Source: Arthrobacter sp. SLBN-112
Lineage (GTDB): Bacteria > Actinomycetota > Actinomycetes > Actinomycetales > Micrococcaceae
Assembly: GCF_030944625.1 (NCBI RefSeq)
Contig: NZ_JAUSXY010000001.1
Location: 558,001 to 622,000 of the forward strand
Reading direction: 5' to 3'
Length of the DNA: 64,000 nt
The number at the start of each line of letters is the position of its first letter. The first letter of the stretch is position 1. Shown one piece after another: positions 1-64,000 of the stretch. Position numbers and translations under genes: made by a program. The notes beneath the pieces are model-generated. The model searched no databases, was not told the origin of the DNA, and was given only the letters and a program-made list of their open reading frames with translations.

Positions 1-85
1 CACGTTCGCCCTGGCAATCGCCGAAGCGACCGTGGAAAGCGGCGCCTCGGACCATGCAAACGCAGTGGCAGGAGTTTCCGCATGA
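1..85 (+). CDS. 3' end of an upstream gene (probable Gfo/Idh/MocA oxidoreductase)
   Basis: Only the last 27 codons are in the window, read from base 2 and ending at TGA 83-85. The tail is alanine-rich and helical-looking (ALAIAEATVESG). The stop overlaps the ATG of the next gene by 4 nt, which indicates translational coupling. The assignment is by analogy. The homologue of the next gene, at 37931-38743, also directly follows a Gfo/Idh oxidoreductase whose tail is similarly alanine-rich (ALYALELADAAAAKVLAG). The fragment alone does not prove the family. Confidence 0.5.
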   Translation, partial: TFALAIAEATVESGASDHANAVAGVSA

Positions 86-874
86 GTAACCACTTCACCG
101 TGCAGGCAACCCCAGCCGCCGAGGAGGCCGGCGCGGTCACCCGGACCGTGGCATCGCTGCCCGCAACGTTCGGCCCCACCCCTGCCGGCCACGCCGGCCT
201 TGCCGATGTGCTGGTGGTTGCGGGCAGCAGCGGCTGGACCGCCGAAGCCGCCGGCGCCGTGCAGTCGGGTGCGCGCGGCATCGTGGTGGCCAACCCCGTG
301 CCCGAGGACACCTCGGAATTGGCGGCTGTGGCGGACGCCACGGGGGCCGTCGTCGTCCTTGATCTCCGCTGGGCCGCAAACCCCGCCCTGGTCGCCGAAG
401 GTTCCGGCCCCGACGCCCGCGGCGCGGTGCGCAGCGGGCTGGGCACCGCGTCACTGCTGGACAGTGTGGCGACGGCGGCGCCCGGCACCGATCCGCAGCA
501 ACTCCTGGGCGAGCACCTTGCCGCATTGCTGGCCGTCACCGGCCGGCTCGACGGTCAGCGGCAGGCTCGCCAACGGTGCGCCTTTCACCGCCCAGGGCGT
601 GCTCACCGCCGCCCGGCCGTCCGGCGTCGACATCCGCCTCTACACCGCCGACGGCGGGGTTGCCGTCCAGGTTCCCGATCCGGACGCCGCCTGGCCGGCC
701 GAGGTCCGGGTCACCGGGCCGCACGGCGACCTCCTGCTTCCCACCCTGTACGAATCCGCCCACCGGTTTGCGTGGCGGCGCCTGAAGGAGCACCTCAGCG
801 CCGGCACCAGGCCGGACGATCTGGCCGGGTTCGCCCGGCTGACCGACCTCTACGCAACGCTCACCGCCACGTAA
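82..874 (+). pseudogene. Unrecognised partner protein of a Gfo/Idh oxidoreductase, interrupted by a +1 frameshift
   Basis: Reading starts at ATG 82 and is coherent to about base 550 (Rossmann-like stretches such as DVLVVAGSSG and GARGIVVANP). It then continues one frame later (GRLANGAPFTAQG to YATLTAT) and stops at 874. Removing one base near 540-556 gives a single product of about 263 residues. The restored protein resembles the intact 270-residue product of 37931-38743 in overall plan: an N-terminal alpha/beta half, then a beta-rich part and a C-terminal helical segment (YESAHRFAWRRL here, YETSARLALRRA there). I do not recognise a named family. Both copies are coupled to a Gfo/Idh gene, so a role with that enzyme (for example a second subunit or a modulator) is inferred. 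The break could be a sequencing error or real inactivation. Confidence 0.6.
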
Positions 875-988
875 CCAGCCCCTCCGATACGCAACCGAAC
901 ACGGCAGTCCAGTCCCACCTCCACTCTCAACGATGAGCAGGACCGTACCAACGGCGCACCGCGCCCGACGGTCCCGAAAGGACACATC

Positions 989-2311
989 ATGAATGCATCT
1001 TCCGAAGCACGCCGCTCCTTCTCCCGACGCGGCTTCCTGGGCCTGACGGCCGCTGCAGCCTCCGTACCGCTGCTTGCAGCCTGTGGCGGCGGCTCGGCAT
1101 CCCAGGGTGGCGGCGGGGCCGGCGGGACCGTCAAGTTCTGGGACATGCCCTGGGCAACGCCGGCCTATAACGACGCCGCCAAGAGCATCGCGGAGGGCTT
1201 CTCCGGCGCCAACGGCAGCAAAGCCAGCTACCAGATCATCCAGTGGAACAACTTCTACCAGACCTTCTCCTCGGCGATCGCCTCGAAGACCGGTCCCGCG
1301 GTTTCCACGGGCGGCGGCTTCCAGGCGTTCCAGTTCGAGCAGCAGGGCCAGATCGCCTACGCGGACAAGGTGATCGACAAGCTGAAGGCAAACGGCCAAT
1401 TCGACGACTTCCTGCCCGGCGTGCTGGACCCGTTCAAGTCGGACAAGGGCTATGTGGCAGTTCCCTGGCAGCTGGACATGCGCGTCTTCTGGTACCGCAA
1501 GTCCCTCTTCGAAAAGGCAAACGTCGCCCTGCCCACGGACTGGCCGTCCCTTCTTGAAGCCGGCAAGGCCCTGAAGAAGGTCGGCGCCTTCGGCTTCACC
1601 ACCGGCGCAGGTGCCGGCAACAACTACGCCAACCACTCCATGATCATGATGATGGTCAACAACGGCGGCGGCGTGTTCAACAAGGACGGCGAGCTGGACC
1701 TGATGAACGACCGCAACGTCGAGGCCATGGAGTTCGTGCTGGAGCTCGTGTCCAACGGCATCGTGGACCCCGCCGCGGTCAGCTACACCACCGACAACAT
1801 GTCGGCCCAGTGGAAGGACGGCAAGGCAGGCTACGGCCTGTTCCAGGTGAACGTTCCGCAGCGCGTGGGCGACACCTCCGGCGACCTCCTGGTGGCTGAC
1901 CCGATCAAGGGCCCGCACGGAGACAAAGCCACCATCGTGTTCCCGAACAACATCATGATGTACACCAACACCCCGTCCCAGGACGCCTCCGAGGAGTTCC
2001 TGGTGTACTACCTGGGCCAGCTCAAGCAACTGTGGCAGAAGAAGCTCATGTCCGCCCTGCCGGTCTTCAAATCCATCACGGAGATGCCCGAGTTCGCGGA
2101 CGATCCCAACAACGTCAAGATCGTCAAGGACTGGCAGCCCATCGCCAAGACCTTCGCCTCCCAGGGCAGCAAGCTGAACGCCAACCTGGCCGCCCTCGAC
2201 GGCGGCCAGGCCCTCAACCAGTTCAGCCAGACCATCATCACCGGAAAGGCCGATGCCAAGACCGCCCTGCAGACCTTCCAGTCCGGCCTCGAATCCGTCC
2301 TTAAGAAGTAA
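989..2311 (+). CDS. Sugar ABC transporter substrate-binding lipoprotein (CUT1, family 1)
   Basis: This is a 440-residue extracellular solute-binding protein. The N-terminus has a twin-arginine motif (SRRGFLGLT) followed by a hydrophobic stretch and the lipobox LAAC near residue 31, so it is probably Tat-exported and lipid-anchored. A glycine/serine linker follows and then a MalE-like fold with typical aromatic sugar-contact stretches (WDMPWATP, VPWQLDMRVFWYRK). It heads a transporter set with two permeases 9 bp downstream. No ATPase gene lies nearby, as is common in actinobacterial CUT1 systems that share an MsiK-type ATPase. The substrate is unknown. The downstream TIM-barrel and Gfo/Idh enzymes suggest a glycoside or an oxidised sugar. 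Confidence 0.93.
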   Translation: MNASSEARRSFSRRGFLGLTAAAASVPLLAACGGGSASQGGGGAGGTVKFWDMPWATPAYNDAAKSIAEGFSGANGSKASYQIIQWNNFYQTFSSAIASKTGPAVSTGGGFQAFQFEQQGQIAYADKVIDKLKANGQFDDFLPGVLDPFKSDKGYVAVPWQLDMRVFWYRKSLFEKANVALPTDWPSLLEAGKALKKVGAFGFTTGAGAGNNYANHSMIMMMVNNGGGVFNKDGELDLMNDRNVEAMEFVLELVSNGIVDPAAVSYTTDNMSAQWKDGKAGYGLFQVNVPQRVGDTSGDLLVADPIKGPHGDKATIVFPNNIMMYTNTPSQDASEEFLVYYLGQLKQLWQKKLMSALPVFKSITEMPEFADDPNNVKIVKDWQPIAKTFASQGSKLNANLAALDGGQALNQFSQTIITGKADAKTALQTFQSGLESVLKK

Positions 2312-2320
2312 GCGCACGCC

Positions 2321-3283
2321 ATGTCCTCCACCACTGCACAATCCGGCCTGGCCCGGGCCCGCCGCGGGGTTGCCCCCGGCGGGACCGGGACCGCCGGGGG
2401 CAAACGCAAGAGCAAGCTCTCCGCCCAGGCCACCAGGACCTTCTTCTGGCTCCTGCTCCCGTCCGTGGTCCTCCTGGTCCTGATCCACGGCTACCCCCTG
2501 ATCTACGCCGCGGTCCAGGCCACGCACGACGGAGACCTGCTCCAGACCGGCAACTTCGTCGGCGTCCAGAACTTCTCCACCGTCCTGACCTCCCCGGCGT
2601 TCTGGAAAGCCGCGCAGTTCACCCTGTGGTTCACCATCGTCGGCGTGTTCGGATCCTGGCTCGTGGGCCTGGGACTTGCCCTGCTCCTCCGCACCAAGAT
2701 CCCCGCCGGGAACACGTTCAAGGTCCTGCTGCTCCTGCCCTGGGTGGTGCCGATCGTGGTGTCCTCCACCGCCTGGAACTGGCTGGTGGCCACCCCGGAC
2801 AGCCTGATTCCCGCCCTGTTCCGGAACCTTGGCCTGGGCACCCCGCTGTTCCTGGCAGACCCCACCCTGGCCTCCATCACCGTGATGGTCTTCAAAGTCT
2901 GGGTCAGCTTCCCGTTCATGATGATGATGATCTCGGCCGCCCTGGCCTCGGTGGACACCACCGTGTACGAGGCTGCGAGCATGGACGGCGCCAGCCCCTG
3001 GCAGCAGTTCACCCAGATCACCCTGCCGCTGATTGCCCGTTCCACCTACATCAGCTGGATCCTGATGACCATCTTCTGCGTCAACGACTTCCCCACCATC
3101 TACCTGCTCACCGGCGGCGGCCCGGTCAACGCCACCACCTCCCTGGTGGTCCTGGCCTACCGGACCGTGTTCCAGGACTTCGCCACCGGCCCCGGCGTGG
3201 CCATCGCCTTCCTCATGACCATGACCCTGGTGGTCATCTCGGTCATCCTGTACCGCCAGATCCGAAAGTCGAGTGTCGAATAA
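2321..3283 (+). CDS. Sugar ABC transporter permease (MalF-like)
   Basis: A 320-residue inner-membrane permease with about six transmembrane helices after a 35-residue basic, glycine-rich cytoplasmic tail. The cytoplasmic loop that contacts the ATPase is visible as YEAASMDGASPWQQF, the EAA motif. The C-terminal Ser-Val-Glu codons end in TAA, which overlaps the next ATG by 1 nt. It pairs with the following permease and the preceding binding protein to form a CUT1 importer. Confidence 0.93.
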   Translation: MSSTTAQSGLARARRGVAPGGTGTAGGKRKSKLSAQATRTFFWLLLPSVVLLVLIHGYPLIYAAVQATHDGDLLQTGNFVGVQNFSTVLTSPAFWKAAQFTLWFTIVGVFGSWLVGLGLALLLRTKIPAGNTFKVLLLLPWVVPIVVSSTAWNWLVATPDSLIPALFRNLGLGTPLFLADPTLASITVMVFKVWVSFPFMMMMISAALASVDTTVYEAASMDGASPWQQFTQITLPLIARSTYISWILMTIFCVNDFPTIYLLTGGGPVNATTSLVVLAYRTVFQDFATGPGVAIAFLMTMTLVVISVILYRQIRKSSVE

Positions 3284-4176
3284 TGAGCGCAGCAGTCCAC
3301 GCCCATCCCCAATCCGGCCCGGCGCTGGGAGTCGGCCAGGCTGGCAACGCCCGCCGGGTACTCTCCGAAGCCGGCCAGCGGGGCCGCTGGTGGCGGTTCA
3401 TCGCCATCCTCATCATCACGGCGGTCGTGCTGGTCCCCATCATGGTCACCATCGTGCTCGCCTTCACCCCGGGCCCCAACAGCACCGCCACCGGCCTGAC
3501 CTTCGAGAACCTCAGCAACGTCTTCTCCAAGACCCTCGCCGCCACGTGGCTGAAAAACAGCCTGGTCACCACGCTCTCCACCGTGGTGGTTTCGGTGGCC
3601 GTGGCCGCCCCCGCCGGCTATGTCCTCTCCCGCGGCCGGTCCAAGGCCGTCTCCGGCTATTCCCTGCTCCTGTTCGTGATGCAGTCGCTGCCCATCATCA
3701 CCTCCGTGGTGCCGCTGTTCATCCTGTTCGCCGGCATGGGCCTGGTAGACAACCTCCTGGGCCTGACCATCATTTACGTCGGCTCCACCATGACGGTGGC
3801 CACCTGGATGATGGCCGCGTACTTCGACTCCATCCCCATCAGCCTGGAGGAAGCATCCTGGATCGACGGCTGCTCCGTCTTCGGGTCCTTCACCAAGGTG
3901 GTCCTCCGGAACTCCCTCCCCGGCGTCCTCTCCACCGCGATCTTCGCCTTCCTCCTGGCCTGGAACGACTATCTCGTCGCCATCGTCTTCCTCCGCTCGA
4001 ACGAAATCTTCACCCTCCCCATGGGCGTGCAGTCCTTCTTCCAGCAAAACGCGACAGACTGGACCTCAGTCATGGCCCTGGCCGTGGTCATGATGCTCCC
4101 GCCCGTCATCGTGTTCGCCGCCTTGAACAAATACTTCAGCGTCGGCGGTATAGGCGGCTCCCTCGCGGGCCGCTGA
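3283..4176 (+). CDS. Sugar ABC transporter permease (MalG-like)
   Basis: A 297-residue membrane protein. The start at ATG 3283 is chosen because it overlaps the stop of the first permease (TAATG) and gives a normal MalG length; the frame is open further upstream but has no better site. The EAA loop reads LEEASWIDGCSVFGSF, followed by the typical LAWNDYLVAIVFL segment near the end. It is the second half of the importer, and a 46-bp gap separates it from the first catabolic gene. Confidence 0.93.
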   Translation: MSAAVHAHPQSGPALGVGQAGNARRVLSEAGQRGRWWRFIAILIITAVVLVPIMVTIVLAFTPGPNSTATGLTFENLSNVFSKTLAATWLKNSLVTTLSTVVVSVAVAAPAGYVLSRGRSKAVSGYSLLLFVMQSLPIITSVVPLFILFAGMGLVDNLLGLTIIYVGSTMTVATWMMAAYFDSIPISLEEASWIDGCSVFGSFTKVVLRNSLPGVLSTAIFAFLLAWNDYLVAIVFLRSNEIFTLPMGVQSFFQQNATDWTSVMALAVVMMLPPVIVFAALNKYFSVGGIGGSLAGR

Positions 4177-4222
4177 CCCCCCGCACTCTTCCAACCGTTC
4201 CACACCACCGCTAAGGAAACCC

Positions 4223-4975
4223 ATGTCCTACTCACTTCAGCTCTACACGCTCCGCAACGCCATCTCCGAGGACCTTCCCGGCACCATCAAGAGGGTCGCC
4301 GATATCGGCTTCACGCAAGTGGAGCCATACAACTTCGTGGCCACGGCCAAGGAACTGGGCGCCGCCCTGAAAAAGAACGACCTCACCGCCCCTTCCGGCC
4401 ACGCCCCGCTGATGAGCCAGGACCAGGACGAGATCTTCACCGCCGCCAAGGAACTGGGCATCAGCACGGTCATTGACCCGTTCCTGCCCGCCGAGCACTG
4501 GCAGAGGGCCGAGGACATCCAGGCGACGGCAGCCAAGCTCAACGCTGCCGCCCGGAAGGGCGCCGGGTACGGCATCCGGGTGGGCTACCACAACCACGCC
4601 TGGGAGCTGGAGTCCATCATTGACGGCCGCACCGCGCTGGAGTACTTCGAATCCCTGCTGGACCCGGAACTGGTCCTGGAAGTGGACACGTACTGGGTAG
4701 CCGTGGGCGGGCAAGACCCGGTGGACATCCTGGCCAAGCTGGGTGACCGGGTGAAGTTCATCCATATCAAGGACGGTCCCCTGACCAGGGACAACAAGGC
4801 CCAGCAGCCCGCAGGCCAGGGCAAAGTGCCAGTCATGGACGTGATCGCGGCCGCCAGGTCCCTGGAGGTGGGCGTGGTGGAGTTCGACGACTACGCCGGT
4901 GATATCTTCGAAGGCATCGCAGAAAGCCTGGCTTTCCTGAACAGCAACACCGCAGCCGAAGGAGCCAACGCGTGA
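4223..4975 (+). CDS. TIM-barrel sugar phosphate isomerase/epimerase family protein
   Basis: A 250-residue AP-endonuclease-2/xylose-isomerase-like barrel. It begins SLQLYTLRN, the classic first strand. Candidate metal-binding positions are seen in YHNHAWELE, LEVDTYWV, FIHIKDG and VVEFDDY. The ribosome site AAGGAA precedes ATG 4223. It overlaps the next Gfo/Idh gene by 4 nt (GTGA). In related operons such enzymes act on 3-keto sugars as epimerases, hydratases or lyases. The precise reaction cannot be read from the sequence. Confidence 0.88.
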   Translation: MSYSLQLYTLRNAISEDLPGTIKRVADIGFTQVEPYNFVATAKELGAALKKNDLTAPSGHAPLMSQDQDEIFTAAKELGISTVIDPFLPAEHWQRAEDIQATAAKLNAAARKGAGYGIRVGYHNHAWELESIIDGRTALEYFESLLDPELVLEVDTYWVAVGGQDPVDILAKLGDRVKFIHIKDGPLTRDNKAQQPAGQGKVPVMDVIAAARSLEVGVVEFDDYAGDIFEGIAESLAFLNSNTAAEGANA

Positions 4976-6099
4976 GCACCCCCGCAGCCACGTCTTCCCG
5001 CAAGGGCCCGGTGGGCGTCGGCGTCATCGGCGCCGGCGTGATCAGCAAGCAGTACCTGGACAACCTCACCGCGTTCCCGGACCTCAAGGTCCACGTCATC
5101 GCCGATCTCTTCGAGGAAGCCGCCGAGGCGCGCGCCAAGGAATACGGGGTCCCCGAGTGGGGCGGGGTGGAGAAGGCCCTGAACCACCCCGACGTCGAAA
5201 TCATCGTCAACCTCACCATCCCGGCAGCGCACGTGGAGGTGGCCACCGCCGCCGTCAACGCCGGCAAACATGTCTGGACCGAGAAGCCGTTCTCGCTGGA
5301 CCGTGAGTCCGGGCTGGGCCTGCTCAAGACCGCGGACACGGCTGGCATCCGGCTGGGCTGCGCGCCGGATACCTTCCTCGGCGCCGGGATCCAGACCGCG
5401 CTGCGGCTGATCCAGCGCGGGGACATCGGCACCCCGCTGACGGCGATGACCATGTTCCAGACCCCCGGCCCGGAGTCCTGGCACCCCAACCCGGCGTTCC
5501 TCTTCCAGCACGGTGCCGGTCCTCTGTTCGACATGGGCCCGTACTACCTCACCGCCCTGGTCCAGGCGTTCGGTTCCATCCGCAAGGTGGCCGCCGTCGG
5601 CTCCAAGGCCAAGGACGTCCGGGTGATCGGTTCCGGGCCCAAGGCCGGCGAGGAGTTCACCGTCGAGGTGCCCACCCACGTCTCGGCGATGGCGCAGTTC
5701 GAGTCCGGGGCCTCCTCGCACAGCGTCTTCTCCTTCGAATCCCCCCGGACCCGGATGGGTTTCGTGGAAATCACGGGCACCGAGGCAACCCTGTCGCTGC
5801 CGGACCCCAACTACTTCACCGGCGAGATCAAGCTCTGGCGCGCCGGCGACGAGGACTGGACCACCGTCCCGGCCACCGGGCCCGCCAACGGCCGGGGCAT
5901 GGGCGTACTGGACATGGCACGGTCCATCCGCGCCGGCCTCCCGCACCGCGCCACCGGCGACCTGGCCTACCACGTGCTGGACACCATGGTTTCCATCAGT
6001 GAGTCCATCGACGGCGGCACGTTCATCGACGTCGAAAGCTCAGCCCCGGCTTCCTCCCCCATCCCGGAGGACTGGGCCCCGGAAACCGCCACACTCTGA
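4972..6099 (+). CDS. Gfo/Idh/MocA family NAD(P)-dependent oxidoreductase
   Basis: A 375-residue protein starting at a GTG that overlaps the preceding stop. The Rossmann motif VGVIGAGVIS is near residues 14-23. The EKP motif (WTEKPFSL) carries the expected catalytic or cofactor lysine, and the second-domain acid/aromatic motif LFDMGPYYLT follows. The family oxidises or reduces sugars and cyclitols, often at C3. It sits between a TIM barrel and a second Gfo/Idh gene in the same operon, which suggests two redox steps on one sugar. Confidence 0.92.
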   Translation: MSTPAATSSRKGPVGVGVIGAGVISKQYLDNLTAFPDLKVHVIADLFEEAAEARAKEYGVPEWGGVEKALNHPDVEIIVNLTIPAAHVEVATAAVNAGKHVWTEKPFSLDRESGLGLLKTADTAGIRLGCAPDTFLGAGIQTALRLIQRGDIGTPLTAMTMFQTPGPESWHPNPAFLFQHGAGPLFDMGPYYLTALVQAFGSIRKVAAVGSKAKDVRVIGSGPKAGEEFTVEVPTHVSAMAQFESGASSHSVFSFESPRTRMGFVEITGTEATLSLPDPNYFTGEIKLWRAGDEDWTTVPATGPANGRGMGVLDMARSIRAGLPHRATGDLAYHVLDTMVSISESIDGGTFIDVESSAPASSPIPEDWAPETATL

Positions 6100-6119
6100 C
6101 AGGCAAGCAGGAACGCATC

Positions 6120-7298
6120 ATGAGCACACCCGCACACCCTTCCGTTTCCACGCCTTCCCGTCAGGCCTCCCGCCCCTTGGGCGTGGCCGCCATCGGCTAC
6201 GCCTTCATGGGCAAGGCCCACTCCAACGCCTGGCGGAACGTGGCCAGCTTCTTCGACGTCCCGGCCTTCGAGCAAAAGGTCCTCGTGGGCCGGGACGCCG
6301 GCGCCGTGGCAGAGGCAGCCGCCAGGTACGGTTGGGCCGAGTCGGCTACGGACTGGCGCACCGTGATCACCCGGGATGACATCGACATCGTGGACATCTG
6401 CGCGCCGGGCTGGATGCATGCCGAGATCGCCATCGCAGCGCTGGAGGCAGGCAAGCACGTGCTGGTGGAGAAGCCGCTGGCCAACACGTTGGCCGAGGCC
6501 GAACTCATGACCGCAGCGGCCGCCAAGGCCCGCGCCCGGGGGGTGCAGTCGATGATCGGCTTCAATTACCGGCGCGTCCCGGCCCTGGCCCTGGCCAGGG
6601 AACTGATCGCCGAGGGCCGCCTTGGCACCGTCCGGCACGTCCGCGCAGCCTACCTCCAGGACTGGCTCGCCGACGCCCAGGCCCCCATGACCTGGCGCCT
6701 CCGCAAGGAAACCGCAGGCTCCGGCGCCCTCGGCGACATCGCCTCCCACGCCATCGACCAGATTCTCTTCCTCCTGGGCGACCAAGTCAGCGAGGTCAGC
6801 GGCCGGCTGCACACCTTCGTGGACCGCCGCCCCGGCACCGGCGGCACCGAGGAAGTAACGGTCGACGACGCCGCCTGGGCCACGCTGTCCCTCACCTCCG
6901 GGGCGGTAGCCTCAGTGGAGGTGTCCCGGGTGGCCACTGGACGGAAGAATTCCCTCCAGATCGAGGTGTACGGCGAGAAGGGAAGCCTCCTGTTCGACCT
7001 GGAAAACCTCAACGAACTCGGCTTCCTGGACGCCACCGCACCGGTCCGTGAACAGGGGTTCCGCCGCATCCTGGTCAACGAACCCGAACACCCCTACCTC
7101 GAAGCGTGGTGGCCGCAAGGCCACATCATCGGCTGGGAACACACCTTCACCCACCAGGTCCGGGACTTCCTTCTGGCCGTCGATAGCGGGTCCGCGCCGT
7201 CGCCGTCGTTCGAAGAAGGACTGAACGTCCAGTACGTCCTGGACGCCGTGGAGGAATCCGCAGCCAACAAAAGCACCCTCACCGTCGTGCGCCACTAG
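6120..7298 (+). CDS. Gfo/Idh/MocA family oxidoreductase (paralogue of 43737-44924)
   Basis: A 392-residue enzyme with AAIGYAFMGKAHS at the nucleotide fold, VLVEKPLAN as the EKP motif, and GDIASHAIDQ supplying the acid/histidine pair typical of the second domain. It is closely similar along its length to the reverse-strand gene at 43737-44924 (shared features: GYxFMGxAHS, FNYRRVPA versus FTYRRVPA, and the C-terminal LNVQYVLDAVE versus [11 protein letters not shown]). In both places it is next to the same type of TIM-barrel gene. Probable role: reduction or oxidation of a keto-sugar intermediate. Confidence 0.92.
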   Translation: MSTPAHPSVSTPSRQASRPLGVAAIGYAFMGKAHSNAWRNVASFFDVPAFEQKVLVGRDAGAVAEAAARYGWAESATDWRTVITRDDIDIVDICAPGWMHAEIAIAALEAGKHVLVEKPLANTLAEAELMTAAAAKARARGVQSMIGFNYRRVPALALARELIAEGRLGTVRHVRAAYLQDWLADAQAPMTWRLRKETAGSGALGDIASHAIDQILFLLGDQVSEVSGRLHTFVDRRPGTGGTEEVTVDDAAWATLSLTSGAVASVEVSRVATGRKNSLQIEVYGEKGSLLFDLENLNELGFLDATAPVREQGFRRILVNEPEHPYLEAWWPQGHIIGWEHTFTHQVRDFLLAVDSGSAPSPSFEEGLNVQYVLDAVEESAANKSTLTVVRH

Positions 7299-7324
7299 CG
7301 CCCTTATCTTCCAAGGAGCCCTGC

Positions 7325-8326
7325 ATGCCCCGCCCGTTTACCCTGTTCACCGGCCAGTGGGCCGACCTGCCCTTCGAAGAAGTCGCGCGCCTGGCCTCCG
7401 GCTGGGGATATGACGGCCTGGAAATCGCCGTCTCCGGGGACCACCTGGACGCCTGGCGCTGGGACGAACCCGGCTACGTCGACTCCAAACTCGAAATCCT
7501 GGAGAAGTACAACCTCAAGGTCTGGGCCATCTCCAACCACCTCAAGGGCCAGGCCGTCTGCGATGACCCCATCGACTTCCGCCACCAGGCCATCGTCGGA
7601 TCCAAGGTCTGGGGCGACGGCGACCCCGAAGGCGTCCGCACCCGCGCCGCCGAGGAAATGCAACACACCGCCCGCCTCGCCAAAGCCCTCGGCGTGGACA
7701 CCGTCGTCGGCTTCACCGGCTCCGCCATCTGGCAATACGTCGCCATGTTCCCACCCGTCCCCGAACAAGTCATCGACGCCGGCTACCAGGACTTCGCGGA
7801 CCGCTGGAACCCCATCCTGGACGTCTTCGACGAACAAGGCGTCCGCTTCGCCCACGAAGTCCACCCCTCAGAGATCGCCTACGACTACTGGACCACCGTC
7901 CGCACCCTCGAAGCGATCGGCCACCGCGAAGCGTTCGGCCTGAACTGGGACCCGTCCCACATGATGTGGCAGGGCATCGACCCCGTCTCCTTCATCTGGG
8001 ACTTCAAAGACCGGATCTACCACGTGGACTGCAAAGACACCAAGATCCGCCAGACCGGACGCAACACCGTCCTGGGCTCCCACCTGCCCTGGGGCGACCC
8101 CCGCCGCGGCTGGGACTTCGTCTCCGCCGGACGCGGCGACGTCCCCTGGGAAGCCTCCTTCCGCGCCCTCGCGGCGATCGGCTACAACGGCCCCATCAGC
8201 ATCGAATGGGAAGACGCCGGCATGGACCGCCTCCACGGCGCCCCCGAAGCCCTCGCCAACCTCAAAAAATACGACTTCCCCGCCTCCCAAACCAGCTTCG
8301 ACGCCGCCTTCAGCAGCAACGACTGA
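7325..8326 (+). CDS. TIM-barrel sugar isomerase/epimerase-like enzyme (paralogue of 42719-43723)
   Basis: A 333-residue barrel with four candidate metal ligands in order: Glu178 (AHEVHPSE), Asp209 (NWDPSHM), His233 (YHVDCKDT) and Glu294 (IEWEDAG). It is strikingly similar to the product of 42719-43723 (shared [18 protein letters not shown] and [14 protein letters not shown]). It is the last gene of the operon, 26 bp after the Gfo/Idh gene and followed by a hairpin. The family includes 3-keto-glycoside epimerases/lyases of the YcjR type. That specific activity is an inference from the neighbourhood. Confidence 0.9.
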   Translation: MPRPFTLFTGQWADLPFEEVARLASGWGYDGLEIAVSGDHLDAWRWDEPGYVDSKLEILEKYNLKVWAISNHLKGQAVCDDPIDFRHQAIVGSKVWGDGDPEGVRTRAAEEMQHTARLAKALGVDTVVGFTGSAIWQYVAMFPPVPEQVIDAGYQDFADRWNPILDVFDEQGVRFAHEVHPSEIAYDYWTTVRTLEAIGHREAFGLNWDPSHMMWQGIDPVSFIWDFKDRIYHVDCKDTKIRQTGRNTVLGSHLPWGDPRRGWDFVSAGRGDVPWEASFRALAAIGYNGPISIEWEDAGMDRLHGAPEALANLKKYDFPASQTSFDAAFSSND

Positions 8327-8348
8327 CGCCGCATGCAGGAAGGCAGAA

Positions 8349-8398
8349 GGCCCGGCGACGGTTCATGGCCACAATGAACCGCACGCTACAGGCCGGGC
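8349..8398. terminator. Nested inverted repeat between convergent genes
   Basis: The outer arms are GCCCGGC (8350-8356) and GCCGGGC (8392-8398). The inner arms CGGTTCAT (8359-8366) and ATGAACCG (8374-8381) have a 7-nt loop. It lies between the stops of a forward gene (8326) and a reverse gene (8414), so a bidirectional terminator is likely. No strong T tract follows. Confidence 0.55.
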
Positions 8399-8413
8399 AA
8401 CGCTCCTGCGTGT

Positions 8414-9283
8414 TCAGACGGAGTCCTCCCTCAGAACAACGTCATACGCCTCCACACGCCGGTCCGTTACAGTGGTAGGCGATTCCAAGTGGACCGCTCC
8501 GGAAGGCAGGATGCCCGCCCCGCCGTAGCGTTCCATGACCTGCCACTGCGCCACGACATCCTCGCCGGCATGCTCGGCAGGGAGACTGCTCCAGAAACGG
8601 AACCCGCCGGCGTCGTCCAAGGCCTCCCGGCGGTACAGTACGCAGCCGCCCAGCCAGGCCACATGGTACGGCACCCACTGGCCGGGCTGGAGCTGCAGTT
8701 CGGCGCTGAGATGGGTGACGTTGGCAGCACTGTGCAGGGGCCACCGCTCGAAGCCCGGGTCACCCGGACGGATCCGCTCGGGGGTTACCGGGCCATCCCA
8801 GACCTCGAAGGTGGATGCCTGTTCGGGCCTGCGGTCAGCGAGGAAGGACAGTCCCTGCGGCGCCATCCCCACAAAACCGCACCGCAGCTCGTCAAGGGCT
8901 TGGCTCAGCAGCTCCAGGGCACCCGGCTCCAGCCAGACGTCGTCGTCCAGGAAGAGGCACCGCTCCGCGGTGGACTGGTCCAGCAGGAACTGGCGGTGTT
9001 CCGCCAGCCCGCGCCGCGGCAGGTGCCGGAGCAGCCTGACGGGCCGGCCCTGCGCCTCCAGCACCCGCACCATCGCCGCGGCAGCCGGGTGTTCCCAGGC
9101 AGGCTGGCCGGCCGATTGGTCGCTGATGACGACAGCGAAGGCCTGTTCGGACTGGGCGGCAAGTCCGGCGAGGGAGACGGCCAGCTCGGCCGGCCGGTTG
9201 CAGGTGGGCACGAGGACGTCCACCGCCATCTTGTCCGGGCTTGGCTGGGGGCGTGCCCACTGTTCCGAAGATCTCCGGCCCAT
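8414..9283 (-). CDS. Family 2 glycosyltransferase-like protein
   Basis: About 289 residues from ATG 9283, chosen because AGGAAGG lies about 6 nt upstream; the frame is open 24 codons further. The N-terminal part has the GT-A nucleotide-binding look (VDVLVPTCNRP near residue 20) and the metal-binding DDD motif CLFLDDDVWLEPGA. A later AGEDVVAQWQVMERYG resembles the ED acceptor-side motif. It probably transfers an activated sugar onto an envelope or secreted acceptor in the cytoplasm. It is a stand-alone gene facing the sugar operon and has no visible glycan-biosynthesis neighbours. Confidence 0.85.
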   Translation of the reverse strand: MGRRSSEQWARPQPSPDKMAVDVLVPTCNRPAELAVSLAGLAAQSEQAFAVVISDQSAGQPAWEHPAAAAMVRVLEAQGRPVRLLRHLPRRGLAEHRQFLLDQSTAERCLFLDDDVWLEPGALELLSQALDELRCGFVGMAPQGLSFLADRRPEQASTFEVWDGPVTPERIRPGDPGFERWPLHSAANVTHLSAELQLQPGQWVPYHVAWLGGCVLYRREALDDAGGFRFWSSLPAEHAGEDVVAQWQVMERYGGAGILPSGAVHLESPTTVTDRRVEAYDVVLREDSV

Positions 9284-9441
9284 GGTCCACCTTCCTGGCG
9301 TGAGAATGGCTGGCACCGGCGGGCCACATCGAGGGTGCTGCTCACGCCGGCACATTGGGTTGCGCGTGTTCCGTACCCAGTCGGTTGCGATGTATTCACC
9401 CGCGGCGCAGGTGCACGGGGCGCGCCCGGGGGAACGATAAA

Positions 9442-9484
9442 GGCCCCCGCTTCCGCCGCCGGGAGGGCAGCGGAATCGGGGGCC
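9442..9484 (-). terminator. Strong rho-independent-type hairpin
   Basis: Arms GGCCCCCG-TTCCGC and GCGGAA-CGGGGGCC pair over about 15 positions around a 13-nt loop. On the reverse strand they are followed by TTTATCGTT. The hairpin lies 17 bp past the stop of the reverse gene at 9501-9857 and so most likely ends that transcript. Confidence 0.75.
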
Positions 9485-9500
9485 AGCGGCTCACGGCGCC

Positions 9501-9857
9501 TTATCCGGCGTCGAAGCTCTCGTCGTCGTCATTGGGCGATTTCTCCTGCGGGAGGTCGTTTCCGCTGCCGTCCGGGAGGCCGGTGGCTTCCTGGCCGGAT
9601 TCCGATGAAACCGGCGCCGACCCCTGGGAATCGTCATTCGACTCATCGATCTCGGCGGCGCTGGACGGGAGATCCATGTCGTGGGGGACGGGTTCCTTGC
9701 CCGACCCCTGCTGCGGCTCGTTGGTGTCTGCACCCGCGGACGACGTGCCGCCACCGGACTCCTGGCCCTGCGTGCCGGCCGCCTCCTGCTCGGCAGTGGG
9801 GGTGCCGTAGCCGCCCGGGGCCGTCTCGGGTTCAGCCTGCTGGTTTTCCTGCGTCAT
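9501..9857 (-). CDS. Acidic, low-complexity small protein of unknown function
   Basis: A 118-residue protein rich in Glu, Gln, Gly, Ser, Asp and Pro with no hydrophobic core, predicted to be disordered. ATG 9857 is preceded by AGGAGG at good spacing and the gene ends just before a strong terminator, so it is a real single-gene unit despite its odd composition. No signal peptide or known domain is visible. Its promoter region (9858-9998) is shared with the divergent membrane protein at 9999. Confidence 0.75.
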   Translation of the reverse strand: MTQENQQAEPETAPGGYGTPTAEQEAAGTQGQESGGGTSSAGADTNEPQQGSGKEPVPHDMDLPSSAAEIDESNDDSQGSAPVSSESGQEATGLPDGSGNDLPQEKSPNDDDESFDAG

Positions 9858-9998
9858 GCTTCCTCCTGTTGTGCCAACTGCGGGTAATTATCAGCAAACT
9901 TATCAAATATGGGTGCAAGTGCAACGGGCAGCCTTGTTTCTGGGTATGGGAGGAGTAGAAAGAAGACCTGGGCCTTGGCCCGCGAGGAAGGAGGGCCG

Positions 9999-10520
9999 GT
10001 GTCCGACGTAGAGGACTACACGGGCCGGACGGGACGCAATGAGACCCGCGAGGAACAGCTTGACCGCAACTGGGCGGAACTCCTGCAGGAGCTTCGCGTG
10101 CTCCAGACCGGGGTGCAGATCCTGGCCGGCTTCCTGCTGACGCTGCCGTTCCAGCAGCGCTTTGAAAAGTTGGACGGCTGGGAGGTGGGCCTCTACTTGG
10201 CCAATGTCGTGGTCGCCGCCCTGACCACCGCCTTCATCCTCCTCCCGGTCAGCGTGCACCGCAGGCTCTTCCGGAAGCGGCTGAAGGAAACACTGGTGTC
10301 CAGCGCGGACACCATCACCAAAATCGCCCTTGGCGGCATCGCCCTGCTCAGCGCCGGAACCGCCGCCCTCGTCTTCGACGTAGCAGCCGGCCGTTCGGCC
10401 GGAGTTACCGCAGGCGGAGCCTTGCTGGGAGTCATGGTGGTGCTGCTGGTGTTCGTTCCGCTCCGACTCAACAAACAGGCCTCGGGGAAGGCCTCCGCGC
10501 CCCTCCCCGGCAAGGAGTAG
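9999..10520 (+). CDS. DUF6328-like integral membrane protein
   Basis: The start is set at GTG 9999 because AAGGAGGG lies just upstream; earlier in-frame codons lack a site. The product of about 173 residues has an N-terminal charged helix (NETREEQLDRNWAELLQELRV), then four hydrophobic segments (around LQTGVQILAGFLLTLPF, VGLYLANVVVAAL, ALGGIALLSAGTAAL and GALLGVMVVLLVFVPL). The pattern matches the DUF6328 family of actinobacterial membrane proteins. Function is unknown. The next gene, also a membrane protein, follows after 3 bp. Confidence 0.85.
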   Translation: MSDVEDYTGRTGRNETREEQLDRNWAELLQELRVLQTGVQILAGFLLTLPFQQRFEKLDGWEVGLYLANVVVAALTTAFILLPVSVHRRLFRKRLKETLVSSADTITKIALGGIALLSAGTAALVFDVAAGRSAGVTAGGALLGVMVVLLVFVPLRLNKQASGKASAPLPGKE

Positions 10521-10523
10521 CAA

Positions 10524-11186
10524 ATGCGCAAGTGGGCTAAAGAACACGGACTGCTGCTGGCCAACCTGGGTTGCTTCCTGGTGTTCTTCGTGGGAATGGT
10601 CCTCTCCGGGGCCGCGTCCTACAGCGAGGACCAGCAGGCCCATGGCCAGCCGGCCGCCTCAGTCCTGCAGTTCCTGGGCACCGGAGCCTTCGTGGAGGCC
10701 ACCTTCGAGAACTGGGAATCGGAGTTCCTGCAAATGGCCATGTATGTGGTCCTGACCGTGTTCCTGTTCCAGAAGGGCTCCTCTGAGTCGAAGCCGATGG
10801 GGAGGAAGTCGCCCCAGGACGAAGACCCGGAGCACGCCACGATCAGCAAAGCGTCACCATGGCCGGTGCGGCGCGGCGGAGCCGTCCTCAAGCTGTACGA
10901 ACACTCCCTGTCGATCCTGTTGTTCGGACTCTTCCTTGCCTCGTTCACACTGCATGCCGCCGGCGGCGTGGCCGATTACAACCAGGACCAGCAAAGCCAC
11001 GGCCAGCCCGCCATCACCTTCCTGCAGTATCTGGGTACCAGCCGCTTCTGGTTTGAGTCCTTCCAGAACTGGCAAAGCGAGTTCCTGGCTGTCGGAGTCC
11101 TGGTGGGCGCGTCGGTCTATCTCCGCGAGAAGGGGTCCCCGGAGTCGAAGCCCGTCGCAGAACCGCATTACGAGACAGGGGCCTGA
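10524..11186 (+). CDS. DUF6766-like membrane protein with an internal duplication
   Basis: A 220-residue protein built of two similar halves, residues about 7-91 and 126-210. Each half has a hydrophobic helix, then a polar stretch (SYSEDQQAHGQPA and DYNQDQQSHGQPA), an FLGT/YLGT turn, an NWESEFLQ or NWQSEFLA motif and a second helix ending in an ESKP tail. Four transmembrane segments are expected. A charged linker (PQDEDPEHATISK) joins the halves. The function of this family is not known. It is co-transcribed with the DUF6328-like gene. Confidence 0.85.
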   Translation: MRKWAKEHGLLLANLGCFLVFFVGMVLSGAASYSEDQQAHGQPAASVLQFLGTGAFVEATFENWESEFLQMAMYVVLTVFLFQKGSSESKPMGRKSPQDEDPEHATISKASPWPVRRGGAVLKLYEHSLSILLFGLFLASFTLHAAGGVADYNQDQQSHGQPAITFLQYLGTSRFWFESFQNWQSEFLAVGVLVGASVYLREKGSPESKPVAEPHYETGA

Positions 11187-11199
11187 CGCCCTGGTCCGG

Positions 11200-12324
11200 T
11201 CAGGCGCCCTCGAGTACCTGGCTTGTTGCCCAGGTGAGGTACTTGCCGGCGTTGGCGACGGCGTCGTCCGGGCCCGAGGCGACATCGAGCAACTGCGCCG
11301 CGGCAACCACGCCGTGGCCGGCGAGGTCTTCGAGGGTCACCAGGATCCGGCCGGCCACCACGATCACCGGAATCCCCCGCTCCCGGGCTGCATCCGCGAG
11401 CGCAATGGGCGCTTTGCCGGTCAGCGACTGCGAGTCCATGGACCCTTCACCGGTGATCACCAGGTCCGCGCTGTCCAGCTGGCCGGCCAGGCCGGTCAGG
11501 CCGGCCACCAGCGCGAAGCCGCCTTCCAGCGTGGCGTTGGTGAAGGCAAGGAACGACGCCGGGAAGCCACCGGCGGCGCCGGCGCCGGGGACGTTGACGT
11601 CCCGGCCCGTCACTTCCCGAAGGATTGACGCCCAGTTGCGCAGGCCGGCGTCGAGCAGTTCCGCGGCGTCCTGGTCCGCACCTTTCTGGGGGCCGAAGAC
11701 GTGGGCGGCACCGGACGGGCCATAGAGCGGGTTGCGGACGTCCACGGCGATCCGGAAGGTGGTGGCGGCGAGTCTCGGGTCCAGCCCGGACGTGTCCAGC
11801 GAGACGACGTCGGCCAGGGAGCCGCCGCCGAGGGGCACCACATTGCCGGCAGCATCAAGGGGCTTCAATCCCAGGGCGCGGAGGGCGCCGCTCCCGCCGT
11901 CGGTCATTGCAGAACCGCCCAGGCCCAGCACGATCTCGGTTGCGCCTGCGTCCAGGGCGGCGGCGATGAGCTGGCCGCAGCCGTAGCTGTGGGCCCGCGC
12001 AGCGTTTGCCGGGGTCGGTTCCATGTCGGCCAGTCCGGACGCCTGTGCCGTCTCGATCACTGCCGTGACCTTGCCGCCAGCAGCTTTGTGGATGGCCCAG
12101 GCGGCGCCAACGGGGGCCAGGATCGGTCCCACCACGGCATTAAGCCGCTCTTCATACCCGGCCGCCACGGCGGCTTCCAAGGTCCCCTCCCCGCCGTCGG
12201 CGATGGGGAATTGGGTGGCCACGGCGTCCGGATACACGCGCAGTGCCCCTTCGGCGATGGCGGCGGCCGCTTCTGCCGCCGTGAGGGACCCCTTGAACTT
12301 GTCCGGAGCAATAAGAATGCGCAT
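11200..12324 (-). CDS. glxK: Glycerate kinase (GlxK/GarK type)
   Basis: A 374-residue kinase from ATG 12324 (an ATG three codons earlier is possible). Hallmarks are the N-terminal ILIAPDKFKGSLTA, the glycine-rich PIADGGEGTLEA near residue 45, VLGLGGSAMTDGGSG near residue 140, FGPQKGA, and the C-terminal LVITGEGSMDSQSLTGKAP. It phosphorylates D-glycerate in the cytosol and feeds lower glycolysis from glyoxylate, aldarate or serine breakdown. It has no operon partner here, but a tartronate or hydroxypyruvate route from the sugar clusters could supply its substrate (inference). Confidence 0.95.
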   Translation of the reverse strand: MRILIAPDKFKGSLTAAEAAAAIAEGALRVYPDAVATQFPIADGGEGTLEAAVAAGYEERLNAVVGPILAPVGAAWAIHKAAGGKVTAVIETAQASGLADMEPTPANAARAHSYGCGQLIAAALDAGATEIVLGLGGSAMTDGGSGALRALGLKPLDAAGNVVPLGGGSLADVVSLDTSGLDPRLAATTFRIAVDVRNPLYGPSGAAHVFGPQKGADQDAAELLDAGLRNWASILREVTGRDVNVPGAGAAGGFPASFLAFTNATLEGGFALVAGLTGLAGQLDSADLVITGEGSMDSQSLTGKAPIALADAARERGIPVIVVAGRILVTLEDLAGHGVVAAAQLLDVASGPDDAVANAGKYLTWATSQVLEGA

Positions 12325-12410
12325 GCGCTCCATCTTGCCAGCTAGACCGAGGAAAGCGCTTGCCGCTCCCGTAATACGGACGCGCCGGCGCGGAGGCAGG
12401 GCTCTGGCGC

Positions 12411-13220
12411 CTACCCGTCCCGCCAGTCGTTGCCGGTGAGGTGGGAACCGGCCTGCGGGCCCATCTGCAGCATTCCGCCGTCCACCACCCAGGCCGCGCC
12501 GGTCACGTAGCTGGAGGCAGGCGAGGCGAGGAACGCAATGACGTCGGCGATCTCCCGCGCATGCCCGGGCCTGCCGAGCGGCACGCCGGGCCGCCTGATC
12601 GTCGTCGGATCCCGATCCTCCTGCCCCGTCATGGGCGTGGCGATCTCGCCGGGGGCCACCGTATTGGCCGTGATGCCGTACTGGCCCAGCTCCAAAGCCA
12701 ACGTCTTCATCAAGCCGCCCAGGCCGTGCTTGGACGCGTCGTAGGCGGAGGAGCCAACGCGGGGCTGGAACTCATGGACGCTGGACACGGCAATCAGGCG
12801 GCCGCCGCTGCCGGCCTTGACCATTCGCCGGGCCGCTGCCTGCAGGCAGACGAAGGCGCCATTGAGGTTGGTGTCCAGGATCCGCATCCAGTCGTCAATC
12901 CCCATGTCAAGGAACTTGGTATTTGCCCCGGCGCCGGCATTGTTCACGAAGACGTCCAGGCCGCCCAGCTCCCCGGCGAGGTCGTCTATGACGCCGGCGG
13001 CGGCCCCGAGTTCCGTGGTGTCCAGGTGCCGGACCACAGCCTTTTGCCCGAGGCTTCGGATTTCCTCGGCAGTACCCTCCGCACCCGCCTTGTCCGTATG
13101 CCAGGTGACGCCAACATCCATCCCGGCGCGGGCGAGCGCCACCGCGGTGGCCTTGCCAATCCCGGAGTCGGAGGCAGTAACGATTGCAGCGGTGGGCGTG
13201 AAATTGCTGGTGTCCGGCAT
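12411..13220 (-). CDS. Short-chain dehydrogenase/reductase, glucose-dehydrogenase-like
   Basis: A 269-residue classical SDR. The cofactor motif is TASDSGIGKA near residue 17, followed by NNAGAGA, then SSVHEFQPRVGSSAYDASKHG with the catalytic Ser/Tyr/Lys, and PGEIATPM and YVTGAAWVVDGG at the end. An NADP preference is suggested by WHTDKAG after strand 2. Such enzymes oxidise sugars or small alcohols; the substrate is not predictable. It lies alone between glycerate kinase and a hypothetical gene. Confidence 0.93.
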   Translation of the reverse strand: MPDTSNFTPTAAIVTASDSGIGKATAVALARAGMDVGVTWHTDKAGAEGTAEEIRSLGQKAVVRHLDTTELGAAAGVIDDLAGELGGLDVFVNNAGAGANTKFLDMGIDDWMRILDTNLNGAFVCLQAAARRMVKAGSGGRLIAVSSVHEFQPRVGSSAYDASKHGLGGLMKTLALELGQYGITANTVAPGEIATPMTGQEDRDPTTIRRPGVPLGRPGHAREIADVIAFLASPASSYVTGAAWVVDGGMLQMGPQAGSHLTGNDWRDG

Positions 13221-13288
13221 GGCGGGCCTTTCTTCGGGGTCAGGCGGAGCGGCAGGTCAGGCGGAGCGCCGTTAAGGCGGGACGGCGA

Positions 13289-13798
13289 TCAAGCAGGCCG
13301 GCGGAGTTCGGGCTCGTAGGGCCCGTCGGCGGCGACCGAGCGCCCATGCGCTCCTTCCTCAAGGCCGGGCAGGGCATCCGGTACTGCCATCAACGGCACC
13401 GCGAACGTCACTACGGGCCGGCCGTCGTCGTCCGCGGACCTGACGGTCAGGCTTCTGGTGCCAGGGGGCACCGACGGGGTAAACACCTGCAGGTTGCGGG
13501 TACCGATGGTGGCCGAATCCTGCAAGGTGTACTCGGTTCCGAAGTGGTCCTGGAGCGTGAGCCGGGGCTCGGGGACACTGTCCGAGGGGAGGTGGATGTT
13601 GACCACGAGCCCGGATGCCCACACCTCCACGGACAGGATGGTGAATTCGGTGGCCGGGGTGACGTGCCGCCCATAGGTGGGGGGCAGCAACAGCCGGCGG
13701 AGCGCCCCGGACGGAATGAATTTACGGGTGCTGTTGCCTTTGTCCCCTGCCACAGCTGCTTCCTTTCCTGAGGCCCAATTGATAAGTCTACTTACCAT
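13289..13798 (-). CDS. Hypothetical beta-rich protein
   Basis: 169 residues from ATG 13798, which has GGAGG just upstream. A basic N-terminus (MVSRLINWASGKE) precedes alternating hydrophobic strands (EFTILSVEVWASGLVVNIHL, then PRLTLQDHFGTEYTL and TRSLTVRSADD) that suggest an immunoglobulin-like beta sandwich of about 110 residues. No catalytic motif or transmembrane helix is evident. It is not the DUF6379-type beta subunit found later in this window: the PWYRSL and YMQIAP signatures are absent. Confidence 0.7.
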   Translation of the reverse strand: MVSRLINWASGKEAAVAGDKGNSTRKFIPSGALRRLLLPPTYGRHVTPATEFTILSVEVWASGLVVNIHLPSDSVPEPRLTLQDHFGTEYTLQDSATIGTRNLQVFTPSVPPGTRSLTVRSADDDGRPVVTFAVPLMAVPDALPGLEEGAHGRSVAADGPYEPELRRPA

Positions 13799-13905
13799 GG
13801 AGCCTCCGTATCCGCTCCCTGTCAAGGACCCGAGCGGGTACCGTGTGGATGGCTTGCGGGGATGCGGGCAAGCCTGCGGCAACATGCGGAAAAAGCAGGG
13901 ATTTG

Positions 13906-14730
13906 CTACCGCCGCGGACGGACCACAGCGTAGTATCCGGGCACCCGGTCCTGTCCGGGGACGCCCGACGCGGGGTTGGTTTCGATGGCAACGTGACCGT
14001 CCTCCAGGAGTTCCCAGTCCGACGTCGGGAAGGCCCGTTCGCGTTCTTCGGGGCCGAAGTGCCCGGGCATCGGCAGCCCGCGGATGGCCAGTTCCAGCGG
14101 CGCCGGAATGCCGCGGGCGGTGGCGCCCAGGTGGGTCACGTACTCCACCGGATTCCCATGGAAATTGGTTTCCGCCATGAAGACGGTGCCGCCGCTGCCG
14201 GCCAGGGTCCGCAGGTTTTCCACGAGCGCCTTTTGATGGGTGCGATCCAGGACGTGCAGGACTCCGCGGATGAAGACATTGGCACCATCAACGCCCGCGT
14301 GGATGGACTCGGCGAGGGCAGCGCCGGCACCTGATGCAGTCATATCGCGTGCTTCAAAAATGGGGTTGGCGCTTCCTTCGGACTGCCGCCGCGCCATGTC
14401 CACCGCGTGCGGCGAGACATCCACGCCAACAACCCGCGGGAAGACCCCGGCGAGCGCCCGGGTAAAGCTGCCGTGGCCACAACCGGCGTCCACCACGGGG
14501 CGGGCCGGGTCCAGGTACCGCAGCAGGTTGTCCTTGTAGCCGAGGAATTCGTGGTCACTGCCCGAATCCCACAGGACCTCACCGCCCGAGCCCGTGGCGG
14601 TGATGCCGGCCCAATACTGGTCCCACGCCTTGTGCCGGTCCTTCGGAGCGCTCCGCGACAACCTGACGAGCTTGGGGATCATCAGGTACTTCCGCCAGGC
14701 GGACGACGTTGGGTTAGTTCGGGATGACAC
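13906..14730 (-). CDS. Class I SAM-dependent methyltransferase
   Basis: About 274 residues. Motif I is visible as PVVDAGCGHGSFTRAL, followed by VVGVDVSPHAVDMARR (acid end of strand 2) and a motif with VFIRGVLHVL. The start is uncertain: GTG 14730 gives an N-terminal extension like that of relatives, while ATG 14682 begins MIPKLVRLSR; neither has a strong ribosome site. The gene stands alone, divergent from the histidine kinase at 14891. The methyl acceptor is unknown. Confidence 0.85.
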   Translation of the reverse strand: MSSRTNPTSSAWRKYLMIPKLVRLSRSAPKDRHKAWDQYWAGITATGSGGEVLWDSGSDHEFLGYKDNLLRYLDPARPVVDAGCGHGSFTRALAGVFPRVVGVDVSPHAVDMARRQSEGSANPIFEARDMTASGAGAALAESIHAGVDGANVFIRGVLHVLDRTHQKALVENLRTLAGSGGTVFMAETNFHGNPVEYVTHLGATARGIPAPLELAIRGLPMPGHFGPEERERAFPTSDWELLEDGHVAIETNPASGVPGQDRVPGYYAVVRPRR

Positions 14731-14890
14731 GGCTCAAATATATGTTCCCGCCCCCGCAGGTGGCGCACCTTCCGCTACATTACGGCGCGCCCCGTCCATG
14801 CGGCGGGCCGTTGGGGTGCGGGAAGGCTGTAGTGGCCACTGACGCCGCGCATCCCCCTACAATGTACTCAACTGGGAGGAAGGGGGCACT

Positions 14891-16525
14891 GTGACGGCTG
14901 TGCCGAGTGACGCGCGCCCGCCCCGCACCGCCATCGTCGCCGATTCCGACGCCGGACGGCTGGCCCTCAACGCGCACGCCCTGCGGAGGGCCGGCTACAC
15001 CGTCCTTGAAGCCGCCGACGCCGATGGGCTCGCCCGGCTGCTGGACGAATTCGAACCCTCCGTCATCATCGCGGACGCGCCCCTGTCAGCGGTCCGGACG
15101 ACGGCCCCGGTCCTGGCGATGGTGGACCTGGACGACCCCGCGGATATCGCGGCAGCGGATCCTTCCGGCGTCCACGATTGCATTACCAAGCCGCCCGCAC
15201 CACAGGAACTGGTCCACCGCGCGTCGGTCCTTATCGAGCAGGTATCCCGCCGCCGCGCCTCACGGCAGGAGGCCGAGGCCCTCCGCGAGCAGCTCCGTGA
15301 AGTCTCCGCGGCAGTACGTGCCACCAACAATCCACAGGAGATTGCCAACCACGTTGTAGCCGGATTCGGCCGGACCTTCAAGGCCGACTACGTTGTCCTG
15401 GCCACCTTCGAGGACCACCGGGTCCCGGTGATCACGGCCACCTGGCGCCGGCGCGGCCTGGTGGAGCTGCACCCCGATGAACTGCCCGGCGAGGATGAAG
15501 CCCGCGCCACGGCGGATGCGCTCTGGGCGGGCACGGAAACTATGTCTGCCGACGGAAGCGAGGCTGATGCGCATGCCCACGCGCCTGCCGTCGCCGGGGC
15601 CGCCTCCACCTTGGCGGTCCCCATTGGTGAAGGGAATTCGTCCCTGGGCATCATCTGGATCGCCATGATGGAGCGGCCCAGGACCTGGTCCAGCGCCGAA
15701 CTGGGGCTGATCCAGCACGTGGCGGGCAACGCCGCGTACGGGCTCATCCAAAGCCACCTGATCAACAGCCAGCAGCAGGTGGTCAAGCAACTGCGCGAAC
15801 TCGACAAGGCAAAAACAGACTTCCTGGCCACGGTAAACCACGAGCTGAGGACGCCGCTGACCTCGATCATGGCGTACCTGGACATGATCCAGGAAAGCAC
15901 CGAGCACCCGGTGTCCAAGGAAGTCCACCAAATGCTGGACATCGTGGTCCGCAACACAGAACGGCTGCGCACGCTCATCGAGGATATGCTCAGCGTCTCG
16001 CGCGGCGGCCTGGATGACACCATGATGCACCTGGCACCGGTGCGCCTGGGGCAGACCCTTGACCTGGTGGCCGCGGCCCTGCGTCCGCTGGCCACCCTGC
16101 AGAACGTCACCATCGACGTCGACCCTGTTCCGGAGGATCCCGAGATCCTCGCCGACGAGGTGCAGCTGCAGCAGGTCTTCACCAACCTGGTGTCCAACGC
16201 CATCAAGTTCACCCCCAGCGGCGGACGGATCGAGGTGGGCAGCGAGTCCCACGCCGGTGCCGACGGATCAAAGTGGGCCACAGTCCGGATCGCCGATACC
16301 GGAATCGGCATTTCCAGCGACGAGATCAACCATGTGTTCACCCGCTTCTACCGGGCTTCCAACGCCATGAACGGGGCCATCCCGGGAACGGGCCTGGGCC
16401 TGGCCATCTCCAAGGACATTGTGGACCGCCACGGCGGCAGAATCGATGTGGCCTCCACCCTGGGCGCCGGCACCACCGTGACTGTCAGCCTCCCCGTTGG
16501 CACTGACCACGCCCAGGTCAACTAA
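14891..16525 (+). CDS. Hybrid sensor histidine kinase: receiver, GAF, HisKA, HATPase
   Basis: 544 residues from GTG 14891 behind GGAGGAAGGGGG. Residues about 12-120 form a receiver-like domain with acidic pocket ADSD, candidate phospho-Asp in VIIADAPL and the conserved Lys in CITKPPA. A GAF-like region follows (about 145-290), then the dimerisation motif VNHELRTP with His317, the N box NLVSNAIKF, G1 DTGIGIS and G2 GTGLGLAI. There is no transmembrane helix, so it senses in the cytoplasm. It is co-transcribed with the GGDEF-EAL gene 19 bp downstream, which suggests that the kinase and cyclic-di-GMP turnover share an input. Confidence 0.92.
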   Translation: MTAVPSDARPPRTAIVADSDAGRLALNAHALRRAGYTVLEAADADGLARLLDEFEPSVIIADAPLSAVRTTAPVLAMVDLDDPADIAAADPSGVHDCITKPPAPQELVHRASVLIEQVSRRRASRQEAEALREQLREVSAAVRATNNPQEIANHVVAGFGRTFKADYVVLATFEDHRVPVITATWRRRGLVELHPDELPGEDEARATADALWAGTETMSADGSEADAHAHAPAVAGAASTLAVPIGEGNSSLGIIWIAMMERPRTWSSAELGLIQHVAGNAAYGLIQSHLINSQQQVVKQLRELDKAKTDFLATVNHELRTPLTSIMAYLDMIQESTEHPVSKEVHQMLDIVVRNTERLRTLIEDMLSVSRGGLDDTMMHLAPVRLGQTLDLVAAALRPLATLQNVTIDVDPVPEDPEILADEVQLQQVFTNLVSNAIKFTPSGGRIEVGSESHAGADGSKWATVRIADTGIGISSDEINHVFTRFYRASNAMNGAIPGTGLGLAISKDIVDRHGGRIDVASTLGAGTTVTVSLPVGTDHAQVN

Positions 16526-16544
16526 GCGGGAAGGAGGACTGGCG

Positions 16545-18096
16545 ATGTTTGCCGACGACGACCCCCGGCTTTCCCAGCTGCTCGAAGGCATTGTCCGGCT
16601 CGCTTCCGGCGACCTCAACTCCCGCATTGAGGTCTCCCCCGCCCGGGACGAACTCGATGCCATCATCATGGGCACCAACCTGCTGGCCGAGGACCTGCAG
16701 ATCATCTACCAGGAACTCGAACAGCGGGTACAGGTCCGGACCCAGCTCCTGCACGAGGCCCACCTGGAAATGCAGAAGATGGCCATGCAGGACCCCCTGA
16801 CGGGCCTGGCCAACCGGTCCGCACTCATTGAAGCCCTCCGGACCGCACTGCAGGCCGCCGGCGGAAGAGGTCCGGAACCAGCCGAGGAGAGCCCGGCCAT
16901 CTTGCTGATGGACCTGGACGCGTTCAAATCCATCAATGACAGCCTTGGGCACACCGCCGGCGACCAGGTCCTGGTAACCGTGGGCGAACGGCTCCGATGG
17001 CGCGGTGCGCGTTTCCGACGTCGTTGCCCGCTTGGGCGGCGACGAATTCGCGATAGTGATGCCCTTGGCGTCGCCGGACCAGGCCGCCATCGTGGCGCAC
17101 CGCATCCTGGCAGCGCTCAGCGAACCCATCGAAGTCCCCGGCCACAGCGTGCGGTGCGGTGCAAGCATCGGGCTCAGCGTCGGCAGCGAAGACCAAAGCC
17201 CCGAGGACATGCTGATGGAGGCGGACGTGGCCATGTACGCTTCCAAGGCTGAGGGCCAGAACAAGCTGCACCGCTTCGAACCCGCGCTGCTGCTGATGCG
17301 GCGGCTCCGCAGCCAGCTGGTGGATGACCTCAGGGCAGCCATTAAGGAAGACGCGCTGACCCTCTACTACCAGCCGGTGGTGGAGCTGGACACCGGACGG
17401 GTCGAGGGCATGGAGGCGCTGGTCCGCTGGAACCATCCCACCCGCGGCTTCATCATGCCGGACGAGTTCATCCCGCTGGCGGAGGAGGCGGGACTGATCT
17501 CCGAGCTGGGCCTCTGGGTGCTCCGGACCGCCGTATGGCAGCTGCGGAAATGGATCGACGCCTCGCTGGTGGACAGCGTCTTCTCCGTGCGGATCAACAT
17601 CTCCGCCACCGACCTCCAAAGCCTGCAGTTCATCGAGGACGTCCGCAACGTTCTGAAGGAAACCGGCGTCCGGCCCGAGCAAGTGGTCCTGGAACTGACG
17701 GAAGTGGCCATCGTTAAGGGCAACGAGCTGGACCGGTACTCGCTGGGCGGCCTGCGCGGCCTGGGTGTGGGCATTGAAATTGACGACTTTGGCACCGGCT
17801 ACTCGTCCATCAGCTACCTCCGCCGGCTGCCGGTGGACCGGGTCAAGGTTGACCGGTCGCTGATCACCGGCCTGGAGACCGATCCCAGCCAGCCCGCCCT
17901 GGTGGCAGCGGTCCTGCAACTGGTGCGGGCCTGCGGGCTGGAAGCTGTTTGGGAGGGCGTGGAAACCGCGGAGCAGGCGGAAATCCTGCGCGGCCTGGGC
18001 TGCCGAAGCGCCCAGGGCTACTACTTCGGCCGGCCGGTCCCGCCCGACCAGATCCCTGCTTTATTGAAAGAGCGGGCGGAAAGCGCTAATCAGTAG
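16545..18096 (+). pseudogene. GGDEF-EAL cyclic-di-GMP protein interrupted by a +1 frameshift
   Basis: ATG 16545 follows AAGGAGG. The first frame gives a HAMP-like N-terminus (residues 1-70), a coiled stretch and the start of a GGDEF domain up to VTVGERLR (about base 17000). The frame then shifts by +1 and continues VSDVVARLGGDEFAIV through a complete EAL domain (GMEALVRWNHP, LELTEVAI, EIDDFGTGYSS) to the stop at 18096. Removing one base in about 16993-17003 restores a protein of about 516 residues with intact GGDEF and EAL motifs. Intact motifs on both sides argue for a recent change or a sequence error rather than old decay. Confidence 0.85.
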
Positions 18097-18268
18097 TGCG
18101 CAAAGTACTGCGCTTTCGTGGCCGCCGTTATACGATCAGCGTGCGGTGTCCGGTTTTTCGTCGCCGCGGAATTCAGGTCTCACAGCAGCACCGGACTCTA
18201 AAGGCGTTTTTGAAATTGAACATTAATGGGCCAAGGGGTCATTACTTCGTCAACTGGGGGCGTAGCTA

Positions 18269-19300
18269 ATGTCGGTTCGTGTACAGGCATGGGGAATTAT
18301 CGCCGCAGTACTGGCGGATGCGGATCCCGCGGGGGCCGCCGTGCGGCAGCGGCTGAGCGACAGCCTCGATGAGAATCCCGGCGTGCCCGAACGGGCCCTG
18401 CTGGAATATCTCCTGGAGGCCCGGAGCAGCGACGCCAATACAGCGGAAACGATTGAATCGGTCAGGGAGAGGCGCCTGGCGCCGCCCGCACTGCCGCCGA
18501 AGCTGGCCGAGCAGCTGGACGCCATCCGCAGCGCGTCCCGGATCAGCGCCCTGCTGGAAAACCACATGCTGATGACCGCGTTCCAGCCCATTTATGGGCT
18601 GGAAGGCAAAACCGTGGTGGGCGCCGAGGCGCTCTCGCGTTTCGTCAGCGACGACGGCGCCACCGCTGAACTGTGGTTCGCCGAGGCGGAGGCAGTGGGC
18701 CTGGGCGCAAACCTTGAGTTCTCCGCCCTTGGCTCGGCCGCAGCGGCTGCCAGTAACCTGCCAGGTTCCCTCTACGTGTCGCTCAACATCTCCCCGACGT
18801 CCTGCATGGACCCCCGGCTGCCGGAGCTGTTCGAACACATCGAGCTCCCCATGGACCGGGTGGTGCTCGAACTGACGGAAGACATTCCGGAAGAGGAGTA
18901 CCTCCAGTTCATTTCGGCAATCAATCCGCTGCGGGAGAAGGGCCTCCGGATCGCCGTGGACGACACCCACACCGGAGCCGGCGCACTGAGCCGCATGATC
19001 CACCTTCGGCCCGACTTCCTCAAGGTGGGCCGCAACGTGATCGGCGACGTCGACAAGGACGGCGTCCAGCGCGCCCTGGCTGCCTGCCTGGTGGACTTCA
19101 CGGACCAGATCGGCATCACCCTGGTGGCCGAGGGCATTGAGACTGTGGGCGAACTCAAGGTCCTCACGGAACTGGGCATCAGCGCCGGACAGGGTTACCT
19201 GCTGGGCCGGCCCTCCGTGCGGCCCGAGGACTGGGCCAACTGGAACACACGCCTGGACGTGGACGGCCTGGAGCGCCACCTGGCCAGTCCCGGCGAGTAG
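18269..19300 (+). CDS. Stand-alone EAL domain protein
   Basis: A 343-residue cytoplasmic protein. The N-terminal 95 residues are helical and unrecognised. An EAL domain follows from about residue 103 (MLMTAFQPIYGL, GAEALSRF carrying the EAL core, LNISPTSC, VLELTEDI). The usual DDFGTGYSS is altered to VDDTHTGAGALS, though both Asp residues remain, and the terminal GQGYLLGRP is present. Phosphodiesterase activity on cyclic di-GMP is therefore plausible but not certain. It lies 172 bp after the GGDEF-EAL gene, with room for its own promoter. Confidence 0.85.
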   Translation: MSVRVQAWGIIAAVLADADPAGAAVRQRLSDSLDENPGVPERALLEYLLEARSSDANTAETIESVRERRLAPPALPPKLAEQLDAIRSASRISALLENHMLMTAFQPIYGLEGKTVVGAEALSRFVSDDGATAELWFAEAEAVGLGANLEFSALGSAAAAASNLPGSLYVSLNISPTSCMDPRLPELFEHIELPMDRVVLELTEDIPEEEYLQFISAINPLREKGLRIAVDDTHTGAGALSRMIHLRPDFLKVGRNVIGDVDKDGVQRALAACLVDFTDQIGITLVAEGIETVGELKVLTELGISAGQGYLLGRPSVRPEDWANWNTRLDVDGLERHLASPGE

Positions 19301-19312
19301 CCCGCGCGCAGC

Positions 19313-20125
19313 CTAGCTGCCCTGCGCCTGCGGCCACTGGCCGCGCGCAATCAGCACATCGCGCAGCAGGTCCGCCCGGTCCGTGACGATGCCGTCCACC
19401 CCCAACTGGAGGAGGCGGCGCATCTCAGTGGCCTCGTTGATGGTCCAGACATGCACCACCAGGCCAAGGTCGTGGGCGCGCCGGATGAAGCCCGCAGTTA
19501 CAACCGGGACCCGTCCATAGCGCACGGGAACCTGCAATGCCTGGACGTCGCGAAGTGCCCGGCGCATGATCCGGCGGAACACCCGCCGCGGAACGACCGG
19601 TCCCAGGAGCGTGAAGAGGGCATTCGAGGCCACGCCGGCCGAAGAGGCCACGGGCCGGCTGAGCAGCTTCAGCACAGCCCGTCGTCGCCGGTCTGAGAAA
19701 CTGGCGACCAGCACCCGGTGGTGCACCTGGTGCCGTTCGATCGCGGCGGCGGTGCTGTGGACCGAACTCCAGTCCTTGATATCGAGGTTCAGCCTGGCCT
19801 CAGGAAGCCGGGTGACCAATTCGTCGAACGTTGGGATGGGTTCACGGCCGTTGATCCGGGCCTTTGCCACCTCCGCCGCCGAAAGGTCCTGGACCCGGCC
19901 CCTGCCGTCGGTCACCCGGTCCAGGGTTTCATCGTGGAACAGCAGCAGCACGCCGTCTGCCGTGGTGTGCACGTCCGTTTCGAGGTACCGGAAGCCCAGT
20001 TCGACGCCGGCGCGGAACGCCGCCATGGAGTTTTCCAGTCCGTCCATTGAGAAGCCCCGGTGGGCCATGGCGATGGGAAGCTGCCGCCCGGCGTCGCCAG
20101 GGTGCTCGAAAAAGGGCAGGGTCAC
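19313..20125 (-). CDS. Glycerophosphodiester phosphodiesterase
   Basis: About 270 residues from GTG 20125 (VTLPFFEH); the frame is open upstream but the extension looks non-coding. Catalytic features are AMAHRGFSMDGLENSMAAF (His-Arg-Gly and the ExN motif), YLETDVHTTADG (Glu-x-Asp and the following His), FHDETLDRVTDG and a C-terminal HVWTINEATEMRRLL. It hydrolyses glycerophosphodiesters to glycerol-3-phosphate. No signal peptide is obvious, so it is probably cytosolic. It is followed 12 bp later, convergently, by the EAL gene end. Confidence 0.92.
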   Translation of the reverse strand: MTLPFFEHPGDAGRQLPIAMAHRGFSMDGLENSMAAFRAGVELGFRYLETDVHTTADGVLLLFHDETLDRVTDGRGRVQDLSAAEVAKARINGREPIPTFDELVTRLPEARLNLDIKDWSSVHSTAAAIERHQVHHRVLVASFSDRRRRAVLKLLSRPVASSAGVASNALFTLLGPVVPRRVFRRIMRRALRDVQALQVPVRYGRVPVVTAGFIRRAHDLGLVVHVWTINEATEMRRLLQLGVDGIVTDRADLLRDVLIARGQWPQAQGS

Positions 20126-20153
20126 ACTGCGAGCGTACCCGAGGCCCGCAGCG

Positions 20154-20417
20154 TTAGTCCTGGCAGCCGGTTTCGCCGCAGGGAAGGATGTCCACGCCGT
20201 CACCGCAGTGCAGCAGGATGCGTCCGCGGCCGCCGTCAAGGTGGACCCACACCGCAGTGTGGTCCGCGGTAATGGTGTCCACTACCCCGCTTGCCTGAAA
20301 GCCGGGAGAAAGCAGGACGCGGACCCTGTCGCCCTGGCGCAACTGCATCCAGTGCGGATCAGGCGTTGCCTTCCGCAGCGGCGCGTCTGCTGCGCGCTGT
20401 TTGACGCTTCGTGCCAT
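20154..20417 (-). CDS. Small conserved-looking hypothetical protein
   Basis: 87 residues, ATG 20417 after AGGGGGTT. A basic N-terminus leads into beta-strand-like repeats (DRVRVLLSPGFQASGVVDTI, TAVWVHLDGGRGRILLH), suggesting a small SH3- or KOW-like barrel. The C-terminus has two cysteines (PCGETGCQD). The function is unknown. It is upstream of the GDPD gene on the same strand with a 28-bp gap and may be co-transcribed with it. Confidence 0.65.
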   Translation of the reverse strand: MARSVKQRAADAPLRKATPDPHWMQLRQGDRVRVLLSPGFQASGVVDTITADHTAVWVHLDGGRGRILLHCGDGVDILPCGETGCQD

Positions 20418-20523
20418 CGGAACCCCCTGTGAGCCGGCCGGGGAGGGACCTGCCCTCCACCGTTGACGCTACCGGGGAAAGGTAAACGCCAGGTGAGCGC
20501 CAGCTGGAAGTACGGGGCGGAAC

Positions 20524-21342
20524 TCAGGAAAACTGTACCCCCCGGGCAGCGAGCCTGGCTTCCAGGACCTGGGCCACGCCGTCGTCGTCGAAATGCGGGG
20601 CCTGCTGGCCCGCCGCCTTGATCGCCTCGGGGTGGCCGCTGGCCATCGCGTAGCCGTGGCCTGCCCAGCGGAGCATTTCGATGTCGTTGGGCATGTCGCC
20701 GAAGGCCACTACGTCGGCGGCGTCGATGCCCAGTGCGGCAGCGTACTCGGCCAGGGTGACGGCCTTGTTGACGCCTGGGAGGGACAGTTCCAGCATGGCG
20801 ACGCCGGGCGAGGAGTGGGTGGCGGCGGCCAGGTGTCCGACGGCGGGCGCCACCTCCGCGAGGAAGTCGTCCGGCGTGCCTTCCCGGACAATGGCGAGGA
20901 ATTTGACCACGGCGTCGTCCCCGGTGAGCGTTTCGTGGAGCGGCGCAGGAGTGAAGTCGGCGAGGAGTTCGCTGGATTCGTTTTCGATGAAGCCGGGTTC
21001 GAGGTGGAACCCGGTGAGTGTTTCCGCCGCGAACAGCGCCGCGGGACGGAGTTCCTTGATGATGCGGCGGATTTCCAGGACGGTACCGATGGCCAGGGCA
21101 CGGGCGGACACCAGGCGGTCCGCTTCGAGATCCCAGACGACAGCGCCGTTGGAACAGATCACCCGTCCGGTGTGGCCAAGCTGCTCCTCAAGCGGGTGCA
21201 GCCAGCGCGGCGGGCGTCCGGTGACGAAGACCAGTTCGACGCCGGCATCCCGGCAGGCGTGGAAGGCGCGGATGGTGCGGGGGCTGATCTTTCCGTCGTG
21301 CCCAAGGATTGTTCCGTCAATATCGCTTGCAACCAACCGCAT
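20524..21342 (-). CDS. HAD-superfamily phosphatase, Cof/IIB type
   Basis: A 272-residue protein with all four HAD motifs: DIDGTILG at residue 7 (nucleophile Asp and acid Asp), VFVTGRPPRW (motif II), the Lys-containing NKAVTLAEYAAALGI region, and FGDMPNDIEML (motif IV, metal binding). The cap region between motifs II and III is of the Cof type. It probably removes phosphate from sugar phosphates or cofactors in the cytosol. It is transcribed alone. Confidence 0.92.
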   Translation of the reverse strand: MRLVASDIDGTILGHDGKISPRTIRAFHACRDAGVELVFVTGRPPRWLHPLEEQLGHTGRVICSNGAVVWDLEADRLVSARALAIGTVLEIRRIIKELRPAALFAAETLTGFHLEPGFIENESSELLADFTPAPLHETLTGDDAVVKFLAIVREGTPDDFLAEVAPAVGHLAAATHSSPGVAMLELSLPGVNKAVTLAEYAAALGIDAADVVAFGDMPNDIEMLRWAGHGYAMASGHPEAIKAAGQQAPHFDDDGVAQVLEARLAARGVQFS

Positions 21343-21759
21343 CCTGCAAGTCTACGTGGGCGGTTCGCGCGAACACGACGCTGGTCTCGTTCGCCGCTTG
21401 TCCGGTTCGGAAGCGAGTACCGGGTACGGAAGGTCATGGTCCGGTCCCGCCGAGTCAGGTATCCGGTACTCGTTCATTTGCTGCGGGTCTTTCGTAGGCT
21501 CCGGTCACAGGGCGCGGCGCTCCGTGCCCCGCGACAGGGCCAAATCAGAAAGGGACTTGAGCTCCGATGAACGCAAGAGCGCTAAGAGTGGCGGCCACAG
21601 CTTTGGACGTTGATACTACCTTCCCGACCTTGATCGAATCTTGCGGCCATTAGCCAAAGTTTTTCGTTCGGAGCGTCATATTCCCGTTCCGGGGGCGATT
21701 ACGTAGGTATGGACCCGACGTCCAGGAGCATTTTCACGGTTTTCACTTTGGAGGACTTC
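21343..21759. other. 417-bp intergenic region with no convincing gene
   Basis: This separates the divergent HAD gene and the secreted-protein gene at 21760. The only notable coding possibility is a 28-codon forward frame starting at ATG 21567 and ending in CGH-stop, without clear family or strong ribosome site. A promoter for 21760 should lie in the AT-richer stretch about 21650-21745, but I cannot fix its elements. Confidence 0.4.
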
Positions 21760-22308
21760 ATGTCGTTCTTTACCGCATTGGCGACCAGCAAAATCGCGGC
21801 CGGAATCCTGGCCGGAGGAACCATCGCCGTCGGAGGTACGGCTGCGGCAGCATACACCGGGACCCTTCCCGCGTCGCTGCAGCAAAGCAGCCATGAGCTG
21901 ATCGGCGCCCCGGCGCCGGCCGCCGGTCCCGCGGCGGAAGAGCAGAAGCCCGAGACAGCCACGCACGGGAAAACATCAAATCCCGCCGATCCGCCGGCAC
22001 CCCCGGCCGAGAGGCCATCAGCCGGCCCGGACGCGACCGGCCCGGCGGCTTTCGGACTTTGCACCGCGTTCAGCAGCGGCGGCTTGGATCCGGCCTCAAC
22101 CGCCTACCAGTCGCTGTCAGCCGCAGCGAACGGCAGTACCGGCATCGCCGCGTACTGTGCATCCGTTCCAGCGCCCGGCCAATCAGGCGAGCACCGGCAG
22201 GACGATCCGGGCGACCCAGGAACGTCGGCGAAACCGGGCAACGGAACGCCACCGGCCCAGGCCGGGAAGGGCTTGTCCCACAAGCCCGCCACGGCAGGGA
22301 AATCCTAA
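21760..22308 (+). CDS. Secreted or membrane-anchored Pro/Ala-rich protein
   Basis: 182 residues from ATG 21760, which follows TTGGAGGACTTC. The N-terminus is hydrophobic (KIAAGILAGGTIAVGGTAAAAYTG), a signal peptide or anchor. The rest is rich in Pro, Ala, Gly and Ser, with a small conserved-looking core (FGLCTAFSSGGLDPASTAYQSLSAAANG) and a second Cys in AAYCASV, perhaps a disulfide. It sits 32 bp before a sigma-factor gene, so it may be its target or signal protein (inference). Confidence 0.75.
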   Translation: MSFFTALATSKIAAGILAGGTIAVGGTAAAAYTGTLPASLQQSSHELIGAPAPAAGPAAEEQKPETATHGKTSNPADPPAPPAERPSAGPDATGPAAFGLCTAFSSGGLDPASTAYQSLSAAANGSTGIAAYCASVPAPGQSGEHRQDDPGDPGTSAKPGNGTPPAQAGKGLSHKPATAGKS

Positions 22309-22340
22309 ACCAGGGCTCGGCGGGATGTTCGGGGGCCGGG

Positions 22341-22892
22341 ATGGATCTGCTCACTGATGAGCTGCTGGCATCGGGTCATGACGATTTCGCGTCGTTGTTC
22401 ACCACCGTCTACCGGGCCTTCTCCCCGGCCGTGGCCGGCTATCTCCGGGCCGGCGGCGTGGAGGACCCGGAGGGCGTGACCCATGACGTGTTCCTGGCGT
22501 TGTTCCCGAAATTGAAGTCAGTCCATGGCGGAGTGAAAGGCCTGCGGGTGCTGATTTTCTCCATTGCTCACGCCCGCCTCGTTGATCACCACCGGCATCG
22601 CGGCAGAACAGCCGCTCCCGTGCAATACGACCCCGGCAGAGACACCCGTTTGAGCGCATCGGCCGAGGACATGGTCCTGGACTCCACCGCAGAAGCCCAC
22701 GCCATGGCGATGCTTGAGGGTCTGAGCGAGGATCACCGTGAAGTTCTCCGGCTGCGGATCATTGCCGAACTGTCGGTGACCGAAGCCGCGGTCATCATGC
22801 ACAAATCGCCAGGGGCCGTCACGCAACTCCAGCACAGGGCGCTGGGCAGCCTCCGAAAGCAGCTCAAGGTAAAGGAAGAGGCCCCGAGATGA
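22341..22892 (+). CDS. Sigma-70 family (ECF-like) RNA polymerase sigma factor
   Basis: 183 residues from ATG 22341 after GGGGG. Region 2 is recognisable in VYRAFSPAVAGYLRAGGVEDPEGVTHDVFLALF (core binding and -10 contact). Region 4 is the helix-turn-helix HREVLRLRIIAELSVTEAA to GAVTQLQHRALGSLRKQL. The stop overlaps the next ATG (ATGA), so the downstream membrane protein is translationally coupled and is the obvious anti-sigma candidate. Target promoters are unknown. Confidence 0.9.
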   Translation: MDLLTDELLASGHDDFASLFTTVYRAFSPAVAGYLRAGGVEDPEGVTHDVFLALFPKLKSVHGGVKGLRVLIFSIAHARLVDHHRHRGRTAAPVQYDPGRDTRLSASAEDMVLDSTAEAHAMAMLEGLSEDHREVLRLRIIAELSVTEAAVIMHKSPGAVTQLQHRALGSLRKQLKVKEEAPR

Positions 22893-23467
22893 CCGCCAGG
22901 CATGCCCTTCACGACGAGCAGATCATCAATCAACTGCTCCTGGAAACGGGCAGCGAAGAAGCAGAAGACCTCAAAGCGGCACTGCTTGAACTGCGCTGCT
23001 TCCGTCACGGGCCGGCCGTGCTTCCCTCCCCGGAGCTCGCCGCGTTGATGACCGCCGGGCCGCTCAGCCTGAAGGCTTACCAGCGACGCAAGCACCGCCG
23101 CACCGCCCTCACGGCACTGGCCATAGCGGCATCAATGGGCATTGGCACAGCAGCCGTGGCCGCAACCGACCCCCGCTTCCGCGAAAAAGCACAGCAGGCC
23201 ATCACCAGCGTGGTCGAAGTGGTCACACACGGCCAGTCCGTACTGCCCGCACCGGAACCGGCCCGCAGCCCCGGCTCCCCGCCGACCCCCGCCCACGTCC
23301 CCCACCTGCCGGCACCTGCACAGGGCACACCGGGAAACCCGGCGGCCCCCGGCGGACCACCGGCCAACCCGCCGGCCACGGGGGCCGGAAAAGAACAGGG
23401 ATCTCCCCCGCACCCGAACAACCCGAATCGCCCGGCAGCTCCGTCCGCGCCATCCGGCCGAGACTAA
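22889..23467 (+). CDS. Single-pass membrane protein, probable anti-sigma partner
   Basis: 192 residues overlapping the sigma gene by 4 nt. Residues 1-70 form a charged helical cytosolic part, residues about 72-92 are a transmembrane helix (TALTALAIAASMGIGTAAVAA), and the rest is a Pro/Gly/Ala-rich extracytoplasmic tail. No zinc-binding HxxxCxxC motif is seen, so it is not a classical ZAS anti-sigma factor. The role is inferred from coupling and topology alone. Confidence 0.75.
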   Translation: MTARHALHDEQIINQLLLETGSEEAEDLKAALLELRCFRHGPAVLPSPELAALMTAGPLSLKAYQRRKHRRTALTALAIAASMGIGTAAVAATDPRFREKAQQAITSVVEVVTHGQSVLPAPEPARSPGSPPTPAHVPHLPAPAQGTPGNPAAPGGPPANPPATGAGKEQGSPPHPNNPNRPAAPSAPSGRD

Positions 23468-23557
23468 ACCAAACACCCTGACAGTCGTCGCCGCTGGCCA
23501 CGGCTGATGAACCACACGTACATCCACTCCGACGTGGGGTAGAGAGGGAGTTCCGCC

Positions 23558-23740
23558 ATGGAAAGCCAGCCCGAATATGAATACAAGACTGTCCCGGTGG
23601 ACAGCCGCCCCCGGAAACAGATCAGGGAGCTGAAGAAACTGGCCAAAGAAGGCTGGGAGGTCATATCTGTCCGCCCCGGAACATTCTTCTCGGACCTCAG
23701 CAGCACCTCCGACGCACTGCTCAGACGCGCCCGCCGCTGA
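23558..23740 (+). CDS. Small DUF4177-like protein
   Basis: A 60-residue protein: YEYKTVPVDS, then KQIRELKKLAKEGWEVISV, which is the strand-helix-strand pattern of DUF4177 (helix ending in GWE-V), and a basic tail. GAGAGGGAG precedes ATG 23558. Function unknown. Confidence 0.7.
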   Translation: MESQPEYEYKTVPVDSRPRKQIRELKKLAKEGWEVISVRPGTFFSDLSSTSDALLRRARR

Positions 23741-23802
23741 AGGGGCAGAAGGAGCGCCGGCCATTCCCGGTGCTGAAGGCCGCCTGATGCTTGGGGTCCG
23801 TC

Positions 23803-23832
23803 CCCGCCGCCGGATTGCCGGCCGGCGGCGGG
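23803..23832. terminator. Perfect 11-bp hairpin between convergent genes
   Basis: CCCGCCGCCGG (23803-23813) and CCGGCGGCGGG (23822-23832) flank an 8-nt loop. The position between stops at 23740 (forward) and 23846 (reverse) suggests a shared terminator, though no T run follows. Confidence 0.55.
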
Positions 23833-23845
23833 AACCACCGGGTTG

Positions 23846-23992
23846 CTAGACGCGAGACCTGCCCCGCACAAAGTGGAAGATAAGGACTACCACGGCAACA
23901 ACCAAAAGGATGTGAATGAGCCCGCCGCCGATATTGGCGAGCAGTCCGAGAAGCCAGAGAACTGCGATGATAATAGCGATCCAAAGCAACAT
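23846..23992 (-). CDS. lmo0937-family small membrane protein
   Basis: 48 residues from ATG 23992 with AAGGAGA at ideal spacing. Two hydrophobic helices (LLWIAIIIAVLWLLGLLA and IHILLVVAVVVLIFHF) are separated by NIGGG and end in a basic RGRSR tail, the signature of this tiny membrane-protein family. Function unknown. It is often stress-associated in other bacteria. Confidence 0.85.
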   Translation of the reverse strand: MLLWIAIIIAVLWLLGLLANIGGGLIHILLVVAVVVLIFHFVRGRSRV

Positions 23993-24331
23993 GATTGTCT
24001 CCTTGATTGTTTTCGATGAGCTGCTGATTCTGCACCCGGCGCCCCATGGCAAGCAGGAATTACGTATCAACCTCTCCTTCCAAAATCCCCATGCTGGATA
24101 CATACCCATCAGTGCAGCCTGCAAATCAGGGCTGGCACCGCCGATGAAATCCATGGCGGCTGTGGGTACTTTGCTCCGGTGGATGAAGACCCCGCGCGAC
24201 GATTTTTGACGCTCCGCGACGCCGCATTGCGCGTTCGCGTCGCCGGGTGAACCACTGCGACACGAACGATTGTGGCCCCGCTGGGAGCTCCGTAACCTCG
24301 TCTCAGCATCCGCCCCAGCAAAGGAATCCCC
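23993..24331. other. 339-bp divergent intergenic region
   Basis: This lies between the lmo0937-like gene and the ABC binding-protein gene and must carry promoters for both. A GC-rich imperfect repeat (CGCGACGA to CGCGTCGC) is seen around 24198-24243 upstream of the forward gene. I recognise no riboswitch fold and no ORF. Confidence 0.4.
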
Positions 24332-25510
24332 ATGACCAACCCGCAGGACAAGAGTCCGCAAAACCCGCAGAACTCCACGCGCATCGTGGCTGGCCAGTCA
24401 GCCAGGCCCAAGCGTTCCCTGGGCCTCAAGATCGGTATCGCCGCCGCACTCCTGGCCCTCGTTGGCGGTGGCGCCGCCGTCGCCTCCGCTCTCAACAGTG
24501 GCACCCCGGCCGCAACCCTGGAGAGGGCCCCGTCCGGCAATCCGGCAGCCGAGCTGAAGCTGGGCTACTTCGGAAACGTTACGCACGCCCCGGCCCTGGT
24601 GGGCGTCAGCAAAGGCTTTATCGCCGACGAACTGGGCAGCACCAAGCTCAGCACCCAGGTCTTCAATGCCGGTCCGGCCGCCATCGAAGGCCTGAACGCA
24701 GGCGCCATCGATGCCACGTACATCGGCCCCAACCCGGCCATCAACTCGTTCGTCAAGAGCCAGGGCCAGTCGGTCAGCATCATCGCCGGAGCTGCCGCAG
24801 GCGGGGCGCAGCTTGTGGTCAAGCCCGGGATCAACTCCGCCGCAGACCTCAAGGGCAAGACCCTCGCGTCGCCCCAGTTGGGCGGCACCCAGGACGTCGC
24901 CCTCCGCGCCTGGCTCTCATCCCAGGGCTACAAAACCAACGTGGACGGCAGCGGCGACGTCGCCATCAACCCCACCGAGAACGCCCAGACGCTCAAGCTG
25001 TTCCAGGACGGAAAGCTTGACGGTGCGTGGCTGCCTGAGCCCTGGGCCTCCCGCCTGGTGCTGGACGCCGGCGCGAAGGTGCTGGTGGATGAAAAGGATC
25101 TGTGGGACGGCTCGCTCTCCGGCAAGCCGGGCGAGTTCCCCACCACCATCCTGATCGTCAACCAGAAATACGCGGCCGACCACCCGGACACCGTCAAGGC
25201 CCTGCTCAAGGGCCACGTGAGGTCGGTTGAATGGCTGAACAATGCCTCTGCCGGTGACAAGGCTGCGGTGATCAATGCCGCCCTGAAAGAAGCAGCGGGC
25301 GCCGAGCTGAAAGCGGACGTCATTGACCGGTCCCTGAAGAACATCGTGTTCACCGTGGACCCGCTGGCAGGGACCTACCAGAAGCTCCTTGCCGACGGCG
25401 TGACTGCCGGCACCACCAAGCAGGCCGACATCAACGGCATCTTCGACCTGCGGGCGCTCAACAGCGTGTCCGGCGGGAAGACCTCGGCGGCGGGGCTTGG
25501 CAAGGAGTAA
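24332..25510 (+). CDS. NitT/TauT/SsuA-type ABC substrate-binding protein, orphan
   Basis: 392 residues, ATG 24332 after AAAGGAA. The N-terminus has a cytosolic basic stretch and a transmembrane or signal segment (GLKIGIAAALLALVGGGAAVA), with no lipobox Cys. The mature part begins LKLGYFGNVTHAPALVGVSKG, the aliphatic-sulfonate-binding pattern, followed by YIGPNPAINSFVKS and PEPWASRLVLDAG. Homologues bind sulfonates, taurine, nitrate or pyrimidine precursors. No permease or ATPase gene is adjacent, which is unusual, so its transporter must be elsewhere or lost. Confidence 0.9.
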   Translation: MTNPQDKSPQNPQNSTRIVAGQSARPKRSLGLKIGIAAALLALVGGGAAVASALNSGTPAATLERAPSGNPAAELKLGYFGNVTHAPALVGVSKGFIADELGSTKLSTQVFNAGPAAIEGLNAGAIDATYIGPNPAINSFVKSQGQSVSIIAGAAAGGAQLVVKPGINSAADLKGKTLASPQLGGTQDVALRAWLSSQGYKTNVDGSGDVAINPTENAQTLKLFQDGKLDGAWLPEPWASRLVLDAGAKVLVDEKDLWDGSLSGKPGEFPTTILIVNQKYAADHPDTVKALLKGHVRSVEWLNNASAGDKAAVINAALKEAAGAELKADVIDRSLKNIVFTVDPLAGTYQKLLADGVTAGTTKQADINGIFDLRALNSVSGGKTSAAGLGKE

Positions 25511-25624
25511 CCCGCACCATCGATTGCTCCGCAGGTGTCATTTTGTGCCCCCGGAACGACAGCTGCGGAGCAACCGTTTTAAGCCAGGCGCCTCGACCAG
25601 ATCGTGAGTTGAGTATCGGCTTTG

Positions 25625-25634
25625 CAGATATCTG
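25625..25634. promoter_or_regulatory. Palindromic candidate operator upstream of the aromatic cluster
   Basis: CAGATATCTG is a perfect 10-bp palindrome, followed at once by a second GATATC (25634-25639), about 100 bp upstream of the dioxygenase start in the 221-bp gap. The LysR regulator in this window or an IclR-type protein could bind here. The site is inferred from symmetry and position only. Confidence 0.35.
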
Positions 25635-25731
25635 ATATCGAAAACCTCGTCTTCCCCGAATATATGAAGTGCCTCACAGTGGTTACAGGACCTGCACCAA
25701 ACCGCAGCCACTAACCAAGAAGGACTTCAAC

Positions 25732-26751
25732 GTGGAAACTCCCCTCTCCCATCTTGCCCACCTCGAGATCACCAGCCCGGACGTCGAAGCCTCGGCACGG
25801 TTCTACGAGGAAAAGTTCGGCATGCGCATCATCGACCGCGTGGACGGCAACGTCTACCTCCGCTGCTGGGGTGACTACTACCGCTACAGCCTGGTAGTCA
25901 CCGAAGGCCCGGAGGCATCCCTGGGCCGGATGTCCTGGCGCACCAACTCCCAGGCATCCCTGGAAGCCGCAGCCCAGCGCGTCGAAGCGACCGGCGTGCA
26001 GGGCGCCTGGACTGCCGGCGGCCACGGATACGGCAAGGCCTACGAATTCACCGGCCCGTACGGCCACCACATGCGCCTGTTCTACGACGTGGACAAGTTC
26101 GTGGCAGAGCCCGGCTTCGAATCCACCTACCCGGACCGGCCCGAGCGCCGCAGCAGCCACGCCGCCGCACCTCGCTTCCTGGACCACGTCACGGTCGCGT
26201 CCTCCGACGTGCGTGGCTTCGCCAAGTGGTACAACGATGCCCTGGGCTTCCGCGTCATGGCCTTCGTGGACTTGGACGAAGCACCCATCACCGTTTTCTC
26301 CGTCCTCACCACCAACGAGAAGTCCCACGACCTCGGCGTAGTCCTGGACACCTCCAGCCGCCCCGGCCGCGTCAACCACATCGCCTTCTGGGTGGACACC
26401 ACCGAAGACCTGCTCCGCACCGCGGACGTGATGATGGAAAACGGCACCCCCATGGAGTACGGCCCCTCCATCCACGGCGTAGGCGAGCAAAACTTCCTCT
26501 ACTTCCGCGAACCGTCCGGCCTGCGCGTCGAGCTGAACTCAGGCGGCTACCGTAACTACGTCCCGGACTGGGAAGCCAACACCTGGAGGCCGTCAGAGGG
26601 CTCCAACAACTTCTACAAGAACGGCGCCATGCCGCACTCCATGACCGAGTCGTTCCCGCCGGCAGAAGGCTTCACCGCCACCGAGGAAGGCGCGTCGCCG
26701 GAGATGAAGGAAGCGCTCCTGAACCCGTACGCCAAGCAGGGCCGGGGCTAA
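25732..26751 (+). CDS. Type I extradiol ring-cleavage dioxygenase (VOC fold)
   Basis: 339 residues from GTG 25732 with AAGGA upstream. There are two vicinal-oxygen-chelate modules. The N-terminal module starts HLAHLEITSPDVEASARFY. The C-terminal module holds the metal site, with His152 (LDHVTVAS), His216 (VNHIAFWV) and Glu267 (LRVELNSG). Such enzymes cleave catechols beside the two hydroxyls using Fe(II) and O2 in the cytosol. It opens a tightly packed catabolic operon whose other genes supply hydroxylation and post-cleavage steps. The exact catechol is not determined. Confidence 0.92.
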   Translation: METPLSHLAHLEITSPDVEASARFYEEKFGMRIIDRVDGNVYLRCWGDYYRYSLVVTEGPEASLGRMSWRTNSQASLEAAAQRVEATGVQGAWTAGGHGYGKAYEFTGPYGHHMRLFYDVDKFVAEPGFESTYPDRPERRSSHAAAPRFLDHVTVASSDVRGFAKWYNDALGFRVMAFVDLDEAPITVFSVLTTNEKSHDLGVVLDTSSRPGRVNHIAFWVDTTEDLLRTADVMMENGTPMEYGPSIHGVGEQNFLYFREPSGLRVELNSGGYRNYVPDWEANTWRPSEGSNNFYKNGAMPHSMTESFPPAEGFTATEEGASPEMKEALLNPYAKQGRG

Positions 26752-26758
26752 GCGCACC

Positions 26759-27718
26759 ATGCCGGAAACAACATATGCACTGATCCGGTTCCAGGAACCT
26801 GGCGACAGCAAACCCCGCGCGGGCCTGCTGGTGGACGACAGGGTCCTGCCCCTGGACGGGGACATCAACTCCCTGATCGAGCACTGGGACACCACCGAGG
26901 ACCAGCTTGACGCCCTTGCCGCCTCCGCGGGCGAAGACGCCGGCCTGCCACGCGCTGCCGTCGAAATCCTCGCCCCGGTGGAACCGGCCCAGGTCCTGCA
27001 GACCGGAGCCAACTACCGCAAGCACGTCATCGACCTCGCCGTGGCGCACCGCGAGCCGGGCGAGGACGCGGAGGAAGTGCGCAGCAAGACGGCCGCGATG
27101 ATGGACAAGCGCGCAGGCCAGGGCACGCCGTACTTCTTCATCGGGCTTCCGACGGCGGTGGCGTCCGCCACGGACGATCTCACCTTGCCGTCCTACTCCA
27201 AGTCCCATGACTGGGAGCTGGAACTGGCGGCGGTGATCGGGAAGACAGCATTCCGGGTCACACCCGAGGAAGCGCTGGACCATGTCTTCGGGTACACCAT
27301 GGTCAACGACATCACCACCCGCGAGTACGTGTTCCGCAAGGACATGCCGGCCATCGGTTCCGACTGGTACCGCGCCAAGAACGCCCCCGGCTTCCTGCCC
27401 ACAGGGCCCCTGCTGGTTCCCGCCAAGTACTTCGGCGACCCGCAGGACGTCCAAGTGACCCTGAAACTCAACGGCAAGGCCATGCAGGACGAGTCCACGG
27501 CGGACATGATCTTCGGCGTGGCCAAGCTTGTCAGCGAAGCCTCCCAGATCATGCCGCTGCGCCCCGGCGACCTGGTGCTCACCGGCAGCCCCGCCGGCAA
27601 CGGCCAGCACTGGGGCCGGCTGCTCCAGGACGGGGACGTCATGGAAGGCACCATCACCGGGCTGGGCACCCAGCTCATCCACTGCAAGGACGAAACCACA
27701 AGTGAAGGTGTCCAGTGA
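26759..27718 (+). CDS. Fumarylacetoacetate hydrolase-fold enzyme
   Basis: A 319-residue member of the FAH/HpcE fold. The core has LQTGANYRKHVIDLA, LPSYSKSHDWELELAAVIG (metal-binding Glu pair) and GYTMVNDITTREYVF, with LVLTGSPAGNGQHWGRLLQDGD near the end. Family members act as hydrolases, isomerases or decarboxylases on ring-fission products. It starts 7 bp after the dioxygenase and overlaps the cyclase gene (GTGA), which fits processing of the dioxygenase product. Confidence 0.9.
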   Translation: MPETTYALIRFQEPGDSKPRAGLLVDDRVLPLDGDINSLIEHWDTTEDQLDALAASAGEDAGLPRAAVEILAPVEPAQVLQTGANYRKHVIDLAVAHREPGEDAEEVRSKTAAMMDKRAGQGTPYFFIGLPTAVASATDDLTLPSYSKSHDWELELAAVIGKTAFRVTPEEALDHVFGYTMVNDITTREYVFRKDMPAIGSDWYRAKNAPGFLPTGPLLVPAKYFGDPQDVQVTLKLNGKAMQDESTADMIFGVAKLVSEASQIMPLRPGDLVLTGSPAGNGQHWGRLLQDGDVMEGTITGLGTQLIHCKDETTSEGVQ

Positions 27719-28753
27719 CCACCCAGGAAACTGCAACAGCCACCGGAACCGGGGAATCCACTGATTCTCCGGTTATCCGGCGTGAAGACCCGCTCGGCAG
27801 CATCCGCGCCATGGCCCGGGAACACACCAACTGGGGCCGCTGGGGCCATGACGACGTCCTGGGCACCCTGAACTTCATCGACGCCGCCAAGCGGATCGAA
27901 GCCGCGGCGCTGGTCAAGACCGGTGAGGCGTTCTCGCTCTCCCAGCCCTTCGACACCAACGGCCCGCAAAAAGGCTGGCGGCGCCGCACCAACCCGCGTC
28001 CACACTATGACGGACACGGGCGTCGACGCCGAACGCGGCAACCAAGGCTTCCCGCACGGCTTTGGCGGCGCTGACGACGTGATCGCCATGCCCCTTCAGT
28101 GCTCCACGCAGTGGGACGGACTGGGCCACATCTTCGACCAAGGCAAGGCCTGGAACGGCCGGGCCGCCGGGGACGTGGTCACTTCTGAAGGCGATCTCGT
28201 CACCGGCATCGAAACCGCGGCGGCGAAGATCGTCACCCGCGGTGTCCTGCTCGATGTCGGCCGGGCGCTGGGTCCCGAGCTGGGAAGGGACGACGGCGAG
28301 CTGCCGGACGGGTTCGCGATCACCCCCGAACACCTTCAGCGGACCATTGAACTCCAAGGGCCCAGCTCTGACGTGCGGCGGGGCAACATCGTGGTGATCC
28401 GCACCGGGCAGTACACCCGGGTCCGGCGCGACGGCTGGGGCGAATACGCAGGCGGCCCCGCCCCTGGACTGTCCTTCACTACCGCGCCCTGGCTGCACCA
28501 CTCAGAAATCGCCGGGATCGCCACCGACACCTGGGGCTTCGAGGTCCGACCCAACGAGTTCGACGGCGCATTCCAGCCCCTGCATCAGATCGCGATCCCC
28601 AACCTTGGCCTGTTCCTGGGCGAGATGTGGGACCCGGACGGACTGGCCGAGGCGTGCGCGGCGGACGGCAGGTACGACTTCCTGCTCACCGCAGCCCCGC
28701 TCCCGATCACCGGCGCCGTTGGCTCACCGGTCAACCCGATCGCCGTCAGGTAA
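27715..28753 (+). pseudogene. Cyclase-family (kynurenine-formamidase-like) hydrolase with a +1 frameshift
   Basis: GTG 27715 overlaps the preceding stop. The first frame is coherent to GWRRRTNP (about base 28005). The product resumes one frame later as VHTMTDTGVDAERGNQGFPHGFGGADDVIAMPLQ and ends at 28753. Deleting one base around 28003-28012 gives about 345 residues. The family's metal-binding motif is CSTQWDGLGHIFDQG. The probable reaction is hydrolysis of an amide, ester or cyclic intermediate in the aromatic pathway. If the shift is real the pathway may be crippled, but the otherwise intact reading frame suggests a sequence error. Confidence 0.82.
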
Positions 28754-28820
28754 TCACCCTCCGGTAGCTTTCAGTACAACAACCACCAGCAGTATCGCCG
28801 TCAATACAAAGGAGTCAGCG

Positions 28821-29945
28821 ATGGCAGCAGTACAGAACGTCGGAATCGTTGGGGCGGGAGCCGCGGGCCTGGCCGCCGCCATCCTCCTGGCCGATGCCGG
28901 AATCAAGGTGGAAATCCTCGAAAAGGCGGACGCCCCGCAGACCCTCGGGTCCGGGATCACCCTGCAGGGCAACGCCTTGCGGGTTCTCCGCCAGCTCGGC
29001 GTCTGGGACGAGGTGGAGGCGAAGGGCTTCGGGTTCAGCACTCTCGGCCTGCGGGCCCCAGATCCCGCCGGCACCGTCATCGCGGTCCTCGAGGATATCC
29101 GTACCGGCGGCGACGACCTTCCCGCCACCATGGGCATGTACCGCCCGGACCTCACCGCCATTCTCCGCGAACGCGCCGAGCAGGCCGGTGCGCGGATCAG
29201 CTACGGCAGGACCGTCACCGGAATAACGGACGACGGCGGGTCCGTCACCGTGAGCACCGCCGACGGCGGCTCCGCCACCTATGACCTCCTGATCGGCGCC
29301 GACGGCCTGCATTCCGCCGTCCGCAAAGCCATCGGCATCGACGTCGAACCCCGGTCCACCGGCATGGGCATCTGGCGCGCCTTCGTGGAACGCCCCCAGG
29401 ACGTGGACCGCACCGACCTCACCTACGGCGGACCCTGCTTCATCGCGGGCTACTGCCCCACCGGCCCGGACACCATCTACGCCTACCTCGTGGAAAAGGC
29501 GCAGGAACGCAAGCAGGAAGACGGCCCCCGCATCATGGCCGAACTCGCCGCAGCCTACGGCGGCCCGTGGAACGAGATCCGGGCAAACCTGGACCACAGC
29601 GCCCGCATCAACTACACGTGGTTCACCACGCACCTGGTGGACGGGCCGTGGAACCGCGGCCGCACCGTAATCATCGGCGACGCCGCCCACAGCTGCCCGC
29701 CCACGGTGGCCCAGGGCGCCGCCATGGCCTTGGAGGACGCCGTGGTCCTGGCGGAACTGCTGATCAACGTGGACGACCTCACCGAAACCCTGTGGAAGGA
29801 ATTCACGGACCGACGCCTGGACCGGGCCAAGGCTGTGGTCAACGCCTCCGTCCAGCTGGGCCAGTGGATGCTCGACGGCGTCCGCGACGCCGACGTACCC
29901 GGCCTGATGCACGGGCTGTCCGTCATGCTGAAGGAGCCGGCATGA
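28821..29945 (+). CDS. FAD-dependent aromatic monooxygenase (PHBH fold)
   Basis: A 374-residue class A flavoprotein hydroxylase, ATG 28821 after AAAGGAG. Motifs are GIVGAGAAGLAAAI (dinucleotide binding), LLIGADGLHSAVR (DG motif) and VIIGDAAHSCPPTVAQGAAMALEDA (GD motif). It adds a hydroxyl to an aromatic acid or phenol using NAD(P)H and O2, likely making the catechol cleaved by the dioxygenase two genes upstream. Its stop overlaps the amidohydrolase start. Confidence 0.92.
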   Translation: MAAVQNVGIVGAGAAGLAAAILLADAGIKVEILEKADAPQTLGSGITLQGNALRVLRQLGVWDEVEAKGFGFSTLGLRAPDPAGTVIAVLEDIRTGGDDLPATMGMYRPDLTAILRERAEQAGARISYGRTVTGITDDGGSVTVSTADGGSATYDLLIGADGLHSAVRKAIGIDVEPRSTGMGIWRAFVERPQDVDRTDLTYGGPCFIAGYCPTGPDTIYAYLVEKAQERKQEDGPRIMAELAAAYGGPWNEIRANLDHSARINYTWFTTHLVDGPWNRGRTVIIGDAAHSCPPTVAQGAAMALEDAVVLAELLINVDDLTETLWKEFTDRRLDRAKAVVNASVQLGQWMLDGVRDADVPGLMHGLSVMLKEPA

Positions 29946-31015
29946 GCACCCGTCCCGGCACCAACCCCACGGTGGACGTCCACGCACACATCCTGCTGCC
30001 GGCCCTGCAGCAGCTGGTGGCCGACGCCGCCCCGGTGGGCTTCGGCGCCCAGCAGGCCCTGGAAGTGCGCCGCAACGGGCCCGAATCCATGGCCGCGTCG
30101 GGCCGGATGATCAAGGAGCGCTGGCCGCAGCTGACGGACCTGGACCGCCGGCTCGCGGGCATGGATGCCCAGGGTGTGGATGTGCAGCTGGTCTCGCCGT
30201 CGCCGTCGCACTTCTATTACTTCGCCGGTGAGGAGCTGGGTTTGGAACTGGCCAAGGCCGCCAACCAGGCGGTGCGGGAGTTCGTGGACCGCGCGCCAAA
30301 CCGGCTCAACGGGCTGGGCCTGGTCCCGCTCCAGCACCCGGGCCTGATGGTGGACGCCCTGGAACAGGCCGTACTTGAATGCGGGCTGCTGGGGGTCGAA
30401 ATCGGATCCTTCGCGGCCACTCCCGAGGACCCGGAACGCAGCACCATTGAACTTTCGGACCCCCGGCTGGAACCGTTCTGGGCCCGTGCCGAAGAGCTGG
30501 GCGCTTTGGTGTTCCTGCACCCGTTCGGCTGCTCGCTGGATGAGCGGCTGGACCGCTTCTACCTGGCCAACACCGTGTCCCAGCCGGCCGAAAATGCGGT
30601 TGCACTGTCCCACCTCATCTTCAGTGGCGTCCTGGACCGCCACCCTGCGCTGAAGGTCCTGGCCGCCCACGGCGGCGGTTACCTGCCCACCACCCTGGGC
30701 CGCTCCGACCACGCCTGGAAGGTCCGGCCGGAGGCACATGGCTGCGCCCGGCCGCCGTCGTCCTACCTGCGGAAGCTGTACTTCGACTCGCTGGTCCACA
30801 GCCCGGCTGAACTGCGGGCTCTTGTTGCCGCCGCCGGGCCCGAGCAGGTGCTGCTCGGCTCGGACTACCCGTTCGACATGGGGTCCGACCTTCCGGTGGA
30901 CGAGGTGGAGGCTGCCGCACTCCCGGCCGATGACGAGGCCCGGGTTTTGGGCGGCAACGCACGGGCCCTGGGCATCACCGCGGCAGCCGCCCTGGCCACC
31001 CGCCCCAACGCTTAA
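29942..31015 (+). CDS. ACMSD-type amidohydrolase (probable decarboxylase)
   Basis: A 357-residue metal-dependent TIM barrel of the amidohydrolase-2 group. Ligands are visible in VDVHAHIL (HxH), VFLHPFG, VLAAHGGGYLP and LLGSDYPFDMG (catalytic Asp). Relatives decarboxylate 2-amino-3-carboxymuconate semialdehyde, resorcylates or related acids. It overlaps the monooxygenase gene by 4 nt. It could decarboxylate either the aromatic substrate or a carboxylated ring-fission product. Confidence 0.9.
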   Translation: MSTRPGTNPTVDVHAHILLPALQQLVADAAPVGFGAQQALEVRRNGPESMAASGRMIKERWPQLTDLDRRLAGMDAQGVDVQLVSPSPSHFYYFAGEELGLELAKAANQAVREFVDRAPNRLNGLGLVPLQHPGLMVDALEQAVLECGLLGVEIGSFAATPEDPERSTIELSDPRLEPFWARAEELGALVFLHPFGCSLDERLDRFYLANTVSQPAENAVALSHLIFSGVLDRHPALKVLAAHGGGYLPTTLGRSDHAWKVRPEAHGCARPPSSYLRKLYFDSLVHSPAELRALVAAAGPEQVLLGSDYPFDMGSDLPVDEVEAAALPADDEARVLGGNARALGITAAAALATRPNA

Positions 31016-31026
31016 GGAACACCTAC

Positions 31027-32025
31027 ATGGTCAAGATTGCCCGTTGGGATCACGACGGCGGGACGCGGTCCGGCTTCGTGGACGGTGAACACTGCTATGC
31101 GCTGCCGGCAGGCCAGGGCGTCCAGACTCTCCTGGACGCCGGACTCGAGGAGACGCTGGCACTCGCTCGTGAGGTGGTTGGTTCCGCTGCTGCTGTTCCG
31201 CTGGCGGATGTGCAGCTGCTCGCCCCGCTGGAACCGGCCACCATCCGGGACTTCGTGGCGTTCGAGGAGCACGTGGAAGGTGTGCGGAAGAGCATCGACG
31301 GCGTGGCCGGCGTGGTGCCCGAATGGTACGAGGCACCTACGTTTTACTTCACTAACCCGCACACGGTGACCGGTACAGGCGAGGTGATCGGGATTCCCGC
31401 GGGCTGCACGGACCTGGACTTTGAAACGGAGGTGGCAGCCGTCGTCGGACGCGTCCCCGGGAGCGACGGCCGCAACCTGACCGCGGAAGAGGCCCACCGG
31501 CACATTTTCGGATACACGGTGCTCAACGACTGGTCCGCCCGGGATTTGCAGCGCCGGGAGATGAAGGTCAGCCTGGGTCCGTGCAAGGGCAAGGACTTCG
31601 CCAACACGCTGGGGCCCTGGATTGTCACCGCCGACGAATTCGAGGACCGGCACGACGCCGAAGGCTTCCTGCCTATCTCCATGTCCGTCCAGGTCAACGG
31701 CGAAACCATCGGCCAGGACCTGCTCTCCAACATGGGCTGGCCGTTCGCTGAGCTGGTGGCATACGCCTCGCAGGACTCCGTGGTGCGTTCCGGCGACATA
31801 CTGGGCTCCGGCACGTGCGGCAGCGGCTGCCTTGCCGAACTCTGGGGCCGCAACGGGTCCCAGACTCCCCCGCCGCTGAAAACCGGCGACGTGGTCCGGA
31901 TGACCGTGGAAGGCGTCGGCACCATCGAGAACACGGTGGGCGCCAGGCGTGAGGCCACCACCCGCGTTCCCGCCCGGACGCGGCCCCGCAACCGGGTTGC
32001 CTCCGCCGCAGCTTCGGGGATTTAG
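31027..32025 (+). CDS. Fumarylacetoacetate hydrolase family protein
   Basis: 332 residues, with an N-terminal MVKIARWDHDG domain and the FAH core: IRDFVAFEEHVEGVRK, PTFYFTNPHTVTG, LDFETEVAAVVGR (metal ligands), GYTVLNDWSARDLQ and a VRSGDILGSGTCGSGCL loop. This second FAH-fold gene of the cluster differs clearly from the first and so probably handles a later or alternative ring-fission product. Its stop lies 1 bp before the SDR start. Confidence 0.9.
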   Translation: MVKIARWDHDGGTRSGFVDGEHCYALPAGQGVQTLLDAGLEETLALAREVVGSAAAVPLADVQLLAPLEPATIRDFVAFEEHVEGVRKSIDGVAGVVPEWYEAPTFYFTNPHTVTGTGEVIGIPAGCTDLDFETEVAAVVGRVPGSDGRNLTAEEAHRHIFGYTVLNDWSARDLQRREMKVSLGPCKGKDFANTLGPWIVTADEFEDRHDAEGFLPISMSVQVNGETIGQDLLSNMGWPFAELVAYASQDSVVRSGDILGSGTCGSGCLAELWGRNGSQTPPPLKTGDVVRMTVEGVGTIENTVGARREATTRVPARTRPRNRVASAAASGI

Positions 32026-32026
32026 G

Positions 32027-32800
32027 GTGGCCTCCCTGCGGCTCGACGGCCGCACGGTGGTGGTTACCGGCGCGGCTCAGGGCCAGGGTGCGGCCGAAGC
32101 CCGGATGCTCGTAAAGGCCGGGGCGCGCGTGATCGCCACGGACCTGCCCGCCAGGCCACCGGCCGGGCTTGGGGTTTCCGCGGCCCCCGGCGGCGGCCTG
32201 TTCTACCGCCGGCTGGATGTGGGCGACGCCTCGGGGTGGGCTGACCTGGCCGCGTGGATCAGGTCCCAGGGCTGGCGCGTGGACGGGCTGGTCAACAATG
32301 CCGGCATCACCCAGCGCAGCCGGCTGCTCGAAGCTTCGGTGGCGGACCTGCAGCGGGTCTACGAGGTGAATGTCGCCGGCTCCCTGCTGGGGATCCAGGC
32401 CCTCGCTCCCCTCATGCGCAGCGGGTCCTCGATCGTGAATGTTGGGTCCGTTGCAGGGCTGACGGCGCACTACCCCGTGGCGTACACCGCCAGCAAGTGG
32501 GCACTCCGCGGCCTTTCACAGGTGGCGGCCATGGAGCTTGGCCCGCGCGGCATCAGGGTGAACACCGTCCATCCTGGCTTCATCGAAACGCCCATGACAG
32601 CGGGTGCCAAACCGGAATTCCGGGAGGCCACCCTGGCCGAGACGCCGTTGGGCCGCACCGGCACCGTCGAGGAGGTGGCCGGCGTCGTGCTCTTCCTCCT
32701 CAGCCCGCTGTCCTCGTTCGTCACCGGCGCGGAAATCCCGGTGGACGGCGGCCAGGCAGGCCACGGCGGGGCCAAGTCCGTATCCGACGCCCTGCGCTGA
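32027..32800 (+). CDS. Short-chain dehydrogenase/reductase
   Basis: A 257-residue SDR from GTG 32027. Motifs are VVVTGAAQGQGAAEA, VNNAGITQR, SVAGLTAHYPVAYTASKWALRG (catalytic Tyr and Lys) and VTGAEIPVDGG. It is the last gene of the forward catabolic operon and converges with another SDR 19 bp away. It may oxidise a hydroxyl on a side chain or a post-cleavage intermediate. Confidence 0.92.
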   Translation: MASLRLDGRTVVVTGAAQGQGAAEARMLVKAGARVIATDLPARPPAGLGVSAAPGGGLFYRRLDVGDASGWADLAAWIRSQGWRVDGLVNNAGITQRSRLLEASVADLQRVYEVNVAGSLLGIQALAPLMRSGSSIVNVGSVAGLTAHYPVAYTASKWALRGLSQVAAMELGPRGIRVNTVHPGFIETPMTAGAKPEFREATLAETPLGRTGTVEEVAGVVLFLLSPLSSFVTGAEIPVDGGQAGHGGAKSVSDALR

Positions 32801-32819
32801 ACCCCCGGCCGCACCTAAG

Positions 32820-33602
32820 TCAGCCGGGCAGGACCGCCGACCAGCCGCCGTCGACCATCAGGTTGGCCCCCGTCACGTAGGACGCTTCATCGGAAGCGAG
32901 GAACAGCGCGCAAGCGGCCACCTCCTCCGGCCCGCCAATCCTGCCCAGGGGAATGCTGCCGGCGATGGTCCGCATCGGATGGTCGGGAGCGAGGAGGTTG
33001 CCCTCGGTGGCGGCGGTGCGGATCATGCCGGGGCTGACCGCATTGACGCGCAGCCCGTGCGGCGCTCCTTCGGCCGCCAGCTGTTTGGTCATGGCCACCA
33101 CGGCGCCCTTGGTGGCGGTGTGCGCCAGCCGCCCGTTGGTCATCGAGCCTGTCACGCCCGCGGTGGAACCCACCAGGACGATGGCCGCGTTTTGCGCCGC
33201 AATCAGCTGCGGCCAGAAGTACTTCACCGGCAGGAACACCACGTCCATCTCGTGCTCCACGTTCCACTTCCAGTCCGCATAGGAGAGCTGCTCCACGGGG
33301 GCGAACCGCGTGACTGCGGCGTTCGCGTACAGGATGTGGACCTGCCCGTGGGCTTCCGCAACGTCGCCCGCCCAGGCCGCCACGGCGGCCTCATCTGTCA
33401 GATCCACCCGGCTGCTGCCCATCCGGCCCCCGGCCGCCGTCACCGCCGCGACTGTGGCTGCCGCGCCGTCGTCGTCCATATCGCAGCCCACCACGAAGGC
33501 CCCTTCCGCAGCGAAGGCGAGCGCTGCCGCCCTGCCCTGGCCGCTGGCCGTTCCGGTGATGACGGCGGTCTTGCCGGCCAGGCGCTGGCTGGAAACGGGC
33601 AC
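32820..33602 (-). CDS. Short-chain dehydrogenase/reductase
   Basis: A 260-residue SDR from GTG 33602 with GGAAGGAA upstream. The cofactor motif is VITGTASGQGRAAAL, with CDMDDDG after strand 2 (NAD preference). YANAAVTRF replaces the usual NNAG. Serine and asparagine or threonine positions are in VGSTAGVTGSMTNGRLAHTATKGAV: the expected catalytic Tyr of YxxxK reads His in HTATK, an unusual substitution. It lies downstream of the LysR gene on the same strand. Confidence 0.88.
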   Translation of the reverse strand: MPVSSQRLAGKTAVITGTASGQGRAAALAFAAEGAFVVGCDMDDDGAAATVAAVTAAGGRMGSSRVDLTDEAAVAAWAGDVAEAHGQVHILYANAAVTRFAPVEQLSYADWKWNVEHEMDVVFLPVKYFWPQLIAAQNAAIVLVGSTAGVTGSMTNGRLAHTATKGAVVAMTKQLAAEGAPHGLRVNAVSPGMIRTAATEGNLLAPDHPMRTIAGSIPLGRIGGPEEVAACALFLASDEASYVTGANLMVDGGWSAVLPG

Positions 33603-33674
33603 AGGGGTTCCTTCCGAAAGCGTGTTTCCCCGACTTTCGCAGGAATGGACCGGAACGGGAACGGTGTCCTGGGT

Positions 33675-34637
33675 CTACGTGGTATCCGCCGCGTGGATGG
33701 TCAGGGGATGTGCGGCGGCGGGAAAGAGTTCATGCAGCCGGGCGCAGGAACGCTGCACCACCGAACGCAGCCAGACTCCGGCAGGGTCCTCCGCCTGCGA
33801 GGGGTGCCAGTACATGGCCTCCACCAGGGAGGCTTCGGCATCGTCGGCGAACCCCAGCACCGCAATGTTGGCGCCTCGCTGGGCCCGCGCTGCCAGCATC
33901 CCCGGCACCAGCGCCACAAGGTCCGTTCCTTCCACCAGCAGGGGCAGCGACAGGAACCCGGCCACCACCGCGGCCACCCGGCGCTGGATGCCGCGCGACT
34001 CGAACAGTTTGTCCGCGGGAGTGCTGATGCCCTCACCGAAATAGCCGACGGCGTGGGGCACCGTGGCCAGGTCGGCCAGGGTAAGGCGGTGCTGCTGGAG
34101 CAAGGGATTACCGGCGTCGGCAACGGCCATGAAGCTGTCCCTGAACAGCTGCCGGCTGGCCCCCTGCATCTGGTAACCGGTTGGCCCGACGAGCAGGTCG
34201 ATCTTGGAGTAGTCAGCCATCTGGCCCTGGATCCCGGAATTTGACGTGGGAACGAAATCCACGGACACCCCAGGGGCTTCCTCCCGCAGGATGCCCCGCA
34301 GCGGACCCACGATCAGCGCCGCCGCGTAGTCGGAGGCTGCAATCACGAATTCCCGCTCGCTTGCCGCAGGATCGAAGCCGGAGCGGATGCGCGTGGCCCG
34401 CTGGATGTGGAGCATTGCTTCATCAACCAGCGGAACCAGGGATTGCGCGAAGGGCGTCAGATCGTAGGTGCGGCCATTGCGGACCAGGAGTTCGTCGTCG
34501 AAGTGGCGCCGGAGCCTGGCCATTGCGGCGCTGGTGGCCGGTTGGCTTAGCTGGAGGCGCTCCGCGGCCCGGGTGATGTTCCTCAGTTCCAGCAGGACCT
34601 GCAGGTGGGGCAGTAGGTTCAGGTCCAGGTTCTTCAT
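33675..34637 (-). CDS. LysR-family transcriptional regulator
   Basis: About 320 residues from ATG 34637 (KNLDLNLLPHLQVLLE). The winged helix-turn-helix is NITRAAERLQLSQPATSAAMARLRRHFDDELLVR at residues about 20-55, followed by a substrate-binding domain (REFVIAASDYAAALIVG). The N-terminal pattern resembles NodD/NahR-type regulators that respond to phenolics and flavonoids. It lies between the oxidase/MFS pair and the aromatic operon, the likely targets. The ligand is inferred, not proven. Confidence 0.92.
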   Translation of the reverse strand: MKNLDLNLLPHLQVLLELRNITRAAERLQLSQPATSAAMARLRRHFDDELLVRNGRTYDLTPFAQSLVPLVDEAMLHIQRATRIRSGFDPAASEREFVIAASDYAAALIVGPLRGILREEAPGVSVDFVPTSNSGIQGQMADYSKIDLLVGPTGYQMQGASRQLFRDSFMAVADAGNPLLQQHRLTLADLATVPHAVGYFGEGISTPADKLFESRGIQRRVAAVVAGFLSLPLLVEGTDLVALVPGMLAARAQRGANIAVLGFADDAEASLVEAMYWHPSQAEDPAGVWLRSVVQRSCARLHELFPAAAHPLTIHAADTT

Positions 34638-34690
34638 ACCCACAGGTTAGCCGTGCGAGGGCCTGGAACCGGCTCCGGGCCGCAAGCGCT

Positions 34691-36259
34691 TCAGGATCCC
34701 AGTTCTTTGGCGACCTGGCGCGCGCCGCGGACGGCGATGGCCACGCTCATCAGCGTGGGGTTCATGGCCGTGGCTGTCGGAATGAGCGCGTTCCCGCCCA
34801 CCACCAGGTTCTCGTAGCCCCACACCCTGGACCATGGATCTGCCACTGAGCTGCCGTCGTCGGCCGCTCCCATGCGCATGGTGCCCTGGTAGTGCAGGCT
34901 GGAGCCGTTGGGCATCAGCCTCGGTTCGGCCACAAAGACGCCCAGGGCCTTGCCGGCACGGCGCAACCGTTCGGTGGCTTGGGCAATCTCCGCTTCCTCC
35001 CGCTCCGTGAGCGCATAGTCGATGCTCATGTTCGGGAAGCCGCGGTAGTCGGGCTCGTTGTCGTCAAAGGTGACGGCGTCCTCGTAGCGCGGGTGCTTGC
35101 GCAGGCCGTAGCCCATGTTGACGTAGCCCCAGCGGTTCTCCGAGTACGGGGTGCCCGGCTCCATGGGGAACGGCGTGGTTTCGGTGTACATCACCTGGAC
35201 CGAGAAGGGGTGCTCGGGCTCGGAGAACGGGATGCGGTTCACGGCCGCCACGGGGTCCGCCGGGTTTTGGGCGCGCCGGGCCAGTTCTGCGTCCAGGTCC
35301 TCCTTTGCGGCGAAACGGCTCATCTTGTCGGCGTCGAGCGCCACCGTGGAAATCACCACCGGGTGTTCGGTCAGGTAGTGGCCAAGCGCCGCCGGCCGGA
35401 CGCCCGAGGCCCACAGGAGCTGGGGTGACCGGAAAGCATCCGCCGCTACCACCACCACGTCCGCCGGCACAAAGGATTCCGTTCCGGTGCGGAGATCCTG
35501 CACGGTGACACCGGTGGCCCGGGTTCCGTCGAGCTCCACGCGGCGGACCAGGGTGAGGTCGCGGAGTTCGAACCGCTGTGACAGCGTGCTGTCCTGGTCG
35601 ATCAACGGGCCAAGGACGACGTCGGCACCAGCCCAGCGCACGGACCCGTCGGGTTGCGGGTCCCCGGCGACAGGAAGCGTGCCCACACCGTAGCCGTCGG
35701 GGAGTTCAGCGCCGAACTCCTCGTCCAGGAGGGAGCGGATGGCTTCGCCCACTTTCGAGTCTGCGAAGGCTGCACTGTGGACGTGCAGGAGGCCTTTGGC
35801 CTCTTCAATCAGCCCGTCCCACTCGTCGTCCGCTATGAAGGGGATCTTTTCGCTGAACGCGGGCGACGGCGTCGCGCAGGTCCAGTGCGCACCCTGCCCG
35901 CCCACGTTGGTGGCGGCAGCCGCCGCCGGAAATGAGGGGGCGTGCGCTGAACCAGCTCCGCCGAAGTCCAGCAGGTGCGTTCCCTGGCGCGCGGTGAACA
36001 TGCCCTCGGTGACTGTTGCTGCGGGAATGCCAAGCGATTCACGGAACCCGCCGGACTGCGGTCCCTGCGACATTTCCCGGGCGCGCGACTTCTCATCCGG
36101 GTCCGGGATGTTCCGGACGCTCTCGCCGGGGACGGTGGTCAGCTGCGGTCCGGCTTCGAACATCACCACCCGCGCGTTGGGGATCTGCTCCAGCAACAGG
36201 CGGGCGTAAGTGGAACCGATGGGTCCGCTGCCGACGACGGCAATGGTGGGGTTGGACAT
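34691..36259 (-). CDS. GMC/pyranose-oxidase-like FAD oxidoreductase (CarA-like)
   Basis: 522 residues from ATG 36259 behind GAAGGAGA; the longer open frame upstream is not used. The FAD motif is VVGSGPIGSTYA with FEAGP at the end of strand 2. The C-terminal domain has SLHYQGTMRMG (His456) and TAMNPTLMSVA (Asn500), the His/Asn positions expected for flavin-dependent sugar C-OH oxidation. It resembles C-glycoside 3-oxidases and pyranose 2-oxidases. It follows an MFS gene after 16 bp, which suggests a transported glycoside is oxidised. It is a paralogue of 47974-49533. Confidence 0.88.
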   Translation of the reverse strand: MSNPTIAVVGSGPIGSTYARLLLEQIPNARVVMFEAGPQLTTVPGESVRNIPDPDEKSRAREMSQGPQSGGFRESLGIPAATVTEGMFTARQGTHLLDFGGAGSAHAPSFPAAAAATNVGGQGAHWTCATPSPAFSEKIPFIADDEWDGLIEEAKGLLHVHSAAFADSKVGEAIRSLLDEEFGAELPDGYGVGTLPVAGDPQPDGSVRWAGADVVLGPLIDQDSTLSQRFELRDLTLVRRVELDGTRATGVTVQDLRTGTESFVPADVVVVAADAFRSPQLLWASGVRPAALGHYLTEHPVVISTVALDADKMSRFAAKEDLDAELARRAQNPADPVAAVNRIPFSEPEHPFSVQVMYTETTPFPMEPGTPYSENRWGYVNMGYGLRKHPRYEDAVTFDDNEPDYRGFPNMSIDYALTEREEAEIAQATERLRRAGKALGVFVAEPRLMPNGSSLHYQGTMRMGAADDGSSVADPWSRVWGYENLVVGGNALIPTATAMNPTLMSVAIAVRGARQVAKELGS

Positions 36260-36275
36260 GATGTCTCCTTCGAGA

Positions 36276-37772
36276 TCAGGCCGAGAGGGTTTCGGAAGGT
36301 GTGGGGGCGGCGGGGGCGGGTTCGTCGGACAGGCGGCCGTGCGGGAGCAGCAGCGCCGCCACGATTCCCAGGGCGTACGCGCCGGCAAGGGCGATGAAGA
36401 TGGGCGTGAACACGGAGCCGTAGATCCGGGCGACGCCGGCCTGGACCGCCGGCGAAGCTCCGTGAACCAGCTGGGGGGTGAGCGTGGACGCGTCCAGCCC
36501 TGCCGGCAGGAGGGCCGCAACACCGGAGCCGATGACCCCGCCGATGACCGCCGTCGCCACGGTTGATCCCACCTGTCGCACCAGGTTGATGGTGGCGGTA
36601 ATGGTGCCCGTCTGGCCTGCGGGGACGGCGCCCTGGACCACGGCCACGATGAGGCTCATGAACGCCCCGGTGCCCATGCCCACACCACCCATCACGATCA
36701 TGGGCGCCCACAGCGGGAGCCCTGCCGGCAGCAGTGCCATCACCAGCAGGCCTGCTGCTCCCAGCACCGTTCCCGCCACGGGGAAGATCCGGTAACGACC
36801 CGTCCGGCTGGCCAGCCAGCCCGTGAGCAGGTTGCTGATCAGCATGCCGAAGACGGTGGCGATGGGAACCAGGCCGGACACCGTGGCGGTGGTCCGGTAG
36901 GCCATCTGGTAGTACGTGGGCAGGTACGCGGTGATGGAGAAGAAGCCGACGCCGATGATCGCCGAGAGCGCCGTCCCTGCAGCAATGGTGCGGTTGGCGA
37001 AGAAGTGGAGCGGAATGATGGGCTCGGGCGCCCGCCGCTCGATCAGGAAGAAGGCGATGAAGCCCACGATGCTGACGGCGAGCGCGCTTCCGGCGGCAGG
37101 ACCGCCGTTCCTTTCCGCGGCCCAGGAGGCGGCGAGGACGAGCGCCACCAGTGCGGTGGTGAAGACAGCGGAGCCGGCAATGTCCAAGTGCCGGGGCGCT
37201 GCGCCCGGTGCCAGGTGGGGAACGGCCACCAGTGCCAGGGCGAACGCGGCGGCACCCACCGGGAGGTTGATCCAGAAGACCCACTGCCAGCCCCAGTAAT
37301 CGGTGATGGCACCGCCCACTGCCGGGCCTACCACGATGGCGATGGGAAAAGCCGCCCCGATGATTGCCATGTAGCGCGGCCGTTCACGCTGCGTGGTGAC
37401 GCGGGCGATGATGGTCTGCGACATGAGCTGCAGGCCCGCCGAGCTCATGCCCTGCAGGACGCGGGCGGCAATGAGCCACGCGATGTCCGTGGCAAAACCA
37501 CAGGCCAAGGAAGCCGCCAGGAACATCACCAGGGAAACCAGGAAGATCCTACGGGCGCCGAGGACATCGCCGAGTTTGCCGAGCACGGGCAGCAGCACCG
37601 TGCTGGCCAGGGTGTAGCCCACCACTACCCAGCTCATCAGCTGCAGCGCACCCAGCTCTCCGGAAATGGTGGCAAGGGACGTGGAGACCACTGTGTGATC
37701 CAATGCCCCGAGGAATGAGACGGTGAGCAGGGAGGTGGTGAGGAGGCGGAGTTTTACAGGTGATAGTTGCAT
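36276..37772 (-). CDS. MFS transporter, DHA2 (14-TMS) family
   Basis: 498 residues from ATG 37772 (MQLSPVKLRLL). Motifs are SFLGALDHTVVSTSLATI in helix 1, LGKLGDVLGARRIF between helices 2 and 3, and GPAVGGAITDYWGWQWVFWINLPVG. Fourteen hydrophobic segments are expected. DHA2 proteins are mostly drug/H+ antiporters. Here, next to an oxidase gene and aromatic genes, it could import a glycoside or export a phenolic. The AT-rich leader at 37880-37915 contains GGTT(N7)AACC, a possible operator. Confidence 0.92.
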   Translation of the reverse strand: MQLSPVKLRLLTTSLLTVSFLGALDHTVVSTSLATISGELGALQLMSWVVVGYTLASTVLLPVLGKLGDVLGARRIFLVSLVMFLAASLACGFATDIAWLIAARVLQGMSSAGLQLMSQTIIARVTTQRERPRYMAIIGAAFPIAIVVGPAVGGAITDYWGWQWVFWINLPVGAAAFALALVAVPHLAPGAAPRHLDIAGSAVFTTALVALVLAASWAAERNGGPAAGSALAVSIVGFIAFFLIERRAPEPIIPLHFFANRTIAAGTALSAIIGVGFFSITAYLPTYYQMAYRTTATVSGLVPIATVFGMLISNLLTGWLASRTGRYRIFPVAGTVLGAAGLLVMALLPAGLPLWAPMIVMGGVGMGTGAFMSLIVAVVQGAVPAGQTGTITATINLVRQVGSTVATAVIGGVIGSGVAALLPAGLDASTLTPQLVHGASPAVQAGVARIYGSVFTPIFIALAGAYALGIVAALLLPHGRLSDEPAPAAPTPSETLSA

Positions 37773-37930
37773 AGGGGTCTGCCCGAACGATCGGACCGTC
37801 GACGCGACGTGATGTGCCCCCGGCGCACCATCACGACGGGGAACGGGTCCGGCTGGGACCCCGGCGCCACTCCCCACCCTACAACCACTTAGGTTTAAAA
37901 ACAACCAAAGATTGCACGTAATCGACGTAC

Positions 37931-38743
37931 TCATCCGGCGACCTGCGCCGCCTGCATGAGTTTGTGCGCTATCCGCTGGTCTTCCAGCAGCTCCCGCAGA
38001 TCGGCCACTTGTCCGCCGCTTGACATGGCTTCAATGGCCCGGCGCAATGCCAGCCTCGCCGAGGTCTCGTAGCGCTCCGGCGCCCTGAGCGACCCTTCCG
38101 GCGTCGAGGTCTCCAGCTTCACCCGGCCGGCATCATGGTCAATGGCGACCTCCGTCCTGACCTCGCCCAGGGCCAACACCTGGAGCAGGCCGCCTGCGGC
38201 GGGTCCGCCGAGGACGGTGCCCACCAGGGTGGAAGGAAGGTGGCCTCCACCGGTCAGTGGTGAATCCATCAGGGCCATGGCGCCTTCCGCGACCGCGGTA
38301 CCCTTTTGGAGGGTCAGCGGGCCGCCTGCAAGGGAGCGCGCCCAGCCCACGCCGTCACGGATCACGGCACCCAGCCGTGTAGCGGGGGCGGCGCACTCCA
38401 CGGTGACCATCCGCGCCTGCGTTCCGCGCCGTGCCCGCACAGCGTCCGCGACCATGTCGGCGCGGAGCCCGGGCCGTTCGACCACAACCGGAATGCCTCC
38501 GGCCCAGGAGCCGGCATCGAGGACTTCCTCAGGCAGGACCGCGGGGTCTGCGATCACCACCGCAACCGCCCCCTCCTCCCGGGCGGCAAGCAGCCCGGCC
38601 CACCAGTTGCCGGAGCCGGGGATGACCGCCACGGCACCGCGAATGCCGTTCGCGAGCCCGGCGCTGCGAGAAAGCGCGGCCGCAGCTGCCACGTAGGCGG
38701 GCAACCGGGTAGTCACGCCGGCACAGCCCCGGTGCGGCGTCAC
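37931..38743 (-). CDS. Unrecognised protein coupled to a Gfo/Idh oxidoreductase
   Basis: 270 residues, GTG 38743 overlapping the stop of the oxidoreductase gene (GTGA). The N-terminal half looks alpha/beta (AVAVIPGSGNWWAGLLAAREEGAVAVVIADP). The second half is beta-rich with glycine turns (SPLTGGGHLPSTLVGTVLGG), and the end is helical. It matches in layout the interrupted gene at 82-874, which also follows the end of a presumed Gfo/Idh gene. I do not know the family. The conserved pairing suggests a functional partner or second subunit. Confidence 0.75.
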   Translation of the reverse strand: MTPHRGCAGVTTRLPAYVAAAAALSRSAGLANGIRGAVAVIPGSGNWWAGLLAAREEGAVAVVIADPAVLPEEVLDAGSWAGGIPVVVERPGLRADMVADAVRARRGTQARMVTVECAAPATRLGAVIRDGVGWARSLAGGPLTLQKGTAVAEGAMALMDSPLTGGGHLPSTLVGTVLGGPAAGGLLQVLALGEVRTEVAIDHDAGRVKLETSTPEGSLRAPERYETSARLALRRAIEAMSSGGQVADLRELLEDQRIAHKLMQAAQVAG

Positions 38744-39784
38744 TGCGGGGCCCCCGCCAGGACCTTGGCGGCGGCAGCATCGGCAAGTTCAAGTGCATAG
38801 AGCGCGTCGGCGAGCAGTTCGTCATATTCCACCGGCGCGGCCCCCTCGAGGAGCGATGCCAGGACGCGCCACTCCGCCACATAGCCGTCCCCGGGATCCC
38901 TCCCGTATTCCGTCCACTGCCCGCCCACGCCACGCACGCGGATGCCGGCGCTTCCCGCATGGACGAAGGCCGGCGGAAAGTTGACCTCGATCCGGGTCGC
39001 GGGAGGTGGCAATGGCCATGCGCCAGAGGGCGTCAGGTCCTTCGGGCAGCATGGTGAGCGCGAGTTGGACCAGGACGCTTCCGGCCCGGTACCCCACCAA
39101 ATAGCCGAGGGGCGGTGCAACCTGCGCATAGACGACGTCGTCGATACCTGGTGCGATATCCCTGACAGCGGGAAGGTCATGGATTGCCAGCCCGGTCAAC
39201 AGTTGCCGCAGGACTCCCGCCGCCACCGCCGGGCTACCCAGGTCCGGGCGGCCGTGGCGTGCGGCCTGGAACGGCCCGCCTTCCGCCACGAGCTGGTGGT
39301 ACCTGTCGTTGGGTGGGAGCGCCAAGGTGACCGATACGGCCCGCACCCTGCCTTCGAGCGCAACAAGGTGGTGCCTGGCACGGTCCCAAGCGGCATCAAA
39401 CAAATGGTTGGTCCCCACCAGGAGGATGGCGCCGGCAGCGCGGCAGGCATCTATGACCCTGACAGCGTCGTGCTTGCTGGTGGCCAGGGGCTTCTCGCAG
39501 AAGATGGCCCGCTTGCCGGCAGCCACGGCCGCCAGGATTTGGCGGGCGTGCTCCGCCGCCGGACTGCAGACAGCCACCACCTGCACTTCCGGGTCCGCCA
39601 GCAACTCAGCTTCCCCACCGGACCAGCGGGCACCGAACCTTTCCGAAAGATCTTCAGCGCGGCCACTTCCGGCGTCGGCGATGTGCACCACGGCAAACAG
39701 GTCCGGAAGCCCCCGCAACACCGGCAGGTGCAGGGCCGCAACACCGGGTCCGGCCCCGAGAATCCCTACCTTCCAAGGCATCAT
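38740..39784 (-). pseudogene. Gfo/Idh/MocA oxidoreductase with a +1 frameshift
   Basis: ATG 39784 (or 39781) follows GGAGG. It reads KVGILGAGPGVAALHLPVL (Rossmann), FCEKPLATSK (EKP motif) and VGTNHLFDAAWDR as far as MAIATS near base 39000. One base later in frame it continues RIEVNFPPAFVHAG and ends DAAAAKVLAGAPQ at 38740. Removal of one base at about 38997-39001 restores roughly 347 residues. It is divergent from the ROK gene, and candidate operator half-sites lie directly upstream. Both halves read as well-conserved protein, so recent mutation or sequence error is likelier than decay. Confidence 0.83.
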
Positions 39785-39794
39785 TACCTCCACT

Positions 39795-39817
39795 CTTATG
39801 TCTCTATTATTCATAAG
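39795..39817. promoter_or_regulatory. Candidate operator: CTTATG-N11-CATAAG
   Basis: CTTATG (39795-39800) and CATAAG (39812-39817) form an inverted repeat in the divergent gap between the Gfo/Idh gene and the ROK gene. Read on the reverse strand, the left arm is GACATAAG, the motif found at four other control regions of this locus. It overlaps the leader of the reverse gene and would allow ROK autoregulation. Confidence 0.55.
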
Positions 39818-39888
39818 TAGGCAAATTATTAGCTATAGTTGCCCGGAATCCGCGCCTTAGTGGTGTGCTGTGTGTGAGAATTGGAGCC

Positions 39889-41152
39889 ATGACGACAGAC
39901 TCCACCCTCCGTTTCGGAGCACAAACGGACGAAGTAACCAGCCTGCTGCGAATCGTCAACCTGGTGCGGACAGGCGAGGCAACCACCCGGCCCGAAATCG
40001 GCAAGGTCACCGGGCTGGGCAGGGGCGTCGTGAGCCAGCGCGTGGACCAGGCCATTGAAATCGGATTCCTCGGCGACGGCGACTTCGGCGCCTCGTCCGG
40101 AGGCCGCGCGCCGCGGACTCTCCGTTTCCGCTCGGAACAGGGGCGGATCGTCATCTGCGCCCTCGGCGCAGCGCACATCAGGGTGGGCATCGCGGCGCTC
40201 GACGGCGACATCATTGACCATGCGCACCGCAATTGGGAGATTTCCCAAGGGCCGGAGAAGACCATCGATGCGGTCATGACCCTTATTGATGACGTGCTCA
40301 AGAAACATCCCGACGTGCCGGTGTGGGGTGTGGTGGTCGGCCTGCCAGGCCCGGTGGACTTCGCCACGGGACAGCCCGTGGCACCGCCGATCATGCCCGG
40401 ATGGAACGGCTTCGACGTCCGGACGCCCTTCGAGGAACGCTTCAACGCGCCCGTATGGGTGGATAACGATTCAAATCTTTTGGCTCTTGGTGAGCGCGCC
40501 CGCCGTCGCGACTCCCTCACAGACCTGATCTACTGCAAGATCGGCTCGGGAGTCGGCTCCGGCCTGCTGTCCAAGGGCCGGATCCACCGTGGCGCCAACG
40601 GCGCGGCCGGGGATATCGGCCACGTTAGGGTATCCGACTCCAACGAGCAGTGCCGCTGCGGCAAAGTCGGCTGCCTCGAAGCCGTGGCCGGCGGATGGGC
40701 CCTGGTGCGGGACGCAGAGCAGGCAATCAAGGAAGGCGTAACCACCTCCCTTGCCGGACGGGCAAAGGAGCGGGCGCTGACCCTGGAAGACATCACCCTC
40801 GCAGCACAGGCCGGTGATTCACTGGCTATCACGCTCGTTCAGAAGTCCGCCCACGTGGCCGGCGAGACCATCTCGGCCCTGGTCAACATGTTCAACCCGG
40901 GAGTCATTGTCATCGGAGGCGCCATTGCCTCTGCGGGCGAGGTGTTCCTGGCCGAGGTGCGGCAACGCGTGTACGAACTGTCGTTGCCCCTTGCCACCCC
41001 GCGACCTCACCATCACCTTGTCCGTGAACGACGAGCGCGAACCGCTCCGCGGCGGAGCAGAGCTTGCACGCGAGCAGTTGTTCGATGTCACTTTCCCGCG
41101 CTGGTTCGCCGAAGGCAGGCCGTCTCCCGAGCGAACGGCAGTGCCGGCCTGA
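39889..41152 (+). pseudogene. ROK-family transcriptional regulator with a +1 frameshift near the 3' end
   Basis: ATG 39889 after TTGGAG. Residues about 20-70 carry a winged helix-turn-helix (TRPEIGKVTGLGRGVVSQRV). The ROK sugar-kinase fold follows, with GLPGPVDFATG, WVDNDSNLLALGE, YCKIGSGVGSGLL and the zinc motif GHVRVSDSNEQCRCGKVGCLEA. The frame breaks at LPLAT (about base 41002, in ACCCCGC) and resumes one base later as RDLTITLSVNDERE to the stop at 41152. The intact length would be about 420 residues. If translated as shown, the C-terminus is replaced by an unrelated run ending near 41277. It is the best candidate for binding the GACATAAG sites. Confidence 0.87.
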
Positions 41153-41184
41153 GCCTCCTTACCGAGGCAGCCCGGCAGCCGCGC

Positions 41185-41598
41185 TCACGCCACGTCGCGG
41201 GAGATCCCCGGCACCGCCGCCGGGCCCGCGTCCAGCCGGGCCTCAACGCGGAACGGGAGTATCAGCGGCGAACCTGAGGGAGCCCGCAGGTAAGGCACCA
41301 TCAGGGTGAAGTCCACACCGACGGCGTGCGTGCCGGCGGAGAGTTCCCCCGGGACGGCCAGGACAAGCCTGTCCTGGATGAACCACCACCCGGGCTCGGC
41401 CGGCAAGGCGTCCGCCGGCACGCGCCTGGTGCCCAGCACCACGGCCACACCGCCCGCAGCAACCGGAACGCCGTCCACCTCCACGGCCAGGCCGGCAATA
41501 CTGGAGAGCGGCATCGAACGGATCCATGGTAAGCCAAGCCGGAGCTCGAAGCCGCCAGGAATGGCGGTCAGTGCGTCGTCGCGCAAAGCGGTTTCCAA
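41185..41598 (-). CDS. DUF6379/C-glycoside deglycosidase beta-subunit-like protein (CarB-like)
   Basis: 137 residues. The start appears to be TTG 41598, with AAGGAAGG about 9 nt upstream. It has the family's layout: an N-terminal strand pair ending PWIRSMPLSSIAGLAVEVDG (family: PWYRSL and an IDG/VNG turn), a WWFIQDRL strand, a polar hinge and LMVPYLRAP near the end (family: Y-MQIAP or YIP). The published partners bind a TIM-barrel alpha subunit and complete the active site. It is divergent from its probable partner at 41670, sharing a 71-bp promoter region with a palindromic operator. It is more diverged than the other copies. Confidence 0.75.
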   Translation of the reverse strand: METALRDDALTAIPGGFELRLGLPWIRSMPLSSIAGLAVEVDGVPVAAGGVAVVLGTRRVPADALPAEPGWWFIQDRLVLAVPGELSAGTHAVGVDFTLMVPYLRAPSGSPLILPFRVEARLDAGPAAVPGISRDVA

Positions 41599-41623
41599 TT
41601 CAACAGCCTTCCTTTATCCTAAA

Positions 41624-41643
41624 ACTGACATAAGTTTGTCAGT
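41624..41643. promoter_or_regulatory. Palindromic candidate operator containing GACATAAG
   Basis: ACTGACATAAGTTTGTCAGT has 7-bp arms (ACTGACA and TGTCAGT) around a 6-nt centre and includes GACATAAGT. It lies almost exactly midway between the divergent starts at 41598 and 41670, so a bound regulator could control both subunits together. Confidence 0.65.
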
Positions 41644-41669
41644 TAAAGGCACAAAAGGAAAGGTGCTTC

Positions 41670-42656
41670 ATGGCTGCCGAAATTTCCGCCGACTGGACTC
41701 TCTGCGCCAGTTCGTTCAACTGGGCTCCCGACATCGTGGCCGCCGGGCGAACTGCCCCGGACATCGTTTCCGGTATTGCGGACCTGGTGAAAACCGTGGA
41801 ACTTGAACCGGGGCTTGTGTGGCGGTCCTTTCCCGATCCGCAGGACGAGGAAGTGGACGGCCTCCGCCAATCCCTGGCGTCGCGAGGGGGCCACATCAGC
41901 ATTGTGGGGGCGAGCCTGGACGAGTTCACCTCCCCCACCACCCGGCGTTCCCTGCTGGAGCGGCTGGAGTTCCTGGCACCGCAACTGCGTGCAGCGCACC
42001 GGGTTGGAGCCCACGGAGTCCGGCTGCCGATCGGACAAGCGGGGCCCGACCTGCTCACCCTGCTGCAGCCGATGCTGCATGAACTGGACCTGGTGTTGTT
42101 CGAGGAAATCCAAGGCCGGCAGGCTCCCGGGAACCCCGGCGTCGAGCCTGCCCTGGACGCAATCGCCGCGCTGGCGGATGACCACGTGCGGGTGCTCGTG
42201 GACATCAGCATGCTCATGCCGGCCCTTCCCGCCACCTACCTTGAAAAGCTTCGCCAAAGCGGGATCCCCGCGGAACTTCTGGCGCGCTTGGAACATGACT
42301 GGCGGGATCCCGCCACCCTCGACGCGGTCACGGCCCTGCTCCGGTCAGGGCAGGTTCCGCCGCGGATCCACACCCTCTTCATGAACCTGTTGATCCGCTT
42401 CGGCCGCAGCGAGGCAGCAGACCTGCAGGGCATCATGCCCCTGGTGGGCGCCTTCCATCTGAAGTTCTGGGACCTGGACGACGACGGGAGGGTTTCGCAG
42501 CCGCTGCGGGACCTCGCCGGCCTGCTCAGCCGGAGCGGCTTCACCGGCACGCTGACCAGCGAGTGGGGCGGCCACGAGTGGCTGCAGGACGACCCCACGG
42601 AAATGACGCGGCGGCACTTGGCGCTGGCGGAGGCGGCGCTGTCCTCCGGCAGTTGA
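41670..42656 (+). CDS. TIM-barrel C-glycoside deglycosidase alpha-subunit-like protein (CarC-like)
   Basis: 328 residues, ATG 41670 after AAAGGAAAGG. It is a sugar-isomerase-type barrel diverged from the other copies but keeps the four metal positions: Glu145 or 146 (LVLFEEIQG), Asp178 (RVLVDISM), His263 (AFHLKFWDLD) and Glu298 (TSEWGGHEW). The loop AFHLKFWDLDDDG matches VHAKFYDID-DG of its relatives. A probable heterodimer forms with the divergent small gene. In related enzymes the barrel cleaves the 3-keto-C-glycosidic bond using a divalent metal; the substrate here is unknown. Confidence 0.8.
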   Translation: MAAEISADWTLCASSFNWAPDIVAAGRTAPDIVSGIADLVKTVELEPGLVWRSFPDPQDEEVDGLRQSLASRGGHISIVGASLDEFTSPTTRRSLLERLEFLAPQLRAAHRVGAHGVRLPIGQAGPDLLTLLQPMLHELDLVLFEEIQGRQAPGNPGVEPALDAIAALADDHVRVLVDISMLMPALPATYLEKLRQSGIPAELLARLEHDWRDPATLDAVTALLRSGQVPPRIHTLFMNLLIRFGRSEAADLQGIMPLVGAFHLKFWDLDDDGRVSQPLRDLAGLLSRSGFTGTLTSEWGGHEWLQDDPTEMTRRHLALAEAALSSGS

Positions 42657-42675
42657 GTCGGGTCAACAAACACAA

Positions 42676-42704
42676 CGGCCGGCCGGGATCTTCCGGGCCG
42701 GCCG
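42676..42704. terminator. Perfect 9-bp hairpin between convergent genes
   Basis: CGGCCGGCC (42676-42684) and GGCCGGCCG (42696-42704) enclose an 11-nt loop between the stops at 42656 (forward) and 42719 (reverse). It would end both the alpha-like gene and the long reverse operon. Confidence 0.65.
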
Positions 42705-42718
42705 CTCTGATGATGTTG

Positions 42719-43723
42719 CTACTTGGTGCTGAAGGCGGCGTCGAAGGCCGCCGCGGAGGGTTCGTAACCGGAAAGCCGGCGGACAAACTCGAGTGCTTCG
42801 GGGGCGCCGTCCAGCCGGTTCATGCCTGCATCCTCCCACTCCACTGACAGCGGTCCGCGGTAGCCGATGGAATTGAGCATCCGGAACGCGTCCTCCCAGG
42901 GCACGTCGCCGTGGCCGGTGGAGATGAAATCCCAGCCCCGGCGCGGGTCGGCCCACGGCAGGTGGGACGAAAGCCGGCCGTTGCGTCCGTTGGCCAGCCG
43001 CTTCTTCGTGTCCTTGCAGTGCACATGGTAGATGCGGTCCTTGAAGTCCCACAGGAATCCCACCGGATCAATGTCCTGCCAGACCATGTGGCTGGGGTCC
43101 CAGTTCAGCCCAAAGGCTTCGCGGTGTCCGATCGCTTCCAGGGTGCGCTGGGTTGTCCAGTAGTCGTAGGCGATTTCGGACGGGTGCACCTCATGGGCAA
43201 AACGGACGCCCACCGCGTCAAAGACGTCGAGGATCGGGTTCCACCGGTCGGCAAAATCCTGGTAGCCGGCGTCGACCATCTTCTCCGTGGCCGGCGGGAA
43301 CATGGCCACATACTTCCAAATGGACGATCCCGTAAAGCCCGTCACCGTTTTCACGCCCAGCCTCGCGGCCAGCCGTGCGGTGTTCTTCAATTCCTCGGCG
43401 GCGCGCCGGCGGACGCCCTCCGCGTCGCCGTCGCCCCAGACCACGTCCGGCAGGATGCCCCGGTGCCGTTCGTCGATGGGATCATCGCAAACCGCCTGGC
43501 CCTTGAGGTGGTTGGAGATGGTCCACACCTCCAGGCCGTTGCGTTCAAGGATGTCCAGCTTGCCTTGGACATAGGCGTCGTCGTCCCAGCGCCAAGGGTC
43601 CAGGTGGTCGCCCCAGCAGGCGATCTCCAGGCCGTCGTAGCCCCACTCGCCGGCGAGGCGGGCAACTTCCTCGAAGGGCAGGTCGGCCCACTGGCCGGTA
43701 AACAATGTGATCGGTCGTGCCAC
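42719..43723 (-). CDS. TIM-barrel sugar isomerase/epimerase-like enzyme (paralogue of 7325-8326)
   Basis: 334 residues from GTG 43723, which has GGAGGAGG just upstream. It shares long identical stretches with the 7325-8326 product ([29 protein letters not shown] versus YHVDCKDTKIR). The same four ligand positions occur in [23 protein letters not shown] and VEWEDAG. It is the last gene of the 12-gene operon, 13 bp after the Gfo/Idh gene. A role on the keto-sugar released by the deglycosidases (epimerisation, hydration or elimination) is inferred. Confidence 0.9.
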
Positions 43724-43736
43724 GGATGCCTCCTCC

Positions 43737-44924
43737 TTACACTGCCGGGGCAGGGACGCCGGCGGCGACCCGTGTCCAGGCGGAACCGTTGTCAGAACTG
43801 CGTTCAACCGCCTCCAGCACCTGCTGCACCTGCAGGCCGTCGACAAAGGTCGGATGCGGGTCGGTGCCGTTGACGATGCCCTCCACAAGGTCCTTCACCT
43901 GGTGGGAGAATCCGTGCTCGTAGCCAAGCATGTGACCCGCAGGCCACCATCCTGACAGGTAGGGGTGCTCCGGCTCGGTGACCAGGATCTTCCGGAAACC
44001 CTGGCGGTCCGGGGAAGAGGTCCGGTCGTAGAACTGGACGCTGTTGAGGTCTTCCAGGTCGAAGGCGAGCGCTCCCTTGTCCCCGGAAACCTCAATCTGC
44101 AGCGCGTTCTTACGGCCGGTCGCGAAGCGGGATGCCTCGAAGGAGGCCAGCGCGCCGGATTCGAAGCGGCCGGTGAAAATGGCGATGTCGTCCACGGTCA
44201 CCTTGCCGTATCCCGCTCCGGCAGTTCCGGACAGCCCCGCGCCCGATTCCAGCAATGGCCGTTCCTTCACGATCGTCTCGATCACGCCGGAGACCGTGTC
44301 AAGGTTCAGTCCGGTGACGAACTGGGCCAGGTCGATTGCGTGGGCACCGATGTCACCCAGCGCCCCGGATCCGGCGTGTTCCTTTTGCAGGCGCCACGCG
44401 AGCGGCATGTCCGGGTCAACCAGCCAGTCCTGCCGGTAGGACGCCCGCACCTGGCGGACGGTGCCCACGGCGCCTTCGGCAATGAGTTTCCGCAGGAACG
44501 TGGCGGCGGGGACGCGGCGGTAGGTGAAACCCACCATCGCGCGGAGGCCGCGGGCGGCCGCCCTTTCCGCGGCTGCGGCCATGGCTTCGGCTTCGGCCAC
44601 GCTGTTGGCCAGCGGCTTCTCGCACAGGACGTGCTTCCCGGCCTCCAGTGCGGCAATGGCGATCTCGGCGTGGGAGTCGCCCGGGGTGACAATGTCGACG
44701 ACGTCGATGTCTTCCCGCGCGATCACGTCGCGCCAGTCAGTGGCCGCCTCAGCCCAACCCCACTTCCGCGCAGCCTTACCTACCGCTTGGGCATTCCGGC
44801 CAACAATGACCGCCATTTCCGGCTCGGCGGGAAGATCGAACACCCGCGGAGCCGTGCGCCAGCCTTGGGAATGCGCGGCGCCCATGAAGCCGTAACCGAT
44901 CATGGCCACGCGCAGGGTGGTCAT
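43737..44924 (-). CDS. Gfo/Idh/MocA oxidoreductase (paralogue of 6120-7298)
   Basis: A 395-residue enzyme: [25 protein letters not shown] (EKP), [26 protein letters not shown] (acid/His). ATG 44924 overlaps the stop of the beta-subunit gene (ATGA). Its similarity to 6120-7298 and the shared TIM-barrel neighbour show that a two-gene cassette exists twice in this window. It probably interconverts 3-keto and hydroxy sugars with NAD(P)(H). Confidence 0.92.
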
Positions 44925-45319
44925 GCCAGCACGACCTTTCGGTCCACTGCCACCCGGTTTCCCACGTACCGCATCGGAGCGATCTGCATGTAGAGCAGGC
45001 GGAGGGTCAGGATGACCTCGACGTCGATTTCCTCGCCGGCGTCGGGAACGCGGTCCAGCGGGATGATGATGTCCGGCTTGTCAGCCACAAACCACAAGGT
45101 TTCCCACTGCTCCGGGAGCTCCGCGATGGAGTATGACTTGCCCTGCAGCTCGAAGCGGAGGGATTCCTTGGAGATTTCCACACCGTTGACGGTTGCCGCG
45201 ACGTCGTCCACGGCGGACAGCCAGAGGCTGCGGTACCACGGCAGTTGCACCGCTACGGAGATGCCTTCCGGGTGCCTGCGGACGTCGGTGTCCTGGAACA
45301 GCGAATTGTGAGTTGCCAT
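44921..45319 (-). CDS. DUF6379/C-glycoside deglycosidase beta-subunit-like protein (CarB-like)
   Basis: 132 residues, ATG 45319 after AAGGAAAG. Family signatures are RRHPEGISVAVQLPWYRSLWLSAV, VNGVEIS, ETLWFV and LLYMQIAPMRYVG. The same words occur in the N-terminal domain of the fusion protein at 55961-57433 (AHPEGLAVALTIPWYRSLWLS, RLPYMQIAPG), its closest relative here. It follows its alpha partner (45329-46393) after 9 bp, so this pair is transcribed alpha then beta. No signal peptide; cytosolic. Confidence 0.88.
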   Translation of the reverse strand: MATHNSLFQDTDVRRHPEGISVAVQLPWYRSLWLSAVDDVAATVNGVEISKESLRFELQGKSYSIAELPEQWETLWFVADKPDIIIPLDRVPDAGEEIDVEVILTLRLLYMQIAPMRYVGNRVAVDRKVVLA

Positions 45320-45328
45320 GGGCTTTCC

Positions 45329-46393
45329 TTACTTAGCGGTCTCGACCAGGGTCGGGTGGGAGTCAGAGGCGTTTGGTGCGACGGCGTCTTCGATGGCACT
45401 GCGCATCAGGGCGTGCTGCTTCTTCACCAGCTCGATGGGATCGGATTCGCCGAGGTCGGCGAAGGCATGGCCCTCCCATTCGCTGGACAGGAAGCCCTGG
45501 TAGCCGCCCTTGACGAACTGGCGCACAATCCGCGGAATGTCCATGGCGGGCTCGTTGCCCTTCTCGTCAATGTCGTAGAACTTTGCATGGACGTGGAACA
45601 TCTGCGGCATGATGTCCAGCCATTCCTCCGGCGGAACCAGGCCGTGCATGTTGAACGCCAGCCGGGTGAACGGACCAAGCTGCGCCGGATCGAAGTTGTT
45701 TTCCCGCAGGTAGTCCTCAAACTCCTGGTTGCGTTCCTGCATGGGCAGGGGCTTGCGCCAGATGTCCTGCATGACGGCAAAGTGCTCTTGGGGCAAGCCC
45801 ATTTGGGTCAGCGTGCGGAACAGAGTGGGCGAAAGGCTGTGCATGGTGGAGCTGAAGTCCGCGGTGAAGCCCAGCCGCTCGCTGTCCAGCTCGGCGTACA
45901 TCTCCCGGATCTGAAGGATCTTCGGATCGTTGGGACCCTGGGGGGCGTGGATCTCGTAGCCCAGCTTCTGGTCGTACTTTTCGGCCAGGGGAAGAAGGCG
46001 CCGCAGCAGTTCCTTGCCGGCTGACCGGATGACGATCTTGTTGAAGCCCAGCGTGTTGGCGGTCTTGAGTTGCCTGGCGAAGAAGTCGAACTCCTCGTCC
46101 GGCGTCATGTCCCGTTCCTTGCGGCGGCCCATGTCCAGGTTGGTGCCGACGGCGCTGGGCGTGAGGCCGTAGCGGTCCATGCTGTCGCGCCACAGTTTCA
46201 CGAAGTCGTCGTCCACGTCGGGATAGGTGCGCAACATTTGGGCGATATTGAATTCGACGCCGGGGCCGAGGCCTTCGTCGGCCGCGGCCTTGATCAGCGT
46301 TTCGGGCGTGTAGAGCCCGGCGGCGAATTCAGAGGTGAGTGAGTAGAGGGTGATGCCAAGCTCGATGCCGGAGCCGGCGATGCCTTCAGTCAT
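45329..46393 (-). CDS. TIM-barrel C-glycoside deglycosidase alpha-subunit-like protein (CarC-like)
   Basis: 354 residues from ATG 46393 (MTEGIAGSGIELG); the upstream open frame is Arg/Pro-rich and not coding. Metal-site residues are Glu147 (GYEIHAP), Asp179 (GFTADFSST), His269 (FHVHAKFYDID) and Glu305 (SSEWEGHAF). Long segments match the C-terminal domain of the fusion at 55961 (NLDMGRRRDRDMTPDEE versus NLDMGRRKERDMTPDEE). It would pair with the small protein encoded 9 bp downstream to break a C-C or related glycosidic bond in a 3-keto-glycoside. Confidence 0.88.
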   Translation of the reverse strand: MTEGIAGSGIELGITLYSLTSEFAAGLYTPETLIKAAADEGLGPGVEFNIAQMLRTYPDVDDDFVKLWRDSMDRYGLTPSAVGTNLDMGRRKERDMTPDEEFDFFARQLKTANTLGFNKIVIRSAGKELLRRLLPLAEKYDQKLGYEIHAPQGPNDPKILQIREMYAELDSERLGFTADFSSTMHSLSPTLFRTLTQMGLPQEHFAVMQDIWRKPLPMQERNQEFEDYLRENNFDPAQLGPFTRLAFNMHGLVPPEEWLDIMPQMFHVHAKFYDIDEKGNEPAMDIPRIVRQFVKGGYQGFLSSEWEGHAFADLGESDPIELVKKQHALMRSAIEDAVAPNASDSHPTLVETAK

Positions 46394-46413
46394 GGTTAAT
46401 GGTCCCTTCGGTG

Positions 46414-47517
46414 TCAGCCGCGGACGGGCTGGGCGAGGTGGCTGTTGAGGATGCGGCGTGCTTCCGCGGGGTCGGTGATCATGGCCGAGCCGGCGTTGGC
46501 TGCGGCTGACCGCTGGACGGCCTGCTCGCCGCGGATGATGTCGAACGGGTCCTGCCAGTTGTTCCAGTGCCAGCCTTCGTATTCGCTGGAGATCGCGCCG
46601 GAGTAGCCGTTCTCCACCAGTTGGCGGACCAGGCCGCGCACCGGCACGGACGGCTCTTCGCCGTTCTCGTCGATGCCGAAGAACTTTCCGTGGACGTGCC
46701 GGACCCACGGCATGATTTCCAGCCAGGTGTCCAGCGGCGCGGGGCCGAAGAGGCCGGTTCCGTTGATGGCGAAGTCGATGCCCAGGTCCGGCCGGCCGTT
46801 GCGGGCGGCAAGGCCGATGAAGGCGCCGAACCGTTCCCCGTGGACTTTCTGGGTGTTGGGCGGTCCTTCCGCGTAGAAACCGTTCCACAAGTCCACCACC
46901 TGCTGGAGCAGGTCCTCGGACGCTCCGCGGCGGCGGTATGCCTCCAACAGCGAAGGCGCGAAGCCGGTGACGGTGGCGCCCCAGTCGGCAGTGAACCCCA
47001 GGAGTGGTGAATCGAGCTTCTCGTAGCGGTCGCGCAGCGCAAGGACGCGTTCGTGCGCGCCGTGCTGGTCTGCGTGGACCTCCAGCGCCAGCGTGACGCC
47101 GTACTTTTCTGCAACGGGAAGGAGGCTCTCCATGGCATCAGGCGTCAGCGAGATTTGCACCCGGGCAATCGGGAAGCCGAGCCGGGCTGCCACTTCGATC
47201 TGCTTGCGCATGTATTCGACCAGTTCATCGTGGTTCATGAGCCGGTCACGGCGGATTCCGGTGTCAACGTTGACGGCGAGCGAGGTGGGCACCAGGTCCA
47301 CCTCCGCCACAAGGTCCCGGAACTGCCCCACGAAGTTGTCGTCGACGCGGTCGGGGAAGCCGCGCAGGCTGGAGAAGCCGATGATTTCGAGCCCGGGGCC
47401 AAAGCCTTCGGCCGCGACTTTGCGGATCAGGCCGTCAAGGTCGTACTCCCGGCCATGGAAGGCACGGGTGAAGCTGTAAAGGGTGACGCCCTGGATGGGC
47501 GTGCCGGGGCTGGTCAT
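46414..47517 (-). CDS. TIM-barrel C-glycoside deglycosidase alpha-subunit-like protein (CarC-like)
   Basis: 367 residues. ATG 47517 overlaps the stop of the beta gene by 4 nt. Ligand positions: Glu146 (LALEVHAD), Asp178 (GFTADWG), His276 (RHVHGKFFGID) and Glu312 (SSEYEGWHW). It is less like the other copies in the middle (loop 205-260), where substrate contacts are expected, so a different aglycone or sugar is plausible. Translational coupling to the upstream beta gene supports an obligate heterodimer. Confidence 0.88.
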   Translation of the reverse strand: MTSPGTPIQGVTLYSFTRAFHGREYDLDGLIRKVAAEGFGPGLEIIGFSSLRGFPDRVDDNFVGQFRDLVAEVDLVPTSLAVNVDTGIRRDRLMNHDELVEYMRKQIEVAARLGFPIARVQISLTPDAMESLLPVAEKYGVTLALEVHADQHGAHERVLALRDRYEKLDSPLLGFTADWGATVTGFAPSLLEAYRRRGASEDLLQQVVDLWNGFYAEGPPNTQKVHGERFGAFIGLAARNGRPDLGIDFAINGTGLFGPAPLDTWLEIMPWVRHVHGKFFGIDENGEEPSVPVRGLVRQLVENGYSGAISSEYEGWHWNNWQDPFDIIRGEQAVQRSAAANAGSAMITDPAEARRILNSHLAQPVRG

Positions 47518-47909
47518 CGCTGTGCCACCTTCATGGTCTTGGTGTCGTGCTCTTCGATGTGCAGCACGCCGTGGTCGGTGATGATGTAGGGGATGTAGAG
47601 CTTCACGTCCACCCGCACCTCGTGCCCGGCGCGGGAAGCATCCACCGGCAGGTCACCGGAAAGAACTGCGGAGTCCAGCGGGAACCACCACTCGTCGGTC
47701 TGGTCCACGAGCTCCTCAAAGCTGAACGTGCGGTTGTTCATGGTCCAGCGCAGTGATTCCTCCGGCGCCGCAACCCCGTCAATGGTGAGTGCTGCCCCGG
47801 CAATGCAGGACCCGGGAAGGGCCCGGTACCAGGGAATACGGACCTCGACGGCGGCGCGGCCGTCATGACTGGTGAGTGTTCCTTGCTCGATTATGCGGTC
47901 GGCGATCAT
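47514..47909 (-). CDS. DUF6379/C-glycoside deglycosidase beta-subunit-like protein (CarB-like)
   Basis: 131 residues from ATG 47909 with GGAGGT close upstream. Family features: VEVRIPWYRALPGSCI, LTIDGVAAPEES, DEWWFPLD, and VKLYIPYIITDHGVLHIEEH in the last third. It precedes and overlaps its alpha partner at 46414-47517, so this pair is transcribed beta then alpha, the order kept in the single-chain fusions. A GACATAAG site lies 93-101 bp upstream, inside the end of the preceding oxidase gene. Confidence 0.87.
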   Translation of the reverse strand: MIADRIIEQGTLTSHDGRAAVEVRIPWYRALPGSCIAGAALTIDGVAAPEESLRWTMNNRTFSFEELVDQTDEWWFPLDSAVLSGDLPVDASRAGHEVRVDVKLYIPYIITDHGVLHIEEHDTKTMKVAQR

Positions 47910-47973
47910 CGAGACCTCCTTGTCTGCGGCATGCCTTGCCTGCATCGGAAAAGCGGCAGCTTCCGCTTATTCA

Positions 47974-49533
47974 TTATTTAGTCATTCTATTGTCTGAATC
48001 AGACATAAGTAAAGTATCGGCGAGTTCCGCAGCGATCTTTCCTGCCCCGCGGACCGCGAGCGCCACCGATGTCAGGGTAGGATTGCACGCCGTAGCGGTG
48101 GGAATTACGCCATTGCCGGCCACGAAGAGGCCGGGGACCTGCCAGACCTCGCTGTCCGGGGAACACACGCTCCCGCCGTCGTCGTACTGCCCCATCCGTG
48201 TGGTGCCCTGGTAGTGCAGCGAGGCACCCGGCGGGAGGACGAAGGGCCGCTCATCAAGCGGCTCCCCCACGGCCTTGCCGAGCCGCACGATCTCCTGCTG
48301 GGCCCGCTCCAGCACCTCCCGGTCCTTTTCGGTCAGGCTGTAGTGGATGCGCAGGGCAGGCATCCCGCAGCTGTCCAGCGTGCCATCGTCGAACGCCACC
48401 CTGTCCTCGCGCTGGAGGTCCTTGGCGCAGAACAGCCCCAGCCCCACGATCGATCCGGGAACGACGGGGTCGTCCTCAGCCAAGGGAATGGGCGAAGCAT
48501 CCAACTGCATGATCTGGCCGTGGAAGGGCATGTCATCCGTATAGGGCACCCAGGTCACGCCACTTTGCTCACTGAGGGCTCCGTCTGCACGCGCCTGCCC
48601 CTCCTCGACGCTGACGCCGCGAAGACGGGTGGCAAATACCACCTGCGACTGGTCATTGAGGTACCGGCCCAGTGCATCGGGCCTGATTCCGGACGCCCAC
48701 AGCAACTGGGGGGTGCGCAGGGCGTCACCGCCCACCACCACATAGCGCGCGGCCACCCGGTGCGTGCCTCCACCGCGGCGGTCTTCCACCTCCACACCGG
48801 CGGCGCGCCCGCCCTCGACCAGGACACGCCGGACCAAGGACTCGTCGAACAGGTCGAACCGTGGGTTTTCCCGGGTGGCATCGCCCATGACGACGTCGGA
48901 TCCGGACCACACGAGGCGGCCGTCGCCACGCCGGTGAACAGCGAGCGGCATGGGCTGGACGTGGAAGGCCGGGTTTCGGCCGTCGTCAACGGCGGCGGCG
49001 AGACGGTCGTGGACGAGGCGGGAGAACGGTGCCGACTCGAAGGCGGAAGTGGTGACGCCGAGGAGGCGGCCGGCTTCCTCCAGCAGTTGCTCCAGGTCCG
49101 GCAGGAAACCGATGCGCTCCTTTCCGCCGGGGCGGGGGCAGGCGGCGGTCCAGTGGGCGGCCATGCCGCCCACGTTGCTGGACATTGCCGCTACGGGCAT
49201 CCCGTCCTCACCGGGGAACGCGTAGCCGTCCTGCAGCAGGTACGTTCCGGGCCGGGCCCGGCGTTCGCCGCTCTTGACGGCGCCGGGTGAGTTGACCGTC
49301 TCGGCCCCGGCCCCGGGGCCTTCCGATGCCCGCTGGGCGGCTGCACGGAGGTTCTCATCCTCGATGTTCTTGACGTGGGCGCCCGGCGGATTGCTCACCG
49401 TGGGACCCACCTCAAACATGGCGATGCTGGCTCCGGGAGCCCTCTCGCTGAGGATGCGGGCATACGCGGACGCGGTGGGGCCGCTGCCGACGATCGCTAC
49501 ATCGACGGCGGCCGGGTAGCGGTTGCTGCTCAC
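47974..49533 (-). CDS. GMC/pyranose-oxidase-like FAD oxidoreductase (CarA-like)
   Basis: 519 residues from GTG 49533, overlapping the stop of the previous gene. FAD motif VAIVGSGPTASAYARIL with MFEVGP; C-terminal SLHYQGTTRMG (His440) and TACNPTLTSVA (Asn484) as the catalytic His/Asn pair. It is similar in length and motifs to 34691-36259. In the published C-glycoside route this enzyme type oxidises the C3 hydroxyl so that the alpha/beta enzyme can cleave the bond. Its position directly before a beta/alpha pair fits that role. Confidence 0.88.
   Translation of the reverse strand: MSSNRYPAAVDVAIVGSGPTASAYARILSERAPGASIAMFEVGPTVSNPPGAHVKNIEDENLRAAAQRASEGPGAGAETVNSPGAVKSGERRARPGTYLLQDGYAFPGEDGMPVAAMSSNVGGMAAHWTAACPRPGGKERIGFLPDLEQLLEEAGRLLGVTTSAFESAPFSRLVHDRLAAAVDDGRNPAFHVQPMPLAVHRRGDGRLVWSGSDVVMGDATRENPRFDLFDESLVRRVLVEGGRAAGVEVEDRRGGGTHRVAARYVVVGGDALRTPQLLWASGIRPDALGRYLNDQSQVVFATRLRGVSVEEGQARADGALSEQSGVTWVPYTDDMPFHGQIMQLDASPIPLAEDDPVVPGSIVGLGLFCAKDLQREDRVAFDDGTLDSCGMPALRIHYSLTEKDREVLERAQQEIVRLGKAVGEPLDERPFVLPPGASLHYQGTTRMGQYDDGGSVCSPDSEVWQVPGLFVAGNGVIPTATACNPTLTSVALAVRGAGKIAAELADTLLMSDSDNRMTK
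47991..48010. promoter_or_regulatory. Candidate operator with GACATAAG inside the oxidase 3' end
   Basis: TGTCTG-AAT-CAGACA (47991-48005) is an inverted repeat with 6-bp arms running into GACATAAGT (48002-48010). It lies within the last dozen codons of the GMC gene and about 80-100 bp upstream of the beta gene start at 47909, in an AT-rich stretch that could hold an internal promoter for the deglycosidase half of the operon. Confidence 0.55.
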
Positions 49534-50306
49534 CGCCCAGCCGCCAGTTCCTGGATGCGCCGGACAGACTTGGCGGACTCGATGGTGGGGTAGTACTCAA
49601 GCCCGACGGGACCGGTGTAGCCGCTGTCCTGCAGGTCGGAAAGCCTGGCGGACCAGTCGATGGAACCGGAGCCCGGCTCGCCGCGGCCCGGCGCGTCGGC
49701 AATCTGGACGTAATTGATCAGGCCGCCGGCGTTGGCCAGTTCCGCCACCACGTCCTCGCCTTCCACCGTTGAGTGGTAGAGGTCGTAGAGGACGCCGAAG
49801 TTGGGCGAGTCCACTCCCCTGGCGATGTAAACGGCTTCGGAGGTCCTGTCCAGCAACGCTCCGGGGTGGTCCACCCGGGTGTTGACCGGTTCCAGGACCA
49901 GGGTGATGCCGGATCCGTCGATGTGGGCCGTTGCCTTGGCGAAGATTTCGATCAGTTCGTCGAGCTGGTCCTGCCGTTTCCGGCCGCCGAAGCCGGTCCC
50001 GCTGCCCACTACCATCCGGGGGCAGCCCAGCTGCCGCGCAACCTCCACCCCGGCATCCAGGCCCGCATAGAAGGGGGCGTGGTCCTTGGGCGGGATCATG
50101 AACTGCATCCGGGGTTCAGCGAGCTGGGCGGTGAGCTGGACGCCGGTTTCCTGCAGCGCCTCTTTGAGGGCGGGGATGTCCTTGCCGGTGGGGCCCCACA
50201 TTTCCACCGCATCAAAGCCTGCCGCGGCGGCCGCGCGGACTCGGTCTGCTGCGCTGTCGCCTGCCTCAGAGAACAAAAGGTCGATATTGGGTGCAAGTTG
50301 GAACAT
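49530..50306 (-). CDS. Hydroxypyruvate isomerase-like TIM-barrel protein
   Basis: 258 residues of the Hyi family: MFQLAPNIDLLF at the first strand, LVLEPVNTRVDHPG (Glu ligand), VLYDLYHSTVEGED, YVQIADAPGRGEPGSG (the family's Gln-Ile-Ala-Asp signature) and VGLEYYPT. Members isomerise hydroxypyruvate to tartronate semialdehyde or related 2-keto acids and sugars. It sits between an NTF2-like gene and the GMC oxidase gene, so it may act on a sugar-derived fragment. A link to the glycerate kinase at 11200 is speculative. Confidence 0.88.
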   Translation of the reverse strand: MFQLAPNIDLLFSEAGDSAADRVRAAAAAGFDAVEMWGPTGKDIPALKEALQETGVQLTAQLAEPRMQFMIPPKDHAPFYAGLDAGVEVARQLGCPRMVVGSGTGFGGRKRQDQLDELIEIFAKATAHIDGSGITLVLEPVNTRVDHPGALLDRTSEAVYIARGVDSPNFGVLYDLYHSTVEGEDVVAELANAGGLINYVQIADAPGRGEPGSGSIDWSARLSDLQDSGYTGPVGLEYYPTIESAKSVRRIQELAAGR

Positions 50307-50339
50307 GGCTGTCTCCTGAAATCGTTGGGAAGTAGTTGC

Positions 50340-50711
50340 CTAAAACATGGGGTGGTCGTGGACCGGATGGTCGGGGACGGGCTGCAGCACGTCCCAGTGC
50401 TCCACGATGCGCCCGGCTTCGAAGCGGTAGATGTCTGCGACGGCGGCATCAGGACGTCCGGGGCCTGAAGCGCGGACGTGCACCATTGCCAGGTCCCCGT
50501 CAACGAGGATCCGCTGGACCTCGAAGCGGGAGTCCGGGGCATCGTCGAACTTCGGCGTGAGCATCCGGATGGCGGCCTCCGGACCATCCGGGATGCTGGG
50601 ATTGTGCTGCCGGTACTCGTCGGCGACAAGGAACCCGAAGGCTTCCCGCACCCGTTTTTGGGTGTAGAAGATCTCCACGAAGCGTTCAAACGCCTCGCGG
50701 TTGCCGGCCAT
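50340..50711 (-). CDS. SnoaL/NTF2-like small protein
   Basis: 123 residues from ATG 50711. Pattern: FERFVEIFYTQKRVREAFGFLVADEYRQHNP, then FEVQRILVDGDLAMVHVRA, DIYRFEAGRIVEHWDVLQPVPD. This is the cone-shaped fold of SnoaL-like polyketide cyclases, ketosteroid isomerases and dehydratases, with His and Asp in the usual pocket places (QHNP, EHWD). In this operon an isomerase or hydratase role on a keto-sugar or an enone is possible but not shown. Confidence 0.85.
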   Translation of the reverse strand: MAGNREAFERFVEIFYTQKRVREAFGFLVADEYRQHNPSIPDGPEAAIRMLTPKFDDAPDSRFEVQRILVDGDLAMVHVRASGPGRPDAAVADIYRFEAGRIVEHWDVLQPVPDHPVHDHPMF

Positions 50712-50716
50712 GCGGG

Positions 50717-51553
50717 TCAGCCTTTGAGTCCGCCGGAGAAGCCCTGGATAAAGCGCTTCTGCGCAAACAGGAACAACGCCAGGATGGGAATCATGGATAC
50801 GATTACGATCGCGAAGATGGAATTCCACTTCGAGACCAGCGAGCCGATGAAGTAGTACATGGCCACCGGGAGTGTCTGGTTGGCGGATCCGCCCAGGAAG
50901 ATCAGCGAAGTGAAGAAGTCGTTCCACACGATCAGCCCGGCGAAGATGGTGACCGTTCCGGTGGCCGGAGCCATCATGGGAAACACCACTTTGGAGAAGA
51001 CCTGCGTCTTGCTGGCGCCGTCGATCGTGGCGGCTTCCTCGTAGTCCGTACCGAGGCCACGGAAGAAGTTCGAGTACAGGAAGATTGAGAGCGGCAGCAG
51101 CATCCCGGTGTACAGGACGATCAGGCCCCAGGCCGATCCGGTGAGCCCCAGCCCACGGGCGCCCATGTACAGCGGCACGGCGCCGAGCTGGCCCGGAAGG
51201 ATGATGGCCACCAGGAAGAGGTAGTACGCCGCCTTGCTCCACCTGCGGGTGCTGCGGGAAATAACGTAGCCGGTGATGGACCCCAGCGCGATCAACCCGA
51301 TGATGCTCCCGGCGGTGATGATGACGCTGTTGACCAGGCCGGCCATAACGTTGGAATTGCCCGTGGCCGTAAGGACTTTCACGAAGTTGCCAAAGTCCGG
51401 ATTCGCGGGAAGGGCCAGGGCAGAGGTTGTGTACATTTCGCTGTCCGGCTTCAGGGCCGTGGTCACCAGGAAGTAGAACGGGGCGAGGAAGACCAGGGCC
51501 AGGGCCCAGAGCCCGATTTCGCGGATCAGGGTGAATTTCGTGTAGCGGAACAT
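50717..51553 (-). CDS. Sugar ABC transporter permease (MalG-like)
   Basis: 278 residues with six transmembrane helices and the EAA loop YEEAATIDGASKTQVFSKVVFP, followed by IVWNDFFTSLIFLGG and the C-terminal QKRFIQGFSGGLKG typical of MalG proteins. It starts 3 bp after the MalF-like gene. Confidence 0.93.
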   Translation of the reverse strand: MFRYTKFTLIREIGLWALALVFLAPFYFLVTTALKPDSEMYTTSALALPANPDFGNFVKVLTATGNSNVMAGLVNSVIITAGSIIGLIALGSITGYVISRSTRRWSKAAYYLFLVAIILPGQLGAVPLYMGARGLGLTGSAWGLIVLYTGMLLPLSIFLYSNFFRGLGTDYEEAATIDGASKTQVFSKVVFPMMAPATGTVTIFAGLIVWNDFFTSLIFLGGSANQTLPVAMYYFIGSLVSKWNSIFAIVIVSMIPILALFLFAQKRFIQGFSGGLKG

Positions 51554-51556
51554 GGG

Positions 51557-52516
51557 TTAGTCCTCAGGATTCGATCGCGTCAGCCGCTGCTGGATCACGG
51601 CGAAGATCAGGATGATGAAGGCGAGGACCAGGGCCAGGGCAGCTCCCCCGCCAAAGTTGCCCAGCGCGAACGCCTGCTTGTACACCTGCGTGGCAAGCGT
51701 TTCCGTGGCCCCTGCCGGGCCGCCGCCGGTGAGTGCCATGATGGGGTCGAAGACCCGGAGGCCCTGGACAATTCCCAGCGTGGTGGCGATCGCGACGGCG
51801 GGACGGATCGCCGGCAGCGTGACGTTCCGGAAGCGCTGCCACAGGTTGGCGCCGTCGATCGCCGCGGCTTCTTCGACCTCCACCGCAACACCGGCGAGTC
51901 CGGCCATGAAGATCACCATGGCGAACCCGGTGGAGGACCACACGAGGACAACAAGGACCGTCCAGATGGCCCACTGGGGGTCGGCGAGCCAGGGCTTTGC
52001 CAGTTCTCCGAGGCCGGCTGCCTTCAGCAGGACGTTGATGGGGCCGTTGAAGTCGAAGATGTACTTCCAGATGTAGGCGGTGGCAAGCGGGCTAAGGACC
52101 ACCGGCATGAAGAAGAGCGTGCGGAGGATGTAGCGCGTCTTCAGGACCCGGTTCAGTCCCAGTGCGATGATCAACCCGGCGACGTTGCCCAGCAATACCG
52201 ACCCGAAGGCCAGGAACAGCGTGTTGGAGAGGGCGCCGACCTTCGTGGGGTCCTTGAAAATTGCCTCGAAGTTGTACAAACCGGTGATCTTGAAGGAACC
52301 GATTCCCGTCCAGTTGGTGAAGGCGAAGAACCCGCCGATACCGGTTGCCACGTAGTGGATGGCGATGACGAGGGCGATCCCGGGGAGCGCCCACCACCAG
52401 TGTCCAAACTCCAGGGAGCGGGACCGGGGACGGGCGGGACGGCCCGCCCCCGGCGCGCGCTTGCCTCGCCGGGGTGCTTCTGCTGCTTCGCTCTTGGGTT
52501 GCATCGTCGCAGTCAT
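51557..52516 (-). CDS. Sugar ABC transporter permease (MalF-like)
   Basis: 319 residues, ATG 52516 after AAGGAA. A 45-residue basic cytosolic tail precedes the membrane domain. The EAA loop is EEAAAIDGANLWQRFRNVTLP, followed by VFDPIMALTGGGPAGATE. With the MalG-like gene and the binding protein it forms a CUT1 importer without an operon-encoded ATPase. Confidence 0.93.
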   Translation of the reverse strand: MTATMQPKSEAAEAPRRGKRAPGAGRPARPRSRSLEFGHWWWALPGIALVIAIHYVATGIGGFFAFTNWTGIGSFKITGLYNFEAIFKDPTKVGALSNTLFLAFGSVLLGNVAGLIIALGLNRVLKTRYILRTLFFMPVVLSPLATAYIWKYIFDFNGPINVLLKAAGLGELAKPWLADPQWAIWTVLVVLVWSSTGFAMVIFMAGLAGVAVEVEEAAAIDGANLWQRFRNVTLPAIRPAVAIATTLGIVQGLRVFDPIMALTGGGPAGATETLATQVYKQAFALGNFGGGAALALVLAFIILIFAVIQQRLTRSNPED

Positions 52517-52570
52517 GATAATTCCTTGCTTGTCCCGTTGAGTCGTTGGAACGGTAGTGGAGTGGAAGAC

Positions 52571-53869
52571 TTACTGTCCCCAGGCGGCATCCATGGCCTG
52601 CAGAACCTGGTCAGTGGTCTTCTGCCCGGTGATCAACCCTTGGACGCCGGTGGCCAGGGCGTCGTAGACCGACGAGTTGGGCCACTGGCTGTTGGGCAGC
52701 GGGCCATACTTTCCGCCCTTGATCAGGTCGCCCACGTTCTTGTAGGCGCTGCCGTTGAAGTCGTAGCTGTCCAGTCCGCTGACGGGAAGGGCGCCATCAA
52801 TCTCGGCAAAGGCCTTGGTCTGTTCCGGCTCCGCCGCCCAGTCGAGGAAGGCCTTGGCCGCGTCCTTGTTCTTGGAGGCGGCGTTGATGGAGAAGGCGTA
52901 GTTTGCGCTGGCAAACGTGTAGGCCTTGTCCGAGGCCTGCTCGGCCGGGAGGGCACGGACATCGAATTCCGAACCGGCTGCCGCGGTCTTCAGCTGCTTC
53001 CAGCTGGGGGCGGGAATGAAGCCGGCAACGGAGGTTCCGCTGGCAAGGCCCTGGGTGATTGCGTCAAATCCTGCGCCGGCCGCACCCTGCTGGAAGCAGC
53101 CGGCGTCATTGAGCTTCTTGACCGCTTCGAGGGATGACTTCCATCCGTCCGAGCCCGCGAACGTTACCTGGTTTGAGGTCCTCTGGGCGTTCCATTCAGG
53201 ATCATCGGCGTACACCCGACCGGCGGCCAGGGACATCGCCATCAGCCCGGTGTTGGGGGCAGCCGCGCCGGCCAGGGCGAAGAATGACTTACCGGAAGAC
53301 TGAAGGTTTTTGCACTGCTTCTCCAAGGAGGCGAAGTCTGCGGGGAAGTCAGTGATGCCGGCTGCCTTCGCTGCCGTCTCGTTGGCCACCAGGCCCACCA
53401 CGGTGATTTCCATGGCCTGGCCGTAGACCTTGCTGTCCGCGCCGAACAGTGCGTCGCTGCCGGCGGGAACCAGTTTCTTGGCGGCATCGTCCAGCGGCTC
53501 CAGGAAGCCTGCCTGCGCGAGGGGCAGGATGCTGCGCCCCTGGCCGGAACCGGGCGTGGTGACCACGACGTCCGAGGCGTTGCCGGCCTGGAGCTGGGTC
53601 CGCAGGGTCTGGTCATAGGAGTCATTTGGCTGGGGGTTGAACGTGATCTTCACGTTCGAGTGGGACTTCATGTAGTCCTCTGCCAGCGTCTGGAAGGGGC
53701 TCTCGATGTTGTTGGAGGTGGCGAAGGAGAGGGAGAATTCCTGGGTTCCACCCGAAGAAGAGGTGCTGCCGGCGGAGGTGGAGCAGCCAGAGAGGGCGAG
53801 GGCCGCAATGGTGGGGACGGCGAGGGCGCCAACTACCTTCAAACCCGCGGAGCGACGGTGCTGTGTCAT
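52571..53869 (-). CDS. Sugar ABC transporter substrate-binding lipoprotein
   Basis: 432 residues from ATG 53869. The signal is Sec-type with lipobox LALSGC (Cys at about residue 28), then a Ser/Gly linker and a family 1 binding-protein fold (FSLSFATSNNIESPFQTLAEDYMKSHSNVKI, FLDWAAEPEQTKAFAEIDGALPV). It is the first gene of the long operon. Two ACATAAGT motifs 22 bp apart lie 87-116 bp upstream. It presumably delivers the glycoside that the downstream enzymes degrade. Confidence 0.93.
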   Translation of the reverse strand: MTQHRRSAGLKVVGALAVPTIAALALSGCSTSAGSTSSSGGTQEFSLSFATSNNIESPFQTLAEDYMKSHSNVKITFNPQPNDSYDQTLRTQLQAGNASDVVVTTPGSGQGRSILPLAQAGFLEPLDDAAKKLVPAGSDALFGADSKVYGQAMEITVVGLVANETAAKAAGITDFPADFASLEKQCKNLQSSGKSFFALAGAAAPNTGLMAMSLAAGRVYADDPEWNAQRTSNQVTFAGSDGWKSSLEAVKKLNDAGCFQQGAAGAGFDAITQGLASGTSVAGFIPAPSWKQLKTAAAGSEFDVRALPAEQASDKAYTFASANYAFSINAASKNKDAAKAFLDWAAEPEQTKAFAEIDGALPVSGLDSYDFNGSAYKNVGDLIKGGKYGPLPNSQWPNSSVYDALATGVQGLITGQKTTDQVLQAMDAAWGQ

Positions 53870-53901
53870 GTCCAGCCTTTCAGACTTCGTTGTCGAGGAA
53901 T

Positions 53902-53919
53902 CCGGGGTCGTGACCCCGG
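53902..53919. promoter_or_regulatory. GC-rich inverted repeat in the operon leader
   Basis: CCGGGGTC (53902-53909), GT, then GACCCCGG (53912-53919). It is located 33-50 nt upstream of the binding-protein start, in the presumed untranslated leader. With only 2 nt between arms it suits a protein operator better than an RNA hairpin. Confidence 0.4.
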
Positions 53920-53953
53920 TCACTCACAAGTATGCGGGAGATGTGCAGAAAAA

Positions 53954-53985
53954 GCACATAAGTATTGCAGATGACAGACATAAGT
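53954..53985. promoter_or_regulatory. Two tandem GACATAAG-type candidate operators
   Basis: ACATAAGT occurs at 53956-53963 (in GCACATAAGTATTGC, itself an imperfect palindrome) and again at 53978-53985 (in CAGACATAAGTTTC). The 22-bp offset is about two helical turns, so two regulator molecules could bind the same face. They lie upstream of the 12-gene operon. Confidence 0.6.
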
Positions 53986-54145
53986 TTCACGAAGGTTCAC
54001 AGAAGGATCGCATGACCGGCCCGGCTCCGGTCCCATTTTGGGGACCCCACAATGTCCAGCGGTGGCACCCCGTCCCTAACCGGGGCGCCGAGCATGAATG
54101 GAGGCGGGGCCTCTTCACGGAGGCAGCCGGCGTCGTGGCGGCCGG

Positions 54146-55360
54146 TTAGCTGTCAGGTCCCAGGTGAATGGTGACAATGGTCCCGGAGCCGGGGGCGGCC
54201 CCGAGTTCAAGTCGCCCGCCGGCCGCGGCGGCTATCCGGGCGCAAGTCGCCAGGCCTAGGCCGGATCCGGGCGGGTCCCCCTGGCGGTCAAGGCGCACCA
54301 GCGGATCGAGGACGCGTTCGCGGTCGGCAGCGGCGATGCCCTTGCCATTGTCGACCACGCGCAGGACCGCGCCGTCTTCGCCGCGGTGACCGGTGATGTG
54401 GATGACCGGCGGGACGCCTGGCCGGCGGTAAGTGAGGGCATTGTGGATCACGTTCTGCAGCAGTACCCGGGTCTGGACCGGGTCCGCGGTAAATGTCAGC
54501 TCCCCCCAGTCCACGGACGCTCCGGTCTCCTCCATGGCGGCGGCAAGGTCCGCTATGACTTCCTGAACCAGGCCTGCGAGGGAAACCCTGGCCGGCCGCA
54601 GGTCTCCGCCGATGGTGGCGAACGCCAGGACGTCCTCGACCATCGACAACATCCGCCGCCCGGTCCTGCCGACAATGCCCAGATACTCCGGCAGCCGGGT
54701 GTCATCACCTGCTTCGACGTCCATCTCGCCCAGTTCCACAAATCCGAGGATCGAGGTCAGCGGGTTGCGGAGGTCGTGGCTGATCCGGCCGGCAAACTCC
54801 GCCAGGAGGGTGTTGCTGCGCTCAGCTTCGGCCAGCGCATCAGCCAGGCGGCGCGCACGGTGTTCCAGCTGCAGGACGTCTACGATTTGGGCAGCGAGCG
54901 TCTCAAGGCCGCGGAGTTGTTCGCCGCTGAGGCGTCCCGCTTCCCGGCCGCCGGCACATAAGGTCCCCAGGACAAATCCGTCGTTCGTTGCCAACGGGAT
55001 CGAGGCGTAGAACCTGGCGCTGCTCCGACGGCCATCAACGTAGGGATTATCGCGGTACCTGGGATCGAGGGAAGCATCCTCGAGGACGGTGGGTTCCCCG
55101 CTGAGGAACCCCACCGCGCACATGGAGTCTTCCCTGGTGCACAGATACGGCTCCATCCCGGCCGTGGCTGCCTGGTACTGGAGGTCTTCGGTAATGATGT
55201 TGATGGCGGTTACCGGCTGGCCACAGACCGTGCGGGCCAGTTCGACAAGGTTCTGCAACCGTTCCGACGCAGCCGGGACCTCCACATGTCCCTCCGGACC
55301 AGGAATTGGCAGTCCGGTTCCGGCGAGGACTGCGTCACGAACCATCTCATTCACGGTCAT
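54146..55360 (-). CDS. GAF-domain sensor histidine kinase
   Basis: 404 residues. A GAF domain occupies about 30-165 (LVELARTVCGQPVTAINII, REDSMCAVGFL, ARFYASIPLATNDGFVLGTLC), the class that senses redox or small molecules. The dimerisation motif is GRISHDLRNPLTSILGF with the phospho-His. ATPase motifs are NVIHNALTY (N box), VVDNGKGIA (G1) and GSGLGLATC (G2). It is cytosolic. No response regulator gene is adjacent. It lies upstream of, and divergent in function from, the sugar operon; a regulatory link is not demonstrated. Confidence 0.92.
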   Translation of the reverse strand: MTVNEMVRDAVLAGTGLPIPGPEGHVEVPAASERLQNLVELARTVCGQPVTAINIITEDLQYQAATAGMEPYLCTREDSMCAVGFLSGEPTVLEDASLDPRYRDNPYVDGRRSSARFYASIPLATNDGFVLGTLCAGGREAGRLSGEQLRGLETLAAQIVDVLQLEHRARRLADALAEAERSNTLLAEFAGRISHDLRNPLTSILGFVELGEMDVEAGDDTRLPEYLGIVGRTGRRMLSMVEDVLAFATIGGDLRPARVSLAGLVQEVIADLAAAMEETGASVDWGELTFTADPVQTRVLLQNVIHNALTYRRPGVPPVIHITGHRGEDGAVLRVVDNGKGIAAADRERVLDPLVRLDRQGDPPGSGLGLATCARIAAAAGGRLELGAAPGSGTIVTIHLGPDS

Positions 55361-55566
55361 GGCCTGTGCACCTTGTCATCAGGGCACGGGAAACACCGGC
55401 CATCCGCACACGCGGTGGCCAAGCCTTCCATGCCGGGATCGTCCACCGATCCAGCATCCCATAGAGGCGCCGCCGCGCGGGGAGAACACAGGAGGGCCCG
55501 GCTCAAATCCATGAGCCGACCTTCCCTGCCCCCACGCAGCGCGGCGCCTGAGGCGTGGTCTGTCAA

Positions 55567-55794
55567 TCAGCCCGGGACGTTCCGGGGATCGTTGCCGTAG
55601 CTGAACTTCTCACCGATCCGGCCATCCTGGTTCTTGATGACGTGTTCCACCTTGTCCGCTTTCGCGGCGTCCCGGCCGGCGGCCACCGCCTCTTCCTTTG
55701 TGCCATAGCCGGCCCCGAAAGCACGATCAGCGCCTTCGCGCTTGTTCTTCCAGTGGCCGTCTTCGTAGTACGTCTCGATATCACCCTGAGCCAT
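55567..55794 (-). CDS. DUF2188-like small protein
   Basis: 75 residues from ATG 55794. Pattern: IETYYEDGHWKNKREG, YGTKEEAVAAGRDAAKADKVEHVIKNQDGRIGEKFSYGNDP, which matches the DUF2188 pattern (repeated hydrophobic strand, a helix of the A-x-x-x-GR-AA type and a K-DG turn). Function unknown. A single-gene unit. Confidence 0.82.
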   Translation of the reverse strand: MAQGDIETYYEDGHWKNKREGADRAFGAGYGTKEEAVAAGRDAAKADKVEHVIKNQDGRIGEKFSYGNDPRNVPG

Positions 55795-55934
55795 TGCACA
55801 CTCCTCTGCCGTTCGGTTCCAAGACACCTGCTGCGCAAGCGCGGATAGCGGAAAGCCCCGCAGCACAAGATGTAAAGCGGGGCCTTCCTGGCAACCACTC
55901 CGCCTGATGGGGGACGGGCGGAGAAGCTGACACC

Positions 55935-55960
55935 AAACTAATAGAAAGCATGCTTAGTTT
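55935..55960. repeat. Inverted repeat just after the fusion gene
   Basis: AAACTAA (55935-55941) and TTAGTTT (55954-55960) flank a perfect palindrome AAGCATGCTT (55946-55955). It directly follows the stop of the fusion gene on the reverse strand and may be a weak terminator or an operator for the gene at 55567. Confidence 0.35.
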
Positions 55961-57433
55961 TCAAGCCAGCACGGAGCGCATGCTCTTCCGAATCAGGTCA
56001 TGCTGCCTGCGCACCAGCAGCAAGGGATCCACCTCGCCCAGTTCAGCGAAGGCGTGACCTTCCCATTCACTTGACCAGTAGCCGCGGTAGCCGCCCTCGA
56101 CGAAGACGCGAACCAGCTCCGGATAGTCGATCGCAGGCTCGTTGCCGTCGTCGTCGATGTCGTAGAACTTGGCGTGGACGTGCAGGATCTGGGGCATGAT
56201 GTCCGCCCATTCCCGCGGGCTGACATGGCCGTGCATGTTGAAGGCGAGGTGGGCGAAGGAGCCAAGCCGGGCAGGATCGAAGGCACGGCCCTTGAGGTAG
56301 CCGATGAACTCCTCCTGGCGGGCCCGCATCGGGGCATCGGTGGCCCAAATGGCCTGCAGCTTCTCCAGTGCTTCGTCGTCAAGGCCCGCACGGCGGACAG
56401 CCCGAAGGAGCGTGGGCGACATGCTGTGCATGGTCGAGGAAAAATCGGCGACGAATCCCAGCAGCGGCGAATTGAACTCCGCATACACGTCGCGGACCTT
56501 CATGATTTCCGGCGAGTTCGGCCCCAGTGGTGCATGGATCTCGTAAGCGAGCTGGAGTTCCAACTTTTCAGCCAAGGGCAGGAGCCGGCGCAGCAGATCC
56601 GGCTTGGCGCTTTGGATCCGGACCAGCGGGAAGCCAAGTTTTTTGGCGCCGTGGAAGAGAGTTTCCGTGAACTCGTACTCCTCGTCCGGGGTCATATCAC
56701 GGTCGCGCCGCCGGCCCATGTCCAGATTGGCCCCAAAGGAACTGGCGGCGAAGCCGTGTTTGTCGAAGGCAGCCTGCCAGGATCGGGCGAAATCATCCGT
56801 GACGCACGGATAGGAGGGCAGGACCTGGGATGCGACGATCTCGATGCCGGGGCCGATTCCCAGTTCTGCAACGCGGTTGAGCAGGCCGTCGAAGTCGTAC
56901 CAGCCGGCCCTGAACTCGGCGCTTGCCGAGTACAGCGTCAGGCCCAGCGAGAAGGGATCCCGGCCAGTCGTGGGCGGAGGGGGCGCGTCCGCCGTCGCCA
57001 AGGCCGGTGCGGGTGCCGGCCGGTCCGTGACGGTCAAGTCCAGGGTTTGGTTCACAAAATTGGGGACGTACATGCCGGGGCCACCATCGCGGCCCGGGGC
57101 AATTTGCATGTAAGGCAGGCGCAGCTCACCGGTGAGGTGGACCGTGTGCCGGCTGCCAAGGGCAACGGGATTGTCCCTTCTGGCAATGAGGAGGGGGTGC
57201 TCCTGGAGGTACCAGAGGGTTTCGCTTTGGGCGGGCAGGTCCGGGAGCGCGTAACGGGTGCGCCCCAGCTCCAGGGACAGATCCCCGCCGGAGATTTCCT
57301 CGCCGTCGATGGTGAGTTTAAGGCTGGTGACCGAGGAGAGCCACAGGCTCCGGTACCACGGGATGGTCAGGGCAACGGCAAGGCCCTCCGGATGGGCACG
57401 GAGGCTGGATTCGTCAAGGAGTCCGTTAGGCAT
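55961..57433 (-). CDS. Single-chain beta-alpha C-glycoside deglycosidase-like fusion (CarB-CarC-like)
   Basis: 490 residues containing two domains that are separate proteins elsewhere in this window. Residues 1-135 are a DUF6379-type beta domain (AHPEGLAVALTIPWYRSLWLS, RLPYMQIAPG). Residues about 136-160 are a Pro/Ala linker (rich in PAPA and PPPP). Residues 161-490 are a TIM-barrel alpha domain with Glu298 (AYEIHAP), Asp330 (GFVADFSST), His420 (LHVHAKFYDID) and Glu456 (SSEWEGH). All four metal ligands are intact. It is very similar to the separate pair at 44921-46393. The frame runs through the linker with no stop, so the fusion is real in this sequence. Tandem with a second fusion 10 bp upstream. 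Confidence 0.9.
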   Translation of the reverse strand: MPNGLLDESSLRAHPEGLAVALTIPWYRSLWLSSVTSLKLTIDGEEISGGDLSLELGRTRYALPDLPAQSETLWYLQEHPLLIARRDNPVALGSRHTVHLTGELRLPYMQIAPGRDGGPGMYVPNFVNQTLDLTVTDRPAPAPALATADAPPPPTTGRDPFSLGLTLYSASAEFRAGWYDFDGLLNRVAELGIGPGIEIVASQVLPSYPCVTDDFARSWQAAFDKHGFAASSFGANLDMGRRRDRDMTPDEEYEFTETLFHGAKKLGFPLVRIQSAKPDLLRRLLPLAEKLELQLAYEIHAPLGPNSPEIMKVRDVYAEFNSPLLGFVADFSSTMHSMSPTLLRAVRRAGLDDEALEKLQAIWATDAPMRARQEEFIGYLKGRAFDPARLGSFAHLAFNMHGHVSPREWADIMPQILHVHAKFYDIDDDGNEPAIDYPELVRVFVEGGYRGYWSSEWEGHAFAELGEVDPLLLVRRQHDLIRKSMRSVLA

Positions 57434-57443
57434 GCGGGTCTCT

Positions 57444-58757
57444 TTACTGTGAGCTGGGATGGGTCAGGCGAGGTTGGACGTGATGCGCCGAATCAGGCGC
57501 GTGCTGGCGCCGCACCTGTTCGATGGCCCGCCACGGAGTCCGGTCGCCCTCGTACTCGCTGGACAGGAAGCCGGTGTAGCCGGCGTCCTTGAGGGCTTGG
57601 AGCACCGGATGCCACGGAATTTGCTGGTCTTCCAACTGCTCGTTGATGTCGTGGAATTTTGCCTGGATGAACACCACGTACGGTGCTATGTCCTTCAGGT
57701 CTCCGGGGTCGACGCCGATGCCGTCCAGGAACGCTGGCCGGGTTTCCCGGCTCTCCCCTTCGCGCAGCGGGATGGGGCGGTCCTGGAAGATCCCGGTATC
57801 GATGAGCAGGCCGAAATTCTTGGTGCCGGTGCGCTCGATCAAGCCAATGTAGTCGTCCACCACGGGGTGTTTGATGGGTGTCGGGGAGTGGATCTCGGGG
57901 CAGATGACCACTCCCAGCTCATGCGCCAGGTCCAGTGACCGCTCCACGGATTCGGTCCAGATGGGATCCGGCACAAGGTCGCTGGAGACGACGCCAATCT
58001 TGGGCCGGACGAAGCTGAAGCCCAGCCGGCTGGCGAGTTTCAGGTCCCTCTGCAGCGCCTCCGCCCCTTCGGCGGCGGTCATGGACCGCCCCGGGTGCAG
58101 CCGGGTATCGATCCACGACCCGTAGTTGGTGGGCTCCAGCGAGTATTTCTCGAGCAGGTTGAACCAGTGATCAGTCCAGGCCGGGGACGGTTCCGGGTAG
58201 CCGGGGACGTGCCCCTCGCCAAGGATCTCAACACCGGTGGCGCCAATGTCGGCCACGTGGGCCAGGGCGGTTTCCAGGTCCAGGACGGTCCCGTAGTCGC
58301 CCATGGAGCTATAAAGGGAGACGCCGTATTGGAACGTGCCCTCACCACCTTCGGGCGCCAGCGTGACCTTGCGGCTGACCCGGTGGACTGTGGGCTGATG
58401 CTCCACCGGGATGTAGGACATCCTGAGGCGCAGCTCAATAGTAAGTTCGTGCACTCCCTGCGGCAGGCCGCCGTCGAGCGGGACGGTGATGACCGCCGCC
58501 TCCTCCAAAGGCCACCGGACGCCGTCGCTTTCCCACAACTGCTGCAGGGTGAAGGTGCGGCCCCCGAAACTCCACAGCGGTACGTGGGGCTCCACGTCCA
58601 CCAGGCTGCCCACGCGCACAGCGACGCCGTCGATGAGGGACGCGGCCATGCCCCGGTAGGAGGGCATCCGGACCCGGAACTGGAACCCTGTGACGCGACC
58701 GCCTTCGGTGACGTTGCGGAAGCCTGCGGACTGGATGAGGTCTCTTTCGAGAAGCAT
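57444..58757 (-). CDS. Single-chain beta-alpha C-glycoside deglycosidase-like fusion, diverged
   Basis: 437 residues. Residues 1-132 are a diverged beta-like domain (FQFRVRMPSYRGMAAS for PWYRSL, LIDGVAV, ELRLRMSYIPVEHQ). A short junction (about 133-142) leads into the TIM barrel (YGVSLYSSMGDYGTVLDLETAL). Ligand positions are Glu288 (ICPEIHSP), Asp320 (LLIDTGIF) and Glu401 (SSEYEGD), but the usual histidine is Gln365 in FIQAKFHDIN, with His369 four residues on. Activity, metal binding or substrate may therefore differ. It starts at ATG 58757, with a GACATAA motif about 45 bp upstream, and precedes the other fusion by 10 bp. Confidence 0.85.
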   Translation of the reverse strand: MLLERDLIQSAGFRNVTEGGRVTGFQFRVRMPSYRGMAASLIDGVAVRVGSLVDVEPHVPLWSFGGRTFTLQQLWESDGVRWPLEEAAVITVPLDGGLPQGVHELTIELRLRMSYIPVEHQPTVHRVSRKVTLAPEGGEGTFQYGVSLYSSMGDYGTVLDLETALAHVADIGATGVEILGEGHVPGYPEPSPAWTDHWFNLLEKYSLEPTNYGSWIDTRLHPGRSMTAAEGAEALQRDLKLASRLGFSFVRPKIGVVSSDLVPDPIWTESVERSLDLAHELGVVICPEIHSPTPIKHPVVDDYIGLIERTGTKNFGLLIDTGIFQDRPIPLREGESRETRPAFLDGIGVDPGDLKDIAPYVVFIQAKFHDINEQLEDQQIPWHPVLQALKDAGYTGFLSSEYEGDRTPWRAIEQVRRQHAPDSAHHVQPRLTHPSSQ

Positions 58758-58798
58758 CGTTGCTCACTCTCTCTAGGTGCCCACCGATCATAACAGCA

Positions 58799-58828
58799 TT
58801 ATGTCTAATTTCTACTAAAGTATGTAGA
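58799..58828. promoter_or_regulatory. Candidate operator for the fusion operon
   Basis: TTATGTCTAA (58799-58808) is TTAGACATAA on the reverse strand, a match to the GACATAA core seen at the other control regions. GTCTA (58803-58807) and TAGAC (58825-58829) form a wider inverted repeat with 17 nt between. It lies 42-72 bp upstream of the first fusion gene in AT-rich DNA. Confidence 0.5.
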
Positions 58829-58888
58829 CTTCCTCCCTAACTCCACGTATCGAACAGAAGTGGGGCACCGACTGGACTCCGGCCGGCC

Positions 58889-59261
58889 ATGGGGAGAGGC
58901 GTTGCTGCATACCAGCACGTCCCGTATGACGGAGCCCAGGTGCTGCTCAAGGTATCCGAGGACGTCGAGTCATACGGAATGCGCCGGCATGGCCCATGGC
59001 GCGCATTATCCGGTGGACATCCCGGCGGACGGCTTTACCGGCCTTACCGGCATCAATACGGAGCAGCCACTGGCGTGGATCAACAATTAGCAGCCCATCA
59101 CGATCGGCCGCGACATTGACACCTTCCGGCGAATCGAGTTCATCCGGATGTCCCCCCGCGGCGTTGAGTGGACCGCGACGGCGAAAGTCACGCTGGAAGG
59201 ACCGGACCGGCGCGGTGAGCGTCGGTTCCTGCAGTGGCCGTACTACAACCACGAGGGGTAG
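58889..59261 (+). pseudogene. Remnant of an unidentified gene (frameshift plus in-frame stop)
   Basis: This is part of a 512-bp stretch with no intact gene. Protein-like text runs in one frame (GVAAYQHVPYDGAQVLLKVSEDVESYGMRRHGP), then one base later (AHYPVDIPADGFTGLTGINTE), through a TAG at 59088-59090, and on in the same frame (ITIGRDIDTFRRIEFIRMS, VEWTATAKVTLEG, FLQWPYYNHEG) to TAG 59259-59261. Codon use is like the neighbours. I do not recognise the family. The rest of the gap upstream (58830-58888) shows nothing clear. Confidence 0.4.
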
Positions 59262-59269
59262 CGTCCGGG

Positions 59270-60214
59270 TCAGTCGCCATCCGGTCCGTGCAGCTCGGCG
59301 CGGGTTGGCGGGTTGGCACCGGGCCGGGACACCGTGACGGCCGCCGCCCGCGCGGCGTGGGCCAGCAGCTCGCCGAGTCCTTCCGCCGGAAGGTCCCTCA
59401 GGTCCTGGCGGTTTTGGGCGCCATCCAGGCCGCGGTCAACCAAGCCGGACAACAATGCCGCCATGAACGAGTCCCCGGCCCCGACGGTGTCCGCCACCTC
59501 CACCTTGGGCGCGGGCACAGACGCTTCGCCCGCCCGGCAGACGCCCCAGGGGCCGTCCGCGCCGCGCGTCACCACCACCAGGGCGGGGCCCTCCTCACCG
59601 CCAAGCGCCAGCCACTTGCGCGCCGAGTCCAGCGCATCCTGGCCCGGGTAGAGCCAGGCCAGGTCCTCGTCGGAAGCCTTCACGACGTCCGAGAGTGCCA
59701 CGAACTTCTCCGCCTGCCGGCGGCCGTAGTCAACATCGGTGATGATGCTGGGGCGGCAGTTCGGGTCGAAGCTGATGGTGGCGGAGGGGTGGGCATGCTC
59801 GACGGCGGCCAGCACCTCGGCGGCACCCGGCGCCAGCATGGTGGCGATGGAGCCGGTGTGCAGCAGCGTGGTGCCCTGCAGCATGAAGCCGAGCCGGTCC
59901 GCGAGGCCGGGCAGCTCCCAGGCGAGGTCGAACGTGTAGGTCGCGGCGCCGTCGTCGTCAATCAGCGCGGTGGCCACGCTGGTGGGCAACTCATCCGGGG
60001 GCAGCGGCAGCATCACTGAACTGGAGCGCAGGTGCGCAGCCACCGAGTCACCGTAAGCGTCCCGGCCATAACGGCCGATGAACTGGACCGGGTGGTCCAG
60101 GCGTGCCAGACCGACCGCGACGTTGAGCGGGCTGCCGCCCACGTGTGCCTCGATTCCCGAGGCACGCTGGACAACGTCGACAAGGCCTTCGCCGATAACT
60201 GTGAGCATGGTCAT
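59270..60214 (-). CDS. PfkB-family carbohydrate kinase
   Basis: 314 residues: VIGEGLVDVV and HVGGSPLNVAVGLARLD (PfkB signature 1 region), SFDPNCRPSIITD, KASDEDLAWLYPG, and VEVADTVGAGDSFMAALLSG (signature 2 with the catalytic Asp and the anion hole GAGD). It phosphorylates a hexose or nucleoside-like sugar with ATP; fructokinase is the most common activity. ATG 60214 or 60208. It could phosphorylate sugars released by the adjacent glycoside locus. Confidence 0.9.
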   Translation of the reverse strand: MTMLTVIGEGLVDVVQRASGIEAHVGGSPLNVAVGLARLDHPVQFIGRYGRDAYGDSVAAHLRSSSVMLPLPPDELPTSVATALIDDDGAATYTFDLAWELPGLADRLGFMLQGTTLLHTGSIATMLAPGAAEVLAAVEHAHPSATISFDPNCRPSIITDVDYGRRQAEKFVALSDVVKASDEDLAWLYPGQDALDSARKWLALGGEEGPALVVVTRGADGPWGVCRAGEASVPAPKVEVADTVGAGDSFMAALLSGLVDRGLDGAQNRQDLRDLPAEGLGELLAHAARAAAVTVSRPGANPPTRAELHGPDGD

Positions 60215-60250
60215 ACTCTGCCAGAAAGCGGGCCGGGTCAGCAGTTCGTG

Positions 60251-61048
60251 TCAGCGCAGCAACTGCGCCGCCAGCTCGCGGCACGTCGCATACGCCGGGG
60301 ACTCGGGGTTGATGAGGTCAAAGTGGTCACCGGGCACCATCACCAGCCGGGCAGGCACGGCCCCGGCCCTGCTCGCATCCACGTACAGCGTGGACATGGC
60401 CAGCGGCACATCGTCATCCGCCTGCGCATGGACCGCATAGACCGGAACGTCCAGCGGCAGCGCGGCCATGGGGTCCGCACTGCGGTGCCGTTGGGGATAT
60501 TCCGACGACGGTCCGCCCAGCAGGTTGGCTACCGCACCGTTGCTGAGGTTGAGCCGCTCGGCCTCGCCCAGGTTGAGGACGCCCGACTGGCTCACAACCC
60601 CGGTGAGACGGACACCGTCGTTATTGTTTTTGACCCGGCCGCCTTCCTCCGGAGCCAATCCATCCATTTTGGCTCTTCCCGCGGCCCAGACAGCCAGGTG
60701 CCCGCCGGCGGAATGTCCCAGCGCCACCACTTTGCCCAGGTCCAGCGCGTGCGGCTCCGCCAGGTCGGCCAGCTTGTCGATGCCGGCCAGGATGTCCTCA
60801 AAGGTGCCCGGCCAGCCTCCGCCGTTACCGGCACGCCGGTACTCGAGGTTCCAGGCCGCCACGCCGTGTTCCGCCAGGTCCTTCGCCAGCGGCTCCCCCA
60901 GCTCGGCCCCGTAGGTGGAGCGCCAGTACCCGCCGTGGATCACGACCACCACGCCCTGGTGGGCCCCGCCGGCCGGAAGGTCGGGGAGGAAAAGCTCTCC
61001 CCACTGGCTGGGGTCCTGGCCGTACTCATAGCGGTAGCGTTGCGTCAC
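60251..61048 (-). CDS. Alpha/beta hydrolase
   Basis: About 265 residues from GTG 61048 (VTQRYRYEYG); a GTG 14 codons further up is also open. The oxyanion region is VVVVIHGGYWRSTYG (HGG motif of carboxylesterase/formamidase relatives). The nucleophile elbow is ALGHSAGGHLAVW with Ser, VYAVHAQADDDVP supplies the acid, and MVPGDHFDLI the His. The HGGYW motif resembles kynurenine-formamidase-like and esterase enzymes. It lies 36 bp from the kinase gene on the same strand. Confidence 0.88.
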   Translation of the reverse strand: MTQRYRYEYGQDPSQWGELFLPDLPAGGAHQGVVVVIHGGYWRSTYGAELGEPLAKDLAEHGVAAWNLEYRRAGNGGGWPGTFEDILAGIDKLADLAEPHALDLGKVVALGHSAGGHLAVWAAGRAKMDGLAPEEGGRVKNNNDGVRLTGVVSQSGVLNLGEAERLNLSNGAVANLLGGPSSEYPQRHRSADPMAALPLDVPVYAVHAQADDDVPLAMSTLYVDASRAGAVPARLVMVPGDHFDLINPESPAYATCRELAAQLLR

Positions 61049-61187
61049 ACTGGCCCACTTTAGCTGTCCCAATCGCCGGGAGTACCGCACGTTTCCAGGG
61101 CTACGCCCCCGAAAAGTGGGCTGGATGCGCGCCGTGCCGCCGCTCTCAAGCGTTTAGCCGGACGCGTTTCTGGGCACGGTTCCTGGC

Positions 61188-61835
61188 ATGGATGAACCTG
61201 TTGTGACCACCCAGGGGTCAACGGTGGAAGAGTGGACGCGCGCGCTGGCAGAATCCACGGGCTCACCCGGCGGCGGGGCGGGGACAGGACTGATGCTCGC
61301 CGTCGCCGCGTCGCTGATGTCCATGGTGGCCGGCTACAGCGGTGACGACGGCGGGGAGCCGGCAGGGATACGGACGCGGGCACGCGCACTGCGTCAGGAA
61401 GCCCTGCGCCGGGCAGATGACGATGCATCCGCCTCCAAGGCGTTTGGCGCCGCCTTCAGGCTGGAGCCGGGACCGGAGCGGGACGAAGCGATCCGCCGCG
61501 CCTCCGTGGATGCCGCCGCATCCTCCGCCGTGCTGGGCGAGCGGGCCATTGCAGCCATCGACGACCTCGCCTGGCTGGCAACCAACGGCAACCGGGCGCT
61601 GGTGGCGGATGTCGTCGTCGCGTTTGGTGCCCTGCGGGCCGCTGTTGCGGGGGCGCGTACCAACGTTAGCTTCGACCTCGGGTCCCTGCGGTCCGCCGGT
61701 ACCACCCTGGACCAGGTCCGGGAACAGCATCCGGAGCTGTGGGCCGCCGTCGAGAAACTCAACGGCGCCATGGACCGCATCGACGAACTGACAGCTGCCA
61801 TTGACCACCGCGCCGCCCCCACCGACGCCGCATGA
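61188..61835 (+). CDS. Cyclodeaminase/cyclohydrolase (FTCD C-terminal-like) family protein
   Basis: 215 residues, mostly helical. Signature: LAESTGSPGGGAGTGLMLAVAASLMSMVAGYS (the SPGGG-x-A turn of formiminotransferase-cyclodeaminase C-domains), then long alanine-rich helices with ASVDAAASSAVLGERA and NRALVADVVVAFGALRAAVAGARTNVSFDL. Relatives act on 5-formimino-THF or methenyl-THF. No formiminotransferase gene is adjacent. Confidence 0.87.
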   Translation: MDEPVVTTQGSTVEEWTRALAESTGSPGGGAGTGLMLAVAASLMSMVAGYSGDDGGEPAGIRTRARALRQEALRRADDDASASKAFGAAFRLEPGPERDEAIRRASVDAAASSAVLGERAIAAIDDLAWLATNGNRALVADVVVAFGALRAAVAGARTNVSFDLGSLRSAGTTLDQVREQHPELWAAVEKLNGAMDRIDELTAAIDHRAAPTDAA

Positions 61836-61958
61836 ACGCTTGAGAGAAGTCAAAGTTCCGTACTACTTAGGTCCTCTATTCATTGGACTTGTCGTTTGAC
61901 CTGCGGTTACGGTGGGCAGCGTTGCTTTTGAAAGGGATCTCGGGGGGAGGGGTACAAC

Positions 61959-62792
61959 GTGAAGCCAGGACCTAATCCTTGGGTGTTTCTCCGCCCCCTT
62001 CTGCTCGCCCTGGTGACAGCCGCATCATGGATTGCCCTGTCAGCCACGGGTGCATCCGCCGACTCTTCCGCTTCCAGCGGCTCCCTGCTCGGTGCTGACC
62101 CGTCTACGTTGATCTCAGCCCCCGCCACCGTGGAGGACGTCACCGGCCTGGTTGATCATGTGGTGACCGCTCCGGTGGTTAAGGAGCTTGCGCCGGAAGG
62201 CACGGTGGCGGCAGTGGTGGATCCCGCAGTGGGCACCGCGGACGGCGTCGTCGACGGGGCGGTGGGGACCCTTGTTCCCCTGCCCGGCGCGGTCCTCGAG
62301 CCACTTGACCCCGTCATCAGCGCTGTTCCCTTGCCCGTGGTCACACCAGTTGCACCCGAGGGCAGTCCACTCCTGCTTACCGAAGTGCCGCCAGTGGGCG
62401 ACGAGAGGGGGGCTCAAACGGCCGAAACGGCAGCGGAGACCGCGGGCGCTGTGCCCGGTTCCAGCCGTTTGACCAGCTTCGACACATTCCACCGCGAGCG
62501 CGCGGCCCGCGACCCGAACATGAAGCCCACAGCTGTAACCTCACTGTTGCCCGCGGCAGGCTCTGAAGACCCGGTCGACGCACCGCCCCACTCGCCTTCG
62601 GATGTACTGCCCGCAATGCCGGACGCTGCCACGGGCGGAAGCAGCCCATCCGGCGGCAATGGCCCCACCATGCCCGCATGGCTCACTTCCCATACCCTCC
62701 AAATGCCTGCGACCGGCGCGGCTGCAGTCCAGGACGGCTTGCCCACGGCCCCCGCACCGGGGTCCTTCGACCCCGGATCATCTCCTGACTAG
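61959..62792 (+). CDS. Secreted Val/Pro/Ala-rich protein
   Basis: 277 residues from GTG 61959 after GGGGGGAGGGG. A Sec signal (RPLLLALVTAASWIALSATGASA, cleavage after ASA) leads to a repetitive region of V-P-D-x-V-type segments (AAVVDPAVGTADGVVDGAVGTLVPLPGAVLEPLDPVI) and then a Ser/Pro/Gly-rich tail. No sortase motif or membrane anchor is seen, so it is probably released or cell-wall associated. Function unknown. Confidence 0.75.
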   Translation: MKPGPNPWVFLRPLLLALVTAASWIALSATGASADSSASSGSLLGADPSTLISAPATVEDVTGLVDHVVTAPVVKELAPEGTVAAVVDPAVGTADGVVDGAVGTLVPLPGAVLEPLDPVISAVPLPVVTPVAPEGSPLLLTEVPPVGDERGAQTAETAAETAGAVPGSSRLTSFDTFHRERAARDPNMKPTAVTSLLPAAGSEDPVDAPPHSPSDVLPAMPDAATGGSSPSGGNGPTMPAWLTSHTLQMPATGAAAVQDGLPTAPAPGSFDPGSSPD

Positions 62793-62875
62793 TTGAGGCC
62801 CTTCCGCATGCCAGCGCGGAAACGAGCCATTTCAGGGCTGAGTGACAGGCCCGTTTCAACTTCCAGGAGAACTTC

Positions 62876-63247
62876 ATGATGCACCGCAATATCCGAGGCT
62901 GCCTGCTCGGCGCCGTGATCACAGCCGGCCTATTCGCCTCGGGAAGCGTCGCCGCGGACGTCGCGGACACCGACTTCGGGACTGACGGACCGCTGCCCGG
63001 TACCCACGTGGCAGCCCCGGTCAACATCAACCCCGAGCCCGGGACCACTCCCCCGATAGTCGCCCAGCCGGTTGTCAACCCCGGCGCCGCGACCATTCCG
63101 GTGGTTGCCCGTCCGGGCATGGAACTCCCTGCGGCCCAGCCCAACGCCGTCAACACGGATGCCAACAGCGGCCTGCTGGTGGTGGGCGTGCTGCTCCTGG
63201 CCTTCGGAGGACTGCTGGCGCTGATCCTTGGCAGGAAGCGCAGCTGA
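62876..63247 (+). CDS. Secreted protein with C-terminal membrane anchor
   Basis: 123 residues, ATG 62876 after AGGAGA. N-terminal signal peptide (GCLLGAVITAGLFASGSVAA), a short Pro/Val-rich middle with repeats of PVVNPG and PVVARPG, and a C-terminal helix (GLLVVGVLLLAFGGLLALILG) followed by RKRS. This is the topology of a sorted surface protein, but no clear LPxTG is present (the segment before the helix reads AQPNAVNTDANS). It may be a simple anchored protein. Confidence 0.75.
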   Translation: MMHRNIRGCLLGAVITAGLFASGSVAADVADTDFGTDGPLPGTHVAAPVNINPEPGTTPPIVAQPVVNPGAATIPVVARPGMELPAAQPNAVNTDANSGLLVVGVLLLAFGGLLALILGRKRS

Positions 63248-63326
63248 TCCCCTCTGCCAGCTTCAGCAGCATTCACAAACCGCCCCACAACCCGTGATGA
63301 AATTGAACGGACGGGACGGAGTTCAG

Positions 63327-64000
63327 ATGGTGTTTGACGCATTGGAGCGGCAGATTGTGGCCGCCCTTCAGCTGGACCCCCGGTGCCCCTGGCGCAAGAT
63401 GGCCGCCGTACTCGGTGAGGCTGAGCGCACCGTGGCACGGCGCGGATCCCAGTTGCTGGAATCAGGCGCCGTTGCCGTGGTGGGCATCAGGCCACAGCCG
63501 GCAGCAGTGCTGATCGAAATGCGCTGCACCCCGGGGACCGTGCGCGCCGCAACCCAGGCCCTTGCGCAGCGCAGCGACACCACGTTCGTCTACGCCACCA
63601 CCGGATCGGGTGACTGTGTGGCGGAGATCCTCATGGAAACAGGACGCATGGCCGACGTCCTGTCCGACGAACTTCCGTCCACTATTGGACTGAGGGACTC
63701 CACCAGCTACCCCGTCCTCCGCTATTTCCGGACGATCCGCGGCTGGCGGCCCGAGGTCCTCAGCCCGGGCAGTGTCGAAGCCCTGCGTTCCAGCCTGACA
63801 CCGGACTCCGGAATCCTTGAAGTACGGCACGATCTGAGCCGCCAGGACTCGGAACTGGTGGAGGCACTCTGCGCTGACGGCCGGATGAGCTACGAGGCAT
63901 TGGGGCGCAGGGTGGGGGTTTCCGAGGCCACCGCCAGGCGCCGCAGCGAGTGGCTTCTGGCCAACAACCAGATCCAGCTCCGGGCCGTCGTCGAGCCCGG
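63327..64000 (+). CDS. Lrp/AsnC-family regulator with two modules, 3' truncated by the window end
   Basis: The frame from ATG 63327 runs off the window (at least 224 residues). Residues about 4-50 are a helix-turn-helix (DALERQIVAALQLDPRCPWRKMAAVLGEAERTVARRGSQLLESG) followed by an Lrp effector-like domain. A second helix-turn-helix begins near residue 170 (RQDSELVEALCADGRMSYEALGRRVGVSEATARRRSEWLL). Tandem Lrp modules are common in actinobacteria. The regulated genes are unknown. Confidence 0.9.
   Translation, partial: MVFDALERQIVAALQLDPRCPWRKMAAVLGEAERTVARRGSQLLESGAVAVVGIRPQPAAVLIEMRCTPGTVRAATQALAQRSDTTFVYATTGSGDCVAEILMETGRMADVLSDELPSTIGLRDSTSYPVLRYFRTIRGWRPEVLSPGSVEALRSSLTPDSGILEVRHDLSRQDSELVEALCADGRMSYEALGRRVGVSEATARRRSEWLLANNQIQLRAVVEP

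Follow-up and report, generated by a model that had tools for sequence, protein, structure and literature searches.

Probable natural single-chain C-glycoside deglycosidases in a gene cluster of Arthrobacter sp. SLBN-112

Can the two unlike halves of a C-glycoside deglycosidase (CGD) be carried by a single natural polypeptide? CGDs have been described as heteromers (PMC8563793, accessible part), and a 2025 review, in its accessible part, holds that the passage between heterodimer and natural fusion needs more phylogenetic evidence (PMC12141560). The question is raised by two tandem genes, here termed F1 and F2, in a 64,000-nucleotide stretch of the genome of Arthrobacter sp. SLBN-112 (the window). 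The initial annotation had read each of them as joining a beta-type and a TIM-barrel domain in one frame, and we recovered both ORFs, with a Pfam CGDB domain (PF19906) preceding an AP_endonuc_2 domain (PF01261) in each, which also confirms the beta-then-alpha order that had been claimed. We consider it probable (about 0.8) that F1 and F2 are natural single-chain CGDs, clustered with three more two-gene CGD sets and a GMC-type 3-oxidase (Table 1).

Table 1. Features of the cluster, with positions in the window
Feature	Positions	Strand	Basis or remark
F1, fused CGD, 490 aa, AgCGD2-like	55961..57433	-	one ORF
F1 beta domain, residues 1-134	57032..57433	-	PF19906; model strands up to residue 134
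F1 linker, residues 135-159, Pro/Ala-rich	56957..57031	-	alignment, model, pN/pS
F1 alpha domain, residues 160-490, TIM barrel	55964..56956	-	E298, H300, D330, H420, K422, E456
F2, fused CGD, 437 aa, EuCGD-like branch, clade of 8QRZ/8UN2	57444..58757	-	one ORF
F2 beta domain, residues ~1-133	58359..58757	-	PF19906; Tyr34 at Tyr39-beta position
F2 short linker, residues ~134-142	58332..58358	-	model secondary structure
F2 alpha domain up to frameshift	57498..58331	-	Gln at metal-ligand His269 of AgCGD2
F2 C-terminal tail, ~17 residues out of frame	57447..57497	-	five relatives
B5, fifth beta subunit	41185..41598	-	divergent transcription from A5
A5, alpha-like TIM barrel	41670..42656	+	Gln replacing catalytic His149
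Gfo/Idh/MocA dehydrogenase	43737..44924	-	levoglucosan dehydrogenase-like, 360 bits, below cut-off 650
B3, separate beta subunit, AgCarC2-like	44921..45319	-	downstream of A3
A3, separate alpha subunit, closest in-window paralogue of F1 alpha (56%)	45329..46393	-	
A4, separate alpha subunit	46414..47517	-	start overlaps B4 stop (CGATGA)
B4, separate beta subunit	47514..47945	-	
GMC oxidoreductase, pyranose oxidase / C-glycoside 3-oxidase kind	47974..49533	-	PF05199, PF00732
Sugar ABC transporter: two permeases and substrate-binding protein	50717..53923	-	

Domains, active-site residues and deposited relatives

In F1 the CGDB match covers residues 15-108 (41.5 bits against a cut-off of 27.6) and the AP_endonuc_2 match residues 189-469 (28.5 bits, slightly below the cut-off of 31.1; E 1.5e-6), while in F2 they cover residues 3-115 (109.4 bits, same CGDB cut-off) and 166-409 (60.0 bits); NCBIfam yielded no family for either protein at E 0.001. 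Both barrels are xylose-isomerase-like TIM-barrel alpha domains of the CGD type. The F1 alpha domain is 56% identical to that of AgCGD2 (AgCarB2-C2 of Arthrobacter globiformis, 7DNM/7DNN) and keeps all scored active-site residues, with the F1 residues listed in Table 1 corresponding in order to AgCGD2 E147, H149, D179, H269, K271 and E305; these include all five metal ligands (E147, D179, H269, K271 and E305), and the alpha subunits of EuCGD and the Deinococcus aerius CGD show the same six residues as F1. The equivalent of the catalytic His149-alpha is a His in F1 as well as in F2. Furthermore, both have a Tyr at the position of PuCGE Tyr39-beta in the aglycone pocket: Tyr27 of F1 was placed by way of a PWYRS motif shared with B3, which was itself aligned to 7bvr_B, and Tyr34 of F2 by direct alignment to 7bvr_B. 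These residues, together with the deposition of a close relative of F2 under the name CGD, speak for CGD identity.

That relative is the wild-type "Microbacterium testaceum C-glucosyl deglycosidase (CGD)" (8QRZ and, by cryo-EM, 8UN2; released 2025-04-23), which like F2 is one chain of about 435 residues with beta preceding alpha and a short linker. It matches residues 1-420 of F2 with 715 bits and 72% identity, and shares with F2 the Gln at the His269 position; F2 has the other four of the five metal ligands. Thus the assumption that CGDs are known only as heterodimers no longer holds, and the suspicion that the architecture is undescribed fails for the F2 type and may hold for the F1 type, for which sequence and fold searches (the latter aligning single chains only, so that a family missing there carries no weight) found no structure and a search of open-licence PMC articles, with most subscription journals outside its scope, found no paper. 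The same literature search found no paper describing 8QRZ. Neither F1 nor F2 consists of two separate subunits, each being one open frame; separate subunits are not essential for the name CGD, because 8QRZ/8UN2 is a single chain. On sequence criteria F1 is a member of another CGD clade (the AgCGD2 type) than F2, and it differs from 8QRZ in this alpha clade, in its long Pro/Ala linker and in keeping the His269 equivalent. The single-chain form of F1 may be new; that of F2 already has a deposited structure.

EuCGD (DfgA/DfgB), PuCGD (DgpC/DgpB) and the D. aerius enzyme (8QVC, 8UMC) keep the same two kinds of domain in separate subunits. The accessible part of PMC8563793 reports PuCGD and EuCGD as alpha4beta4 and AgCGD2 as a heterodimer whose alpha and beta subunits are encoded by two genes, in contrast to the one chain of F1. 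The F1 beta domain scores 85 bits against 7DNM_B, to which the separate B3 is far closer (267 bits). As the initial annotation had noticed, F1 is nearly the sum of the separate pair A3/B3 (pair 3; 490 against 132 + 354 aa), with 56% identity in alpha and 44% in beta.

The linker of about 25 residues proposed for F1 was also recovered: in the predicted model it lies between the last strand of the beta-sandwich (residues 121-134) and the first strand of the barrel (162-166) and contains no helix or strand longer than two residues. Among eight Arthrobacter and Pseudarthrobacter genes of the F1 type pN/pS was 0.18 for beta, 0.24 for the linker and 0.08 for alpha. The F1 model is of a monomer with pLDDT 80, residues 110-115 and 117-121 falling below 50. 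The linker of F2 is much shorter, about nine residues between predicted strands 123-133 and 143-147 (model pLDDT 73.7, pTM 0.74). Unlike 8QRZ, F2 of Arthrobacter sp. SLBN-112 has a frameshifted tail: its last ~17 residues are read in another frame than in each of the five relatives compared, and its stop at 57444 sits after a one-base shift. With a Gln for the metal-ligand His and without the usual C-terminus, the F2 of this genome may be functionally compromised.

Recurrence of the fused frames

Of 80 named loci retrieved as relatives of F1, 78 carry F1 in fused form and 69 contain a fusion of the F2 type; these loci are the best 80 of 200 matches to the fused query, and 78/80 is consequently not a frequency. 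Of the eleven loci devoid of an F2-type fusion, four (L125, L128, L139 and L184) have an F2-type pair in split form immediately upstream of F1. Among 41 stretches fetched by a beta-domain match, window included, 20 F1 and 21 F2-type fused frames were found; the regions came from 37 genomes and the window's own, out of 45 with a CGDB match (G330, G359, G363, G371, G378, G545 and G558 were left out). The two-domain architecture is common in the Arthrobacter-Microbacterium group, and the claim of an uninterrupted frame across the domains is upheld. The one-base shift at the F2 tail might suggest that a sequencing or assembly error deleted a stop between two ordinary genes, yet the recurrence of the same fused frames in both samples refutes such an artefact and reduces its probability to a negligible one.

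A plasmid search returned 16 records, with one full-length F1 (84%) on an unannotated Arthrobacter plasmid and otherwise distant relatives; in the one Novosphingobium plasmid record examined beta and alpha are separate genes. One candidate fusion was rejected, namely the 524-aa frame of L099, whose weak CGDB match belongs to a PF25653/URO-D protein; a similarly weak match, G1067 (L101), matched neither of the two profiles used.

Phylogeny and junctions of fused and split forms

For the alpha tree, rows with incomplete profiles (contig edges) were dropped, leaving 315 unique alphas, which were clustered at 84% identity within equal fused/split label to 70 representatives; removal of L157_2-880 (contig edge) and L182_10116 (disrupted) and addition of four PDB alphas gave 72 rows. 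A single clade of all fused alpha domains was rejected (p-AU 2e-14), as was one of F1 plus F2 with 8QRZ included (p-AU 4.26e-06, lnL lower by 368.8). Monophyly of all 15 F2-like fusions was not rejected (p-AU 0.124) and that of the type-5 fusions (L104, L120) was borderline (p-AU 0.035). Fusions occur in at least four alpha lineages, with beta first in every case found, and split rows interleave between the fused clades. The fused/split label changes six times on the tree, at least five of these being forced; the six remain after dropping three unsure rows, and the L091 pair forms a long branch. In the beta tree F1 groups beside B3 and L079, and F2 beside split EuCGD-like rows; its count, also six, is not relied on, as it includes two rows labelled split (L118_2-1492 and L186_9828-11060) that are actually fused or at a contig end. 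CGD fusions appear to have originated independently on several occasions, and the F1 type suggests that what is seen in 8QRZ was no isolated event and that other CGD branches underwent fusion too.

Counts on an unrooted tree cannot separate fusion from fission, and the six changes are compatible with a single early fusion from which many later fissions produced the split pairs. However, the fused clades are separated by split rows, stop/start overlaps of the NTGA kind occur in several separate split groups, which is unexpected from repeated fission, and in further split sets the alpha gene comes first (29 of 144 unique split alphas) or the two genes lie on opposite strands (9 of 144); we hold such a history to be improbable.

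The four-base stop/start overlap is found in all seven split F2 relatives and in most other beta-first pairs. By a frame-aware count NTGA overlaps precede 74 of 80 unique alphas (the 80 including the disrupted L182, and L102, whose alpha domain begins another 131 bases downstream, being counted), made up of 53 of the pair 4 (B4/A4) type, 7/7 split F2-type and 14 further alphas; this supersedes a laxer count of 83/88 for any TGA after A, G or T, and, as one orthologous group dominates, such counts amount to few independent observations. At the B4/A4 junction (47514/46414) the two frames of CGATGA lie one base apart, which contradicts the earlier idea that loss of the ATGA stop would fuse these genes: the four-base overlap puts alpha one base out of frame, so that an indel is also needed.

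We also discarded the idea that F1 arose by fusion of the neighbouring pair 3 in its present form. Pair 3 is alpha-first, whereas L079, which is split and beta-first, is placed next to the clades of F1 and pair 3 (the alpha tree leaves its position unresolved; the beta tree joins it to pair 3), so that a common beta-first ancestor for F1 and pair 3 is more likely.

Proposed function and assembly

The best reading of the five-CGD cluster is a role in C-glycoside catabolism, and the presence of five CGD sets makes specialisation likely. Its oxidase (TIGR02462 pyranose_ox, 194 bits, below the cut-off of 544.9) would be expected to be the first enzyme of the pathway. The cluster resembles that of Pseudarthrobacter siccitolerans 4J27, which likewise combines a 3-oxidase with several CGDs: the accessible part of PMC10646112 names four separate proteins, PsCGD_B1/C1 and B2/C2, beside PsG3Ox. 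The genome of 4J27 also carries fused F1 and F2 (L108), of which we found no mention in that part of the paper.

For the activity, substrate and oligomeric state of F1 and F2, and the selective reason for their fusion, we infer the following scheme. The oxidase would make a 3-oxo-C-glycoside; the Mn-dependent TIM-barrel half would hold the sugar and provide the catalytic His, and the beta-sandwich half would complete the aglycone pocket. The C-C bond would then be broken by a beta-elimination-like step, as published for AgCGD2 and PuCGD. Covalent joining would lock the two halves into a 1:1 ratio, for which many split beta-first pairs seem to rely on the four-base overlap.

Both halves of a fused chain need not meet in cis: the short-linker F2 beta might pair with the alpha of a neighbouring chain (a domain swap), with F1 folding back on itself. 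The F2 model agrees with 8QRZ_A (424 residues, rmsd 3.1), while a Foldseek alignment of the F1 model to 8QRZ_A spans 510 columns with rmsd 17.6, pointing to a different seating of beta against alpha. Against this, the F1 model is of moderate confidence and the F2 model weaker, and the interface between alpha and beta varies from one CGD to another in any case (PMC8563793, accessible part); we regard such an assembly as rather unlikely. The combined proposal, that beta-alpha pairs were joined into a single chain on four or more occasions, each time with beta in front, and that the active site of F1 lies within one chain and that of F2 between chains, is a shade more doubtful still. If it is true, F1 would represent a minimal CGD of the AgCGD2 class with an obligate 1:1 ratio.

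Single-chain CGDs of the F2 type are already known from 8QRZ/8UN2; what may be new here is the fused form in the AgCGD2-type branch. Fused CGDs could simplify expression (one gene, fixed ratio) for stripping C-linked sugars from flavonoids or xanthones. For the family itself, a number of fused clades can here be compared side by side with their split neighbours and with the junctions between the domains or genes, and, if the combined proposal is true, the fused and split relatives would constitute a natural series on what subunit separation is good for.

The F1/F2 tandem and its gene cluster

The tandem beta-alpha fusions noticed in the initial annotation are confirmed: both F1 (AgCGD2-like, with a Pro/Ala linker) and F2 (EuCGD-like, with a short linker) carry the beta domain of C-glycoside deglycosidases (CGDs), CGDB, and an AP_endonuc_2-like TIM-barrel alpha domain in one frame. 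The spacing from F2 to F1 is 10 bases (TAA, AGAGACCCGC, ATG). A search of the whole genome recovered five CGDB matches, all inside the window, namely F2, F1 and the beta genes of three split sets (pair 3, pair 4 and a fifth type), whose matching alpha subunits are encoded in the same stretch. The neighborhood additionally codes for a GMC oxidoreductase of the pyranose/C-glycoside oxidase kind and a Gfo/Idh/MocA dehydrogenase, for more TIM barrels resembling sugar isomerases and a SnoaL-like protein, and for a sugar ABC transporter and a ROK regulator, and we infer that this gene set is a C-glycoside catabolic cluster.

CGD genes and related features of the window and of loci (L) from other genomes
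Feature	Position	Strand	Description
F2	57444-58757	-	Single-chain CGD, transcribed ahead of F1
F2 tail	57447-57497		One-base shift
F1	55961-57433	-	Single-chain CGD, second in transcription order
B4	47514-47945		CGDB match
B3	44921-45319		CGDB match
A5	41670-42656	+	Alpha of fifth set, divergent from B5
B5	41185-41598	-	CGDB match, fifth set
A4, A3			Matching alpha subunits
ROK regulator	39865-41277		Apparently frameshifted
Overlapping ORF	40814-41152		Seems to continue ROK C-terminus
L079	17048-18055		Split relative
L091	100-3131		Two tandem fused CGDs
L099	2790-4361		524-aa protein
L182	9941-11500		F1 disrupted near linker

The shift in SLBN-112 removes the usual F2 C-terminus, so that the tail reads ...RRQHAPDSAHH... 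as against ...RRQH(A/S)LIRRI... in the five relatives compared; the expected tail sequence is present in a neighbouring frame, and the shift may be either a true mutation or a sequencing error. The ROK reading frame was assessed by eye. Gln replaces the metal-ligand His269 in the F2 clade (57447-58757 in the window), in the split relatives L079, L097, L125 and L128, and in two other split rows, L087_1590 and L096. In the fifth set Gln replaces the catalytic His149 and, by eye, Gly stands for Glu307 and Ile for Tyr39-beta; this set may catalyze another reaction. The L099 protein combines a weak CGDB match with an N-terminal PF25653 and a C-terminal URO-D domain; a distant relationship between CGDB and PF25653 is possible.

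Conservation of the fused frames

In PF19906 searches the family sample gave CGDB matches in 28 of its 395 genomes, the order sample in 16 of 396 and the phylum sample in 5 of 396 (3 over the cut-off); these samples overlap in some genomes. Regions were taken from 37 CGDB-bearing genomes, which with the window's own make 38 of 45; among the 41 stretches examined, window included, fused F1 occurs in 20 and an F2-type fusion in 21. A scan of named genomes with an F1 alignment yielded 200 stretches encoding a relative; the genera represented include Arthrobacter, Pseudarthrobacter, Microbacterium, Agromyces, Leifsonia, Subtercola, Naasia, Salinibacterium, Pseudoclavibacter and Demequina. Fused F1 is present in 78 of the best 80 of these 200, which is not a frequency because the query itself was fused; the other two are L182, broken near the linker, and L186, at a contig end. 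The L182 record is labelled Planococcus sp. APC 4015, which looks odd for such a gene set. The F2-type fusion is present in 69 of the same best 80, and 4 of the remaining 11 have a split F2-type pair immediately upstream of F1. Across eight gapless F1 orthologues pN/pS is 0.24 for the linker as against 0.18 for beta and 0.08 for alpha; the linker thus behaves as translated sequence under purifying, albeit weaker, selection.

Fusion lineages and split-pair junctions

The alpha tree of 72 rows requires six changes between fused and split states, at least five of them forced by well-supported branches, and removal of three unsure rows (leaving 69) again gave six changes with five forced, counts which do not tell gain from loss. 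The p-AU was 2.4e-14 for a single clade of all fused alphas and 4.3e-6 for one uniting F1 and F2-like forms; F2 with its near kin was not rejected as a single clade (p 0.124), and the fifth-type fusions, found in L104 and L120, gave p 0.035 when taken as one clade. The fused lineages are F1, F2 with near kin, the L091 pair and a further one or two belonging to the fifth type. The L091 proteins (488 and 519 aa) come from a genome of the same order as the window's. The F1 clade is adjoined by the pair-3 clade, which is alpha-first, and by L079, which is split and beta-first with a TGATG junction. No alpha-first fused frame was found among the loci examined.

Among 144 unique split alphas, beta lies directly upstream in 80, downstream in 29 and on the opposite strand in 9; the remaining 26 lack a partner within 250 bases. 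With the reading frames taken into account, the junction fits an NTGA stop/start overlap in 74 of the 80; these are not independent because 53 are pair 4 orthologues, the rest comprising all 7 split F2 relatives, 3 of the fifth type and kin, and 11 others. Four-base stop/start overlaps couple translation, and in the fusions the covalent link seems to replace this coupling. At the B4/A4 junction CAGCGATGACC reads CGA-TGA in the beta frame and ATG-ACC in the alpha frame. As the overlap leaves the two genes one base out of frame, a changed stop codon is insufficient for fusion and an indel is needed as well, contrary to the earlier proposal that loss of the ATGA stop would fuse this pair. We consider a single fusion followed by many fissions improbable; that most overlap cases are orthologous to one pair makes it slightly less so.

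Relation to characterized deglycosidases

Mori et al. 2021 describe, in the available part of the paper, the soil enzymes as heterodimers, with PuCGD and EuCGD being alpha4beta4 (PMC8563793). CGDs are not known only in this form, as had been supposed: PDB entries 8QRZ and 8UN2, which share the title Microbacterium testaceum C-glucosyl deglycosidase and were released on 2025-04-23, contain one chain of about 435 residues, and hence a fused CGD has already been purified and its structure solved. No paper describing these entries was found in the open-licence PMC literature. The F2 model agrees with 8QRZ, whereas in the F1 model beta sits elsewhere (rmsd 17.6 over 510 columns); this may reflect a different assembly, with the long linker acting in cis and the short one swapped, or mere modelling error. 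For P. siccitolerans 4J27 the accessible text of Taborda et al. 2023 (PMC10646112) names four separate PsCGD proteins, and the genome (L108) also encodes fused F1 and F2. The available portions of PMC12724307, PMC10628242 and the review PMC12141560 do not name a fused CGD.

The observation is confirmed and its earlier interpretation supported in part: the suggestion that such fusions may be undescribed fails for the F2 kind and may still hold for F1, which was absent from the papers and structures searched. F2 is a further member of an already known single-chain CGD kind, and F1 is a separately fused variant from another CGD clade.
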